This document shows, one piece after another, positions 1 through 64,000 of a stretch of 64,000 bases of DNA. The DNA is from Salinisphaera orenii subsp. halophila YIM 95161. Its GTDB lineage: Bacteria; Pseudomonadota; Gammaproteobacteria; Nevskiales; Salinisphaeraceae. The stretch is from the NCBI RefSeq assembly GCF_003732545.1, contig NZ_AYKF01000001.1:62001-126000 (forward strand). The letters run 5' to 3'. A program made the position numbers and the translations under genes. The number at the start of each line of letters is the position of its first letter. Positions within the stretch are counted from its first letter, which is position 1. The notes below the pieces were generated by a model that saw nothing but the letters and a program-made list of their open reading frames with translations, did no database searches and was not told the origin of the DNA.

Positions 1-858
1 CGGCTGCGCGCGTTCGAGCATCGCGAACCGGCCGTTGCCGAGCCGGCCGACCCCGCACCCGCGCCGGCCAGCGACGCAATTCGGTTCGAGCACGTGGGTG
101 CACGCTACGAGGCCACCGGCGCCTGGGCCCTGCAGGGCGTCAGCCTCGATATCACGCCCGGAGAGCACATCGCCATCGTCGGGCCCAGCGGCGCGGGCAA
201 GTCGACGTTCGTGAATCTGCTGCTGCGTCTCGCCGACATCCAGCAAGGCGACATTGTCTGGGACGACCGCTCGCTCTCGGCGTACCGCGCCGCCGATCTG
301 CGCGCACGTATCGCCGTCGTGCCGCAGCGCGTGTATCTGTTCCATACCAGCGTGCGCGAAAACCTGCTGGTGGGCGGGCCGCAAGCCACGGCACAACGGA
401 TGATCGCCGCGGCACGGATCGCCGGTATCCACGACGACATCGCGGCCCTGCCGGAGGGCTATGACACGATCGTGGGTGAAGAAGGCCTGCGCCTGTCGGG
501 CGGTCAGATCCGGCGCATCGGTATCGCCCGGGCGCTGCTGCGCGACGCGCCCATGGTGATTCTCGACGAGCCGTTCGAAGGCCTTGACGCGGCCACCGCG
601 GCGCGCCTCTGGGCGCGCCTGGAACGCCACCTGGCCGACAAGACGCTCATCGTGATCTCGCACGACATGGCTCGCGTACGTGCTTTCGCCCGGGTGCTCG
701 TGTTCGAAAACGGCCGGCTGGTCGCCGACGGGGACCCCGCCACGCTCGCCGAGCGCTGCGATACCTACCGGCGCTTGACCCGGGCGCACTTCGCCCGCGA
801 CCTGCCGCCGGTGTCTGCACCCGCAAGCGCACCCCTGTCGATACGACGTCTCGCATGA
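1..858 (+). CDS. cydC: CydC, ATP-binding/permease of the CydDC ABC exporter (5' truncated by window)
   Basis: The reading frame is open from the first base, so only the C-terminal 285 residues are visible: the end of the membrane domain linker and the complete nucleotide-binding domain. The Walker A motif GPSGAGKST lies near nt 184, the ABC signature LSGGQ near nt 496, Walker B MVILDEP near nt 553 and the H-loop SHD near nt 658. CydDC exports thiol compounds to the periplasm and is needed to assemble cytochrome bd. The ATPase domain alone cannot separate CydC from CydD. The CydC call rests on position: in gammaproteobacteria cydD-cydC often sits next to cydAB, and cydA starts 123 bp downstream. 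A GTG at nt 94 is internal and is not the start. Confidence 0.85.
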   Translation, partial: RLRAFEHREPAVAEPADPAPAPASDAIRFEHVGARYEATGAWALQGVSLDITPGEHIAIVGPSGAGKSTFVNLLLRLADIQQGDIVWDDRSLSAYRAADLRARIAVVPQRVYLFHTSVRENLLVGGPQATAQRMIAAARIAGIHDDIAALPEGYDTIVGEEGLRLSGGQIRRIGIARALLRDAPMVILDEPFEGLDAATAARLWARLERHLADKTLIVISHDMARVRAFARVLVFENGRLVADGDPATLAERCDTYRRLTRAHFARDLPPVSAPASAPLSIRRLA

Positions 859-884
859 GCCATCGACGCGCCCTCGATCGGCAT

Positions 885-898
885 TTGATCCAAATCAA
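885..898 (+). promoter_or_regulatory. FNR/Anr box upstream of cydA
   Basis: TTGATCCAAATCAA is a perfect match to the FNR consensus TTGAT-N4-ATCAA. A -10-like TAATCT lies at 921-926, which puts the box centre about 41.5 bp before the implied start site. That is the class II activator position. It implies low-oxygen induction of cydAB, separately from cydC. The same box occurs three more times within the next 7 kb. Confidence 0.85.
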
Positions 899-981
899 CG
901 AGCGCTACGAACCGCCCGACTAATCTTCCCAAAGCCAAACCCGTCTGGTCGCCCCGACCGCCCGACAACGAGCTTCGACCC

Positions 982-2568
982 ATGCAGGAACTGGAAACCG
1001 TCATCGCGCTCTCCCGCACGCAGTTCGCGGCGACCGCGCTCTATCACTATCTGTTCGTACCGCTCACGCTTGGCCTGTCCGTGCTGCTGGCAACGATGGA
1101 AACCATCTATGTCATCAGCGGCCGCGAGGTCTACCGCCAGATGACCCAGTTCTGGTCGAAGCTGTTCGCGATCAACTTCGCGCTTGGCGTGGCCACCGGT
1201 CTGACCATGGAGTTCGAGTTCGGCACCAACTGGTCGACGTACTCCCACTTCGTCGGCGACATCTTCGGCGCGCCGCTGGCGATCGAAGGGCTGATGGCGT
1301 TCTTCCTGGAATCGACGTTCGTCGGCCTGATGCTGTTCGGCTGGGACAAGCTCTCGCGCGGCAAGCACCTGCTCGTGACTTACATGGTCGCGCTCGGTTC
1401 GAATCTGTCGGCGCTCTGGATTCTCGTGGCCAATGCTTACATGCAGCATCCGGTCGGCTCGGAATTCAATCCGGCCACCATGCGCATGGAGCTGGAAAGC
1501 TTCACGGCGCTGTTCTTCAGCCACGAGGCCCAGGCCAAGTTCGTGCACACGAGCGTGGCCGGTTTTCTCACCGCGGCCATCTTCGTAATCGGCATCAGCG
1601 CGTTCTACATGCTGCGCAAGCGCCATATGGCGGTCGCGGTGCGCTCGTTCCGGGTCGCGGCCCTGTTCGGCGTATTCGCGAGTATCGGCGTGATCTGTCT
1701 GGGCGACGCGCTCGGCTTCATCAGCGGCGAAGGCCAGCCGAACAAGCTGGTTGCCATGGAAGGCCTGTGGGAAACCGCCGAGGCGCCGGCCGGCTTCAAC
1801 GTGATCGCCTGGCCGGATCAGGAGGCGATGGAAAATCGCTTCGCACTACAGATTCCCTACGTGCTCACACCGCTGGTCACACACAGCTTCGACGGGACCA
1901 TTACCGGCGCGCGCGATCTCGTACACCGTGCCGAGGTTCGAATCCGCGACGGGATTCCGGCGCTGGTCGCCCTCGAGACGCTTAGCGACAACCCGAACGA
2001 TCGCGACGCCCTGCGTACGTTTCGCATTCACGGCGACAACCTCGGCTATGCCTTGTTGGTCAAACGCTATGCGCCCGATGTCACTCAGGCCACGCCGGAA
2101 CAGATCACGCAGGCCGCACGCGACACGATCCCGCCCGTGGGGCCAGTGTTCTGGTCGTTCCGGATCATGATCGCCGCGGCCTTTTTGATGCTGGGTTTTC
2201 TAATTCTGGCCACGATCTATTCGCTGCGCGGCCAGATCACCGAAAAACGAACCTTCCTGAAAATCGCGCCCTGGATGATTCCGGTGCCCTTCATCGCCAA
2301 CGAGGCCGGCTGGGTGGTCGCCGAGCTCGGTCGACAGCCGTGGACGGTCTACGGCCAGCTGCCGACCTGGATCTCGGCGTCGACTCATTCCGTCGGCTAC
2401 ATGATCTTCTCGCTGGTGGGCTTCGTGGCGATCTACACCATCTTCATCATCGTGGAAATGTTCCTGATGGTGAAATTCATCCGCAAAGGCCCGGACGACG
2501 GACCGCTACCGCCCGCCGAGCCCGCCGTCGCCGCCCCCGGTCACACGTCCCAGTGGAGCCAAGCCTAA
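982..2568 (+). CDS. cydA: Cytochrome bd ubiquinol oxidase subunit I
   Basis: This is the haem-bearing subunit of the inner-membrane quinol oxidase that reduces oxygen to water at high affinity. It has 528 residues, close to the E. coli protein (522). The three haem ligands are in place: His22 (b595), His189 and Met396 (b558), each shifted by +3 from E. coli. The EGLMAFFLESTF segment supplies the conserved glutamates of the proton path, and GRQPW marks the quinol side. The periplasmic Q-loop (about residues 250-385) is of the long, E. coli type. ATG at 982 matches the family N-terminus. cydB follows after 3 bp, so the two are cotranscribed and probably translationally coupled. An FNR box precedes the gene. 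Confidence 0.97.
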   Translation: MQELETVIALSRTQFAATALYHYLFVPLTLGLSVLLATMETIYVISGREVYRQMTQFWSKLFAINFALGVATGLTMEFEFGTNWSTYSHFVGDIFGAPLAIEGLMAFFLESTFVGLMLFGWDKLSRGKHLLVTYMVALGSNLSALWILVANAYMQHPVGSEFNPATMRMELESFTALFFSHEAQAKFVHTSVAGFLTAAIFVIGISAFYMLRKRHMAVAVRSFRVAALFGVFASIGVICLGDALGFISGEGQPNKLVAMEGLWETAEAPAGFNVIAWPDQEAMENRFALQIPYVLTPLVTHSFDGTITGARDLVHRAEVRIRDGIPALVALETLSDNPNDRDALRTFRIHGDNLGYALLVKRYAPDVTQATPEQITQAARDTIPPVGPVFWSFRIMIAAAFLMLGFLILATIYSLRGQITEKRTFLKIAPWMIPVPFIANEAGWVVAELGRQPWTVYGQLPTWISASTHSVGYMIFSLVGFVAIYTIFIIVEMFLMVKFIRKGPDDGPLPPAEPAVAAPGHTSQWSQA

Positions 2569-2571
2569 GCC

Positions 2572-3705
2572 ATGGAAATCTACATCGTTCTCAAGCTCGT
2601 CTGGTGGGCACTGCTCGGCGTACTGCTCATCGGCCTGGCGGTCATGGTTGGCATGGACATGGGCGTGGGCGCCGGCCTGCGCTACCTCGGCCGCACCGAC
2701 CGCGAACGCCGCACCGTGATCAACATGATCGCGCCGCACTGGGACGGCAACCAGGTCTGGTTCATCCTCGGCGGCGGCGCCGTGTTCGCGGCCTGGCCGA
2801 CGATCTACGCGACCGCCTTCTCCGGCTTGTATGTCGTCATGCTGGTGCTGCTGTGGAGCATGATCGTGCGCCCGCTGGGCTTCGAATACCGCAGCAAACT
2901 GCCCTCGCAGCGCTGGCGCAATCTCTGGGACGTGACGCTTTTCATTTCCGGCGCGGTGCCGATGATCGTGTTCGGCGCGGCCATGGGCAACATGCTGCGC
3001 GGCGTGCCGTTTCACTTCGAGTGGAACATGGTCTCCTACTACACCGGCAGCTTCATCGCACTCTTCAACCCGTTCGCGGTGCTTTGCGGGCTGATGTCGA
3101 TCGCGCTCGCTCTCTATCAGGGCGGCGCGATGGTGATGAACCGCGGTACCGGCGTCATCCGCGAGCGCGCCTGCAATCTACTCACGATGGCCGGGCTTGG
3201 AGCACTCGTACTGTTCACGGTTTGCGGGCTGTGGGTATGGCTCATGCCCGGCTACGTGCTCACCGGCGGCGCCGAGCCGGCCGGCCCGGCCATGCCGCTG
3301 CGCAAGACCGTCCAAAAGGTGTCCGGCGCCTGGCTGAACAATTTCGCCGCCTACCCGCTGCTATGGCTGGTCCCGGGGCTGGTCTATGCGGGCGTGCTTG
3401 CGGGCATCGCATGCGCCCGTCGCGGCCTGTCTCATGTCGCCTGGTGGCTGGGGGCGCTGGCCTGGGCGGGCACGATCGGCACCGTGGGTACCGCGATGTT
3501 TCCGTTTCTCATGCCCTCGTCGACGAACCCCGGCCATAGCCTGACCGTATGGGACGCCTCCTCGAGCGCGACGACGCTGGGCTGGATGCTGGCGTTCACC
3601 GCCATCTTCATTCCGATCGTGGCGGTCTATACCAGCTGGGCGTTCTGGGTCATGCGCGGCAAGGTCACGCCCGAGACCATCGAACACGACGAACACGCCT
3701 ACTAG
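2572..3705 (+). CDS. cydB: Cytochrome bd ubiquinol oxidase subunit II
   Basis: CydB is the structural partner of CydA in the inner membrane and forms a pseudo-symmetric heterodimer with it. The 377-residue protein has the family's usual length and about nine hydrophobic segments. The N-terminal run with GVLLIGLAVMVGMDMGVG and the following NMIAPHWDGNQVWF block (near residues 45-65) are hallmark CydB sequences. It starts 3 bp after the cydA stop and is followed after 19 bp by the small subunit gene, so cydA-cydB-cydX form one operon. Confidence 0.97.
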   Translation: MEIYIVLKLVWWALLGVLLIGLAVMVGMDMGVGAGLRYLGRTDRERRTVINMIAPHWDGNQVWFILGGGAVFAAWPTIYATAFSGLYVVMLVLLWSMIVRPLGFEYRSKLPSQRWRNLWDVTLFISGAVPMIVFGAAMGNMLRGVPFHFEWNMVSYYTGSFIALFNPFAVLCGLMSIALALYQGGAMVMNRGTGVIRERACNLLTMAGLGALVLFTVCGLWVWLMPGYVLTGGAEPAGPAMPLRKTVQKVSGAWLNNFAAYPLLWLVPGLVYAGVLAGIACARRGLSHVAWWLGALAWAGTIGTVGTAMFPFLMPSSTNPGHSLTVWDASSSATTLGWMLAFTAIFIPIVAVYTSWAFWVMRGKVTPETIEHDEHAY

Positions 3706-3724
3706 CGCCTGTCAGGAGCATCTC

Positions 3725-3913
3725 ATGAAAAACATTCTGCTGTTCGCGTTCTGGTTCCTTGTCGGCCTGATCACTCTGTTTCTGGCCATCGTCCTCGGCG
3801 AAGCCGGCGCATGGTATCTCGCCTGGGTGCTGGGCACGGTGATGATGATTCTCATCGCGGCCACCGGCACCGTGATTCTCGAGGTCGACGACGAACAAGA
3901 TCGACCGTACTGA
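3725..3913 (+). CDS. cydX: CydX-like small subunit of cytochrome bd, with an extra N-terminal hydrophobic segment
   Basis: CydX is a one-helix peptide that stabilises the haem region of the bd oxidase. Residues 29-62 of this 62-residue product match it well: AWYLAWVLGTVMMILIA corresponds to the E. coli start WYFAWILGTLLA, and an acidic tail follows. The first 28 residues, MKNILLFAFWFLVGLITLFL and beyond, form a second hydrophobic stretch that E. coli CydX (37 residues) lacks. No in-frame ATG exists at the CydX boundary, so the longer product is expected. A Shine-Dalgarno-like CAGGAG lies just before the start. The gene sits 19 bp behind cydB and is followed by a strong terminator. The extra segment may be a second small subunit fused to CydX; this is inference. 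Confidence 0.85.
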   Translation: MKNILLFAFWFLVGLITLFLAIVLGEAGAWYLAWVLGTVMMILIAATGTVILEVDDEQDRPY

Positions 3914-3939
3914 CCGCGTCTTCGGCAGGGGGAGGCCGG

Positions 3940-3973
3940 GGTCGGCGGCGCAACGCGCCGTCGGCCCTTTTTT
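3940..3973 (+). terminator. Rho-independent terminator of cydABX
   Basis: A 12-bp stem (3940-3951 with 3955-3966, two G-U pairs), a 3-nt loop AAC, then six T residues at 3968-3973. It closes the cyd operon and separates it from the FNR-box promoter of the next gene. Confidence 0.85.
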
Positions 3974-4033
3974 CGTGCGAATCGCAATATCTTCAATACC
4001 TTGAAAACCGGCTGTCTTAGCCGCGATGCGGGA

Positions 4034-4047
4034 TTGATCCATATCAA
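4034..4047 (+). promoter_or_regulatory. FNR/Anr box upstream of the first usp gene
   Basis: TTGATCCATATCAA is a perfect TTGAT-N4-ATCAA palindrome. It is centred 66 bp before the ATG at 4107. A -10-like CAGACT at 4070-4075 puts the box at about -41.5, the class II activation position. Confidence 0.82.
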
Positions 4048-4106
4048 GTCGCCGGCGGTGCAATCGCGCCAGACTCTTCTCGGACACACACACCGAAGAG
4101 AACGAC

Positions 4107-4589
4107 ATGCCGCGGACCATTCTCATACCGCTGGATCTCAATCAGGACGCTGCATTCGACAGCGTGTTCGCTGCCGCTAAAAACGTCGCCGGCGACGAAT
4201 TCCCGAACCTGATCCTGCTGACCGTCATTCCCGAAATCGACGTCGGCGATTTTCCCTATGTCGACAAAGAATACGTACGCGATCTCGGCGAAAGCGCGCG
4301 CAGCCAGCTCGAACGCATCGGCCGGGAACGCCTGGGCGACAGCGCCGACTGGCAGATCGATATCCGGGTCGGCCCAATTGCGCGAACCATCGTGCTACGC
4401 GCCGATCACTTCGACGCCGACCTCATCGTGATGGCGTCGCACAACCCGGTGTTCTGGGATGTATTGCTCGGCAGCACCGCCAGCCAGGTCGTCAAGCACG
4501 CGCGCCACTCGGTGCTGATCGTGCGCCAGACGCAATCCGCGAAGACGCCGAACACCGAAGATACGAGTCGAGACGCCCTCGCCGGATGA
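4107..4589 (+). CDS. Universal stress protein, UspF/UspG-like (copy 1)
   Basis: This 160-residue protein has a single Usp alpha/beta domain with the start ILIPLDL and the end LIVMASHNPVFWDVLLGSTA, then HARHSVLIVR. The MASHNP form replaces the GxxG of ATP-binding Usp proteins and resembles E. coli UspF/UspG (IASHRP). Such proteins are small cytoplasmic dimers tied to stress survival and adhesion; their biochemical role is unsettled. Residues 141-160 form a variable polar tail. Its closest relative here is the gene at 5975, with which it shares DALAG/DALAD tails and long identical blocks, including VGDFPYV and the stretch beginning RADHFDADL. A perfect FNR box stands upstream, so low-oxygen induction is likely. 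Confidence 0.9.
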   Translation: MPRTILIPLDLNQDAAFDSVFAAAKNVAGDEFPNLILLTVIPEIDVGDFPYVDKEYVRDLGESARSQLERIGRERLGDSADWQIDIRVGPIARTIVLRADHFDADLIVMASHNPVFWDVLLGSTASQVVKHARHSVLIVRQTQSAKTPNTEDTSRDALAG

Positions 4590-5005
4590 TGCCGATCCAC
4601 CATCATCTGGCAGGCCGAGGGACCCGGATGAGAAGCACATATTCGTTCCGGCCAACGACCGCGTAATGCGAAGTTCAATCGCATCCGCTTCGTCAGTACG
4701 CGGTACTCGCGCGCCGGTATTCCCCCGCGCTGTCTTGGCTGGAAGTTGCGAAGGGCGCACAAGCCATGTCTTTTGCCGCGTCATCGACCCCCAGCCGCAA
4801 GCACGCCGAAGCGCAAAGCGTGGTCATCGCCAGGAAATGGAGCACGTCGACGACGTGGACCGGGAAAACACGGCAGAGATCGACCTGACAGCGCGGACTA
4901 CCCCGCCCATTTCCACGAATTCCATATCCAGAAGAATCATCCAGCCATTAATTCATACCTTTCATCTTTAGAACAAATCGAATAACCGAAAAACAGGGCA
5001 ACCCA
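4590..5005 (+). other. Gene-free stretch between two usp genes
   Basis: About 415 bp with no convincing gene. Overlapping short frames here have no recognisable start context or family motif. One frame near 4800-4840 reads KHAEAQSVVIARK, reminiscent of the C-terminal strand of a Usp protein (KHARHSVLIVRQ), and may be the stub of a lost copy; this is weak. The last 70 bp before 5006 are distinctly AT-rich, and no FNR box was found. Confidence 0.4.
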
Positions 5006-5428
5006 ATGAAAAAAAGGATATTGATTCCGATAGACCTCGAGCACGAGCCCGTCTTCGACGGACTGTTTGCTACAGCCTTGGAGTTTCTCGATCCCGACAC
5101 TAGCGAGATAATGCTCCTCACCATCGTGCCGCAGCTTCATCTTGGCTATTTCCCTTCCATAGAACACCGCTACATGCAAAAACTCATTGCAGAAACCCAG
5201 CGGCGGCTTGACGCCCTGGGCCATGAACGCCTTGGCGATGGTTACAATTGGCAGACACAAGTAGAAGCGGGCGATCCGAAAAAGCGGATCCTCAATAGCG
5301 CAGATGCACAAAATGTGCAACTAATCGTTTTGGCCTCGCATAATCCGCGCAATTCGGACATTATCTTTGGCAGCGTGGCCGCTTACGTCGTGCGCCATGC
5401 ACACCGATCAGTTCTAGTGGTTCGATAA
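5006..5428 (+). CDS. Universal stress protein, UspF/UspG-like (copy 2, divergent)
   Basis: A 140-residue single-domain Usp protein. It starts ILIPIDLEHEPVFDGLFA and ends with LIVLASHNPRNSDIIFGSVA and HAHRSVLVVR, so it has the UspF/G-type SHNP loop rather than the ATP-binding GxxG loop. The segment VEAGDPKKRIL resembles UspF (VEEGSPKDRIL). It lacks the C-terminal tail of copies 1 and 3. Its base composition and codon use are visibly more AT-rich than the neighbours (for example, a run of seven A at its start), and no FNR box precedes it. It may therefore have arrived separately from copies 1 and 3. The start is set by ATG at 5006 with a GGGCAACCC leader, which is a weak ribosome site. Confidence 0.88.
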   Translation: MKKRILIPIDLEHEPVFDGLFATALEFLDPDTSEIMLLTIVPQLHLGYFPSIEHRYMQKLIAETQRRLDALGHERLGDGYNWQTQVEAGDPKKRILNSADAQNVQLIVLASHNPRNSDIIFGSVAAYVVRHAHRSVLVVR

Positions 5429-5684
5429 CCCCTGGCTTAGCCGATAGCTGGGCACCATGAATATTCAGTGACTTCGTTGAGGTGGGCGCGTGCATCCCGG
5501 AATAGCTTCAACGCACACTCTCTCCCCGGCTCTTCGATAGATGAGCCACTGGTGCATTCGTGCCTTAAGAATCAAATCATAAGATGACTGCAACACCTGT
5601 CCTACGAGAGGTTGGCTGCGGCGCTTACCTAGGCCCGGGGCCCGAGGCCGGCTTTAACGGTGGCGGCGCACCGCATGAACGGCG
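5429..5684 (+). other. Gene-free stretch before the cydX remnant
   Basis: No gene, terminator or regulatory palindrome was recognised in these 256 bp. The right end runs into sequence that still resembles the middle of cydX but with the frame lost. Confidence 0.4.
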
Positions 5685-5771
5685 CCGCGCTGTACCACGC
5701 TGATGGTGCTTGTCGGGGCGACTGGCACGCAGATCCTGAAGGTGGGCGATGATCGGCAAGACCGATATCGC
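5685..5771 (+). pseudogene. Decayed copy of the cydX 3' end
   Basis: Read from 5700, the frame gives LMVLVGATGTQILKVGDD then RQDR. The end of CydX at 3840-3905 gives MMILIAATGTVILEVDDE then QDR. About 13 of 21 positions are identical. Upstream of 5695 the match survives only in pieces (ACGCTGATG versus ACGGTGATG) and the frame, the Trp residues and the start are lost. Downstream the stop has been lost too. As at the intact locus, the remnant is followed by a terminator-like hairpin, an FNR box and a usp gene in the same order. This is best read as the edge of a tandem duplication. Confidence 0.75.
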
Positions 5772-5782
5772 GACCGGGGCCG

Positions 5783-5814
5783 AAAGCCGACCGCGCGGGG
5801 CGCTGTCGGCTTTT
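5783..5814 (+). terminator. Terminator-like hairpin, duplicate of the cydX terminator
   Basis: AAAGCCGAC at 5783-5791 pairs with GTCGGCTTT at 5805-5813, and T residues continue to 5814. It holds the same position relative to the cydX remnant as the terminator at 3940 does to cydX. Confidence 0.6.
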
Positions 5815-5900
5815 CGTTCAGACTCGACTGGTCCGGGCCAAAGATTGCCTTCCTCGTCGGTACTACGCGACGCGTCGGCCTCCTTATCGGATCGATACGA

Positions 5901-5914
5901 TTGATCTATATCAA
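5901..5914 (+). promoter_or_regulatory. FNR/Anr box upstream of the third usp gene
   Basis: TTGATCTATATCAA is a perfect TTGAT-N4-ATCAA palindrome, centred 67 bp before the ATG at 5975. That is nearly the same spacing as at the gene at 4107, as expected if the promoter was duplicated with the gene. Confidence 0.82.
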
Positions 5915-5974
5915 ATGGTCGCCACCCCAAGCGAGTCATGCTTCTCCTCGACACATACGCATCAGGAGATCGAC

Positions 5975-6457
5975 ATGTCGCAGACCATTCTCATCCCCCT
6001 GGACCTCGACCAGCCTGCCGTGCTGGACAGTGTATTCGCGGCCATCAACAACATTGTAGGCACGGAATCCGCCCGGTTGATTCTGCTTACCGTGATTCCT
6101 CAAGCCGAAGTCGGCGACTTTCCTTACGTGGGTACCGAATACGTCAAGAAACTTGGCGAGAGCGCACAGAATCAACTCCTGCGCATCGGCGCGGATCGCC
6201 TCGGCGACACCCTCGAATGGCAGGTCGATGTCCGCGTGGGTCCGGTTGCACGAACCATCGTACGGCGTGCCGATCACTTCGATGCCGACCTGATCGTGAT
6301 GGCGTCGCACAACCCGGTGTTCTTGGACGTACTGCTGGGCAGCACCGCGCGCGACGTCGTCAAGCACGCGAGGCGTTCCGTGCTCATCGTACGTCAGGCC
6401 GAGGCCGAGGCAGCGCCTGCGTTCGACGAGGTCAGCCACGATGCCCTGGCCGATTGA
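5975..6457 (+). CDS. Universal stress protein, UspF/UspG-like (copy 3, duplicate of copy 1)
   Basis: A 160-residue Usp protein very close to the product of 4107-4589 throughout. Shared blocks include ILIPLDL, LILLTVIP, VGDFPYV, RIG and a long segment starting RADHFDADLIVMASHNPVF. It also shares the polar tail ending DALAD. The chosen start, ATG at 5975, has AGGAG at 5964-5968 and matches the sister protein; an upstream start at 5915 would add 20 unrelated residues. An FNR box and a relic of cydX upstream show that it arose by tandem duplication of the cydX-terminator-promoter-usp segment. The fourth usp gene follows after 33 bp and is probably cotranscribed. Confidence 0.9.
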   Translation: MSQTILIPLDLDQPAVLDSVFAAINNIVGTESARLILLTVIPQAEVGDFPYVGTEYVKKLGESAQNQLLRIGADRLGDTLEWQVDVRVGPVARTIVRRADHFDADLIVMASHNPVFLDVLLGSTARDVVKHARRSVLIVRQAEAEAAPAFDEVSHDALAD

Positions 6458-6490
6458 ATTCGATCCGACCAAGCCGCACGCGGAGAGTTC

Positions 6491-6940
6491 ATGATGAAAA
6501 ATCGAATACTCGTACCGATCGACCTGTCGCATGATGCGGCGTTCGACCTGATCTTTTCCGCTACCAGTACACTCGCGCGACAGCATTCAGCCATATTGCA
6601 CCTCGTCACGGTGGTCCCCGCCGAACTGGCGGCCTGGCCATATGTGCCGCGCGGTTTGGTGGATGACGCCCGAAAGCAGGCCGAAACCCAGATCTCCGAC
6701 ATCGCCGCGCTTGAATACCCCGAGGACGTGACCTGGGAAAGCGAAGCGATCGTGGGACCGATCGCATCGACGATCATCCAGCGCGCAACCGATCTCGGCG
6801 CCGGGCTCATCGCCATAGCCTCGCACGACCCGAAATTGACCAGCCTGCTGCTCGGTGGCACCGCCGATCGCGTGGTACGACGTGCACATTGCACCGTGCT
6901 GGTACTGCGCTCCAGCCAAGGCTGGAACTGGTCGAACTAG
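6491..6940 (+). CDS. Universal stress protein, UspF/UspG-like (copy 4)
   Basis: A 149-residue Usp domain protein: ILVPIDLSHDAAFDLIFS at the start, LIAIASHDPKLTSLLLGGTA and HCTVLVLR near the end. It is the most diverged of the four in its middle part. Two adjacent ATG codons (6491 and 6494) are possible; GGAGAG at 6482-6487 fits the second slightly better. It lies 33 bp behind copy 3 with no terminator between, so it probably shares that FNR-controlled promoter. It faces the PNPOx-like gene tail to tail. Confidence 0.88.
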   Translation: MMKNRILVPIDLSHDAAFDLIFSATSTLARQHSAILHLVTVVPAELAAWPYVPRGLVDDARKQAETQISDIAALEYPEDVTWESEAIVGPIASTIIQRATDLGAGLIAIASHDPKLTSLLLGGTADRVVRRAHCTVLVLRSSQGWNWSN

Positions 6941-6987
6941 ACGGATCCGCTGCGCCGCGCCCGGCTGACTCAGACGGGCGCATTTCT

Positions 6988-7581
6988 TCAGGGCTCCTGA
7001 ATAGCTTGCTGCCAGCCACCATCCGGCGCGCGTTCGAACAAATAGCGTGGCCGTGCCCGATGCCATCCGGTCGACCAGAACTCCAGGCGCGTTGGCAACA
7101 GGCGATAGCCGATCCAGTTGTCGGGCTGCGGTATGCGTTCAAAGCTGTAGCGGTCACGCGCCTGCTTCAGCCGAGCATCGAACGCGTCGAGATCGCCGAA
7201 TACCGCATGCTGATCGGAACTACATGCCACCAGCGTGCTTTCGCGCGATCGCTGTGACCAGAGCCGCTGCGCGGCCGCATCCTCGAGAACCTCGACAACG
7301 CCCTCGACATTCACCTGCTGCTGAAGGCCGCGCCAGAAGAAACAAAGCGCGGCATGAGGATGCCAGCGCAGCTGTACGCCCTTGCCGGCACGGGCGTTTA
7401 CAAAGAACACGAGGGCATCGTCATCGAGCTGTACATAGACGGTCCGGACACTCGGCCGCGACAGGCACGGATCGACGGTGGCGAGCGTCGCAGCGTGGGC
7501 ATCGCGCTCCCCTCCCGCCCTGGCCGACTCGATCCAGTCCGCCAGATGACGAATCGGGTCGGAGATTTTGCAAGCGTTCAT
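6988..7581 (-). CDS. Pyridoxamine 5'-phosphate oxidase-like FMN-binding protein
   Basis: The 197-residue product has the PNPOx split-barrel fold signature. NARAGKGVQLRWHP corresponds to the FMN-binding NLGSRKAHQIENNP of PdxH, QQVNVEG to the dimer strand, and the C-terminal RLEFWSTGWHRARPRYLFER to the PdxH family tail. By remembered alignment to E. coli PdxH, Arg133 and Ser137 of the substrate site are kept, but Lys72 (Val here), Tyr129 (Leu or Trp) and His199 (Arg) are changed. It may therefore not be a true vitamin B6 oxidase. The promoter carries a perfect FNR box, which is unexpected for an oxygen-using enzyme. A flavin-dependent reductase or a paralogue of PdxH is equally possible. Confidence 0.72.
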   Translation of the reverse strand: MNACKISDPIRHLADWIESARAGGERDAHAATLATVDPCLSRPSVRTVYVQLDDDALVFFVNARAGKGVQLRWHPHAALCFFWRGLQQQVNVEGVVEVLEDAAAQRLWSQRSRESTLVACSSDQHAVFGDLDAFDARLKQARDRYSFERIPQPDNWIGYRLLPTRLEFWSTGWHRARPRYLFERAPDGGWQQAIQEP

Positions 7582-7644
7582 GGCAGAACATTTCGCTGGG
7601 GAAGAACCGAAACGCGATTCTCGATCATCCCGGGCCTGGACCGT

Positions 7645-7658
7645 TTGATATGCATCAA
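7645..7658 (-). promoter_or_regulatory. FNR/Anr box upstream of the PNPOx-like gene
   Basis: TTGATATGCATCAA is a perfect TTGAT-N4-ATCAA palindrome, centred 70 bp before the start at 7581. On the minus strand a -10-like GAGAAT lies at 7622-7617, so the box again falls at about -41.5. Confidence 0.82.
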
Positions 7659-7670
7659 TCGCGGCCCAAC

Positions 7671-7700
7671 GAAAAAAGCCCTCGCGGGCGAGGGCTTTCT
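7671..7700 (-). terminator. Rho-independent terminator of ssb
   Basis: AGCCCTCGC (7677-7685) and GCGAGGGCT (7688-7696) form a perfect stem. On the minus strand it is followed by a T run (A residues at 7672-7677 on the plus strand). It ends the MFS-ssb unit just before the FNR-controlled promoter. Confidence 0.88.
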
Positions 7701-7722
7701 ATACGTGGGCCGCAGCGTCGGC

Positions 7723-8229
7723 CTAGAATGGGATATCGTCGTCCAAGTCCTCGTCGAACCCGGGATCGCCCGCCGGCTGACGTTGCGGCTGCTGATGCTG
7801 GGGCTGGCTCTGGCCACCGCCGTCGCCGCCGGAAGGCTGGCGCTGCTGGCCGCCTCCGCCACCACCGCCGAAGGGCGCGCTGCCGCCACCCTTGGAGTCG
7901 AGCATCTGCATCTCGTTGGCGACGATCTCGGTGGTGTAGCGATCCTGGCCGTCCTGACCCTGCCACTTGCGGGTCTGGATGCGCCCTTCCACGTACACCT
8001 TGGAACCCTTGCGCAGGTATTCGCCGGCCACTTCGGCCAGCCGCGCGAAGAACACCACGCGGTGCCATTCCGTACGCTCCTGCATCTCGCCGGAGCTCTT
8101 GTCGCGCCAGCTGTCCGAGGTCGCGACATTGATGTTCGTGACCGCGGTACCGCCCGCGGTGTAACGCGTCTCCGGGTCGGCCCCCAGATTGCCGACGATG
8201 ATCGCCTTGTTCACGCCCCTGCTTGCCAT
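7723..8229 (-). CDS. ssb: Single-stranded DNA-binding protein
   Basis: SSB coats single-stranded DNA in replication, recombination and repair and recruits partner enzymes through its C-terminal tip. The 168-residue protein has the OB fold in residues 1-112 (start [20 protein letters not shown], then WHRVVFF and [12 protein letters not shown]). A flexible Gly/Gln/Pro-rich linker and the acidic tip DLDDDIPF complete it. The gene lies 36 bp behind the MFS gene on the same strand and is followed by a clear terminator. The order uvrA, divergent MFS gene, ssb is also found in pseudomonads. Confidence 0.97.
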
Positions 8230-8265
8230 AACACGCTCCGTCGATGATTGCCTGTCGCGCCGGTA

Positions 8266-9630
8266 TCAGGCCTGCGCCGGTCGCTGGGCGAACCGTGCGA
8301 GATCGTCTTCGCCGACGACCGCGCTGTCCACCTTGAGATAGATTACGCCATCCTCGGGCACGGCGACGGCCTCGATCACGCCGGGTTCCGCCCGCAGACG
8401 GTCGGCCCTGTCCCGCGCCGCGTCCGGCTCCATGTCGGCCACGTTGACCATGTGACTCTTGGCGAAACGCGGTGGCGTCATGGTGACCGCCACGAAGAAC
8501 CAGATCAACGCCGCGAGGGCGGAGAAGATGAACACGCCCTCGGGGCCGTCCAGACCGTAGGCCCAGCCGCCGACCGTGCCGCCGATGAAGATGCCGAAGA
8601 ACTGGGAGCTGGAATAGACCCCCATCGCGGTCCCCTTGGCCTCGGCCGGCGCGACCTTGGAGATGAGCGACGGCAGGCTCGCCTCCATGATGTTGAAGGC
8701 GGCGAAGAACAGGGTGAGGACCACCACCAGCTCGACCAGGCTGGCGTGCCAGATCAGCAGCGCGACCTGGGTGAGGCCGAGCGTGACGATGGCGCCGACG
8801 AAGACCGCCTTCATCTGCCGCTTGGCCTCGGCGAGGATGATCATCGGCACCATGATCACGACCGAGGCCGCCAGCACCGGCAGCCACACCATCCACTGCC
8901 GCGACTGGGGGATGCCGATGATGTCGTGAAGGACATTGGGCAACGCGATGAAGCTGGCGGTGAGAATCGCGTGGAGGGCGAAGATGCCAAAATCCAGCCG
9001 CAGCAGCTGGGCGTCGCCCAGCACGCGCGAGAACAGCGCCGGCACGGTGCCCGTGTCTCGGTGGCTCTTGAGCTGCGCGGGCTGCGGCGTCACGCCGAAC
9101 AGCACGCCGATGCCGGCCACCGCCATCAGGGCGGTCAGCCAGAAGATCCCCGGCACCCCGATCACCGCGTCCAGCAGCGGCCCCAGCACCAACGACAGCG
9201 CGAACGACAGACCGATGGTCATGCCGATGATCGCCATGGCCTTGGTGCGCTCGGTTTCCCGGGTCAGGTCCGCGCCGAGGGCCAGGATGACCGAGCCCAC
9301 CGCGCCCGCGCCCTGCAGAACGCGCCCGAGGATCACGCCGTGGATGGTGCCCGACATCGCGGCGACCACGCTGCCGGCGGCGAAGATCAGCAGGCCGATC
9401 GTGATCATGCGCTTGCGGCCGATGCGATCGGAGAGCATCCCGAAGGGAATCTGCAGCAGCGCCTGGGTGAGCCCGTAGGCGCCCAGCGCGAGGCCCACGG
9501 TCAGCGGCGTCGAGCCGGCCAGGTGCTCGGCGTAGAAGGTGAACACCGGATAGATCATGAACAGCCCGAGCATCCGCAGGGAGAAGATGCCTGCGAGAGA
9601 GAACGCTGCCCGGGTCTCGGTGCTGGTCAT
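8266..9630 (-). CDS. MFS transporter with C-terminal YAM-like domain (YajR family)
   Basis: A 454-residue inner-membrane transporter of the major facilitator superfamily. Twelve hydrophobic segments are visible. The motif A signature between helices 2 and 3 reads GMLSDRIGRKRMI (about residues 62-75). After the last helix a roughly 65-residue soluble tail begins at NVADMEPDAARDRADRL and ends near the C-terminus; its ferredoxin-like pattern (VIEAVAVPEDGVIYLKVD) resembles the YAM domain of E. coli YajR. The substrate is unknown. It is transcribed with ssb and divergently from uvrA. No LexA-type box was seen in the 246-bp divergent region. Confidence 0.88.
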   Translation of the reverse strand: MTSTETRAAFSLAGIFSLRMLGLFMIYPVFTFYAEHLAGSTPLTVGLALGAYGLTQALLQIPFGMLSDRIGRKRMITIGLLIFAAGSVVAAMSGTIHGVILGRVLQGAGAVGSVILALGADLTRETERTKAMAIIGMTIGLSFALSLVLGPLLDAVIGVPGIFWLTALMAVAGIGVLFGVTPQPAQLKSHRDTGTVPALFSRVLGDAQLLRLDFGIFALHAILTASFIALPNVLHDIIGIPQSRQWMVWLPVLAASVVIMVPMIILAEAKRQMKAVFVGAIVTLGLTQVALLIWHASLVELVVVLTLFFAAFNIMEASLPSLISKVAPAEAKGTAMGVYSSSQFFGIFIGGTVGGWAYGLDGPEGVFIFSALAALIWFFVAVTMTPPRFAKSHMVNVADMEPDAARDRADRLRAEPGVIEAVAVPEDGVIYLKVDSAVVGEDDLARFAQRPAQA

Positions 9631-9876
9631 AGGGCGCCCTGGTGGAGCGTGATGGGTTCAGGGCCGGACTACGCATCGGCGAACGATCGCGACGCGCACC
9701 GCCGGCTCCACCGCCCGCCTCGGCTCGAAGTGCGGGCGGGCATCGACACCGCCTGAAGCGACGCCGCCGAACGGTCGCGGAGTCTAGCACAGCGCCGTCT
9801 CGGCCGGCCTTGTGTAATGGATTTTCGGCGCCACGTATACTCGCCCTCTTGATCTTTGCCCGGTGGTCTTTTCCGC

Positions 9877-12858
<2,982 letters not shown>

Positions 12859-13148
12859 GCGGCGGCCGGCGCGCGGACGCGTCTCGCGCGCACGCCGGCC
12901 TGACACGACCGAGACGCTACGCCGGCAGGGGCGGCGTGTCGGCAGAGCCGCCACGGTGCCCGCATCGCGAGGCGGCGAACCGAACAGCGGCGCCGGAGAG
13001 CCACAGCCTGTCGAGGCACCGGGGCGTTCAGCTCCGGGCGCCTCGGACGCGCATCGCACGAGTCGCCAAGGCCATGGCCGCGGGCCCGCGCCACAGTCGG
13101 TACGAGCGGCGAACCGTCCGCCGGCGACGACGGCTCGCCCCGCCCGAT

Positions 13149-14552
13149 TCAGTCGGCGTCGGTCAGGTCGACCCGGAACGTCAGCCGATAATCCTCGCCG
13201 GTCTCGCGGACCGTGAACATGAAGTCGAAACGGTACTCGCCCGGCACCGCGATGTTCTCGGCAATGGTCGCGAACGCGAGCGAGTCGCCGGCCACGACCG
13301 TGTCGCCGCTGGCCAGGCCGTCGACGGACAGGTCAGGCTCGTTGCCGTCACTCGTGCTGCGCACGACCTCGTAGCGAAGATCGTCGATCGTGTAAGCCTG
13401 ACCGACCGCCTCCAGGCGGAAGCGACCGACACGGAGGCTCCCGAGCGTATTCGCGCCATCCGGAATCTCGGTGATGGTCAGCTGCGACGCGAAGATGTTG
13501 GCGTCGATAGCCGTATAGTCGGGCGATCCGTCGACCGGATTACCGCGGTCTACGGACAACACCAGAACCGGCCCGGCGCTGACCGTCGCACGATCGGTAT
13601 CGCTCGCCTGGCCGTCCGAGACCGTCAGTTCGACGATGTAGTCCCCGACCGCGTCGGTGGTCAGCGACGGCTGTGCGTCGTTGGGGTCAGCCAGGCTTGC
13701 GGCACTGTCATCAGGACGGGAGACGATCCGCCAGTCGTAACTCAGGTCGTCCTCGTCGGCGTCGCTGCTGCCGCGGCCGTCCAGCGTCGCGGTGTCGTTG
13801 ACCGACACGTTCCGGTCGGGACCGGCGTCGGCGACCGGCGCACTGTTGGCCGTGGACGCCGTGACGGTCACCCGATCCTCGCGGCTGTCGCGTTCCCCGT
13901 CGTTGACGACCAGCGACAGCGTGTAGTCGCCGGCCGCTTCGGCCACGAAGGCCGGGGTGGCAGCGTTGGCGTCGTCGAGCGAAGCGGAGCTTCCGGACGG
14001 CTGCGAGACGAAGGCCCAGCGATAGCTCAGATCATCGCCGTCGGCGTCCCGGCTGCCGGTGCCGTCGAGCGTGACCTCGGCGCCGGTCTTCACGGCCTGG
14101 TCGGCCCCGGCGTCGGCCGAGGGGCGCGTGTTCCCGGAGGTCGCGGTGACGGTGACGCGATCGGTCGCTTCGTTACCCCGGCCGTCAGCGACCGTCAATT
14201 CGGCCACATAGGTGCCGTCGGCGTCGGCCGAGAACCGAGGCGTCGCGGTGTCGCCGTCGGCGATTTCGGCGTCGCTGTCATCCGGAGTCGACACCAGCCG
14301 CCAGGCGAACTCGAGGCTGGCGTCGTCGCTGACGGTACTGTCCGAGCCGTCCAGCGTGACCGTGGTGCCGGTCACGACATCGCGGTCGTCGCCCGCATCG
14401 GCGTTCAGGGTGGCATTCGGCTCGCCGGGATCGGCGCCGTCGTTGCCGTCGTCGTCATCGTCACTGCCGCCGCCACCACCGCCACCGCATCCCGCGAGCG
14501 CGAGAACCAACAGCGCAAGGACGCACCAGCGCGATATCCGATCGAACACCAT
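13149..14552 (-). CDS. Acidic surface lipoprotein with three PKD-type repeats
   Basis: The 467-residue product has a lipoprotein signal: Arg5/Arg8, a Leu-rich core and the lipobox LALAGC with Cys22. A poly-Gly then poly-Asp linker follows. Three tandem PKD/Ig-like units of about 95-100 residues come next, each with the pattern DAG-x-D, VTLDGxxS, LxYxWxxVSxP and VxDG. A C-terminal domain of about 115 residues of no recognised family ends the protein. The product is very rich in Asp and Ala. It is probably exposed at the outer membrane or in the periplasm. The start ATG at 14552 is chosen because it sits directly before the signal peptide; an upstream start at 14588 adds 12 residues. It is convergent with uvrA. 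No function is assigned. Confidence 0.82.
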   Translation of the reverse strand: MVFDRISRWCVLALLVLALAGCGGGGGGGSDDDDDGNDGADPGEPNATLNADAGDDRDVVTGTTVTLDGSDSTVSDDASLEFAWRLVSTPDDSDAEIADGDTATPRFSADADGTYVAELTVADGRGNEATDRVTVTATSGNTRPSADAGADQAVKTGAEVTLDGTGSRDADGDDLSYRWAFVSQPSGSSASLDDANAATPAFVAEAAGDYTLSLVVNDGERDSREDRVTVTASTANSAPVADAGPDRNVSVNDTATLDGRGSSDADEDDLSYDWRIVSRPDDSAASLADPNDAQPSLTTDAVGDYIVELTVSDGQASDTDRATVSAGPVLVLSVDRGNPVDGSPDYTAIDANIFASQLTITEIPDGANTLGSLRVGRFRLEAVGQAYTIDDLRYEVVRSTSDGNEPDLSVDGLASGDTVVAGDSLAFATIAENIAVPGEYRFDFMFTVRETGEDYRLTFRVDLTDAD

Positions 14553-14701
14553 GGACAACCCCCCGTTGATCGCAGCCGAATGCTGCACTACGCGTATTTA
14601 TTCACGTTAAACACAGGATTACAACAGGATCGCGTGCAAGCATTATCTGTCGTACGGCCGGTGGCGCGGCCATGCGGCCACGGTGCCGTTTTCGCGCAGC
14701 C

Positions 14702-15439
14702 TCAACCCACGGACCACACCAGGCTCGCCATGCGGCCGGTCTGCGGACTGCGCCTATAGGAGTAGAAGCGCTCCGGATCGTCGATGGTGCACAGCCCACC
14801 CCCGTGGATCGACGCCACCCCGGCGCGGCGCAGACGCGCACGCGCCAGCGCGTAGATGTCAGCAAGATATTTGCCGGGGGCGGCCGCGGGCGTGAAGGCG
14901 GCGGCATCGTCGGCCCAGTGGTCGCAGAAGACAGCGCGAACCTCGGCGCCCACCTCGAAATTGTGCGCACCGATCGCCGGGCCGAGCCAGGCCAGCAACC
15001 GTTCCGGCGCAGCCGGCGACGCGGCGACGGTCGCCTCCAGCACCCCGGCCGCCAGTCCGCGCCAGCCGGCGTGAGCCGCGCCCCAGCAGGTGCCCTCCCG
15101 ATCGCAGAACAGCACCGGCAGGCAGTCCGCCGTGAGCACGGCACAGACCGTCGATGTCGCCGCGCCCACACTTGCATCGGCCTCACCGGCCACCGCCGCA
15201 TCGGCGTCGACGACCCGGGTGCCGTGCACCTGGTACAGCCACGCCGGCGCGCCGGGCAGCGCCAGTTCCGTCTGCAGGCGATCCCGGTTCGCGGCGACCG
15301 CCGCGGCGTCGTCGCCGGTCCGATCGCCAAGATTGAGGCTGTCGAAGGGCGGCGCGCTGACGCCGCCGGCCCGCAGTGTCGTGCCCGCGCGTATCGAAGC
15401 CGGCGCCGGCCAGTCCGCTGCCAGGAAACCGACGCTCAT
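14702..15439 (-). CDS. pgeF: Peptidoglycan editing factor PgeF (YfiH, laccase-domain family)
   Basis: This 245-residue protein belongs to the DUF152/YfiH family. Members were first reported as polyphenol oxidases and later linked to purine nucleoside metabolism and to removal of misplaced L-Ser from peptidoglycan precursors. Family hallmarks are visible: QVHGTRV, TADCLPVLFCD, HAGWRGLAAGV with the metal-binding His/Cys, and a C-terminal CTIDDPERFYSYRR. The ATG at 15439 overlaps the rluD stop by 4 bp (ATGA), so the genes are translationally coupled; rluD-pgeF is a common pairing in proteobacteria. Confidence 0.92.
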   Translation of the reverse strand: MSVGFLAADWPAPASIRAGTTLRAGGVSAPPFDSLNLGDRTGDDAAAVAANRDRLQTELALPGAPAWLYQVHGTRVVDADAAVAGEADASVGAATSTVCAVLTADCLPVLFCDREGTCWGAAHAGWRGLAAGVLEATVAASPAAPERLLAWLGPAIGAHNFEVGAEVRAVFCDHWADDAAAFTPAAAPGKYLADIYALARARLRRAGVASIHGGGLCTIDDPERFYSYRRSPQTGRMASLVWSVG

Positions 15440-16410
15440 CGCACCGACGCCTCGGCATCGGCGGCCAGCGCGTCCAGCAGGCCTTGGAAATCGGCCGGGC
15501 GTTCGGCCTGCCACTGCATGGCCTCGCCGCTGATCGGATGCGTCAGGCCCAGGGTTCGCGCGTGCAGCGCCTGGCGCTTGAATCCGCGCAGCACCTCGCT
15601 GAAGGCCGCGCTCGCGCCCGGCGGCAACGCCAGTCGTCGGCCGTAGACCGGATCGCCCAGCAGCGGATAGCGCACGTGGGCGAGGTGCACGCGAATCTGG
15701 TGCGTGCGCCCGGTCTCGAGCCGGCAGCGGATATGGGTGTGCGCGCGGTAGCGCTGGATGACGCGATACTCGGTGATCGCTTCGCGGCCCTCCTCGCGCA
15801 CGGCCATGCGCTTGCGATCGACCGGATGGCGGTCGATGGGCGCATCCACGCGCGCGCCCGCGGTCATCACGCCGACGGCCACCGCCTCGTATTCGCGCTT
15901 GACCGTGCGCTCGGCGAGATCGGCCACCAGCTGCCGGTGCGCGGCGAAGCGTTTTGCCACCACCAGAACGCCGGAGGTGTCCTTGTCCAGCCGGTGGACG
16001 ATGCCCGCCCGCGGCAGCGCCGCCAGTTCCGGGTCATGATTGAGCAGCGCGTTCTGCAGCGTGCCGTCGGCGTTGCCCGCGCCCGGATGCATCACCAGCC
16101 CGGCCGGCTTGTCGATGACCAGCAGGTCGTCGTCCTCGTAGAGAATCTCGAGCGCGATGGGCTCCGGGCGGACGTCGCCATCGTCGGCCTCGGCGGGCAC
16201 GAACAGCCGCACGTGCTCGCCGCCGGCGACCGGCGTCTTGGCCGGCGGCGTGGCGCCGTCGACGGTCAGCGCGCCGTCGGCCAGCCAGCGCTGCAGGCGC
16301 GAACGCGAATAGTCCGGCAGCAGGTCGGCGAGCGCGCGATCCAGCCGCCGTCCGGCGTACTCGGGCGGAATGGGCGCATCGAAATCCGGCATGCGCGTAG
16401 TCATCGTCAT
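15436..16410 (-). CDS. rluD: 23S rRNA pseudouridine synthase RluD
   Basis: RluD makes pseudouridines 1911, 1915 and 1917 in helix 69 of 23S rRNA. The 324-residue product has an N-terminal S4 RNA-binding domain (GRRLDRALADLLPDYSRSRL) and the catalytic motif HRLDKDTSG with the active-site Asp. GRTHQIRVHL is also present. RluD is favoured over RluC because of the divergent bamD neighbour, the usual partner of rluD in gammaproteobacteria, and the coupled pgeF gene. Start ATG 16410 (or 16404) is chosen over 16470, which would add 20 unrelated residues. Confidence 0.92.
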   Translation of the reverse strand: MTMTTRMPDFDAPIPPEYAGRRLDRALADLLPDYSRSRLQRWLADGALTVDGATPPAKTPVAGGEHVRLFVPAEADDGDVRPEPIALEILYEDDDLLVIDKPAGLVMHPGAGNADGTLQNALLNHDPELAALPRAGIVHRLDKDTSGVLVVAKRFAAHRQLVADLAERTVKREYEAVAVGVMTAGARVDAPIDRHPVDRKRMAVREEGREAITEYRVIQRYRAHTHIRCRLETGRTHQIRVHLAHVRYPLLGDPVYGRRLALPPGASAAFSEVLRGFKRQALHARTLGLTHPISGEAMQWQAERPADFQGLLDALAADAEASVR

Positions 16411-16638
16411 GGTTGATTCACCGTGGGCCGCTTCGCAAGCGGACATGGAACGAGCGAGCCGCCCCGGCACCCCACCGCAGGAAGGCTGCTGGCGCCCGGG
16501 TGCGGCACGTCATCGCCGCGGCCCGCCGACCGCCGATCCGGCGCCGCGGCGGGCGCGTATGACTGCGGCGGAGCTTGACCGTTATACTCCGCGCTTGTTT
16601 TCAGACTATCCGCGCCCTTGGGCGCGCTCGGGGCTGGC

Positions 16639-17535
16639 ATGCGGAATATCGCTCTCGCGTTTTGTATTCTACTCGTGCTGCTCGCCGCAGGCTGCGGCGG
16701 CGACAAGGGTATCAACGAGACCGGCTACAGCGACGAGCCGCTGATCGACCGGGAAGGCAACAAGCTCGATTCCGCCGACGCCGAGCGGCTGTACGAATCC
16801 GCCCGCGAGTTCATGATCGACGAGCAGCCGGATCGCGCCCTGCGTCTGTACGCCGAGGTCCAGGCCCGGTTTCCGTTCTCGCCCTACGCCGCCCAGGCGG
16901 AACTCGAGTCGATCACGGCCCACTACCGGGCGCAGCAGTACGAGGCCGCGGTGTCGGCGGCGGACCGGTTCATCAAGCAGCGTCCGCGCAATCCGAACAT
17001 CGACTATGTGTACTACCTGCGCGGGCTGTCCAACTACAGCCGCAACGACAGCGGCCTTCTCGGCGGCGATCCGGACAAGCGCGACACGCGCTTTCTGGAA
17101 CAGTCGTTCACCGACTTCAAGCTGCTGATCGAGAACTATCCGGACAGCGTCTACGCCAAGGACGCCCAGCTGCACATGGTCGACATCCGCAACCGGCTGG
17201 CGGAATACGAGATTAACGTGGCGGAGTACTACCTGCGCCGGCGCGCCTACGTGGCCGCGAGCCGGCGCGCCGAGGGCGTGATCGAGCGCTTCCAGGGCTC
17301 GGATTCGGTGCCGCGCGCACTGGAGATCATGGAGGAGAGCTACGCCCAGCTCGGACTTGCGGATCTGGCCGAGGACACCCGCGCCATCCTGCAGACCTCC
17401 TATCCCAACTACATCCTGCACCGCGACGAGTTCTATCGGCAGCGCGCCGGCGAAGAACCGGCCTATGAACTGCCGGACATGGGCAGCGCCTCGGCCGCCG
17501 GCGGCAGCCCGTCACAGGACGACGACAGCGACTAG
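16639..17535 (+). CDS. bamD: Outer-membrane assembly lipoprotein BamD
   Basis: BamD is the essential lipoprotein of the BAM complex that inserts beta-barrel proteins into the outer membrane. The 298-residue product starts with a lipoprotein signal (LLVLLAAGC, Cys19) and then has five TPR-like helical repeats. The FPFSPYAAQAELESITAHYR stretch and RFIKQRPRNPNIDYVYYLRG are typical BamD sequences. The C-terminal 50 or so residues are a low-complexity acidic tail. ATG 16639 places the signal peptide at the N-terminus. A -10-like TATACT at 16583-16588 suggests a promoter in the gap shared with divergent rluD. Confidence 0.95.
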   Translation: MRNIALAFCILLVLLAAGCGGDKGINETGYSDEPLIDREGNKLDSADAERLYESAREFMIDEQPDRALRLYAEVQARFPFSPYAAQAELESITAHYRAQQYEAAVSAADRFIKQRPRNPNIDYVYYLRGLSNYSRNDSGLLGGDPDKRDTRFLEQSFTDFKLLIENYPDSVYAKDAQLHMVDIRNRLAEYEINVAEYYLRRRAYVAASRRAEGVIERFQGSDSVPRALEIMEESYAQLGLADLAEDTRAILQTSYPNYILHRDEFYRQRAGEEPAYELPDMGSASAAGGSPSQDDDSD

Positions 17536-17579
17536 CGCGCCACCGCCCGGCGCCGCCGACGCGTCGGGCGTGATCGGTC

Positions 17580-19208
17580 CTACAGGTCGCCGTAGACGGC
17601 GGTGATGGGATAGCGTCGATCGCGGCCGAAGGCACGGTGGGTGACCTTCGGCCCCGGCGCGGCCTGGCGACGCTTGTATTCGTTGCGGCGGATCAGGCCG
17701 GCCGCCTGGCGCACGTCGGCCTCGGCGTAGCCCAGCGCGCAGATGCCCTCGATCGACTCGCCCCGTTCGACGTAGGCCTCGATGATCGGATCGAGCACGT
17801 CGTAGTCGGGCAGAGTATCGGTGTCGGCCTGATCGGCGCGCAGCTCGGCGGAGGGCGGACGCTCGATGACGCGCGCCGGAATCACTTCGCCACGCGTGTT
17901 GCGAAACCGTGCCAGCCGGTAGACCCAAGTCTTGTAGATGTCCTTGAGCGGCGCGAAACCGCCGCACATGTCGCCATACAGCGTGGCATAGCCGACCGCC
18001 ATCTCCGACTTGTTGCCGGTCGCCAGCACCACGTGGCCGAACTTGTTGGACAGTGACATCAGCAGCGCGCCGCGAATGCGCGACTGCAGATTCTCCTCGG
18101 CGGTGTCGGGCGCGCGATCGCCGAACAGCGGGCCGAGCGTAGCCAGCAGCGCGGAAAAGCCCTGTTCGATCGACATCTCGTCATAGCGCACACCCATGCG
18201 CCTGGCCTGTTCGGCGGCGTCGACATTGCTGATGTCGGCGGTGTAGCGCGAGGGCATGGACACCGCCCAGACCCGATCGCCGCCCAGCGCATCGGCGGCC
18301 ACCGCCATGGCCAGCGCCGAGTCGATGCCACCGGAGGCGCCGATCAGCGCCCCGGGGAAGCCGTTGCGATCGACATAATCACGGATCGCACGGACCAGGG
18401 CGTCGTAGACCAGCGCCTCGGGCGACTGGTCTTCGGCGATGGTACCGACAACGTGCGACCCGTCCTGCGGCGCCGGCCAATCGAGGCAATAGACGCCGGA
18501 CTCGAACGCCGGCGCGCGCAGCGTCAGCTGGCCCCGCCGATCGACCGCACAGGAGCGGCCATCGAAGACCAGTTCGTCCTGGCCGCCAACACAGTTCACG
18601 TAGCAGATGGCAAAGTCGTTGGCCGTGGCGCGCTTCGCAAGCAGGCCTTCGCGCTCGGGCTGCTTGTCGGCGTGAAACGGCGAGGCGTTGAGATTGACCA
18701 GCAGTTCCGCGCCTGCGGCCTTCGCCTGCGCGGCCGGGCCGGTTTCCCAGATGTCTTCGCAGATGGTGACGCCGACCTGCCGGCCGGCGAGTTCGAACAC
18801 GCAGGGCGAATCGCCCGGCCGGTAATGGCGCCGTTCGTCGAAGACGCCGTAGTTGGGCAGACATTGCTTGCGATAGTGCGCAAGGCGCTCACCGTCGCGC
18901 ACCACGACCGCCGCGTTGTAGATGATATCGCCGTCGTACTCCGGATAGCCGATCACGGCGGTGATGCCGGTCAGCTCATGCGTGAGCCGCTCCAGCGCGG
19001 TTTCGATCGCACGCGGCAGGCCGCGCCGCAGCAGCAGATCGTCGGGCGGATAGCCGATCAGCGCCATCTCGGGAAAGGCCACCAGGTCGGCGCCCTGATC
19101 GTCGCGCGCTGTCATGGCGGCATTGATCATCTGGCGAGCGTTGCCCTCGATATCGCCAACCCAGACGTTGAGCTGCGCCAGCGCGATACGAAGTGACGAA
19201 TCACCCAT
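17580..19208 (-). CDS. nadE: Glutamine-dependent NAD+ synthetase
   Basis: It performs the last step of NAD synthesis: deamido-NAD plus ATP and glutamine-derived ammonia to NAD. The 542-residue protein fuses an N-terminal carbon-nitrogen hydrolase domain with a C-terminal ATP-pyrophosphatase domain. The hydrolase domain shows the Glu of FPEMALIGYPP, the Lys of YRKQCLPNYGVFDE and the Cys of TICEDIW. The synthetase domain has the P-loop GASGGIDSALA, then ATGNKSEMAVGY. ATG 19208 gives MGDSSLRIALAQLN, the family start; an upstream in-frame extension of 62 residues is Arg-rich and unrelated. It is convergent with bamD. Confidence 0.96.
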   Translation of the reverse strand: MGDSSLRIALAQLNVWVGDIEGNARQMINAAMTARDDQGADLVAFPEMALIGYPPDDLLLRRGLPRAIETALERLTHELTGITAVIGYPEYDGDIIYNAAVVVRDGERLAHYRKQCLPNYGVFDERRHYRPGDSPCVFELAGRQVGVTICEDIWETGPAAQAKAAGAELLVNLNASPFHADKQPEREGLLAKRATANDFAICYVNCVGGQDELVFDGRSCAVDRRGQLTLRAPAFESGVYCLDWPAPQDGSHVVGTIAEDQSPEALVYDALVRAIRDYVDRNGFPGALIGASGGIDSALAMAVAADALGGDRVWAVSMPSRYTADISNVDAAEQARRMGVRYDEMSIEQGFSALLATLGPLFGDRAPDTAEENLQSRIRGALLMSLSNKFGHVVLATGNKSEMAVGYATLYGDMCGGFAPLKDIYKTWVYRLARFRNTRGEVIPARVIERPPSAELRADQADTDTLPDYDVLDPIIEAYVERGESIEGICALGYAEADVRQAAGLIRRNEYKRRQAAPGPKVTHRAFGRDRRYPITAVYGDL

Positions 19209-19302
19209 ACGGGGGACTCCCGAGGCTGAAGAAAAGCCGACCTCTCGTCGGCGGGCGTTGCGACGCCAAGGATACGCCAGGACGCAGGCGGCCGAAACGA
19301 CA

Positions 19303-19327
19303 ACGGGCCGACGACAAGCCGGCCCGT
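19303..19327 (-). terminator. Probable terminator of the GFA-family gene
   Basis: ACGGGCCG (19303-19310) and CGGCCCGT (19320-19327) form an 8-bp perfect stem with a 9-nt loop, between the GFA-family gene and nadE. The T tract behind it on the minus strand is weak (TGTCGTTT). Confidence 0.5.
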
Positions 19328-19363
19328 ACCGATTCGATTTTGGATTAGAGTCGAGCGCGTCAG

Positions 19364-19801
19364 CTACAGACCGACCGCCGAACCGTCCTCGCATTTGTCG
19401 AGATCGTCGTCGATATCGAGCACGCGCTCGCCGTAGAACAGGTGCAGCGCGGGTGCCAATTCAGACGGCAGCTTGCCGCCATTGTTCTTGCGGAACACGT
19501 TATGACGGATGACCGGAATACCCGGCTTGTGGCGCCCGTACATGGTCATGCCGCACTTCGGGCAGCCATAGCGGTGCATTTCCTTGCCGTCGGTCTTATG
19601 GTGAAACAGCTTGGAGTCGTCCGGCAGATCGACGTTTTCCTCGTCCCAACCGGTCAGGCCCAGCACGTCGGCGGCGTACAGCTCGCGACAGCTGCCGCAG
19701 TGACAGTAGAGCGATAGCTTGGGCTCGCCTCGGACCGTCATCTTCACGTGGCCGCAGTCGCAGCTGATGTCGTAGGTCTGGCTCACATCGATTGTGCTCA
19801 A
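19364..19801 (-). CDS. GFA-family zinc-binding protein (CENP-V/GFA domain)
   Basis: The 145-residue protein has the cysteine pattern of the glutathione-dependent formaldehyde-activating (GFA) fold: CDCGHVKM near residue 14, YCHCGSCRELY near residue 32 and YGCPKCGMTMYG near residue 78. These Cys residues bind structural and catalytic zinc. Most members have no tested substrate, so S-hydroxymethylglutathione synthase activity should not be assumed. The gene stands alone: the 1.1 kb upstream is free of genes, and a hairpin separates it from nadE. Confidence 0.8.
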   Translation of the reverse strand: MSTIDVSQTYDISCDCGHVKMTVRGEPKLSLYCHCGSCRELYAADVLGLTGWDEENVDLPDDSKLFHHKTDGKEMHRYGCPKCGMTMYGRHKPGIPVIRHNVFRKNNGGKLPSELAPALHLFYGERVLDIDDDLDKCEDGSAVGL

Positions 19802-19956
19802 TTGAACTGTGACGTCATTCGAGCACGTATCATAGGCGTAATTCTATAACGTCGAACGCGTGATCAGCGGGCTGGAATTTACGCGCAAAGCTCATTCAAG
19901 AATTCAAGCATTCACACCATGAGGCTTTCAGCGCTCACGAGTGTGTCGTGCCTTTT

Positions 19957-20026
19957 GTTTCGCACTGCCGTGCGACTCACTTTCATTTGCTTGTCCAAAC
20001 GAAAGTGAGCAGAGGAAAGAACACCC
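19957..20026 (+). repeat. Left terminal inverted repeat of the 0.78-kb element
   Basis: The arm itself folds: CTCACTTTCATTTG pairs with CAAACGAAAGTGAG around a CTTGTC loop, and CGCACTGCCGTGCG is a smaller palindrome. The reverse complement matches 20669-20738 with mismatches only at scattered positions. Confidence 0.8.
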
Positions 20027-20668
20027 GGCATAGCGCCGGCTACGCCGTGTCGTACGAAGCGAGGAGCGGGGCCTTCCCAGCGTAGCTGGGATGCGACCGC
20101 CGGCGTTCGGCCCGAGCCCCGAGGCGACGACTCGTACGGTTTCGTCCCGCCGAAGATCACATCCCACAGCGTCGCTGCGGGAGCGCCCTGCTCCGCCTCT
20201 CGGGGCGATACGCCGAGGCGCAGCGGCGACGGGATGCGGTCCTAAATAATTGATTGAGGCTCGCATCATCGCTTTGGCGATGCTCAAACAGCTTGCCGCA
20301 CCGGCGCTGTGCGCCGGACACCAGTGGCCGCTACGCCTCTCCGTCGCTGCACTAACGGGACCCGAATACGGGCGCCGAGCGCCGGGCATCCAGTGGTAAT
20401 CGGCTACCGCGTTCTCTCTACGGTTCGCGTCTTCATTATTCCTGTCGGCTTACGCCTTCGGCTAATCCGACTTACAACAATTGTGACCTTGAGCGAGCGA
20501 TAGCGAGCTTGCCTGTATTCCAGTCCCTTGGGCGTAGCGCCGAGCAGCGGAGCACGGCCGGGGATGAAGCAGCCGGGTGTCTGAGTCGCGCGTAGCGCGG
20601 CGAGTTCCGGCTGCGCCCCGGACGGGCGAGCAGCACAGGGCATCGATGCGAAGCATCGACGCAAGACA

Positions 20669-20738
20669 GGGTGTCCTTTGCTTTGCTCACTTTCATTTGG
20701 ACAAGCAAATGAAAGTGAGTCGCACAACAGTGCGAAAC
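20669..20738 (-). repeat. Right terminal inverted repeat of the 0.78-kb element
   Basis: It is the mirror image of the left arm, with the same internal stem CTCACTTTCATTTG / CAAATGAAAGTGAG, here fully paired. It ends with TCGCACAACAGTGCGAAAC. Confidence 0.8.
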
Positions 20739-20848
20739 ACCAGGCCCAAATCAACCTAAGCAGTTGATTCGACACTGGTCACCGAAACCGAACCAAGCTT
20801 CGCTTTGAAAAAACGCGAAACGCGACAAGGGTCTCGAACCTTCACCCA

Positions 20849-20885
20849 CAAAAAAGCCGGCGCCCGCCAAAACGGACGCCGGCTT
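20849..20885 (-). terminator. Rho-independent terminator of sucCD
   Basis: AAGCCGGCG (20854-20862) and CGCCGGCTT (20877-20885) form the stem. On the minus strand the stem is followed by a T run (plus-strand A residues 20850-20855). It lies 40 bp behind the sucD stop. Confidence 0.88.
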
Positions 20886-20923
20886 CAATCATCCAGCGGA
20901 TGACGATGCGATCAACGCATCGA

Positions 20924-21793
20924 TCAGCCCAGGATTTCCTCCATCTTGCTGCCGATCTCGGCGGTCGAACGCACGGTCGCCACACCGGCGGCCTCGAGGG
21001 CTTCGAACTTGTCGTCCGCCGTGCCCTTGCCACCGGAGATGATGGCGCCCGCGTGGCCCATGCGCTTGCCGGGCGGCGCGGTCACGCCGGCGATGTAGGC
21101 CACGACCGGCTTCTTCATGTGGGCCTTGATGTATTCGGCGGCCTCTTCCTCGGCGGTGCCGCCGATCTCGCCCACCATGACCACGCCTGCGGTCTGCGGG
21201 TCATTCTCGAACATCTCGAGCACGTCGGTGAAGTCGAGACCGTGGATCGGGTCGCCGCCGATGCCCACGCAGGTGCTCTGCCCGAGGCCGTTGTGGGTGG
21301 TCTGGAACACCGCCTCGTAGGTCAGCGTGCCGGAACGCGAGACGATGCCGATCTTGCCTTCCTGATGGATGTGCGCCGGCATGATGCCGATCTTGCACTC
21401 GCCCGGCGTGATCACGCCGGGGCAGTTCGGCCCGATCAGCACGGAGTCGGAATCGTCGAGCGCGGCACGCACGCGCAGCATGTCCATCACAGGGATGTGC
21501 TCGGTGATGCAGATGATGGTCTTGATACCGGCGTCGGCGGCCTCGAGGATGGCGTCGGCGGCGAACGGCGCCGGCACATAGATCATGGTGGCGTTGGCGC
21601 CGGTTTCACGCACCGCGTCGCCGCAGGTGTTGAACACGGGGCGATCGAGATGGGTCTCGCCGCCACGTCCGGGGGTCACGCCGCCAACGATGTTGGTGCC
21701 GTAGGCGATGCACTGCTCGGAGTGGAACGTGCCCTGCGAGCCGGTGAAGCCCTGGACGATCAGCTTGGTGTCTTTGTTGACGAGAATGCTCAT
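20924..21793 (-). CDS. sucD: Succinyl-CoA ligase, alpha subunit
   Basis: The alpha subunit carries the phosphohistidine of succinyl-CoA synthetase, the TCA step that makes ATP or GTP from succinyl-CoA. The 289-residue protein has the CoA-binding Rossmann start ([15 protein letters not shown]) and the [19 protein letters not shown] block. The [13 protein letters not shown] loop holds the active-site His. It lies 52 bp behind sucC in one operon and is followed by a strong terminator. No sucA or sucB gene is in this window. Confidence 0.97.
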
Positions 21794-21845
21794 GGATTGA
21801 TCCTGGTCTGAAGCGTATTCGGTGGACGGCGTGGCGGTCGCGCGA

Positions 21846-23009
<1,164 letters not shown>

Positions 23010-23168
23010 GGCATCGCCTTGATTGAGACATCAAACTCGTAATGCCGCGCATTGTGGCGCCTGTAGCCCGGCACGACAACTTGCGACGGCCCCCGCCCGG
23101 ACCCCGCGGCGACGCGATTTGGATACACTCGGGGCTGTCCCGTCGCGCTCTTCGAACCCGGATATCCC

Positions 23169-23393
23169 ATGGCCCGACTGCTCGGACTGCTACTGATCAT
23201 CGGTATCGCCTGGCTTGCATTCCGCCAGCTTGCGGGCGGGGCGCGTACGCGCATGCACCGGCGCGAGGCGCCGCCGGAATTCGAACGCACGGTGCGCTGC
23301 GAACGCTGCGGCGTGCATCTGCCGCTGTCGCTGGCCGAGCGCGACGGTGACGATTACGTGTGCAGCGAGCACGCCTGCCGCTCGCGGTCATGA
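23169..23393 (+). CDS. Small PP0621-family membrane protein
   Basis: A 74-residue protein with one N-terminal transmembrane helix (LLGLLLIIGIAWLAFRQLA) and a short soluble part carrying CERCGVHLP, then YVCSEHAC, a probable zinc-binding set. Proteins of this type (named after Pseudomonas putida PP_0621) are commonly found directly before pilS. Here the stop overlaps the pilS start by 4 bp (ATGA), so it is coupled to the PilSR pair. Its function is unknown; a role in sensing or pilus regulation is inference from position. Predicted -10-like GATACACT lies at about 23120. Confidence 0.78.
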   Translation: MARLLGLLLIIGIAWLAFRQLAGGARTRMHRREAPPEFERTVRCERCGVHLPLSLAERDGDDYVCSEHACRSRS

Positions 23394-25027
23394 GCCGGCG
23401 CGTCGGCGCGCCATTGATCCGGCACACCGAAGACTGGCGCGCGATCGCCACCCTCAACGCCTACCGCGGCCTGATCGGCTTCGGTCTGGTCACCCTGCTG
23501 CTGTTCGCCCAGGCCGGCCATCTGTTCGACGTAGTGATGCCGGATGTCTTCCGCAGCGCCTGTCTGGCCTATCTCGCGCTCTGGGTGCTGTCGCTGGTCG
23601 CCGCGCTGACGCGCACGCCGCCGCTGCGAGCGCAGGTGCTGTTCGCGGTCGCGGTGGACGTGGTCTTCTTCACGACCCTGGTTCTGGCCGGCACCGGCGT
23701 CGCAGGCGGCCTGGGCATGCTGCTGATCGCCCCGTTGTCGGCCGCGGGCATGCTGCTGCCGGCCCGCCTGGCGTTCCTGCTGGCGGCCTGCGCGGCGATC
23801 GGCGTGCTCGGCCAGGAGGCGCTGCGCCCCCTGCAGATCGAGGGCGCGCGCAGCGCGTTCGTCCAGGCCGGCATCCTCGGTGTGCTGTTCTTTCTCAGCG
23901 TCGGGCTGTCGCACTGGCTGGCACGCCGGGCGCGCGAGGGCGAGGCGCTGGCCGCCGAACGGGCCGGCGAGGTGCAGGATCTGGCCGCGCTCAACCGCCA
24001 TATCATCCAGCAGATGGAGATCGGCGCGATCGTGGTCGACGCCGACCGCCGCATCCGCCTGATCAACGACGCGGCCGTACGCCTGCTCGATCTGACCGAG
24101 ACGGCGCCGCAGAACGCCGCCCTTACGCGCGTCGCACCCGCCGTCGACGAGGCGCTGTCGCACTGGCTCCAAACGTCGGCCGGCGGCATCGACACGCTTC
24201 AGGCTTCCGGCCGCGCGCTGCTGCCGCTGTTCTCCCGCCTGGGCACGGCGCGGGACGCGCTGGTGCTGATCAGCCTGGAGGACGCCCTGCGCCAGAGTGA
24301 GCAGGCCCAGCAGCTCAAGCTCGTCTCGCTGGGGCGGCTGACCAGCAGCATCGCGCACGAGATCCGCAATCCGCTCGGGGCGATCAGTCACGCCGGCCAG
24401 CTGCTGGCCGAGACCGCGACGCTGGACGCCGACGGCCGGCGCCTGCTGGATATCGTGCACCGCCACACGCGCCGGATCGACGACATCATCGACAGCATTC
24501 TGGGGCTGTCGCGACGCTCCGAGACCACGCGCCGGACGATCGCGCTCGCGGACTGGCTGGCCAGCTGCGTGAACGACTATCGCGAGTACAATACCCGCGC
24601 GCCCGACTTCGAGATCATCGGCATCGACGCCGCCCTGTGCATCGAATTCGACCCCGGCCATCTGCGCCAGGTGCTGTTCAATCTCTGGGACAACGCACAG
24701 CGTCATGCCCGCCGCGACGAGACGCCGCTGCGTGTACGCCTGCGCGGGCATCACAGCCGTTCGGGATTGTTCGGGCTGGATGTCGCCGACAACGGGCCGG
24801 GGCTGGGCGCCGACATCAGCGACCGGGTCATGGAACCGTTCTTCACGACCGCCCGCGAGGGCACCGGGCTCGGCCTGCACATCGCACGCGAGCTCTGCGA
24901 GGCCAACCGTGCCCGCCTCGCTCCGGTTGCAGAAAGCGACGGCGCCTGCTTTCGTATAGTTTTCGCCCAGGCTTGGGCCGGCGCCGGCGAACCGGCGACT
25001 TCATCCATACACGACGCACGCGCATGA
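23390..25027 (+). CDS. pilS: Two-component sensor histidine kinase PilS
   Basis: In pseudomonads PilS is a polar inner-membrane kinase that senses pilin levels and phosphorylates PilR. The 545-residue product has about six transmembrane segments in residues 20-185, a PAS-like domain (about 215-300) and a HisKA domain with SIAHEIRNPLG (His323). The ATPase domain has NLWDNAQRHA, DNGPGLG and GTGLGLHIARELCE. ATG 23390 overlaps the upstream gene; a start at 23360 would only add residues from inside that gene. Its stop overlaps the pilR start (ATGA). Assignment to PilS rather than another NtrB-like kinase rests on the pilR, pilC and pilD neighbours. Confidence 0.9.
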   Translation: MSRRVGAPLIRHTEDWRAIATLNAYRGLIGFGLVTLLLFAQAGHLFDVVMPDVFRSACLAYLALWVLSLVAALTRTPPLRAQVLFAVAVDVVFFTTLVLAGTGVAGGLGMLLIAPLSAAGMLLPARLAFLLAACAAIGVLGQEALRPLQIEGARSAFVQAGILGVLFFLSVGLSHWLARRAREGEALAAERAGEVQDLAALNRHIIQQMEIGAIVVDADRRIRLINDAAVRLLDLTETAPQNAALTRVAPAVDEALSHWLQTSAGGIDTLQASGRALLPLFSRLGTARDALVLISLEDALRQSEQAQQLKLVSLGRLTSSIAHEIRNPLGAISHAGQLLAETATLDADGRRLLDIVHRHTRRIDDIIDSILGLSRRSETTRRTIALADWLASCVNDYREYNTRAPDFEIIGIDAALCIEFDPGHLRQVLFNLWDNAQRHARRDETPLRVRLRGHHSRSGLFGLDVADNGPGLGADISDRVMEPFFTTAREGTGLGLHIARELCEANRARLAPVAESDGACFRIVFAQAWAGAGEPATSSIHDARA

Positions 25028-26463
25028 CGCCCAGCAACAGCAAAGCCTACGCCCTCATTGTCGACGACGAAGCGGATATCCGCGAACTGATCGAGATCAC
25101 GCTCGCCCGCATGTCGATCGACACCAAGGCCGTGGCTACGCTGGCACAGGCGAAGACGGCGTTCGAGAACGAGCCCTTCGATCTCTGCCTGACCGACATG
25201 CGTCTGCCCGACGGCGAAGGTATCGACCTGGTCGCCTTCATCGCCGAGCGCCGCCCCCACTGCCCGGTCGCGGTCATCACCGCCTACGGCAACGCCGAGA
25301 GCGCGGTGGCCAGCCTCAAGGCCGGCGCCTTCGACTTCGTCTCCAAGCCGCTGGACGTGGCCGGGCTGCGGGCGCTGGTCGGTCAGGCGCTCAAGCTCGC
25401 GGGTCTGGATCACGACGCCCCGCCGCACCCGTCGCTGGATGCCTCACCGCGGCTGATCGGCCGGACCGCGGAAATGCTGCGCCTGCGCGAGACGATCTCC
25501 AAGCTCTCGCGCAGCCAGGCGCCGGTCTATGTCAGCGGCGAATCGGGCACCGGCAAGGAGCTCGTCGCACGCATGATTCACGCTGAGGGCCCGCGCATGG
25601 GCGCGGCCTTCGTGCCGGTGAACTGCGGCGCGATCCCCTCGGAGCTGATGGAGTCCGAATTCTTCGGCTACGTGCGCGGCGCCTTCACCGGCGCCATGCG
25701 CGACACCCCGGGGCTGTTCGCGCGCGCGGACGGCGGCACGCTGTTCCTGGACGAAGTGGCCGACCTGCCGCTGACCATGCAGGTCAAGCTGCTGCGCGCG
25801 ATCCAGGAGCGGGCCATCCGGCCGGTGGGCGCAAACGTGGAGACGGCCGTGGACGTGCGCGTGATCTGCGCTACCCACTGTGATCTCACCGCCGAAGTCG
25901 CCCGCGGGCGTTTCCGCGAGGATCTCTACTATCGCCTGAACGTGATCGAGGTCCACGTGCCGCCGCTGCGCGAGCGCACGGCCGACATCCCGGCGCTGAC
26001 CGACCGCATTCTCGAAGGTCTGACGCGCAAGCTGCGCCTGCGCCAGGTACCGCGGCTGGCTCCACGCGCCCTGGAGGCGCTCCAGCACTACAGCTTTCCG
26101 GGCAACATCCGGGAATTGGAAAACATCCTCGAACGCGCGGTCACGCTCAGCGACAATGCCGTCATCGAACGCCGGTATCTGCGACTGAGCTCGCCGCTGT
26201 CGGAGGCCACGGCCGAGTCGTCCCCGGCTCCAGCCCCTGCCGAGGCCCCGGACGAGAACGGCACCGGCCGGCCAGGCCCCGCATCGTCGACGCCGACGCC
26301 GGATACCAGCGCCGATCTGGAAAGCCAGCTGGAAGCGCTCGAGCGCGAGCGCATCCAGGCCGCGCTCGAGGCCTGCCACTACAACAAGACGCAGGCCGCC
26401 AAGCATCTCGGCATCACCTTCCGGGCGCTGCGCTACCGTCTGGCCAAGCTGGGCATGAATTAA
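25024..26463 (+). CDS. pilR: Sigma54-dependent response regulator PilR
   Basis: PilR activates RpoN-dependent transcription, classically of pilA. The 479-residue product has a receiver domain with Asp58 in [11 protein letters not shown], an AAA+ domain with [12 protein letters not shown], the sigma54-contact loop GAFTGA near residue 219 and DEVADLPL. It ends with a Fis-type helix-turn-helix ([20 protein letters not shown]). A Pro/Ala/Ser-rich linker of about 50 residues precedes the DNA-binding domain. ATG 25024 lies inside the pilS stop. No pilA gene or sigma54 promoter (TGGCAC-N5-TTGC) was found nearby, so the regulated genes lie elsewhere. Confidence 0.92.
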
Positions 26464-26548
26464 ACGCGATCACGGCCGATAACCCCTGTGCACGGCAGGA
26501 ACGGACGGCAGTCGCCCGGTCCGCCGCGGCGTGGTTTCCGGAGGGGCA

Positions 26549-27775
26549 ATGGCCGATACGCTGACCGACAAGCACACCTTCTTCTGGACCGGCATCGACC
26601 GCAGCGGCAGCCGCGTGAAGGGCCGCACCGACGGCCCGAACGAGGCCATGGTCAAGGCCAGCCTGCGCAAGCAGGGCATCAACCCCATCCGCGTGCGCAA
26701 GCAGACCACGATTTTCGGCCTCGGCGGCAAGCGCAAGAAGAAGATCAAGTCCGCCGACATCGCGGTGTTCGCACGCCAACTGGCCACGATGATGAGCGCC
26801 GGCGTGCCGCTGGTGCAGTCGCTGGACATCATCGCCAAGGGCGCCGACAACCCCTCTCTGGCCGAACTGGTATCGGCGATCCGCAACGACATCGAATCCG
26901 GGGTGACCCTGGCCCAGGCGCTGGCCCAGCATCCGCAGCATTTCGACGACCTGTTCGTGAACCTGGTCGATGCCGGCGAGAAGTCCGGCGCACTCGAGGC
27001 CCTGCTCGACAAGATCGCGACGTACAAGGAAAAGACCGAGGCGATCAAGGCCAAGGTACGCAAGGCGCTGTTCTATCCGAGCGCGGTGATCGTGGTCGCG
27101 ATCGTGGTCATGGGCATCCTGCTGTATTTCGTGGTGCCGCAGTTCCAGTCGCTGTTCGAGGGCTTCGGCGCCGACCTGCCGGCCTTCACCCTACTGGTGA
27201 TCAGCCTCTCGGAGTTCGTCCAGAGCTCGTGGTGGGCGATCATCGGCGCCATCGGTGCGGCGTTCTACGGCTTCTTTCAGGCCCGGCGACGATCGCGCGC
27301 GTTCCGCCGGATGAACGACCGCATCGCGCTCAAGATCCCGGTCATCGGCGACATTCTCTACAAGGCGGCGGTCGCGCGCTTCGCGCGGACCCTGTCGACC
27401 ATGTTCGCGGCCGGGGTACCGCTGGTCGAGGCCATGGATTCGGTGGCCCGCGCGGCCGGCAACATCGTGTTCGAGGAAGCCATTCTGCAGATGCGCGACC
27501 AGGTGTCCTCGGGCGTACAGCTGCAGCTGGCGATGAGCAACACGGGGCTGTTTCCGAGCATGGCCCAGCAGATGGTCGCCATCGGCGAGGAATCCGGCGC
27601 CCTGGACGCGATGTGCTCCCGGGTGGCGGATTTCTACGAGGACGAGGTCGACAATCAGGTCGATTCGCTGTCGAGCCTGCTCGAGCCCATGATCATGGCC
27701 ATCATCGGCGTGCTGGTCGGCGGTCTCGTCATCGCCATGTATCTGCCCATTTTCAAGCTCGGCTCGGTCGTCTAG
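26549..27775 (+). CDS. pilC: Type IV pilus inner-membrane platform protein PilC
   Basis: PilC is the membrane platform on which the PilB/PilT motors act during pilus extension and retraction. The 408-residue product has the two tandem GspF domains: IAVFARQLATMMSAGVPLVQ near residue 72 and ARFARTLSTMFAAGVPLVEA near residue 275. Three or four transmembrane segments are present, and the N-terminal FFWTGIDRSGSRVKG is typical. The start ATG at 26549 has GAGGGG directly before it; an earlier start at 26531 lacks this. It lies 85 bp behind pilR, and pilB, its usual neighbour, is absent. Confidence 0.95.
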   Translation: MADTLTDKHTFFWTGIDRSGSRVKGRTDGPNEAMVKASLRKQGINPIRVRKQTTIFGLGGKRKKKIKSADIAVFARQLATMMSAGVPLVQSLDIIAKGADNPSLAELVSAIRNDIESGVTLAQALAQHPQHFDDLFVNLVDAGEKSGALEALLDKIATYKEKTEAIKAKVRKALFYPSAVIVVAIVVMGILLYFVVPQFQSLFEGFGADLPAFTLLVISLSEFVQSSWWAIIGAIGAAFYGFFQARRRSRAFRRMNDRIALKIPVIGDILYKAAVARFARTLSTMFAAGVPLVEAMDSVARAAGNIVFEEAILQMRDQVSSGVQLQLAMSNTGLFPSMAQQMVAIGEESGALDAMCSRVADFYEDEVDNQVDSLSSLLEPMIMAIIGVLVGGLVIAMYLPIFKLGSVV

Positions 27776-27941
27776 GCCGGGGCCACCGCCCAGATCGTGC
27801 GTCATTGCGCGCTGGCACTATCATCGGGACGCAGCCGGCGCATATCGCTCCGGGCGGCAGACCAGACCTTCGAGCCGGCGCGAACCGAAGCCGGCCGGCG
27901 CGAGCGCGCACGACATAGACTTCAGAAGTGGAGACATCGAA

Positions 27942-27998
27942 ATGCCCCTGACTGACTACCGGACGGCGCCCGCGATCCTCGCCGCGCATCCGCACTGA
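27942..27998 (+). CDS. 18-codon upstream frame, in phase with and abutting pilD
   Basis: ATG at 27942, preceded by GTGGAGAC, opens MPLTDYRTAPAILAAHPH and stops with TGA at 27996-27998, right before the pilD ATG. It is in the same frame as pilD. The first residues resemble the start of Pseudomonas PilD (MPLLDYLASHP), so it may be a former N-terminus cut off by a stop, or a leader that delivers ribosomes to pilD. Confidence 0.4.
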   Translation: MPLTDYRTAPAILAAHPH

Positions 27999-28880
27999 AT
28001 GGCCGACCTCCTCGCCCAGCAGCCGCTGCTCGCCTATGTCGCCGTCGTCCTTCTGGGGCTGATCGTGGGCAGCTTCCTGAATGTCGTGATCCTGCGTCTG
28101 CCGCGCATGATGGAGGCGCAATGGCGCGCCGGCGCCGCCGAGATCCTGGGCCAGCCGGCCGACGCTGAGGCCCCGGTGGAGCTGTCGCTGGCCCGGCCGC
28201 GCTCGCGCTGCAACAGCTGTCAGACGCCGATCCGCGCGTGGCACAACATTCCCGTGGTGAGCTATCTGCTGCTGCGCGGACGCTGCGCGGCCTGCGGTGC
28301 GCGCATCTCCTGGCAATATCCGGCGGTGGAGATCACCGCCGCCGTCATGGCCGTGATCGTCCTCGCCGGTTTCGGCGCGACCCCGTTCACGCCGCTGGCG
28401 ATGATCGTGTCCTGGACGCTGCTGGCGCTGGCGGTGATCGACGCCCGGACGCAGTTCCTTCCGGACGTGCTCACACTGGCACTGATGTGGCTCGGCCTCC
28501 TCGCAAGCCTCGGCCACGGCGCGGGCACGGCGCTGGTCGATCCGGCCACGGCGATCGCGGGCGCGGCCGGCGGCTACCTCACGCTCTGGCTCGTGTTTCA
28601 CGCCTTTCTGCTGGCCACGGGCAAGGAGGGCATGGGCTTCGGCGATTTCAAGCTGCTGGCCGCGATGGGCGCCTGGCTGGGCTGGCAGGCGCTGCCGATG
28701 GCGCTGCTGCTGGCTTCGCTGGGCGGGGCCGTCGTCGGCGGGCTGCTCATGGCCAGCGGCCATCTCGCGCGCGGCCGGCCCATGCCGTTCGGGCCCTGGC
28801 TGGCGCTGGCCGGCTGGCTGGCGCTGGTTGCAGGCGATACAATCAGCGGCGCTTATTCATCGCTGGCGGGACTGAACTAG
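27999..28880 (+). CDS. pilD: Prepilin peptidase / N-methyltransferase PilD
   Basis: PilD cleaves the leader of type IV prepilins and type II pseudopilins and methylates the new N-terminus. The 293-residue polytopic protein has the cytoplasmic zinc loop with two CxxC pairs (CNSCQTPIRAWHN and CAACGARISWQYP) and the catalytic aspartates in VIDARTQFLPD and GMGFGDFKLLAAMG. The N-terminal GLIVGSFLNVVILRLPRMME is typical. Translation may depend on the abutting 18-codon leader, since no good ribosome site lies directly before 27999. pilC lies upstream; coaE follows after 115 bp. Confidence 0.95.
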   Translation: MADLLAQQPLLAYVAVVLLGLIVGSFLNVVILRLPRMMEAQWRAGAAEILGQPADAEAPVELSLARPRSRCNSCQTPIRAWHNIPVVSYLLLRGRCAACGARISWQYPAVEITAAVMAVIVLAGFGATPFTPLAMIVSWTLLALAVIDARTQFLPDVLTLALMWLGLLASLGHGAGTALVDPATAIAGAAGGYLTLWLVFHAFLLATGKEGMGFGDFKLLAAMGAWLGWQALPMALLLASLGGAVVGGLLMASGHLARGRPMPFGPWLALAGWLALVAGDTISGAYSSLAGLN

Positions 28881-28995
28881 TGCGAACGACGGTCGACGGT
28901 CTGATCTGGGGGCGGATCCACGCGATCCGAACGACATACGAGGCAGCGACGTTCACGGACGGCCCCGCGCCGGCAGCCCCGACCGACCCGCACTC

Positions 28996-29634
28996 ATGAG
29001 CACGCTCACCATAGGCCTGACCGGCGGCATCGCCAGCGGCAAATCCGCGGTCGCGAGCGCGTTCGAGCGCATGGGCGTCAAGATCATCGACGCCGACACG
29101 GTCGCGCGCACCGTCGTCGAACCCGGCGAGCCGGCGCTGGCCGAGATCGTGGACCGCTTCGGCGACGATATCGTCGACGCTGACGGCCATCTCCGGCGTC
29201 GCGCGCTGCGCCAGATCGTGTTCGAGGACGACGCCGCACGAACCGATCTGGAAGGCATCACCCATCCGCGCATCCGGGCCGAACTGGAACGCCAGCGCGA
29301 TGCCGCACAGTCGGACTACTGCATCCTCGTCGTGCCGCTGCTGGTCAAGTCGAGCATGCTCGACTTGGTCGATCGCGTGCTGGTGATCGACGCCCCCGAG
29401 AGCATCCAGCTGGAACGGCTGATGGCGCGCGACGACATCGACGAGGCCTTCGCCCGCAAGATGATCGCCGCCCAGGATGCGCGTGCCGAACGCCTGGCTA
29501 TGGCCGACGACGTGCTCATCAACACGGGGCCGCGCAAGGACATCGCCGATCTGGCGGCGGCCCTGCATGCGGGATATCTGCGTCTGGCCCAGGGCGAGGT
29601 CGCGGATCTGCCGCCGCTGCATCTGCCGGGCTGA
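28996..29634 (+). CDS. coaE: Dephospho-CoA kinase
   Basis: CoaE phosphorylates dephospho-CoA in the last step of coenzyme A synthesis. The 212-residue protein starts with the P-loop GLTGGIASGKSAVAS, followed by IIDADTVARTVVEPG and RRALRQIVFEDDAARTDLEGITHPRI cut into the usual CoaE blocks; VPLLVKSSMLDLVDRVLVID is the lid region. The order pilD-coaE-zapD-yacG is conserved in many gammaproteobacteria, often next to pilBCD. Confidence 0.96.
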   Translation: MSTLTIGLTGGIASGKSAVASAFERMGVKIIDADTVARTVVEPGEPALAEIVDRFGDDIVDADGHLRRRALRQIVFEDDAARTDLEGITHPRIRAELERQRDAAQSDYCILVVPLLVKSSMLDLVDRVLVIDAPESIQLERLMARDDIDEAFARKMIAAQDARAERLAMADDVLINTGPRKDIADLAAALHAGYLRLAQGEVADLPPLHLPG

Positions 29635-29748
29635 ACCGCGACGACGGCGTTTCGGGCGCGCGACGTGGATCACGAAGGCGACGGGATTTTGCCGACCGGC
29701 GACCCGGGCATAGACTGTGGGCCTGATCCCTGCTGCGAGACTCTGCCT

Positions 29749-30519
29749 GTGGCGGACGACGGCGCTTTCTGCTTCGAGCAGCCACTCAACGAACGCATCC
29801 GCACCTTCCTGCGCCTCGAGCATCTGCTGGCGCGCCTGCGCTATCACGAGGCCGACGAGAGCGTCTGGGGCCGGCGGGCGGCCATGGGCGCGCTGCTGGA
29901 CATCCTCAACGTGATGTCGCGTCACGACATCCGCACCGAAGTCAGCAAGGAGCTGGGCCAGCGCTACGCCGGTCTCGAACGTCTGGCCGAGCGCGACGAC
30001 GTCGACGAAGAGGCGCTGCGCCACGTGCTCGACGAACTGGACACACTCGGACGCGAGCTGCAGCGGGTGCCGCCCCAGTTCGCGTCCTACCTGCTGCGCG
30101 ACAACGAGCTGCTCAACAGCCTCAACAACCGGCTGCCGATACCCGGCGGCAGCTGCGGCTTCGACCTGCCCGCCTATCAGCACTGGCTCGCGCAGGACGC
30201 CGCCGGAATCCGGGGCGACATCGAACGCTGGTGCGAGCGTATCCTGCCGTTCGAGAACGCCGTGCGAACGCTGTTGCGGCTGCTCAGAGACAGCGCCCGG
30301 CCACGCCCGGTCACCGCCGAGAACGGCGTGTTCGTGCACAACACCGAGACCGGCACCCAGCTCATCCGGGTGCTGCTCGACGACGCCGACGTCTATCCCG
30401 AGATCAGCGCCGGTCGCCATCGCGCGACCCTTCGTTTCATGCAGTACGAGAACACCGATCTGCGCGTCTGCCAGGCCCAGACGTCAGTCGAATTCCGCAT
30501 GGCCTGCTGCCGCTACTAG
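29749..30519 (+). CDS. zapD: Cell division protein ZapD (YacF)
   Basis: ZapD cross-links FtsZ filaments and stabilises the Z ring. The 256-residue product is all-helical at the N-terminus (FEQPLNERIRTFLRLEHLLAR, the hallmark ZapD start) with a central LPIPGGSCGFDLPAYQHWL and a C-terminal beta domain ending FRMACC. GTG at 29749 is chosen since it aligns with the E. coli start (MQTQVLFEHPL). A further upstream GTG at 29665 would add 28 residues of Gly/Asp/Cys-rich sequence not seen in the family. It sits between coaE and yacG as in E. coli. Confidence 0.92.
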   Translation: MADDGAFCFEQPLNERIRTFLRLEHLLARLRYHEADESVWGRRAAMGALLDILNVMSRHDIRTEVSKELGQRYAGLERLAERDDVDEEALRHVLDELDTLGRELQRVPPQFASYLLRDNELLNSLNNRLPIPGGSCGFDLPAYQHWLAQDAAGIRGDIERWCERILPFENAVRTLLRLLRDSARPRPVTAENGVFVHNTETGTQLIRVLLDDADVYPEISAGRHRATLRFMQYENTDLRVCQAQTSVEFRMACCRY

Positions 30520-30525
30520 AACGCC

Positions 30526-30726
30526 ATGACCAAGCCGCGGACCATCGACTGCCCCCAGTGCGGCAAGCCCGCCCGGGTGGATCCGGACAACCCCTATCGG
30601 CCGTTCTGTTCGCGCCGATGCAAGCTGATCGACCTCGGCGACTGGCTCGACGAGGAGAACCGCATTCCGGACGCCTCAGGCGCGCCCTGGGCCGGCGGCG
30701 AGGACGAATCCGACCCGACGCACTAG
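30526..30726 (+). CDS. yacG: DNA gyrase inhibitor YacG
   Basis: YacG is a small zinc protein that binds GyrB and blocks DNA binding by gyrase. The 66-residue product has the four-cysteine zinc site, CPQCGKP then [15 protein letters not shown], at residues 10-43 and an acidic disordered tail. It starts 6 bp after zapD and ends the coaE-zapD-yacG run. Confidence 0.95.
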
Positions 30727-31079
30727 AGCGAGCCTCGGCACCGCACCGCTAACGGCATCACCGAATGCCGGCGCTGCGGCGGCGTCCAGCCGAGGCGCTG
30801 CGAAACAAGTCGGGCCAACTGGCCGAAGGCGCCGGTCGAAGCGGCTGCATACCGAACCGAGGCACAACCTTTTTAAAACGGGATCGTGGTCGATGCGCCC
30901 ATCGGGTCGCCACGCGACCGCCAACGAGGCGCACTATTACACCGGGCTCGCTGAATCGCACAGCCGGCGTGACGTCCGCTCGTCGTCGCCGCGGCCCGCG
31001 CGAAGCGGATCAACAGCATCTAGTGTATCCGAGCACTGATCGTCGGCCGCGGCAAGCCGCGGCCGACGTGTGAAACGCT
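30727..31079. other. Gene-free gap between convergent yacG and mutT, with a perfect 12-bp hairpin
   Basis: No gene is seen in these 353 bp. Near the right end CGTCGGCCGCGG (31041-31052) and CCGCGGCCGACG (31057-31068) form a perfect 12-bp stem with loop CAAG. It could end transcription from mutT, but neither side carries a T tract, so an intrinsic terminator is not assured. Confidence 0.55.
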
Positions 31080-32054
31080 CTAACCGCCGCCGGTTCCCCA
31101 GAAGGCGCGAATCGCGGCCACGCCCTGGGCGTTGCAGGCGCGGGCCTCGGCCAGATCGAGCTCACCGACACCGCCCAGGGCGTAGACCGGCAGCGCCTGG
31201 TCACGGCGACGCTCCGCCCAGCCGGCCCAGCCCAGCCCCAGCGTCTCCGGATGGCTCGGCGTGGCCCGAACCGGCGACAGGGTCGCGAAATCCGCCCCCA
31301 GCGCCGCCGCGGCGGCCAGCTCGTTGGCATCGTGGGCGGAAGCCGCGAACAGCCGCGGCCGCGCGATCGGCCGGGCCGCCGCTGCGGCAACGCGAGCGGC
31401 GGGCCAGTGCAGACCGGCCGCGCCCACGCGTTCGACCATGGCGGCGTCACGGTCGAGCAGCAGGCGTGCGTCCGCGGCCGCCGCTCGCGGGGCCACCCGT
31501 TCGGTCAGCCGCTCGTAGGCCGTGTCGTCCAGTTCGCCGGCGCGCAGGCGCAGCAGCCGCACGCCCTGCGCCAGAGCCGCGTCGAGCCCGGCGAACCAGG
31601 CCCGTTCACGCGCCGGTTCGAAGTCCGGCGTGATCAGATAGCGCTGCGGCAGAAACAGGGCGTTGAGAATGATGTCTGTGGCCGGCAGCAGATCGAGCCC
31701 GGCGAGCGCCTCGGGTGCGACCCAGCGCAGCTGCTGGCCCTCGCGTCCCGCGGGCTCGCCGCGCCAGCGGTGGATCCGCCAGACATGCAGACGCACGGGG
31801 CGCACGCCCTGCTCGTGGGCGAACCGGATGATCGGCTCGCCGCGGCAGTCGACCACGCCGATCTCCTCGCCGAGCTCGCGTTCCAGGCAGGCGGCCATCG
31901 TTTCGCCGGATTCGCGCTTGCCGCCGGGAAACTCCCAACGGCCGGCCCCCGGCGTACCCGGTCGGCGCCGGGCGACCAGCAGACGGCCGTCGCGATCGAC
32001 GACCACGCCCACGGCGATATCCAGATAGCGACTGTCCGGCGCGGTATCGTCCAC
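31080..32054 (-). CDS. mutT: Nudix (MutT-type) hydrolase fused to a thiamine-phosphate-synthase-like domain
   Basis: The N-terminal domain (about residues 1-135) has the Nudix box GGKRESGETMAACLERELGEEIG and so resembles MutT, which hydrolyses 8-oxo-dGTP. The C-terminal domain (about 145-324) is a TIM barrel like ThiE/TenI, with LHWPAAR, ASAHDANELAAAAALGADF and LGWAGWAE. This two-domain form is known next to argJ in many gammaproteobacteria. The C-terminal domain's role is untested, and it should not be taken as a working ThiE. GTG at 32054 lies 10 bp behind argJ; an earlier start at 32138 would run 74 bp into argJ. Confidence 0.88.
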   Translation of the reverse strand: MDDTAPDSRYLDIAVGVVVDRDGRLLVARRRPGTPGAGRWEFPGGKRESGETMAACLERELGEEIGVVDCRGEPIIRFAHEQGVRPVRLHVWRIHRWRGEPAGREGQQLRWVAPEALAGLDLLPATDIILNALFLPQRYLITPDFEPARERAWFAGLDAALAQGVRLLRLRAGELDDTAYERLTERVAPRAAAADARLLLDRDAAMVERVGAAGLHWPAARVAAAAARPIARPRLFAASAHDANELAAAAALGADFATLSPVRATPSHPETLGLGWAGWAERRRDQALPVYALGGVGELDLAEARACNAQGVAAIRAFWGTGGG

Positions 32055-32064
32055 GATCGGGCGC

Positions 32065-33269
32065 TCAGCTGCGGTATTCGGCGTTGATCCGCACGTACTC
32101 GTAGGACAGATCGGAGGTCCACACCGTACTCGCGGCATCGCCGCGCCCGAGATCGATGGCGATGGTGTACTCCGCCTGCGCCATCACCGCGGCGGCGTCG
32201 GCCTCGGCGTAGTCCGCCCGCGGCTCGCCATCGGCGACGATGGCGACATCGTCGAGCGCGATCGCCACGCCGTCGATGCTGAAATCCGGCACCGGCGCGC
32301 GCCCGACCGCGGCCAGAATCCGGCCCCAGTTCGGGTCGCCGGCGAAACAGGCCGTCTTGACCAGCGGCGAATGCGCCACGGTGAAGGCCACGGCGCGGGC
32401 TTCGGCTTCATCGCGCGCGCCGCCCACCGCGAGGGTGATGAAGCGGGTCGCACCTTCGGCGTCGCGGACCACGGCCCGCGCGAGCTCGGCGGCGAGATCG
32501 GTCAGCGCGGCGACGAAATCGCGCCAGGCGGGAGCGGTCGGCGACAGCGCTGCCGCGCGGCCGGTCGCGCAGGCCATGCACGCGTCGTTGGTCGAGGTGT
32601 CGCCGTCCACCGAGATGCTGTTGAACGAGCGCGCCATCGCCTCGCGCAGGGCCGCGTCCAGATCCGCCTGGGCGATCGTCGCGTCAGTGGCGATGAAGGC
32701 CAGCATGGTGGCCATGTCCGGGCGGATCATGCCCGAGCCCTTGGCAATCCCCGTGAGCACGACGCGCTTCCCGTCGATGTCGACGGTACGCGACGCGCCC
32801 TTGGGCACGGTGTCGGTCGTCATGATCGCGCGCGCGGCCGCCAGCCAGCCGGTCTCGCTGAGTTCGTCCCCGAGCCGGTCGATGGCCGGGATCATGCGAT
32901 CGAGCGGCAGCCGCTGGCCGATCACGCCGGTGGAGAACGGCAGCACCTGGTCGGCTTCGAGACCGAGTGCGGCGGCCGCATGCTCGCAGCAGGCCAGCGC
33001 ATCCGCATGCCCGGGCCGCCCGGTGCCGGCGTTGGCATTGCCGCTGTTGACCAGCAGCGCACGCGCCCCGGCCAGCCGCGCCCGGGCGATGTGCACCGGC
33101 GCGGCGGCGAAGGCGTTGCGGGTGAACACGCCGGCCACGGTCGCGCCCGCGTCGAGCAGAAGCAGCGCGAGATCGTCGTGCCCCGGCTTCTTGATTGCGG
33201 CCGGCGCGGTCGCCCAGCGCGCGCCGGCCACCGGCGCGAGCTGCCCCGGTGCGCTCAGATTGACCGCCA

Positions 33270-33270
<1 letters not shown>
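32065..33270 (-). CDS. argJ: Ornithine acetyltransferase / N-acetylglutamate synthase ArgJ
   Basis: ArgJ moves the acetyl group from N-acetylornithine to glutamate in the cyclic arginine pathway. Some members can also use acetyl-CoA. The 401-residue precursor self-cleaves before the nucleophilic Thr in KGSGMIRPDMATMLAFIATDA. GVFTRNAFAAAPV and VNSGNANAGTG are further family blocks. The start ATG at 33270 shares one base with the secA stop (TGATG). It is transcribed in the secA-argJ-mutT unit, a conserved order in gammaproteobacteria. Confidence 0.95.
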
Positions 33271-36068
<2,798 letters not shown>

Positions 36069-36215
36069 GGACCCTCGTCGTCTCGCACGGTCGAACCGAG
36101 GCCCGGCCGGATAAAACGTGCATGATACCGTAGCCAACCGCGTGCTTTCAGTGACGCCGGCTGCGGCCCGCTGCTAGGCTAGCGGTCGTCTCACCGCCCC
36201 CGCAGAGTTACGACC

Positions 36216-36662
36216 ATGGGGACGTCCCCGCGTTCGATCCAGTCCCTGCTGCATACCGCCACCCCGGATATCGAGGATCTGCTCGGACGCGCCCGCTTTC
36301 TCGCGCGCATCCGCGCGGCGATGCTCGAGATTCTGCCGCCGGCGGCAGCCGAGCACGTGCGCATCGCGGGCTACGAGCACTACCGGCTGAAACTGCATGT
36401 GGGCCACGGCAGCTGGGCCACGCGCCTGCGCTACATGGAACCGGCGATCACCCAGGCGATCGCCCAGCGCCTGCGTCTGCACGTCGAGGGTGTGGATGTG
36501 CGCGTGCGACCGGACGCCCCGCGGCCAAGACCCGCGCCCCGGCCGCGGCCGCTGTCGGACACCACCCGCGACCACATCCGGCGAGTGGCCACCCATGTCG
36601 ACGATTCGGGCCTGGCCGCGGCGCTGACTCGTCTGGCTCAGGCCGGCCGCCGCCCCGACTAG
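36216..36662 (+). CDS. dciA: DciA-like (DUF721) helicase-loading factor
   Basis: DciA is the ancestral bacterial loader of the replicative helicase DnaB, used in lineages without DnaC. The 148-residue product has the DUF721 fold in residues 1-95, with LKLHVGHGSWATRLRYMEPAI matching the family's central strand-helix block. A Pro/Arg-rich linker and a short helical end follow. Its location between lpxC and secA, on the opposite strand, agrees with other gammaproteobacteria. The call is from pattern and position, so a divergent member of another DUF721 group cannot be excluded. Confidence 0.8.
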   Translation: MGTSPRSIQSLLHTATPDIEDLLGRARFLARIRAAMLEILPPAAAEHVRIAGYEHYRLKLHVGHGSWATRLRYMEPAITQAIAQRLRLHVEGVDVRVRPDAPRPRPAPRPRPLSDTTRDHIRRVATHVDDSGLAAALTRLAQAGRRPD

Positions 36663-36713
36663 GGCGGCGGGATCCGCGCGGCCGCATTCGAGCGGCGCAC
36701 GGAAAACGCTGCC

Positions 36714-37631
36714 TCAGGCCGCGACTACGGGGCGCGCGTTGATGTAGGAGATCGGCGAGTCCTCGACATCCTCGTAGGTCACCTCTTCCCAGGCCCTGGC
36801 GTCCTCGAGCAGCGCGCGCAGCAGCTTGTTGTTCAGCGCATGCCCGGACTTGTGGCCGGAGTAGCTGCCGATCAGCCCGTGGCCGAGGAGATAGAGATCG
36901 CCGATGGCGTCGAGAATCTTGTGACGCACGAACTCGTTGTCGTAGCGCAGGCCGTCGGCATTGAGCACGCGATAGTCGTCCAGCACGACCGCGTTATCCA
37001 TGCTGCCGCCGCGGGCGAGATTGTTCGAGCGCAGGAACTCGATGTCACGCATGAACCCGAAGGTGCGCGCACGGCTGACTTCCTTGACGAAGGAGGTCGT
37101 GGAGAAATCGACGGTTGCCGACTGGGTGTCGGCATCGAACGCCGGATGGTCGAAATCGATGCTGAAGCTGACCTTGAAGCCCTCGAACGGATCGAAACGG
37201 GCCCATTTGTCGTCTTCGGTGACTTCGACCGAGCGCTTGATGCGGATGAATTTCTTGGGCGCATCCAGCTCCTGGATGCCCGCAGACTGGATCAGGAACA
37301 CGAAGGGCCCCGCGCTGCCGTCCATAATCGGCAGTTCGTCGGAGGACAGCTCGACGATGGCATTGTCGATGCCCAGACCCGCCATCGCGGACAGCAGATG
37401 CTCCACCGTCTGCACCCGGGTGCCACCGTTGACCAGGGTGGTGGCCAGCGTGGTGTCACCGACCTTGAATGCGTCCCCACGAAACTCGACCATCGGGCAG
37501 CAGTCGGTGCGACGGAACACGATACCCTGGTCCGCCGTGGCCGGCCGCAGCGTCATGTAGACTTTCTGGCCGGTATGCAGACCAACGCCAGTGGCCCGGA
37601 TGGGGTTCTTCAGCGTGCGTTGTTTGAGCAT
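36714..37631 (-). CDS. lpxC: UDP-3-O-acyl-N-acetylglucosamine deacetylase LpxC
   Basis: LpxC is the zinc enzyme that commits UDP-acyl-GlcNAc to lipid A synthesis. The 305-residue protein begins [19 protein letters not shown]. It has the zinc ligands of [15 protein letters not shown] and [16 protein letters not shown], with the final Asp-type ligand nearby. It follows ftsZ after a 270-bp gap that contains GC-rich hairpins, so it may have its own promoter; FtsH-mediated turnover is known for the family. Confidence 0.97.
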
Positions 37632-37855
37632 CGGGTTGTTGTCCTTATGCAGTCTTGAAACGGCTGGCGCGCCGTGTCATAAAGCCGTCATCATCGATGG
37701 TCACACTCTATGGACAGGGCCTTAACTTCGCCTTAATCCGCCGCGCTGTCGTTTCCGACTTCCCGACCCGCGTCCGCGGTACGGAAAGCTCTCTAGAATA
37801 GCATAGCGACCGGCCGGCGACGCACGGCTGCCCCCGGCCGGCCACGGCCCCGCCG

Positions 37856-37874
37856 GCCGGCCCGAGGGGCCGGC
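37856..37874 (-). terminator. GC-rich hairpin behind ftsZ
   Basis: GCCGGCCC (37856-37863) and GGGCCGGC (37867-37874) form a perfect stem 28 bp behind the ftsZ stop. No T tract follows on the minus strand, so it could reduce rather than end transcription into lpxC. Confidence 0.35.
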
Positions 37875-37901
37875 ACTTGCGGTTCACACGGCACACGGTG
37901 C

Positions 37902-39047
<1,146 letters not shown>

Positions 39048-39124
39048 GATGCACCTCTCTTGGTTGCCGTGCTTTTCCTTGCGGAAAACCTTTATTTCGT
39101 GGCCGCTCGGCGGCCGGATGACCC

Positions 39125-40360
39125 CTAGAAATTCCCCTGAAACCAGGCCTTCATGCGCTCCCAGACCTGGGTGAACGAGTTGTCGTTGCCGGACAGATCC
39201 ATGCCCTTGCTGGGCGTGCTCCGGTTGCCGAACTCCAACAGACCGACGCCGGTGGCGTGGATCGGGTTCTTGACCACGTCTGACAGCCCCTTGACGCGCT
39301 GCGGCGTACCGAGCCGCACGGACATGTGGAAGACTTCCTCGGCGAGATCGGTCAGCCCCTCCATCTTCGAGGAGCCGCCGGTGATCACCACGCCGCCGGC
39401 CAGCAGATCCTCGAAGCCGGAGCGCACCAGCTCCTTCTGGATCAGCATGAACAGCTCCTCGTAGCGCGGCTTGATGACCTCGGCCAGCGTGTAGCGCGAC
39501 AGCCGCCGCGGCGGGCGCTCGCCCACGCTCGGCACCTCGATGGCGTCGTCGTCCTCGATCAGCTCGGGCAGCGCGCAGCCGTAGCGGATCTTGATGCCCT
39601 CGGCGTGCTGGGTCGGCGTGCGCAGGGCGACCGCGATGTCGTTGGTCACCTGGTCGCCGGCGATCGGAATCACCGCGGTATGGCGGATCGCGCCGTTGAC
39701 GAACACCGCGATGTCCGAGGTGCCGCCGCCGATGTCGACCAGCGCGACGCCGAGATCCTTCTCGTCGTCGGTGAGCACCGCGTAGCTGGAGGCCAGCTGC
39801 TCGAGCGAGAGCTTGGAGACCTCGAGTCCGCAGCGGCCCACGCATTTCTGGATGTTCTGCGCCGAAGTCACCGCGCCGGTGACGATGTGCACTTTGGCCT
39901 CGAGCCGCACACCGGACATGCCGACCGGCTCCTGGATGCCCTCGTTGTCGTCCACCGCGAATTCCTGCGGCAGCACGTGGAGGATCTTCTGGTCCGCCGG
40001 GATCGCGACCGCGCAGGCGGCATCGATCACGCGCTCGATATCGGACTCGGTGACCTCCTTGTTGCGCACCGCGACGATGCCGTGGGAGTTCAGCGAGCGC
40101 ACATGCGCCCCCGATATCCCGCAGTGCACCGACTGGATCCGGCAGCCGGCCATCAGCTCGGCCTCCTCCACCGCACGGCGGATGGAGTCGGTGGTGGATT
40201 CGATGTTGACCACCATCCCCTTTTTCATGCCGCGCGAGGGCGCGCTGCCGAGCCCGATGATCTCGAGCTCGCCCCCGGAGGACTCGGCCACGATGCAGGC
40301 CACCTTGGAGGTGCCGATATCAAGGCCGACGACGAGGTTCTTGTCAGGCCGCTTGCTCAT
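39125..40360 (-). CDS. ftsA: Cell division protein FtsA
   Basis: FtsA is the actin-like protein that tethers FtsZ to the membrane. The 411-residue product has the nucleotide-binding start NLVVGLDIGTSKVACIV, the GGGTSDIAVF phosphate motif, GVVITGGSSKMEGL and an amphipathic C-terminal helix (SFTQVWERMKAWFQGNF). The start ATG at 40360 is preceded by AGGAGAAGG and lies inside ftsQ (17-bp overlap). Confidence 0.98.
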   Translation of the reverse strand: MSKRPDKNLVVGLDIGTSKVACIVAESSGGELEIIGLGSAPSRGMKKGMVVNIESTTDSIRRAVEEAELMAGCRIQSVHCGISGAHVRSLNSHGIVAVRNKEVTESDIERVIDAACAVAIPADQKILHVLPQEFAVDDNEGIQEPVGMSGVRLEAKVHIVTGAVTSAQNIQKCVGRCGLEVSKLSLEQLASSYAVLTDDEKDLGVALVDIGGGTSDIAVFVNGAIRHTAVIPIAGDQVTNDIAVALRTPTQHAEGIKIRYGCALPELIEDDDAIEVPSVGERPPRRLSRYTLAEVIKPRYEELFMLIQKELVRSGFEDLLAGGVVITGGSSKMEGLTDLAEEVFHMSVRLGTPQRVKGLSDVVKNPIHATGVGLLEFGNRSTPSKGMDLSGNDNSFTQVWERMKAWFQGNF

Positions 40361-41099
40361 CAACCTTCTCCTGATCGTTGCCGGTTTCCGGCGCGGGACG
40401 GGACCCGCCGACCGCGAAACCGTCGCTGTAACGCAAATCCACATAGCCGGCGTTCGCCAGCGCCCGACGGGCCTCGGCGCGACCGAGCGCATACTCGACG
40501 AAGCGCCGCAGCCGGGCCTCGGTACCGTCGCGGCCCAACCGCAGCTCCAGCCCGTCGGCCAGCGTCGCGGTCCAGGAACCGCGCGCATCCAGAGTCAGTC
40601 GCGCGATCTCGACGTCGCTCGCCGACAGAATGTCGGCGAGCGCCCGGTACTGCGCCTGAACCCGCTCGGCGCTGGCCTCGGGGCCGTCGAGACGCACCAG
40701 ACCCTGCGGCCGCGCCTCGGCGCCGGGCCGGAACACGCGGCCGTCCTCGGCGAGCACGCCGTCCTCGCCCCAGAGGGCGACCGGGCGATGCTCGGTGATC
40801 CGCACGACCACGCCGTCCGGCCAGTGACGCGACACGCTCACGTCGGCCAGCCACGGCAGCGCCGCGAGCCGGTCCTGCAGTGCCTCGATGTCGACATCGA
40901 AGAAACGCGCGTCCAGATAGGGGGCGGCGAGTGCGGCGATGCGATCGTCGCTGACATGACCGGCCTCGCCGCTGATGTATAGATGCCGGGTGGTCTCGCC
41001 GTCGGGCTTGATGCCCTGCCAGGTGCAGGCGGCCACACCGAGCAGCAGGCCGGCGCCCAGCACGACGTCGCGCCAGCGTCGTGGGTCAGGCCAGTTCAT
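40344..41099 (-). CDS. ftsQ: Cell division protein FtsQ
   Basis: FtsQ is a one-helix membrane protein that links the early and late division proteins via its periplasmic POTRA and beta domains. The 251-residue product has an N-terminal hydrophobic segment (VVLGAGLLLGVAACTW), then a POTRA-like region with LQDRLAALPWLADVSVSRHWPDG cut into the usual pattern and EHRPVALWG, and the beta domain with LDARGSW. An unusual detail is VAAC at residues 22-25, which reads like a lipobox behind Arg7, Arg8 and Arg10. It overlaps ddlB by 14 bp and ftsA by 17 bp. Confidence 0.95.
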   Translation of the reverse strand: MNWPDPRRWRDVVLGAGLLLGVAACTWQGIKPDGETTRHLYISGEAGHVSDDRIAALAAPYLDARFFDVDIEALQDRLAALPWLADVSVSRHWPDGVVVRITEHRPVALWGEDGVLAEDGRVFRPGAEARPQGLVRLDGPEASAERVQAQYRALADILSASDVEIARLTLDARGSWTATLADGLELRLGRDGTEARLRRFVEYALGRAEARRALANAGYVDLRYSDGFAVGGSRPAPETGNDQEKVDEQAA

Positions 41100-42045
41100 C
41101 GTTGCTCTCCTCGGGGGACACGGTGGCGGCGAGAATCCGCCACACCAGTTCGTCGAAATCGATATCGGCCGCCCGTGCCGCCATCGGCACCAGCGAGTGC
41201 GAGGTCATGCCCGGGGTGGCGTTGAGCTCGAGAAACCAGGGCTGGCCGGCGTCGTCGAGCATGAAATCCACCCGGCCCCAGCCGCGGGCGCCGATCAGCT
41301 CGAAGGCGCGCAGGGCCAGCCGCGAGAACTCGCGCTCGCGCTCGGCGGGCAGTTCGCAGGGACAGTGGTACTGGGTGTCGTTGGCGACGTACTTGGCCTC
41401 GTAGTCGTAGAAGCCGCTGGACGGCTCGATGCGAATCAGCGGCAGCGCGCGATCGGCGAGGATCGAGGCCGTGTACTCCGGACCGGCGACGTACTGCTCG
41501 GCCATGACGTCGCGATCGAAGCGCGCGGCCTCGCGTCGGGCGGCCTCCAGATCCTCGAGGCGCTCGACACGGGTGATGCCGATGGTCGAGCCCTCGTGCA
41601 CCGGCTTGACGATCAGCGGCAGCCCGAGCGCCTCGACCACGGTCGCCGAATCGGTCTCCGGCGCCAGCACGCGGTGCGCCGGCGTGGGAATGCCCTGGGC
41701 CGCCCAGATCGCCTTGGTACGCACCTTGTCCATCGACAGCGCGCAGGCGAGCACGCCGCTACCGGTATAGGGCAGGCGCTGGAGTTCCAGCGCACCCTGG
41801 ACCACGCCGTCCTCGCCGCCGCGGCCGTGCAGCGCCAGCCAGACGCGATCGAAGCCCGCCGCGGCCAGCCCCAGCACGCGCTCGCGGTCGGCGTCGACAC
41901 GCGTCACGTCCACTCCGCGTCGCTCCAGGCCCGCGGCCACGGCCGCGCCGGAGTCGAGCGACACCGCGCGCTCGGACGACCAGCCGCCCATCAGCACGGC
42001 CACGCGGCCGAAACGGGCCGGATCGGTGATACGCCGCGCACTCAT
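41086..42045 (-). CDS. ddlB: D-alanine--D-alanine ligase
   Basis: Ddl joins two D-Ala to give the dipeptide that MurF adds to the peptidoglycan precursor. The 319-residue ATP-grasp protein has the start VAVLMGGWSSERAVSLDSG, the central KPVHEGSTIGIT loop and the C-terminal ELNATPGMTSHSLVPMAA with the Mg-binding Glu/Asn. ATG 42045 overlaps the murC stop by 4 bp. The frame stays open further upstream within murC but gives no family sequence there. Confidence 0.97.
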   Translation of the reverse strand: MSARRITDPARFGRVAVLMGGWSSERAVSLDSGAAVAAGLERRGVDVTRVDADRERVLGLAAAGFDRVWLALHGRGGEDGVVQGALELQRLPYTGSGVLACALSMDKVRTKAIWAAQGIPTPAHRVLAPETDSATVVEALGLPLIVKPVHEGSTIGITRVERLEDLEAARREAARFDRDVMAEQYVAGPEYTASILADRALPLIRIEPSSGFYDYEAKYVANDTQYHCPCELPAEREREFSRLALRAFELIGARGWGRVDFMLDDAGQPWFLELNATPGMTSHSLVPMAARAADIDFDELVWRILAATVSPEESNDELA

Positions 42046-43496
42046 GCGACACCTCCCGTATCGATCACGCCGCGCGCCAACGCCTGGGCCACGGATCCGA
42101 TGTCGCCGGCACCGAGCGTCAGCAGCACGTCGCCGTCGCGGACCACGCCCGGCAGCACCTCGCCCAGCCGGTGGACATCGTCCACGAACACCGGATCGAC
42201 CTTGCCGCGGGCGCGCACGCCGCGAGCCAGCGCGCGACCGTCGGCGTTGGCCAGCGCGGTCTCGCCGGCCGCATAGACTTCGCAGAGCACGAGCACGTCC
42301 AGCCCGGCCAGCACCTGGCAGAAATCGTCGAACAGGTCGCGCGTCCGCGTGAAGCGGTGCGGCTGGAACACCACCACCAGCCGCCGCTCCGGCCAGGCGC
42401 CACGCGCCGCATCGATAATGCTGGTGAGCTCGCGCGGGTGATGGCCGTAGTCGTCGACGAGCAGCACCTGCGCCGGGCCGAGCCTGATCTCGCCGTGGAC
42501 TTCGCAGCGCCGGCCGATGCCCGCGAACTGGGTCAACGCCGTGCCGATGGCGGGCATGCCCACGCCCAGTTCGTGGGCCACGGCCGCCGCCGCCAGCGCA
42601 TTGAGCACGTTGTGGCGCCCGGGCAGGTTCAGACGCACGTCGAAACCCTCGCTGTCGCCGTAGCGCAGCGTGAAGCGCGTGCCGGCGCCGTCGAAGACCA
42701 GATTCTCCGCTCGGAAGTCGGCATCGTTGTCGATGCCGTAGGTCACGATCGGCCGGCCGACGTCCGGCAGGATGCGCCGCACCACCGGATCGTCCACGCA
42801 CAGCACCGCCAGCCCGTAGAACGGCAGGTGGTGCAGAAACTCGACGAAGGTGTCGGTCAGGCGCGAGAACTCGCCGCCGTAGGCTTCCAGGTGATCGGCA
42901 TCGATATTGGTCACGATCGAGATCAGCGGCGTCAGGAAGAGGAACGACGCGTCCGACTCATCGGCCTCGGCGACCAGATACGGGCCCTCGCCGAGCCGGG
43001 CGTTGGAGCCCGCGCCCAGCACCTTGCCGCCGACGATGAAGGTCGGGTCCAGACCGCCGTCGGCCAGCAGCGACGCGACCAGGCTGGTCGTCGTGGTCTT
43101 GCCGTGGGTACCGGCCACGGCGATGCCATAGCGAAAGCGCATCAGCTCGGCCAGCATCTCGGCACGACGAACGATCGGCACCAGCCGTTCCCGCGCCGCC
43201 GCCACTTCGGGATTGTCGCCCGAGACCGCGCTCGAGACGACGACCACATCGGCATCGATGACGTTCTCGGCGGCGTGGCCGACGACGATACGGGCGCCCT
43301 GGGCGGCCAGCGCGCGCGTGGCCGTGCCTTCCTTGACGTCGCTGCCGGTCACGGTATAGCCGAGGTTGAGCAGCACGCGGGCGATGCCGGCCATGCCGAC
43401 GCCGCCGATGCCGACCATGTGCACGACGCTCACGCGCCGCATCGGCCGGTGCATGAGCGGCTGGAAACGATCACCGGCGGGCTGACGGTCGATCAT
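42042..43496 (-). CDS. murC: UDP-N-acetylmuramate--L-alanine ligase MurC
   Basis: MurC adds L-Ala to UDP-MurNAc, the first step of the stem peptide. The 484-residue protein has the Rossmann start VHMVGIGGVGMAGIARVL, the ATP P-loop GTHGKTTTTSL near residue 127, and VDDYGHHPREL in the C-terminal domain. The ATG at 43496 overlaps the murG stop by 4 bp. A murB gene is not present in the cluster, as in pseudomonads. Confidence 0.97.
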   Translation of the reverse strand: MIDRQPAGDRFQPLMHRPMRRVSVVHMVGIGGVGMAGIARVLLNLGYTVTGSDVKEGTATRALAAQGARIVVGHAAENVIDADVVVVSSAVSGDNPEVAAARERLVPIVRRAEMLAELMRFRYGIAVAGTHGKTTTTSLVASLLADGGLDPTFIVGGKVLGAGSNARLGEGPYLVAEADESDASFLFLTPLISIVTNIDADHLEAYGGEFSRLTDTFVEFLHHLPFYGLAVLCVDDPVVRRILPDVGRPIVTYGIDNDADFRAENLVFDGAGTRFTLRYGDSEGFDVRLNLPGRHNVLNALAAAAVAHELGVGMPAIGTALTQFAGIGRRCEVHGEIRLGPAQVLLVDDYGHHPRELTSIIDAARGAWPERRLVVVFQPHRFTRTRDLFDDFCQVLAGLDVLVLCEVYAAGETALANADGRALARGVRARGKVDPVFVDDVHRLGEVLPGVVRDGDVLLTLGAGDIGSVAQALARGVIDTGGVA

Positions 43497-44575
43497 GCGG
43501 CCTCCAGCGTCCTGAAGCAGGCATCGGCGATGTCGTCGGTCGCGCGCGGCCAGGCGGCGGCGCGCGCGGATTCGGCGCGGGCCAGCAACCGTTCGCGGTC
43601 GGCACACAGCGCGCGCATCGCCTCGGCCAGGCGCGCGACGGTGAGCGTGTCCTGATCGATCAGCTCGGCCGCGCCGGCCTCGACCAGGTAGCGGCCGTTG
43701 GCGCGCTGGTGATCGTCCACCGCAAAGGGATACGGCACCAGGATCGCGGGCAGACCGGCCGCCGCCAGTTCGGCCACGGTCAGCGCGCCGCTGCGACAGA
43801 TCACCGCGTCCGCCCAGCCGTAGGCGGCGGCCATGTCGTCGATGAACGCACTCACCTCGCCCTCGACCCCGTGTTCGGCGTAGGCCGCGCGGGCGGCGTC
43901 GAGGGTCCGCCCGGCCTGATGACGCACCACCGGCCGGATCGCCGGCGCGAGCTGCGCCAGCGCCGCGGGCACCCGCTCGTTGATCGCCAGGGCACCGCCA
44001 CTGCCGCCGAGCACGAGCAGCCGCACCGGCCCGTCCCGACCGGCCCAGCGCGCCGCCGGTGCCGGCAGGGCCAGGATCTCGCGGCGCACCGGGTTGCCGA
44101 CGGTGCGGGCCTCGGCGCCGGTAAAGGTGTCGGGGAACGCCTGCAGCACGGTCGTGGCGATCCGCGCCAGGCCGCGGTTGGTCAGCCCGGCGGCGGCATT
44201 CTGCTCGTGGATCAGCAGCGGCCGGCGAAGCAGGCGCGCGGCGAGCCCGCCCGGGCCCGAGGCGAACCCCCCCATGCCCACGACCAGCTGCGGCGCCAGT
44301 CGGCGCACGACGGCCAGCGCCTGCCCTCCGGCGCGCAGCAGACGCAGCGGCGCGGTCAGCCAGGACAGCGCGCCCTTGCCGCGCAGCCCGGCCACGTCGA
44401 TGGTGTGCAGTTCGAGACCGCGCTCCGGCACCAGCCGGGCCTCGATGCCCGCGCTCGTGCCCAGCCAGGAGACCCGGGCGCCGCGGGCGATCAGCGCCTC
44501 GGCGACGGCCAGCGCCGGGAACACGTGGCCGCCGGTGCCGCCGGCCATGATCAGCACGTGGGGGACACGACTCAT
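43493..44575 (-). CDS. murG: Lipid II synthase MurG
   Basis: MurG transfers GlcNAc from UDP-GlcNAc to lipid I at the inner face of the membrane. The 360-residue GT28 protein starts with the glycine-rich loop MAGGTGGHVFPALAVAEAL. It continues with GMGGFASGPGGLAARLL, LVLGGSGGALAINE and the UDP-site block ICRSGALTVAELAAAGLPAI. The ATG at 44575 overlaps the ftsW stop by 4 bp. Confidence 0.97.
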   Translation of the reverse strand: MSRVPHVLIMAGGTGGHVFPALAVAEALIARGARVSWLGTSAGIEARLVPERGLELHTIDVAGLRGKGALSWLTAPLRLLRAGGQALAVVRRLAPQLVVGMGGFASGPGGLAARLLRRPLLIHEQNAAAGLTNRGLARIATTVLQAFPDTFTGAEARTVGNPVRREILALPAPAARWAGRDGPVRLLVLGGSGGALAINERVPAALAQLAPAIRPVVRHQAGRTLDAARAAYAEHGVEGEVSAFIDDMAAAYGWADAVICRSGALTVAELAAAGLPAILVPYPFAVDDHQRANGRYLVEAGAAELIDQDTLTVARLAEAMRALCADRERLLARAESARAAAWPRATDDIADACFRTLEAA

Positions 44576-45738
44576 CCGGCCCTCCGCGATTTCGATTGCC
44601 GGGACTCGGGCTCTCGCGTCTCGATGTCGACGCGGATCAGCAGCGCACACAGCACGCACATGATCACCAGGCTCGAGCCGCCGTAGCTCATCAGCGGCAG
44701 GGTCAGCCCCTTGGTCGGCAGGATGCCCATGTTCACGGCGATGTTCACGAACGCCTGCAGCGCCAGCCAGCTCGACAGCCCGTAGGCGACGAAACCGGCG
44801 AACAGACGATCCATGTCCAGCGCCCGCCGGCCGATCGCGAAGCCACGCCAGACGACCAGCCCGAACAGGCCGATCAGCAGCAGCGAACCGATCAGACCGA
44901 ACTCCTCGGCATAGACGGCGAACAGGAAGTCGGTATGCGTCTCCGGCAGATACATCAGTTTCTGCACCGAGTTGCCGAGCCCCACGCCGGCGACCTCGCC
45001 GCGGCCGATCGCGATCAGGGACTGGGTCAGCTGAAAGCCGCTGGCGTAGGGATGCGCCCACGGATCGGCGAAGCTCACCAGCCGGGCAACGCGATACGGC
45101 GAAGACAGCGCGAGTGCGATCAGCAGGCCGCCCGCCGCCCCGGCGAGCACGACCAGATGCAGCAGCCTGGCCCCGGCCAGGAACAGGATCAGTCCGGCCA
45201 CCACGATCAGGATCGCAGCGGCACCGTAGTCGGGCTCGAGCAGCAGCAGGAAACTGGCGATGACCATGAACAGCATGGGCTTGAACAGACCGCTCCAGGA
45301 GGTCGTCAGCTCCAGCCGCCGGCGCGCCGCATAGCCCGCCACATAAAGAATCAGCGCCAGACGCGCCGGCTCGGAGGCCTGCATGGACACCGGGCCGAAA
45401 TCGATCCAGCGCTGGGCACCGTTGACCGCGTGGCCGATGCCCGGCACCAGCACCACCACCAATAGCAGCAGGCCGCCACCGAGCAGCGTGAACGTATTGG
45501 CCTCCCAGGCCTTCAACGGCACGTGCAGCACCAGAAAGCCCACCACGAGCCCGATCAGCGCGTAGATCGCCTGGCGATAGAAGAAATACATCGGTTCGCC
45601 GGTCATCCGGTCGGCCACCGCCACCGAGGCCGAGCCGACCATGACGAGGCCGATGCAGCCGATCAGACCCAGACCGATGAGCAGCGCCGCATCCGGGCGC
45701 ACTCGCGGCAGGACGAGCCAGTTCAAGAGCCGGTTCAT
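44572..45738 (-). CDS. ftsW: Septal peptidoglycan polymerase FtsW
   Basis: FtsW is the SEDS-family glycosyltransferase that polymerises lipid II at the septum together with FtsI. The 388-residue protein has about ten transmembrane helices, the GIGHAVNGAQRWIDFGPVS loop near residue 100 with the conserved catalytic-region Asp/Arg, and the signature KGLTLPLMSYGGSSL near residue 350. It overlaps murD upstream and murG downstream by 4 bp each. Confidence 0.97.
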   Translation of the reverse strand: MNRLLNWLVLPRVRPDAALLIGLGLIGCIGLVMVGSASVAVADRMTGEPMYFFYRQAIYALIGLVVGFLVLHVPLKAWEANTFTLLGGGLLLLVVVLVPGIGHAVNGAQRWIDFGPVSMQASEPARLALILYVAGYAARRRLELTTSWSGLFKPMLFMVIASFLLLLEPDYGAAAILIVVAGLILFLAGARLLHLVVLAGAAGGLLIALALSSPYRVARLVSFADPWAHPYASGFQLTQSLIAIGRGEVAGVGLGNSVQKLMYLPETHTDFLFAVYAEEFGLIGSLLLIGLFGLVVWRGFAIGRRALDMDRLFAGFVAYGLSSWLALQAFVNIAVNMGILPTKGLTLPLMSYGGSSLVIMCVLCALLIRVDIETREPESRQSKSRRAG

Positions 45739-47075
45739 GCCGCGACCTCCCCGACGGCGGCGACGAACGCCGCACCGCGGTCGGCGTAGCCGGCGAACTG
45801 ATCGAAGCTGGCGCAGCCCGGAGAGAGCAGTACCGTGTCGCCCGACCGGGCCAGCGCCGCGGCCTGCCGAACGGCTTCGCGCAGCGTCTCGACCCGATAC
45901 ACCGCGACATGGCCGTCGACGGCGGCGGCGATCCGCTCGCCGTCCTGACCGAAGACGATGACCGCGCGGGCGCGCGCCCCGGCCAGCGGTCCGAGTGGGG
46001 CGAAATCGGCGTCCTTGGCCTGGCCGCCGGCGAGCAGGATCACCGGGGCGGACATGCCCTCGAGCGAGGCCATGAGCGCGCCGAGATTCGTCCCCTTGGA
46101 GTCGTTGACCCAGGTTACGCCCCGGTGCTCGGCGACCGTCTCGCAGCGGTGCGGCAGGCCGGAGAATGCCGTCAGGCCGGAACGGATGACATCCGGCTGG
46201 AGCCCGGCCGCCTCGGCCAGCGCCCAGACCGCGAGCGCGTTGATGCGGTTGTGACGCCCGGCCAGGCGCAGGGCGTCGCAGGCCAGCCAGGGCCGCTCGT
46301 CCCGGGCCAGCGACTCGCCGTCGACATCCCGGTACAGCCGGTAGTCACAGCCGGCGCCGCTGCCGAAACGCACCACCCGGGCATCGCCGGTGTCCATGGT
46401 CGCCACCCGGGCGTCGTCCGCGTTGACCAGCGCCACGCCGGCATGGCGGTAGATGCGGGCCTTGAGCGCGGCGTAGTGTTCGACATCGCCGTGGCGGTCG
46501 ATATGATCCGCACTCACGTTGAGCACGACCGCCGCCGCCGCCGCCAGCGATTCCGTCAGTTCGAGCTGGAAGCTCGACAGCTCCAGCACATAGAGCTCGA
46601 CGTCGTCGGCGAGCAGATCCAGCGCCGGCGTGCCGAAGTTGCCGCCCACAGCGACCTCGAGGCCGGCCGCGCGCGCGATCTCGCCGACCCAGGCCGTGAC
46701 CGTGGACTTGCCGTTGGACCCGGTGATCGCGATCACGGGCGCGGCGGCGATCCGGGCGAACCATTCGACGTCGCCGACCACGGCCAGGCCGCGCGCCCGG
46801 GCCGTGGCGACGATCGGCTCGCGCAGATCCACCCCGGGCGAGACGACCAGCCGATCGACGCCCTCGAGTGCCGCCGTGTCCAGCGCGCCCGTCTGCAGCT
46901 CGGCCTGCGGGCAGTCCCGCCGCAGGGCCTCGGCGCCGGGCGGCTCGACGCGGCTGTCGACCACACGCACGGCGGCGCCGTGGGCCGCAGCGAAGCGCGC
47001 GGCGGAGACTCCGGATACGCCGCAGCCGACCACGAGCACGCGGCTGTCGACCAGTTCTTGGCTCAGGCCACTCAT
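45735..47075 (-). CDS. murD: UDP-N-acetylmuramoyl-L-alanine--D-glutamate ligase MurD
   Basis: MurD adds D-Glu to UDP-MurNAc-L-Ala. The 446-residue protein has the N-terminal Rossmann domain ([16 protein letters not shown]), the ATP loop [14 protein letters not shown] near residue 113, and the C-terminal [12 protein letters not shown] block. ATG 47075 gives [15 protein letters not shown] and overlaps the mraY stop by 4 bp; the longer open frame upstream runs through mraY in another phase and is not coding. Confidence 0.97.
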
Positions 47076-48154
47076 CGGATCTTCAACGTCGACAGGCCGA
47101 TGAGCACGAGCACCAGCGTGACGATCCAGAATCGCACGATGATCTTGGGCTCGGCCCAGCCCTTGAGTTCGAAATGGTGATGCAGGGGTGCCATGCGGAA
47201 CATCCGCTTGCCGGTGAGCTTGTAGGTAGCCACCTGCAGGATCACGGACACCGTCTCGGCCACGAACACGCCGCCCATGACGAGCAGCACCAGTTCCTGA
47301 CGCACGATCACGGCCACGACGCCGAGCGCCGCACCCAGCGCCAGCGCGCCGACATCCCCCATGAAGACCTGCGCCGGATAGGCGTTGAACCAGAGAAAGC
47401 CGAGGCCCGCCCCGCCGATGGCGGTGCAGAAGACCGACAGCTCGCCCACCCCCTGGATGTAGGAAAAGCCCAGATAATCCGCGAACACGGCGTTGCCGCT
47501 GGCGTAGGCGAACACCGCCAGCGCCGAGGCCACCAGCACGCAGGGCATGATCGCGAGTCCGTCGAGGCCGTCGGTCAGATTGACGGCGTTGCTCGAACCC
47601 ACGATCACGAAATAGCTCCAGACGATATAGCCCGCCCCCAGCGGAACGGCCACGTCCTTGAGCATCGGGATCAGCACGCTGGTCTCGGCGGCGCTGCTCG
47701 CGCCCAGATACAGCCACAGCCCGGCGGCCAGACCGACGAGCGTCTGCGCCCCGTACTTGGCCCGGGCCGACAGCCCCTTGCTGTTGCCGAAGGCCAGTTT
47801 GCGATAGTCGTCGATGAAGCCGATGGCACCGAAGGCGCCGGTCACCAGGACCGTGAGCCACACCCAGCCGTTGGCGACGTCGGCCCAGAGCAGCGTCGAC
47901 ACGATCACGGAGGCGATGATCAGCGAACCACCCATGGTCGGCGTGCCGGCCTTGACCAGGTGGCTCTGCGGGCCGTCGTCACGCACATGCTGGCCGATCT
48001 GGTGAAAGGTCAGCTTGCGGATCATCCACGGGCCGAACAGGAACGAAAACAGCATCGCCGTGAGCACGCCCAGAATCGCGCGCAGGGTGATGAACTGAAA
48101 CACGCGAAAGCCGCTGTGCAGCGGTTCGAGCCAGTCGGCGAGATACATCAGCAT
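47072..48154 (-). CDS. mraY: Phospho-MurNAc-pentapeptide transferase MraY
   Basis: MraY moves the precursor sugar-peptide to undecaprenyl phosphate, giving lipid I. The 360-residue polytopic protein has [19 protein letters not shown], the FIDDYRKL catalytic Asp pair, [13 protein letters not shown] and the [16 protein letters not shown] loop that ends the family signature. It overlaps the murF stop by 7 bp. Confidence 0.98.
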
Positions 48155-49527
48155 GGCGCACCCGCCTTCGCCTCGGGCGCGATGCGTAGAGCGTCGGCGA
48201 CCCGATCCATCCGGGCGCTGCGCGAGCCCTTGACCAGAATCGTCACCGGGACTTCTTCGCCATCGAGGGCTTCCAGCAGCGCGGCGTTGAGCGCGTCGTG
48301 ATCGGCGAACCAGGCGCCACCGTCACCGAAGGCCTCGACCGAGAGCCGACTCTGCGGTCCGGTCGCCCAGAGCCGGTCGATACCGGCCTCGCGCGCGGCC
48401 AGACCGGCATCGCGGTGCGCGGCCTGCGCGTGCTCTCCGAGCTCGCCCATGTCGCCGAGCACGGCCCAGCGCGGCGCCGGCTGCTGCGCCAGCCAGCCGA
48501 GCGCGGCCGCCAGCGAACCGGGATTGGCGTTGTAGCTGTCGTCCACCAGATGCACGCCGTGCCGACCGGCGGTGATCGCGAGCCGACCGCCCACCGCCTC
48601 CAGCCCGGCCAGCGCACGCGCGATGGTCGCGCCGTCCACGCCCACGGCATGCGCGCCCGCGGCCGCCGCCAGCGCGTTCGACACGTTATGGGCACCGGCG
48701 AGCGGCAGCGTGACCGCGATGGTCTCGCCGGGCAGCACCAGCGTGAAACGGCTGCCCCGGCCGTCCATGGTCACATCGACGGCGCGCACATCGGCGGCCT
48801 CGGCTTCGCGGCCGAACGTGAGCACGCGACGCGAGCCCGCCACCTCGCGCCAGTAGTCCGTATAGGCATCGTCGGCGTTGATCACCGCCACACCGTCGTC
48901 CGCCAGCGCCGCATAGAGCTCGCTCTTGCCGCGGGCCACGCCGTCGCGACTGCCGAACCCCTCGAGATGCGCATCGCCGGCGTTGGTGATCACGCCCACG
49001 CTCGGCCGGGCGATCGCGGCCAGCTCGGCGATCTCGCCGGGCGCGGAGGCACCCATCTCGATCACCGCCCGCTCGACCCGGCCGTCCAGACGCATCAGCG
49101 TCAGCGGCACGCCCAGGTGATTGTTCAGATTGCCTTCGGTAGCCAGCACCGGGCCGGCGGCCCCGAGGATCGCGGCCAGCATCTGCTTGACCGTCGTCTT
49201 GCCGTTGCTGCCGGTCACGCCGACCACCGGCCCGTCGAATCGCGCCCGCGCCTCGGCACCGGCGCGGGTAAGCGCGGCCGCGACGTCGGCGACCTCGAGC
49301 TGCGGCAGACGCGCATCCACACGATGCGCGACCACGGCCGCGGCTGCGCCCAGGCTGGCGGCCTTGGCGACGAAGTCGTGGCCGTCGACGCGCTCGCCGG
49401 CCAGGGCGAAGAACAGCGCGCCGCGCGGCAGGCGGCGGGTGTCGATGCTCGCACCGGCGAAATCGCCGTCGGCGCCGTGCAGGTCCGCGTCCAGCACTTC
49501 GGCCAGCCGTGACAATCGACCGTTCAT
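48148..49527 (-). CDS. murF: UDP-MurNAc-tripeptide--D-alanyl-D-alanine ligase MurF
   Basis: MurF adds D-Ala-D-Ala to complete the pentapeptide. The 459-residue protein has [18 protein letters not shown], the ATP loop [15 protein letters not shown] near residue 105 and [15 protein letters not shown], a hallmark of MurF. The start overlaps the murE stop by 4 bp. Confidence 0.97.
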
Positions 49528-51020
49528 ACCGCCCCCAGCGCGCGGCGGGCCACGACCCGATCGTCGAAGGCCCGGCGGGTGTCGCCGATCTGCTGGCTCG
49601 TCTCGTGCCCTTTGCCGGCGATCAGCACGACGTCGCCGTCGCGCGCCGCGGCGAGTGCGCCGCCGATGGCCTCGGCCCGGTCGTGACGGACGGTCACGTC
49701 GACGTCGTCGGCGATGCCGGCGCGGATGTCGGCGACGATCGCAGCCGGCACCTCGTGGCGCGGATTGTCGTCGGTGAGCCAGAGCACGTCCGCGCCCCGG
49801 GCCGCAGCCTCGCCCATCAGGGCGCGCTTGCCGCTATCGCGATCACCGCCGCAGCCGAACACGCAGAACACGCGCCCGGCGGCGTGCTCGGCCACCGCGG
49901 CGAGCGCCTGCGCCAGGGCGTTGGGCGTATGCGCGTAGTCGACCACCACCAGCGGTTGGTCGGCACGCCCCGGGATTCGTTCCATCCGGCCCGGCACGGT
50001 ACGCGCCTCGGCGAGCACGGCCGCGGCCGCGGCCACCGGAATACCGCGCACCAGCAGCACGGCCAGCACCGCGGCCAGGTTGGCGGCGTTGAAGCGTCCG
50101 ATCAGGCCGGTCTCGATGCGCGCGGCGCCGGCATGGCTGTCGATCTCGATCTCCAGGCCATCGGCGCGCGCCCGCACCGCCCGCAGGCCCACGTAGTGCG
50201 CGGCGAGATGCGAGACATCGCCGCTGCCGTAGGCCACCGGCGTGACCGCATCCGCCAGCTCCTCGAGCCAGGCGCGGCCGAGGGCGTCGTCGGCGTTGAG
50301 TATCGCGTACCGCAGCCCGTCGAGCGTGAACAGGCGCCGTTTCGCGGCGGCGTAGGCGGCCGCGTCGCCGTGATAGTCCAGATGATCGCGCCCGACCTGG
50401 GTGAGCACGGCCACGTCGAAGGCCACGCCGTCCACGCGGTGCTGATCCAGTGCATGCGACGACACCTCGAAGGCGACCGCCGCCGCGTCGGCGGTGACGA
50501 AGCGGGCGAGCCAGTCCTGGACCGCGACGGCATCCGGCGTGGTATGGCTGGCCTCGGCAAGATCGTCGGTGAAACCGAAACCCAGCGTGCCGAGATAGCC
50601 GCAGCGCGTGCCGAGCGCATCCAGAGCCCGGGCGAGCAGCCAGGCGCAGGAGGTCTTGCCGTCGGTCCCGGTGACACCGGTCACGAACAGCCGCTGCGCC
50701 GGCTCGCCGTAGGCGCGCGCGGCGATGCGACTGGCCCGGGCGGCCAGATCCGGCACACGGACATGGGGCACGTCCAGCACGGGCGCGCGTTCGCGGTCCC
50801 AGACCACCGCCCTAACGCCGCGCGCGACGGCGTCGTCGGCGTGGTCCAGGCCGTGGGTGCGCGTGCCCTGGTAGGCCATGAACAGACTGCCGGGACGCGC
50901 CGCGCGGCTGTCGATCGTGACCTGCGCGATCTCGGCATCCGGAACGCCATCCACGCCAAACCCCACCAGCAGACGAGCCAGCGGCTGGCGCAGGGGGGTG
51001 GCCGGTGCGAGCCCCATCAT
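49524..51020 (-). CDS. murE: UDP-MurNAc-L-alanyl-D-glutamate--2,6-diaminopimelate ligase MurE
   Basis: MurE adds the third residue of the stem peptide. The 498-residue protein has the ATP loop GVTGTDGKTSCAWLL near residue 113, DYAHTPNALAQAL, and the DNPR motif in TDDNPRHEVP. DNPR marks enzymes that take meso-diaminopimelate rather than lysine, so the cell wall is of the DAP type. ATG 51020 overlaps the ftsI stop by 4 bp. Confidence 0.97.
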   Translation of the reverse strand: MMGLAPATPLRQPLARLLVGFGVDGVPDAEIAQVTIDSRAARPGSLFMAYQGTRTHGLDHADDAVARGVRAVVWDRERAPVLDVPHVRVPDLAARASRIAARAYGEPAQRLFVTGVTGTDGKTSCAWLLARALDALGTRCGYLGTLGFGFTDDLAEASHTTPDAVAVQDWLARFVTADAAAVAFEVSSHALDQHRVDGVAFDVAVLTQVGRDHLDYHGDAAAYAAAKRRLFTLDGLRYAILNADDALGRAWLEELADAVTPVAYGSGDVSHLAAHYVGLRAVRARADGLEIEIDSHAGAARIETGLIGRFNAANLAAVLAVLLVRGIPVAAAAAVLAEARTVPGRMERIPGRADQPLVVVDYAHTPNALAQALAAVAEHAAGRVFCVFGCGGDRDSGKRALMGEAAARGADVLWLTDDNPRHEVPAAIVADIRAGIADDVDVTVRHDRAEAIGGALAAARDGDVVLIAGKGHETSQQIGDTRRAFDDRVVARRALGAV

Positions 51021-52753
51021 GTCCCCGCCTCGCCGTCGTCGGCCTTGGCCGCCAGCATCGCCGGATTGTCCGGGGGCACGCGCAGGATGCGCAGCGCGTC
51101 GCGCATGACCGCCGCGAAGACCGGCGCGGCCACCGCGCCGCCGTAGTATTCGTCTTTCTTCGGCTCGTCGAGCATCACCAGTGTGACCAGCGCCGGGTCC
51201 TCGGCCGGCGCCATGCCGACGAACAGCGCCTGGTGGCGATCGCTGTTGTAGCCGCCGCCGCCCGCCTTGCGCGCGGTACCGGTCTTGCCCGCCACGCGAT
51301 AGCCCGGGATCGCGGCCCGCGAGGCCGTACCGGCCGGCGAGACCACGCCTTCGAGCATCCGGCGCATGGCACGAGCGGTCTCCGCGGAGATCACACGCTC
51401 GGGCGGCGCGTGCATCTGCGCGCCCTCGCCCTGGATGAGGCGAAGGCTGCGAAGCATGCCGTCGTCGGCGATCGCGCCATAGGCGCGCACCAGCTGGAGT
51501 GCGGTGATCGACAGCCCGTAACCGTAGGAGGCGACCGCGGTCTCGACGTCGTTCCAGCCGTAGAAATCCTCGAGCACGCCGTAGCGCTCGCCCGGGAAAC
51601 GGGTGCCGCTGGTCTGCCCGAAGCCGAACTTGTGGTAGGTGCGCCAGACCTGTTCCGCGCCCATCTTCAGGCCGACATGGGCGGCGCCGACATTGCTCGA
51701 CTTCTGCAGGATCTTGGCGAAATCGACGTCCCCGTAGTCGCGGTAGTCCTGCACCGTGAGGCGGCCCACCTGGAACCAGCCCTTGGTCTCGATCTCGTCG
51801 TCGGTGTCGTAGAGACCGGAATCCAGCGCGCCGGACAGCAGGATCGGCTTGACGGTGGACCCCGGCTCCATGACGTCGGTGGCCGCCCGCGCGCGAACGC
51901 CGGCCGGATCGATCGAATCACGGTCGTTCGGATTGAAGCTCGGATAGGAGGCCACCGCGCGCAGCTCGCCGCTGGACGGGTCGAGCATGACCACCAGACC
52001 GCCGGCGGCATCGTTGCTGACCACTGCCGACTTGATGTGGCGATAGGCCAGATACTGCAGCCGCGAGTCGAGAGTCAGGCGCAGATCATGACCGGGCTGC
52101 GGCGGCTCGAACTCGGCGACATCCTCGACCGTGCGGCCGAGCCGGTCCTTGATCACGCGACGGCTGCCCGGTTCGCCGTCGAGGAACTCGTTGCGATCGA
52201 GCTCCAGGCCCTCCTGCCCGCGGCCGTCGATATTGCTCATCCCCACGATCTGCGCCGCGGCCTCGCCGGCCGGATAGTAGCGCTTGTATTCGCGCTGCAG
52301 AAAGATGCCGGGCGCGTCGACGTTCATCACCGAGCGCGCGTCCGAGGGCGACAGCTGACGCCGCAGATACAGGAACTGCCGGCCGCGGTAGTCCTCGAGC
52401 CGTTTGCGGAGATCCGCGGTGGACATGTTCAGGCGCTTGGCCAGGGCCGGCAGTTTCTCCGGCGCCTCGAGCACGGCGCCCGGCACTGCCCAGACGGACT
52501 CGGTCGGCGCCGACAGCGCCAGCGGCTCGCCGTTGCGATCCTCGATCGCGCCGCGCCCGGCCGGAACCGAGACCGTACGCAGATGGCGCTTGTCGCCCTC
52601 CTTGGCCAGAAATGCCTGATCGAGCACCTGGAGATCGAAGGCGCGGCCGGCGAGCACGAGCGCGAACAGCGCAAAGGCGCCGAGGACGACGCCCCCACGC
52701 CAGCGCGCCGGCGGCGGCAGCTGGGTATTGCGATTGCGGCGCGGCGCACTCAC
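51017..52753 (-). CDS. ftsI: Septal transpeptidase FtsI (penicillin-binding protein 3)
   Basis: FtsI cross-links septal peptidoglycan with FtsW. The 578-residue class B PBP has a basic N-terminus, one membrane helix (GAFALFALVLAGRAFDLQVLD), a pedestal domain and the transpeptidase domain. The three active-site motifs are visible: STVK in MEPGSTVKPILLSG, SSN in QKSSNVGAAH and KTG in VAGKTGTARKAGGGG. The start is GTG at 52753 because it overlaps the ftsL stop by 4 bp (GTGA) and gives the usual short cytoplasmic tail; a start at 52876 lies inside ftsL. Confidence 0.97.
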   Translation of the reverse strand: MSAPRRNRNTQLPPPARWRGGVVLGAFALFALVLAGRAFDLQVLDQAFLAKEGDKRHLRTVSVPAGRGAIEDRNGEPLALSAPTESVWAVPGAVLEAPEKLPALAKRLNMSTADLRKRLEDYRGRQFLYLRRQLSPSDARSVMNVDAPGIFLQREYKRYYPAGEAAAQIVGMSNIDGRGQEGLELDRNEFLDGEPGSRRVIKDRLGRTVEDVAEFEPPQPGHDLRLTLDSRLQYLAYRHIKSAVVSNDAAGGLVVMLDPSSGELRAVASYPSFNPNDRDSIDPAGVRARAATDVMEPGSTVKPILLSGALDSGLYDTDDEIETKGWFQVGRLTVQDYRDYGDVDFAKILQKSSNVGAAHVGLKMGAEQVWRTYHKFGFGQTSGTRFPGERYGVLEDFYGWNDVETAVASYGYGLSITALQLVRAYGAIADDGMLRSLRLIQGEGAQMHAPPERVISAETARAMRRMLEGVVSPAGTASRAAIPGYRVAGKTGTARKAGGGGYNSDRHQALFVGMAPAEDPALVTLVMLDEPKKDEYYGGAVAAPVFAAVMRDALRILRVPPDNPAMLAAKADDGEAGT

Positions 52754-53022
52754 GGCTCGCGCTCCTCGAGCACGACGTAGTTCTGCGGCTGGACCATGCC
52801 CAGTTCGCGCCGGGCCACCTGTGCGACCCGGTCCGGATTGGCCCAGGCGCTCTCCTCGAGCTGGAGCTGCGCCCACTCGGTGGAGAGCTTGTCGCGCTCG
52901 ACGCGCTCCACCTGGAGTTCATGCGCGAGCTCGCGCGCCTTGTGCTTGGCCTGGACGACGGCAACGGCGCTGACCAGATTGGCCGCGATCAGCGCCGCGA
53001 TGACGAGGCTCCGGCGATTCAT
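52750..53022 (-). CDS. ftsL: Cell division protein FtsL
   Basis: FtsL forms the FtsQLB complex that activates FtsW/FtsI. The 90-residue product has one transmembrane helix (SLVIAALIAANLVSAVAVV) followed by a coiled coil (residues 28-65, Lys/Glu/Leu-rich) and a short C-terminal part with ARRELGMVQPQNYVVLEE. It overlaps rsmH by 4 bp and ftsI by 4 bp. Confidence 0.93.
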   Translation of the reverse strand: MNRRSLVIAALIAANLVSAVAVVQAKHKARELAHELQVERVERDKLSTEWAQLQLEESAWANPDRVAQVARRELGMVQPQNYVVLEEREP

Positions 53023-53969
53023 GCCGACACCCGCGGCGCGCTGGTACGCTCGGCTACGCGCATGATCGCGCTGCGGGCACGCGGGTTGGCCGCCGCCTCG
53101 TCGGCTCCGGCGCGCACCGCCCGGCCCTGCAGACGCAGCGCCGGATCGGGCGCCGCCGCCATCGGCACCGGCGGCGGCGCCGGGCGCGCCTGGGTGCGCA
53201 TGAAGCGCTTGACCCGCCGATCCTCGAGCGAATGAAAGCTGATCACGGCCAGTCGTCCGCCCGGCGCGAGCACGTCCAGCGTCGCCTCCAGCGCCGCCTC
53301 CAGCGCCGCGAGCTCGTCGTTGACGTGCATGCGCAGCGCCTGAAACGTGCGCGTGGCCGGATGAATGCGCTTGCCGGCACTCACCCGGGCCGGGACCGCA
53401 GCGACCACCAGCTCCGCCAGCCGCCGCGTGGTGGCCACCGGCGCCTCGGCGCGGGCCGCCACGATCGCGCCGGCGATGCGGCCGGCGAACGGCTCGTCGC
53501 CCAGGCGCTTGATGACCGAGGCGATCTCACCGTGACTCGCCCGGTTGAGCCAGTCGGACACCGGCGCCCCGGCATCCGGGTCCATGCGCATGTCCAGCGG
53601 ACCGTCGTGACGAAAGGAAAATCCGCGCGCGCCCACGTCGAACTGCGGCGACGACACGCCGAGATCGAACAACAGCGCATCGACCCGACCGAGCAGGCCG
53701 AGCGCCTCGATGTGGGCCCGCAGTTCGCGGAACGAACCGCGCACGAAGGTCAGACGCGGATCCCGGGCCGCCAGCGCCTCGGCATCGGCCGCGGCGTCCG
53801 GGTCCTGGTCGATCGCGACCAGCCGGCCGCCGGCACCGAGCACACCGAGAATCGCCCGGCTGTGCCCGCCGCGACCGTAGGTCGCATCGACGCAGATGCC
53901 ACTCTCGCGCGGTTCGAGCGCGGCCAACGCGGCGTCTAGCAGTACCGGCTGATGTTCGGCCTGCGGCAT
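53019..53969 (-). CDS. rsmH: 16S rRNA (cytosine-1402 N4)-methyltransferase RsmH
   Basis: RsmH (MraW) methylates C1402 of 16S rRNA, the base whose ribose is methylated by RsmI, also encoded in this window. The 316-residue protein has HQPVLLDAALAAL at the start, the SAM-binding DATYGRGGHSRAIL, FDLGVSSPQFD, and SFHSLEDRRVKRFM at the end. ATG 53969 matches the family start and has GAGGA upstream; ATG 53987 would add six residues and has no ribosome site. mraZ ends 57 bp upstream. Confidence 0.95.
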   Translation of the reverse strand: MPQAEHQPVLLDAALAALEPRESGICVDATYGRGGHSRAILGVLGAGGRLVAIDQDPDAAADAEALAARDPRLTFVRGSFRELRAHIEALGLLGRVDALLFDLGVSSPQFDVGARGFSFRHDGPLDMRMDPDAGAPVSDWLNRASHGEIASVIKRLGDEPFAGRIAGAIVAARAEAPVATTRRLAELVVAAVPARVSAGKRIHPATRTFQALRMHVNDELAALEAALEATLDVLAPGGRLAVISFHSLEDRRVKRFMRTQARPAPPPVPMAAAPDPALRLQGRAVRAGADEAAANPRARSAIMRVAERTSAPRVSA

Positions 53970-54026
53970 GTCGGCGGCGGTCCTCATGGCGTCGTTACGA
54001 GTGGCGTGGCTGGCAGCGGGCAGGCA

Positions 54027-54488
54027 TCACAGACTGATGTCCATGAGCACGTCGGGCAGATCACCGTTGGCGGCATCCCGGGCGAGCGCGGCGGCGGTAT
54101 CGGCGTTGCGGGCCTCGAAGGTGGCCTCGTCCCATATCTCGAACAGATTGCCCATACCCGAGAGCACGGCACGATCACCCAGCCCCGCGAAGGTGCGTAG
54201 ATTGGCCGGCAGCAGAAGGCGGCCCTGTCGGTCCATGTCGGCGTCCCGCGCTTTGCCGAGAAAGAAACGCTGAATGTCACGCACCTGATTGTTGAGGCTG
54301 CCCTTGGCGAGCAGCTGCGCCTCGAACTTCTGGTATTCCGGCTGCGGATAGAGCAGCAGACAGCCGTCCCAGTGCTGGGTGACGACCATCCGACCGCCGC
54401 AGTCGTCGATCAACGACTGGCGATATGATGCCGGGATCGCAATACGCCCCTTGGCATCGACGGTGATCGGATGTGACCCCTTGAACAC
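54027..54488 (-). CDS. mraZ: Transcriptional regulator MraZ
   Basis: MraZ is a ring-forming DNA-binding protein that represses its own dcw operon. The 153-residue product contains two AbrB-like SpoVT repeats: HPITVDAKGRIAIPASYRQSL near residue 5 and ADMDRQGRLLLPANLRTFAGL near residue 82. It is the first gene of the cluster and lies 18 bp behind three 10-bp repeats that fit the MraZ operator. Confidence 0.96.
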   Translation of the reverse strand: MFKGSHPITVDAKGRIAIPASYRQSLIDDCGGRMVVTQHWDGCLLLYPQPEYQKFEAQLLAKGSLNNQVRDIQRFFLGKARDADMDRQGRLLLPANLRTFAGLGDRAVLSGMGNLFEIWDEATFEARNADTAAALARDAANGDLPDVLMDISL

Positions 54489-54506
54489 GTAGCGGCCTCT
54501 CGTCGC

Positions 54507-54536
54507 TCTAAACCACTTTACCCCACTTCTCGCCCC
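54507..54536 (-). promoter_or_regulatory. MraZ operator: three 10-bp direct repeats
   Basis: Read on the minus strand, 54536-54507 is GGGGCGAGAA, GTGGGGTAAA, GTGGTTTAGA: three units in a strict 10-bp period with a shared GTGG-type core. The E. coli MraZ operator has the same build (TGGG boxes every 10 bp). It lies between the promoter and the mraZ start, as expected for autorepression. Confidence 0.75.
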
Positions 54537-54544
54537 GTAGCGCC

Positions 54545-54574
54545 ACTATAGGCAGCCGCGGTTTGGGGTGTCAA
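54545..54574 (-). promoter_or_regulatory. Sigma70-type promoter of the dcw cluster
   Basis: On the minus strand TTGACA (54574-54569), an 18-bp spacer and TATAGT (54550-54545) make a near-consensus promoter. Its start site would fall at the edge of the MraZ repeats. Confidence 0.75.
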
Positions 54575-54860
54575 GCGCGAGTCAAACGACCGAAAAATCC
54601 GGCTAAACAGGCATTTCCGAGGCCTTTTCACAAGCGTCTCATCAAGAGATTGGCTCGCGATTTTGTCTTTTCATTCCATGTGTTTGGGCGCGTTATATGA
54701 ATTAAACGATCACGTTCCGCGCCTGCGCTGACGAACGTCGCCCAAAGCAGCGTGACGAGAGAAAATGGGGTGTGGGGCAATGTGGTGCGCGACCGCCGGC
54801 GCAGGGCAGTCGCTCCACATGGGCGGCCGACCGGACGGTACGGGGCATTCAAAGAAGAGT
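54575..54860. other. Gene-free gap between the dcw promoter and rnpB
   Basis: This 286-bp stretch is visibly more AT-rich than its surroundings between 54580 and 54720 and has no credible gene. It must hold the end of the RNase P transcript; the minus-strand T-rich run CTCTTCTTTGAA just left of 54861 may serve this. Confidence 0.45.
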
Positions 54861-54861
54861 T

Positions 54862-55213
<352 letters not shown>

Positions 55214-55226
55214 AGGCCCAATGCTA

Positions 55227-56069
55227 TCACTGCAGCTCGAGTGCCCGGGCATAGGCGGCGTTGCGCGACACACCGAGCAGACGCGCCGCGGCGCCGGCAG
55301 CGTCCTTCGTGCCGGTCACGGCAAGCAGTTCGGCCAGGAGACCGTCCAGCGTGACCTCGACGGCATGGCGCTCGACGACCGGCGCCCCGCCGACGACCAA
55401 GACGAACTCGCCGCGGCGCCGGTTGGCGTCGAAGGCCAGCCACCGGCTCAGCGCCTCGGCCGGCAGCTGCACGCTCTGCTCGTGCAGCTTGGTGAGCTCG
55501 CGGCACAGGGTGACGGGGCGCTGTTCGCCGAGGGTGGCGGCGATATCGGAGACCGCAGCGGCGATGCGATGACTCGATTCGTAGAACAGCAGCGTGCGCG
55601 TCTCGTCGGCCAGTTCGGCCAGGCGGGCCCGACGCCCGGCCGCCCTGGCCGGCAGAAAACCCTCGAAGACGAAGCGATCGCTGGGCAGCCCGGCCACCGA
55701 CAACGCGGCCACCGCCGCGCAGGCGCCCGGCACGCAGCGCACCTCGATACCCTCGGCCCGTGCCGCCCGCACGAGTGCGAAACCCGGGTCGCTGATCAGG
55801 GGCGTGCCGGCATCACTGATCAGAGCGACCGCCTCGCCGGCCTGCAGACGACCGATCAGTTGCGGCACGCGCTCGGCCTCGTTGTATTCGTGCAGCGAGA
55901 GCATCGGAGTGCCGATCGCCAGATGCTCGGTCAGCCGGGCGCTGTGGCGAGTGTCCTCAGCGGCGATCACGGCCACCTCCGAGAGCACCCGGGCCGCCCG
56001 CGCGGCGATATCCTCGAGATTCCCGATGGGGGTGGCGACGATCCAGAGCATGGCGGGCGTGGCGGTCAT
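55227..56069 (-). CDS. rsmI: 16S rRNA (cytidine-1402 2'-O)-methyltransferase RsmI
   Basis: RsmI methylates the ribose of C1402 in 16S rRNA, next to the RsmH modification. The 280-residue tetrapyrrole-methylase-fold protein has LWIVATPIGNLEDIAARA, AAEDTRHSARL, ISDAGTPLISDPGF and FLPARAAGRRARL. It is divergent from lpoA and lies directly upstream of rnpB on the same strand; the divergent gap of 93 bp holds both promoters. Confidence 0.96.
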   Translation of the reverse strand: MTATPAMLWIVATPIGNLEDIAARAARVLSEVAVIAAEDTRHSARLTEHLAIGTPMLSLHEYNEAERVPQLIGRLQAGEAVALISDAGTPLISDPGFALVRAARAEGIEVRCVPGACAAVAALSVAGLPSDRFVFEGFLPARAAGRRARLAELADETRTLLFYESSHRIAAAVSDIAATLGEQRPVTLCRELTKLHEQSVQLPAEALSRWLAFDANRRRGEFVLVVGGAPVVERHAVEVTLDGLLAELLAVTGTKDAAGAAARLLGVSRNAAYARALELQ

Positions 56070-56162
56070 GACGGCGCACGATGGCGAACGGCGCTGATAT
56101 TATGCCGGTGACACCGGCGCGCATGGGGGCACGGGCGCGCGAATCCCTGGGAGTTTCTACGA

Positions 56163-58066
56163 ATGACAAGCATCCGGTCGTACATCCACGCGTTCTGTCT
56201 GCTGTTCGCAGCCGCCGTACTGGCCGGCTGCGCCGCGACGCAGCGGCCCGAATCGACATCGCAGCCGAGCCGTTCACCGACGGAACAGGCCCGCCAGGCG
56301 GAACTCGAGGGCGACCACGCGCGCGCCGCCGAACTCTATATGGAAGCCGCAGCGGACGCCGACGACCCGGCCGAGCGCCGGCGACTGCGCCTGTCCGCCG
56401 GCCTGGACGCCGCGCAGGCGGGCCAGGCCACCCGGGCCCGGCAGATTCTCGACGGTATCCAGGCGTCGAGCCTCAACGACGACGCGCGTATCCGTTACGA
56501 ACTGGCGAGCACGTTGGCGCGTATCGCCGCCATGCCACCGACACGCGCCCTGGCGGAACTGCCGCCGCCGAGCAGCGGCACCGACCCGGAGATCGCCCAG
56601 CGCGTGTGGCTCAAGCGCGGCGAGCTGCACTTCGCCCAGAACGACCTCATTGCGGGCATGCACGCACTCGTCCAGCGCGGCATCTGGCTGGTGGACGACA
56701 CCGCGCTCGCCGCCAACGACGCGCGCGTCTATGACAAGGCGCTGCAGGCGATCGCCTATGGCCAGGGCCCGGACAGCCGCGCCGCACGCAACGCCGACAA
56801 CACCACCCGCGGCTGGCTCGCACTCGCCGCCATCGGCCAGCGCCGCTGGGCCGACCGCGCCGAACGCGATCGGGCGCTGGCGGAATGGGAGGACGAATAC
56901 CAGGGCCACCCCGCGGCCCGAAGCGTACTGCCCGAACGCTTCGACTACGACAGCACGATGGTGGTGAGTCAGCCGGCGGAGCCGGGAGAACAGGCCGGGC
57001 CGGCCGAGCTCGGCCCCGCGCCGGAGCCGCCTAGCGACACCGTCGCACTGGCGCTGCCGCTGAGCGGCGACTTCGCCCGAGCGGCGGAGGCCATTCGCGC
57101 CGGCTTTTTGTTCGCCTACGAGACCGACAGCAGCGCACCCGGGCAGCCGCTGATCTACGACACGAACACGATGAGCGCCGAGGCGATCCTGCGCCGTGCA
57201 CGCCAGGATAATGTGGGTGTACTGGTCGGGCCGCTGAACAAGTCGAAGGTCGCGGCGCTGTCCAGCCAGGCCGGGGAGCGGCCGATCGTCGCCCTGAACC
57301 GCATCGATCGGACGATCACGGAACCGGGCTTCTATCAGTTCGCGCTCGCACCCGAGGACGATGCGCGTACGGTCGCGCGGCATGCCGCGGACGAGGGCCA
57401 CGAGCGGGCACTGGCGCTGGTGCCGGAAGGCGACTGGGGCAGTCGCGTGTTCGACGCCTTCCGCGAGCGCTTCAGCGCCGGGGGTGGACGCGTGATCGAC
57501 TACGCAACCTACAACAGCGACCAGCACGATCACCGTGGCCCCATCCAGTCGGTACTGTCGGGCTATCCCGGCAACGAAGCCGACTTCATCTTCGTGGCCG
57601 CCGCACAGCCCGTACAGGCACGCCTGATTCGCAGCCAGCTGCGCTTCTATCGCGCCACCGGGCTGCCGATGCTCTCGACGTCGCACATTTACAGCGGCTC
57701 CCCCGATCCCAACGAGGACATCGACCTCAACGGCGTCGGCTTCGCCGACCTGCCTTGGGTCATTGGCGAAGGCGCCTTCCTCGACGACCGTCGCGCAGCG
57801 GCCACGGAGCGCTACGGAGACACGGCCGAGCGCTACACGCGGCTGTTCGCGATGGGGATGGACGCCTGGCTACTGACCGACCAGATCGGCAGCGGCGGCC
57901 TGCGCACGGGCGATACGTTCGAAGGCATGACCGGCGTTCTGGCGGTCAGGCCGGACAATCGGGTCGAACGCTATCTCGCCTGGGCCGTCTTTCGTGGCGG
58001 CCGGCCCCAGCTCGTCGAGATGCCCTCGCAGGCCGACGTCCGCAACGAAACATCCGAGCCCGCGCC

Positions 58067-58079
<13 letters not shown>
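56163..58079 (+). CDS. lpoA: Penicillin-binding protein activator LpoA
   Basis: LpoA is an outer-membrane lipoprotein that reaches through the periplasm to activate PBP1A. The 638-residue product has a lipoprotein signal with AAAVLAGC (Cys23). A helical TPR-like N-terminal domain follows (about 40-270), then a C-terminal domain of the periplasmic-binding-protein fold (about 295-620) starting VALALPLSGDFARAAEAIRAGF. The linker between them is Pro/Glu-rich. The order lpoA-yraN-diaA, divergent from rsmI, matches E. coli. Confidence 0.95.
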
Positions 58080-59015
<936 letters not shown>

Positions 59016-59071
59016 GCGGCCGTCCGTACCGCTGTCGTTCGAGCCGCGGCTGCCCGCGGTCGACCCGGCGA

Positions 59072-59500
59072 CTACTTGACGACCTTCAGGTGCGCGCGCT
59101 TGCTCTGGGCCGTCTGCTCTCCACTCTCGCCATCGGCGTCATTACCGCCATCCGGGCCGCCGTCGGGCGGGGTCGGCGGCTCGACTTCGCCGAAGAGCAT
59201 GCCCTCGCCGTTCTCGCGCGCATACAGCGCGAGCACGGCACCGGGCGGCACGCTGACGTCGTAGCTCTGTCCCGAGAACCGGGCCGAGAAGCTGATCAGG
59301 GCGTTGTCGAGCGACAGGCCGCGCACGGCGCCCGGGCTGATGTTGACCGTGATCTTGCCGTCCTCGGTGACGAACTGATGCGGCACGTCGACGCCCTCGG
59401 CGTCGGCGGCCACCAGTAGATGCGGCGTCAGATCGTTGTCGAGCACCCAGTCGTAGAGCGCGCGTATGAGATAAGGGCGGCGCGAGGTCAGTTCGGCCAT
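59072..59500 (-). CDS. sspB: ClpXP adaptor SspB
   Basis: SspB delivers ssrA-tagged proteins to ClpXP. The 142-residue product has the conserved N-terminal fold (RRPYLIRALYDWVLDNDLTPHLLV, IVVNIS-like strand with SPGAVRGL, and FSARFSGQSYDVSVP), a Gly/Asp/Glu-rich linker and the ClpX-binding tip AHLKVVK. ATG 59500 has GGGAGC upstream. It lies 16 bp behind sspA. Confidence 0.95.
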   Translation of the reverse strand: MAELTSRRPYLIRALYDWVLDNDLTPHLLVAADAEGVDVPHQFVTEDGKITVNISPGAVRGLSLDNALISFSARFSGQSYDVSVPPGAVLALYARENGEGMLFGEVEPPTPPDGGPDGGNDADGESGEQTAQSKRAHLKVVK

Positions 59501-59516
59501 GAAAGCTCCCGGGTTT

Positions 59517-60146
59517 TCAGGGCGCGCCGGCGGTGCCCATCTGGGCTTCGATCGGCGACAGGCTGCGCTCGAAGGCGGGTCGCGCGAACAGACGCCGGGC
59601 GTAGCTGTGCAAACGTTCGTGCTGATGCTTCGGCAGTTCGACACCGTAATGGTTCAGACGCCAGAGCACCGGTGCCAGTGTACAGTCCACGAGCGAGAAT
59701 TCCTCGCCGATGTAAGTCCGCGGCGAGAATTCGGCGGCCAGCGTGGTCAGCAGCTCGGTCATGCGACCGCGCGCCTTGCGCGCCACTGCGGGGGTCGATT
59801 CGAGCTCGTCGCAGAGTGGATAGAGATCCATCTCCATGCGATAGATCGCCAGTCGATACTGCGCCCGTAGCACCGGGTCGACGGGCATCAGCGGCGGATG
59901 CGGATAACGCTCGTCGACGTACTCGATGATGATCCGTGGGTCGTAGACCACGAGCTCGCGATCGACCAGCGTCGGCACCGTATTGTACGGGTTGAGTTGG
60001 AGGAGATCCTCGCTCTCCTCATCGTCGCGCAGCGCCACGACCTCGTAGCCGGCCACGCCTTTTTCGGCCATGATCAGCCGGACCCGGTGGCTGTGCACGC
60101 AGTCGGCACGCGAGTAGAGCGTGATCGTGGAGCTGCGGCTCGCCAT
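59517..60146 (-). CDS. sspA: Stringent starvation protein A
   Basis: SspA is a glutathione-transferase-fold protein that binds RNA polymerase and supports stationary-phase and acid survival. The 209-residue product has the thioredoxin-like half (ITLYSRADCVHSHRVRLIMAEKG) and NPYNTVPTLVDRELVVYDPRIIIEY cut into the family blocks, then an all-helical half. The PHP-type surface motif appears as YPHPPLMP, which is the conserved Pro-His-Pro of SspA. It follows petC by 19 bp, the usual gammaproteobacterial order. Confidence 0.95.
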   Translation of the reverse strand: MASRSSTITLYSRADCVHSHRVRLIMAEKGVAGYEVVALRDDEESEDLLQLNPYNTVPTLVDRELVVYDPRIIIEYVDERYPHPPLMPVDPVLRAQYRLAIYRMEMDLYPLCDELESTPAVARKARGRMTELLTTLAAEFSPRTYIGEEFSLVDCTLAPVLWRLNHYGVELPKHQHERLHSYARRLFARPAFERSLSPIEAQMGTAGAP

Positions 60147-60165
60147 CGGACGTCTCGCTTTCCGG

Positions 60166-60909
60166 CTAATGCACGTCGCGCCAGAATTCGCGCTTGAGCA
60201 TGTAGGCCAGACCGGTGAACAGAATCAGGAACACGATCACCTTGAAGCCGAGCGACGCACGCGTCAGCTTGACCGGCTCCCCGGCGTAGACCAGAAAATT
60301 GGTGATATCGCCGACCGCGGACCGATACTCCGCCGGGTTGAGTTGACCTTCCTGCACGAGCTCGAGCGCCGGACCGGCTTCACCGTGGCCACCCTCGCTC
60401 TCCTCGCCGTGCCCGCCGGCCTCCTCGTGAACCTGGTAGCCCTGCAGCGGCGCCAGCACGTGCGGCATGGCGGTGTTCGCCATCACCAGATTGTTCACGC
60501 CGTTCGGGCGGGAGTCGTCCAGATAGAACGACAGCAGAAAGCTGTAGATCCAGTCCGCACCACGCTGGCGCGCGATCAGCGATAGATCCGGCGGCGCCTT
60601 GCCGAACCAATCGCCTGCCTGTTCCTTGGACATGGTGCCCTGGATGGTGCTGTGGATCTTGCCGCCAGTCATGATGAGGTTGTTCTCGACCACGTCCTCG
60701 GGAATCTCGAGGTCCTCGGCGATACGGTTGTAGCGCATGTACTGCAGCGAGTGACAGCCCGAACAATAGTTCATGAACAGCTTGGCGCCGCGCTGAAGAG
60801 AGGCCTGGTTGTCCAGATTCGGATCGAACTCAAAGGGCACGCTGCCCTCCGCCGCCCACACGGAGATCGGCAGCATCACGAGCAGTGCTAACAACAGCGA
60901 ACGCTTCAT
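60166..60909 (-). CDS. petC: Ubiquinol-cytochrome c reductase, cytochrome c1
   Basis: Cytochrome c1 passes electrons from the Rieske protein to soluble cytochrome c. The 247-residue product has a signal peptide (LLLALLVMLPISVWA), the haem c motif CSGCH near residue 49, a periplasmic domain with a His/Glu/Gly-rich insert (near residue 170) and a C-terminal membrane helix ending LKREFWRDVH. The start overlaps the petB stop by 4 bp. Confidence 0.96.
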   Translation of the reverse strand: MKRSLLLALLVMLPISVWAAEGSVPFEFDPNLDNQASLQRGAKLFMNYCSGCHSLQYMRYNRIAEDLEIPEDVVENNLIMTGGKIHSTIQGTMSKEQAGDWFGKAPPDLSLIARQRGADWIYSFLLSFYLDDSRPNGVNNLVMANTAMPHVLAPLQGYQVHEEAGGHGEESEGGHGEAGPALELVQEGQLNPAEYRSAVGDITNFLVYAGEPVKLTRASLGFKVIVFLILFTGLAYMLKREFWRDVH

Positions 60910-62120
60910 CCCGTCACCCTTTCCGGAACCGGCTTGGTCCTGTCGAGCTTGCTGTAGATGGGCATCAACAGGAAGAACAAGAAGTAAATCACCGTCGCAA
61001 TGCGCGCCGAGAGCTTGACCCCGTCCGACGGCGCCTGCAGGCCGAGATAGGCCAGGCTCAGGAAGGAGACGGCGAACAGCGTGAGCGCAACTTTGAAGAT
61101 GATGCCCTTGTAGCGGATGGACTTCACCCGACTCCGATCCAGCCATGGCAGGAAGAACAGGATGAACACCGCGGAGAACATCACGATCACGCCGCCGCCC
61201 TTGCTGGGCACGGCACGCAGCATCGCGTAGAACGGCGTGAAGTACCACGAAGGCTTGATGTGTTCGGGCGTGACCGACGGATCCGCAGGGCTGAAGTTGT
61301 CGACCTCGAGGAACAGCCCGCCAAACGTCGGCGCGAAGAAGATCACCCCGGCGAACAGGATCAGGAATACGCCGACCCCGAACAGATCCTTCACCGTGTA
61401 GTACGGATGGAAGCGGATGCCGTCCACGGGATGCCCGTCGGCGCCTTTGTTGGCCTTGATCTCGATGCCGTCCGGATTGTTCGAGCCGACGTGATGCAAT
61501 GCCATGATGTGCGCGATCACCAGGCCTACCAGCACGAACGGCAGTGCCACCACGTGCAGGGCGAAGAAACGGTTGAGCGTCGCATCGCCGACCACGAAGT
61601 CGCCTCGGATCCAGGTGGTGAGCTGCTCGCCGACGACCGGCACCGCCGAGAACAGTGAGATGATCACCTGCGCGCCCCAGTAGGACATGTTGCCCCAGGG
61701 CAACACATAGCCCATGAAGGCCTCGGCCATGAGCGCCAGGAAGATCAGACAGCCAAAGATCCACAGCAGTTCGCGCGGCTTGCGGTACGAGCCGTACAAC
61801 AGCGCGCGGAACATGTGCAGATACACGACGATGAAGAAGAACGACGCCCCGGTCGAGTGCATGTAGCGGATGAGCCAGCCCCACTCCACTTCACGCATTA
61901 TATAGGCCACGGACCCGAAGGCCTCAGCCGCCGAAGGCTTGTAGAACATGGCCAGCCAGATGCCGGTGAGCAACTGATTGACCAGCACCAGCATCGCCAG
62001 CGAGCCGAAGTAGTACCAGAAGTTGAAGTTCTTCGGCGCGTAGTACTGGCCGACATGGTCGTTCCAGAGCTGCGTCGCCGGAAAGCGGGCGTCCACCCAG
62101 TTCATGAACTTGCTCGCCAT
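60906..62120 (-). CDS. petB: Ubiquinol-cytochrome c reductase, cytochrome b
   Basis: Cytochrome b is the membrane core of the bc1 complex with two haems and both quinone sites. The 404-residue protein has eight helices. GYVLPWGNMSYWGAQVI is the Qo-site CD1 region, the paired haem-ligand histidines are in RYMHSTGAS with FFIVVYLHMFR and VVALPFVLVGLVIAH, and PEHIKPSWYF is the Qo-site PEWY counterpart region. It starts within the petA stop (TAATG). Confidence 0.97.
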   Translation of the reverse strand: MASKFMNWVDARFPATQLWNDHVGQYYAPKNFNFWYYFGSLAMLVLVNQLLTGIWLAMFYKPSAAEAFGSVAYIMREVEWGWLIRYMHSTGASFFFIVVYLHMFRALLYGSYRKPRELLWIFGCLIFLALMAEAFMGYVLPWGNMSYWGAQVIISLFSAVPVVGEQLTTWIRGDFVVGDATLNRFFALHVVALPFVLVGLVIAHIMALHHVGSNNPDGIEIKANKGADGHPVDGIRFHPYYTVKDLFGVGVFLILFAGVIFFAPTFGGLFLEVDNFSPADPSVTPEHIKPSWYFTPFYAMLRAVPSKGGGVIVMFSAVFILFFLPWLDRSRVKSIRYKGIIFKVALTLFAVSFLSLAYLGLQAPSDGVKLSARIATVIYFLFFLLMPIYSKLDRTKPVPERVTG

Positions 62121-62722
62121 TACGCAGCCTCCTCGCCGCCGCCCGTGGCGGGATCCTCGCCGACCACGATCAGGTCGTCACTCGAATACCGATACGGCGG
62201 CACCTGCATGTTCAGAGGCGCCGGCTGACCGGCATAGACGCGACCGGAGATATCGTAATGCGAGCCGTGACAGGGGCAGAAGAAGCCGGGCACGTCCATC
62301 GACCACTCCGAGGCATCCGGCCGGAAACTCGGCGAGCAACCCAGATGGGTACAGATGCCGACCATGACCAGGATCGGGTCCTTGATGGCGCGGTACTTGT
62401 TCTGGCAGTACTCGGGCTGCTGCGGTGCGCTGGAGTCCGGATCCGCGAGCTTGGGCGCCACGCTGTCCAGCGAATCGAGCATCTCCTGCGTGCGCCGGAC
62501 GACCCATACGGGCTTGCCGCGCCACGTCACGCTCACCAAGGCGCCCTCGTCGAGCGCGGCGATATTGACCTCCACCGGAGCCCCGGCGGCGCGAGCACGC
62601 GCGCTCGGCAGCCAGGACTTGATGAACGGCGTGGCCACGAAGGCCGCACCCACGCCACCAACGGCTGCGGTGGCGCCGGTCAGAAATCGGCGCTTGCGGA
62701 CGTCGACCCCCTCATTGCTCAT
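62120..62722 (-). CDS. petA: Ubiquinol-cytochrome c reductase, Rieske iron-sulfur subunit
   Basis: The Rieske subunit takes an electron from ubiquinol at the Qo site. The 200-residue product has a twin-arginine-like start (RKRRFLTGATAAVGGVGAAF), one membrane helix and the [2Fe-2S] motifs CTHLGCSP and CPCHGSHYD. It leads the petABC operon. On the minus strand a -10-like TATACT lies at 62824-62819, about 100 bp before the start. Confidence 0.97.
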   Translation of the reverse strand: MSNEGVDVRKRRFLTGATAAVGGVGAAFVATPFIKSWLPSARARAAGAPVEVNIAALDEGALVSVTWRGKPVWVVRRTQEMLDSLDSVAPKLADPDSSAPQQPEYCQNKYRAIKDPILVMVGICTHLGCSPSFRPDASEWSMDVPGFFCPCHGSHYDISGRVYAGQPAPLNMQVPPYRYSSDDLIVVGEDPATGGGEEAA

Positions 62723-62851
62723 GCGTTAAACCTCTTCGAGCAGGGCAAGAATGCCGGTTCGACTTGTACTACAACTCGTGTGATTGCGGGCACGACGTGG
62801 CCACGCAGGGATCTGAAAAGTATAGCATAGCGCGCTGCACGATCGCCGTTT

Positions 62852-64000
62852 TCAGCCACGATCGCGCCCGCCGCGGGCTTCGGCGGAGGCGGCGTGCGCA
62901 TGCAGCCCCTCGCCGCGCGCGAGCTCGGCAGCGATGGGCGCCAGCCGCGCGGCGCCCGGCGCGCCGGCTTCGACGATCGACAGCCGCTTCTGGAAATCGT
63001 AGACGCCAAGCGCCGAGGAGAAACGCGCCGTGCGCCCGGTCGGCAGCACGTGATTGGGCCCGGCGCAGTAGTCCCCAAAGGCCTCCGGGCTGTAATGACC
63101 CATGAAGACCGCACCGGCGTGACGAATGTCGTCAAGCAGCTCGCCCGGCGCAGCCACCGCGAGCTCCAGATGCTCGGGCGCGATACGATTGGACAACGCC
63201 ACCGCCTCGGCCATGTCGGCGACCTGGATCAGCGCGCCGTGCCGGGCCAGCGACGCCTCGATGATCGTACGCCGGGGCTGATCCGGCAGCAGACGCTCGA
63301 CCGCGGCCGCGACCGCGTCCAGATGGGCGGCATCCGAGCTGACGAGCAGAGCCCGTGCATCCTCGTCGTGCTCGGCCTGGGCGAACAGATCGAGCGCGGC
63401 CCAGTCGGGATCGCCCGTGCCGTCGGCCAGGATCAGCACCTCCGACGGCCCCGCCACCGACTCGATGCCGACGCGGCCGAACACCCGGCGCTTGGCTGCA
63501 GCCACATAGGCGTTGCCCGGGCCGACGATCTTGTCGACGCCCGGGATGGTTTCGGTGCCCCAGGCCAGTGCGGCCACGGCCTGGGCGCCGCCGACCGTGA
63601 AGAAGCGATCGACCCCGGCCAGCGCCGCGGCGGCCAGCACCCAGTCGTTGACCACGCCTTCCGGCGCCGGCGAGACCATCACGACCTGGCCGACACCCGC
63701 GACCCGCGCGGGCAGCGCATTCATCAGCACGCTGGAGGGATAGGCCGCCTTGCCGCCCGGCGCATAGATGCCGGCACGCTCGATCGGACGCACGACCTGG
63801 CCCAGCCGGTTGCCGTGGGCGTCGGCATAGCTGTGGTCGGTGAGTTTCTGGGATTCGGCGAACTGCGTGATCCGCTCGGCCGCGGCGTCCAGTGCGGCGC
63901 GCTGGGCGCCGGGCATGGCGTCGAGCGCGGCCTTCAAGCGAGTGTGCGGCACCTCGAGTGCGGCCATCTCGCGCGCGGGATGCCGGTCGAGCTCGCGGGT
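62852..64000 (-). CDS. hisD: Histidinol dehydrogenase HisD (5' truncated by window)
   Basis: HisD catalyses the last two oxidations of histidine synthesis. The visible 382 residues cover most of the enzyme; the frame is open to the last base of the window, so the start lies beyond it. [43 protein letters not shown], the zinc-binding [10 protein letters not shown] and the C-terminal [19 protein letters not shown] are all family blocks. An ATG at 63967 is internal. It has the same orientation as petA downstream but a separate promoter region lies between them. Confidence 0.96.

Follow-up and report, generated by a model that had tools for sequence, protein, structure and literature searches.

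A dispersed family of gene-free DNA elements with predicted intrastrand triplex ends in Beta- and Gammaproteobacteria

The segment from 19957 to 20738 of the window (the whole stretch of 64,000 nucleotides analyzed) is best explained as a member of a dispersed family of gene-free DNA elements of Beta- and Gammaproteobacteria, the inverted ends of which are predicted to be A-rich intrastrand triplex motifs. A probability of about two in three is given to this explanation. The copies are dispersed, their ends stand head to head, each end contains two covarying hairpins, and the helices show no preference for G-U pairs. Furthermore, a third strand mirrors the purine strand of the second hairpin and covaries with it. 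The formation of the triplex itself we infer from the sequence.

Structure and occurrence of the element

The repeat has a palindrome-rich interior with numerous short inverted repeats, and its 70-bp ends (19957–20026 and 20669–20738) match in inverted orientation at 64 of 70 positions (91.4%). Longer arms of 89 nt each, 19950–20038 and 20657–20745, are 85% complementary and have 618 nt between them. Folded as single-stranded DNA, each arm gives a GC hairpin of 6 bp and, after it, a hairpin of 14 bp, with energies of -15.6 and -20.4 kcal/mol (z -4.1 and -5.6; none of 200 shuffles as good). The full 782 nt reach -237 kcal/mol, and shuffled sequences average -167 (z -12.4; 0 of 20). The seed CTCACTTTCATTTG, with at most two mismatches, is present four times in the window, always within the element, when 0.06 occurrences are expected. 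Pfam gave no match for the three ORFs that overlap the element (153, 123 and 82 aa). An earlier sequence-only reading of the segment had described its coordinates and inverted ends (about 64 of 70 positions) exactly, and also its accounts of arms forming their own hairpins and of a gene-free interior packed with small palindromes were borne out. The neighbors are both on the minus strand, a GFA-family gene at 19364–19801 and sucD at 20924–21793, with an NAD synthase gene farther on.

Each end has the same order of parts: GC hairpin, pyrimidine stem, loop, purine stem, a 4-nt loop and a purine run that mirrors the stem (Table 1). This mirror copy of the purine strand sits just inside each arm hairpin. 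It was overlooked in the sequence-only reading, as was the conserved sequence outside the arms, which extends outward for approximately 25–35 nt. The left flank is common to the subfamily copies of the own genome (G000) and of G003, G004, G005, G009 and G012, and is retained at solo sites. In the interior, the long imperfect hairpin region has a z of -2.2 when folded by itself, with 4 of 200 shuffles reaching as good a value, and its stem is retained among the copies with changes on both sides.

Table 1. Positions of the element, its parts and its conserved flanks in the window.
Feature	Position	Strand	Basis or remark
Outer left flank, conserved, GCTCACGAGT..CCTTTTG	19933..19956	+	by eye, listing of 43 copies
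Whole element, 782 bp	19957..20738	+	two inverted 70-bp ends and palindrome-rich interior
Left outer GC hairpin, TCGCAC-TGCC-GTGCGA	19960..19975	+	fold
Left arm pyrimidine stem, CTTTCATTTG	19980..19989	+	
Left arm purine stem, CAAACGAAAG	19996..20005	+	
Left arm third strand, CAGAGGAAAG	20010..20019	+	mirrors purine stem; one mismatch, one C-G interruption
Inner conserved box, AACACCC	20020..20026	+	
Interior long imperfect hairpin region	20540..20625	+	copy listing by eye, consensus fold
Interior hairpin, CGATGC-GAA-GCATCG	20640..20662	+	paired changes among copies (CGGCGC-GTA-GCGCCG)
Right arm inner conserved box (GGGTGTC on +)	20669..20675	-	
Right arm third strand (CTTTGCTTTG on +, CAAAGCAAAG on -)	20676..20685	-	
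Right arm purine stem, read on -, CAAATGAAAG	20690..20699	-	
Right arm pyrimidine stem, read on -, CTTTCATTTG	20706..20715	-	
Right outer GC hairpin	20720..20735	-	fold
Outer right flank, conserved, ACCAGGCCCAAATCAACC..GTTGATTC	20738..20772	+	by eye; retained at solo sites

In the own genome, BLAST gave 21 matches on eight contigs, with the query and cross-matches from arm to arm counted among them, and 13 arms were found at E 0.001. All 14 Salinisphaera genomes searched had matches, and the search of relatives found them in at least 35 of 61 genomes; two contigs of S. orenii MK-B5 bear sister copies. The search for further copies proposed in the sequence-only reading thus found them dispersed both in the own genome and in relatives, contradicting the case which that reading had set against itself, a single copy with no relatives. 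That the segment belongs to a dispersed repeat family is close to certain. The exact core pattern also matched one Methylibium, two Rubrivivax and one Rhizobacter record, and the end anatomy of the Rubrivivax copy is identical in kind. The Methylibium and Rhizobacter loci (L067, L070) are single giant hairpins with the outer arm on both sides of the core hairpin, and look like the outcome of a deletion of the body between the two core hairpins.

A covariance model of the arm, R1, built from 31 arms, matched at least 73 of the 398 Pseudomonadota genomes sampled and at least 45 of 213 genera, which are lower bounds given the strict filters and the 12 candidates scored per genome. Of the positive genomes, 51 (counting the own genome) belong to the same class, and the other 22 come from a single family that lies outside it. 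These 22 (family f45; for example G093, G096 and G100) are small genomes, whose matches may be genuine members or A-rich look-alikes. Many of the R1 matches form +/- pairs 0.2–0.8 kb apart. Genome G250, Pseudomonas-like by sequence, had at least 147 arm matches when 150 candidates were scored. The 126 matches listed for it formed 43 pairs and 40 singles, the partners of some singles lying beyond the list, and 40 of these 43 pairs span 639–790 bp, the other three being near 2 kb. Most of the G250 copies (L175–L186) are bounded by an additional outer inverted repeat, TTGATACCGGACTGGCAAGTTTGTG. Many G250 arms score equally in the model, yet whole copies are 74–80% identical to one copy.

The Salinisphaera set included 43 copies paired by hand from the arm matches, + then -, so that their head-to-head order is partly by construction. 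Loci L033–L035, L099, L107, L111 and L112 were excluded as incomplete or unpaired, as were single arms in L081, L092, L102 and L104. Neither the element nor the core pattern had a match in the plasmid, phage and viral collections; with the Rubrivivax copy as query none was found in phages, and one partial arm was found in a Variovorax plasmid record. No description of this repeat family was found among the open-licence papers listed, and a text search with oligonucleotides brought up two unrelated papers.

Covariation of the hairpins and the third strand

Eleven of the 20 base pairs in the arm hairpins show changes in both partners, and the covariation score is 0.284 against 0.097 when shuffled (0 of 500). 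Also the consensus folds of 39 copies (the 43 without one outgroup and three near-identical sister copies) included many compensated helices. A structured RNA locus, either a large non-coding RNA or a 3' UTR element, would likewise have a very stable fold with many compensated helices, and the sequence-only reading had listed it among its possibilities. An RNA, being read from one strand, would be expected to tolerate G-U pairs but not A-C pairs. Folds of a single strand favor G-U by construction (G-U 191 and A-C 56 in the plus fold, 41 and 310 in the minus fold), and therefore only the helices common to both strands were counted. In these, the numbers of G-U and A-C were 25 and 39 in the 39 Salinisphaera-set copies, 19 and 11 in 12 copies of G250, and four and three in six copies of G306, the cells not being independent. 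The RNase P control of the same genus, analyzed with the same method from ten of 15 matches, had 12 G-U and no A-C.

The contrast is plain: the helices behave as DNA palindromes, and the similar numbers of G-U and A-C, unlike those of RNase P, indicate that the fold has been kept as DNA and not as RNA. Rfam, moreover, gave nothing at gathering level in the window except RNase P, and nothing up to E 1 for six related loci. A structured RNA is accordingly considered very improbable. The RNase P RNA class A gene that served as a control lies in the window itself, at 54859–55212 on the minus strand. Correction of palindromes by template switching could maintain the pairing of the helices without selection, though it would not yield the mirror described below.

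The third strand follows the purine stem of its own arm, as for example in the stems CAAAGAAAAG, CAAGAGAAAG, CAGAAGAAAG and CAAATAAAAG, which are accompanied by the third strands CAAAAGAAAG, CAAAGAGAAG, CAAAGAAGAG and CAAAACAAAAG, respectively. The model with which the arms were collected contains no pairing between stem and third strand. Of its 187 matches 150 were aligned, giving 107 distinct pairs of stem and third strand, from which 23 of other stem length were dropped. In the remaining 84 arms the mirror identity was 0.891, compared to 0.779 when third strands were exchanged between arms (0 of 5000 permutations as high). Shifted registers gave 0.35–0.56, and the un-mirrored identity was 0.72, a high value of the kind expected from A-rich runs. 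The effect was large in 38 arms from outside Salinisphaera, with 18 genus labels (0.947 against 0.773; 0 of 5000), and smaller in the 46 Salinisphaera arms (0.845 against 0.803; 0 of 5000). Relatedness remains in these permutations and is reduced only in the test that takes a single third strand per stem type (20 types), in which the mirror identity was 0.887 against 0.732 (0 of 10,000).

In the 84 arms, an A of the purine stem is accompanied by A in the third strand in 513 of 531 positions, and G by G in 84 of 92. The partners at interruptions are also non-random: T is accompanied by C in 16 of 20 positions, and C by G or A in 27 of 29 (14 G, 13 A and two C). Among the 20 types, T has C in five of seven positions, and C has A in five, G in two and C in two (n = 9). 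Read on the pyrimidine-rich strand, the code is T.AT, C.GC, G.TA and T/C.CG. The code of the pyrimidine-motif triplex is T.AT and C.GC, with G.TA and C/T.CG as the preferred natural triplets at interruptions.

These results bear on a rival explanation, an ordinary MITE-like element whose ends are palindromic and whose mirror run would be a repeat bound by protein and never a triplex. It would account for a short, dispersed and gene-free repeat with inverted ends, and for the resemblance of purine stem and third strand also without mirroring. The mirror identity, however, exceeds the un-mirrored identity and that of every shifted register, and the third strand follows individual changes of the stem. 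Mirror symmetry is read by a triple helix but not by a dimeric protein, and we know of no copying process that makes mirror repeats. As also a transposase partner and a target duplication were looked for and not found (see below), the plain MITE-like element is regarded as improbable.

The covariation of the third strand across genera is instead evidence pointing to a selected bacterial DNA triple helix, and selection of the ends as putative intrastrand triplexes is well supported by these comparisons. If the DNA became single-stranded or strongly supercoiled, each end would fold back twice, forming a hairpin and a triple helix, and the folded ends would be what is recognized. A fuller proposal is that the ends are working, selected triple helices, which would mark the termini for copying, excision or the binding of proteins, with a third strand following the triplex code down to its choices at T-A and C-G interruptions, in a gene-free element class that spans two large groups of Proteobacteria; this is tentative, the odds being somewhat against it.

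The formation and relevance of intramolecular DNA triplexes in living bacteria is a long-standing question, and covariation is evidence of the sort by which RNA structures were established. No earlier report of a covarying third strand of a bacterial DNA triplex was found among the open-licence papers listed. With its many natural variants and its compensated sets, the family lends itself to a direct test of the triplex. If the reading is true, it also describes a common class of intergenic repeats for Pseudomonas-like, Salinisphaera and Burkholderiales genomes.

Comparison with described repeats

The TM_ECO motif of E. coli, in our reading the same as Box C, is a G/C-rich intrastrand triplex motif of 34–37 nt that forms a triplex in vitro and has been linked to local deletions and instability; it is not reported to be associated with mobile elements (Holder et al. 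2015, PMC4666352). TM_ECO resembles the present arms in having a pyrimidine stem, a loop of 3–6 nt, a purine stem, a short loop and a second purine strand that mirrors the first, and it is likewise intergenic and sometimes present in inverted pairs. In four of the five inverted pairs of its Table 1 the order is + then -, which places the third strands inside, the polarity found also here. The arms have the Y-loop-R-loop-R order with a mirroring third strand, but being A-rich they depart from the TM_ECO consensus CCCTCNCCC-N3-6-GGGNGAGGG-N3-GGGNGAGGG. Compared to the published motif they also have an additional outer GC hairpin, varied sequence and a covarying third strand, and they bound elements of 0.3–0.9 kb with a structured interior.

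The inverted TM_ECO pairs, with third strands inside in four of five, would fit a composite origin, in which two Box C- or REP-like units had come to lie head to head by chance with ordinary DNA between them, and so would the single-hairpin forms that exist in Burkholderiales. The interior, however, is conserved by approximately 70–84% both between non-orthologous copies and between species, and it includes conserved hairpins. Furthermore, the units occur in tandem with spacers of 86–89 nt (seven junctions at five loci). A chance composite is therefore given little probability. The suggestion in the sequence-only reading of two repeat units meeting head to head described the architecture correctly and was incomplete in that conservation within the genus extends to the interior.

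REPINs and BIMEs with their RAYT transposases (Bertels and Rainey 2011, PMC3116915) are, like the present family, multicopy intergenic repeats of inverted palindromic units that carry no gene. The present units differ in their size of 0.3–0.9 kb and in their conserved interior, and no arm was found within the 1.5-kb flanks of the eight RAYT loci inspected out of the many Y1 matches listed. RAYT-type (Y1) genes were present in 45 of 61 genomes, some of which lack the repeat. Thus RAYT, tried as the obvious partner, was unsupported.

The family also shares with MITEs (reviewed in PMC10969869) its dispersed, gene-free copies with terminal inverted repeats. It differs in having folded motifs as ends, and neither a parent transposon nor a target duplication was found in the copies examined. 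The P. fluorescens repeats R26, R178 and R200 are described as unexplained intergenic repeats of 101–352 bp (Silby et al. 2009, PMC2718517). They come from a related kind of host and, compared by description alone, may be fragments of the present repeat family.

Gain, loss and insertions

Downstream of sucD, one unit is present in the own genome and in its sister G012, and two units in G004. At the same place, both conserved flanks surround a lone outer hairpin in G005, a remnant of the flank is left in G003, and G009 has nothing. In the stretch examined, the body had no match in ten of the 13 genomes matched by the sucD query. Bare outer hairpins, searched as a pattern with one mismatch allowed, numbered five in G005 and one in G002, with none in the other 12 of the 14 genomes. 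By eye, the five G005 sites (L118, L264, L266, L267 and L268) retain both family flanks, and the G002 site does not retain the left one. The G005 hairpins suggest either lineage-specific precise loss or an unoccupied platform. The bodies have either been lost or were never gained, precisely between matching hairpins.

Such sites bear on whether the element is a chromosomal site serving the host, such as a terminator, an insulator or a nucleoid or gyrase site, that is kept by selection and is not mobile. Orthologous copies do stay in place, at the sucD locus of G000, G012 and G004 and also, with flanks matching by eye, at L032/L078/L106 and L079/L086; compensation keeps the helices, and the G250 copies L176, L178, L179 and L185 directly follow terminator-like hairpins (by eye). 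The sucD locus, on the other hand, is without the body in ten relatives, with only a short gap in G009, and copy number is very uneven within one genus: under equal strict settings all 12 scored candidates were positive in G250, which has the large number of arms reported above, and none of 12 in G190. On balance a host-serving site is considered unlikely. A role of the folded ends in movement, as opposed to a function for the host, is given even odds at best.

Of the possibilities in the sequence-only reading, a non-autonomous mobile element fits best, in view of the dispersed copies, the presence and absence at one locus between species and the uneven copy number; signs of the movement itself, such as a mobilizing enzyme, a duplicated target or a recent jump, did not emerge. 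The search for a mobilizing transposase partner found none. Flanking duplication, which the same reading had proposed to look for, and flank palindromes were not found beyond chance in sets of six, ten and 11 copies, in which the outer boundaries are uncertain and the copies look old. An idea formed by eye, insertion into the center of unique palindromes, failed against permuted flanks. The own genome and G012 appear to share full copies, and therefore no recent jump was seen. Empty sites were sought in 40 genomes of the genus of G250 with 1258 of the 2520 nt of joined flanking sequence, covering three of six sites, and the seven loci inspected gave only diverged or disrupted sites.

With less confidence than the folding of the ends, it is suggested that a host-encoded activity handling single strands may copy or move the element in trans, and that a precise deletion from one matching end to the other may remove its body, with one hairpin left as a scar. 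At one locus of G465 (L235), otherwise shared, the left end of the repeat is followed by an apparent transposase coding sequence; its flanks lie on different contigs, suggesting rearrangement at the repeat.

Over-long copies were found in the few genomes inspected, with IS110 inserts interrupting the arm or the interior. An autonomous, gene-bearing version of the element was considered for these and left unsupported, as the four interrupted copies examined (L033, L209, L210 and L211) all contain IS110-family transposases instead. The assignment was made by Pfam for L033, L209 and L210, and L211 shares the protein of L210. In the Salinisphaera copy L033 (insert at G000:C110, 1409–2332) the element is interrupted within its third strand, as it is at position 62 in L210 and L211; in L209 the interruption lies in the interior. 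The third strand is thus the place of the break in three of four copies, two of the three being the same IS. We take the IS110 elements to be visitors and not the mobilizer, and the breaks make it possible that the arms are site-specific landing pads for them. If so, the family would also be a landing site of IS110 elements, which are RNA-guided. Intergenic palindromic repeats (REP) are described as landing sites of IS110 elements by Tobes and Pareja (2006, PMC1525189); the present four copies are alike in carrying IS110 in palindromic intergenic repeats, and differ in that the target is a repeat with predicted triplex ends, interrupted mostly in its third strand.
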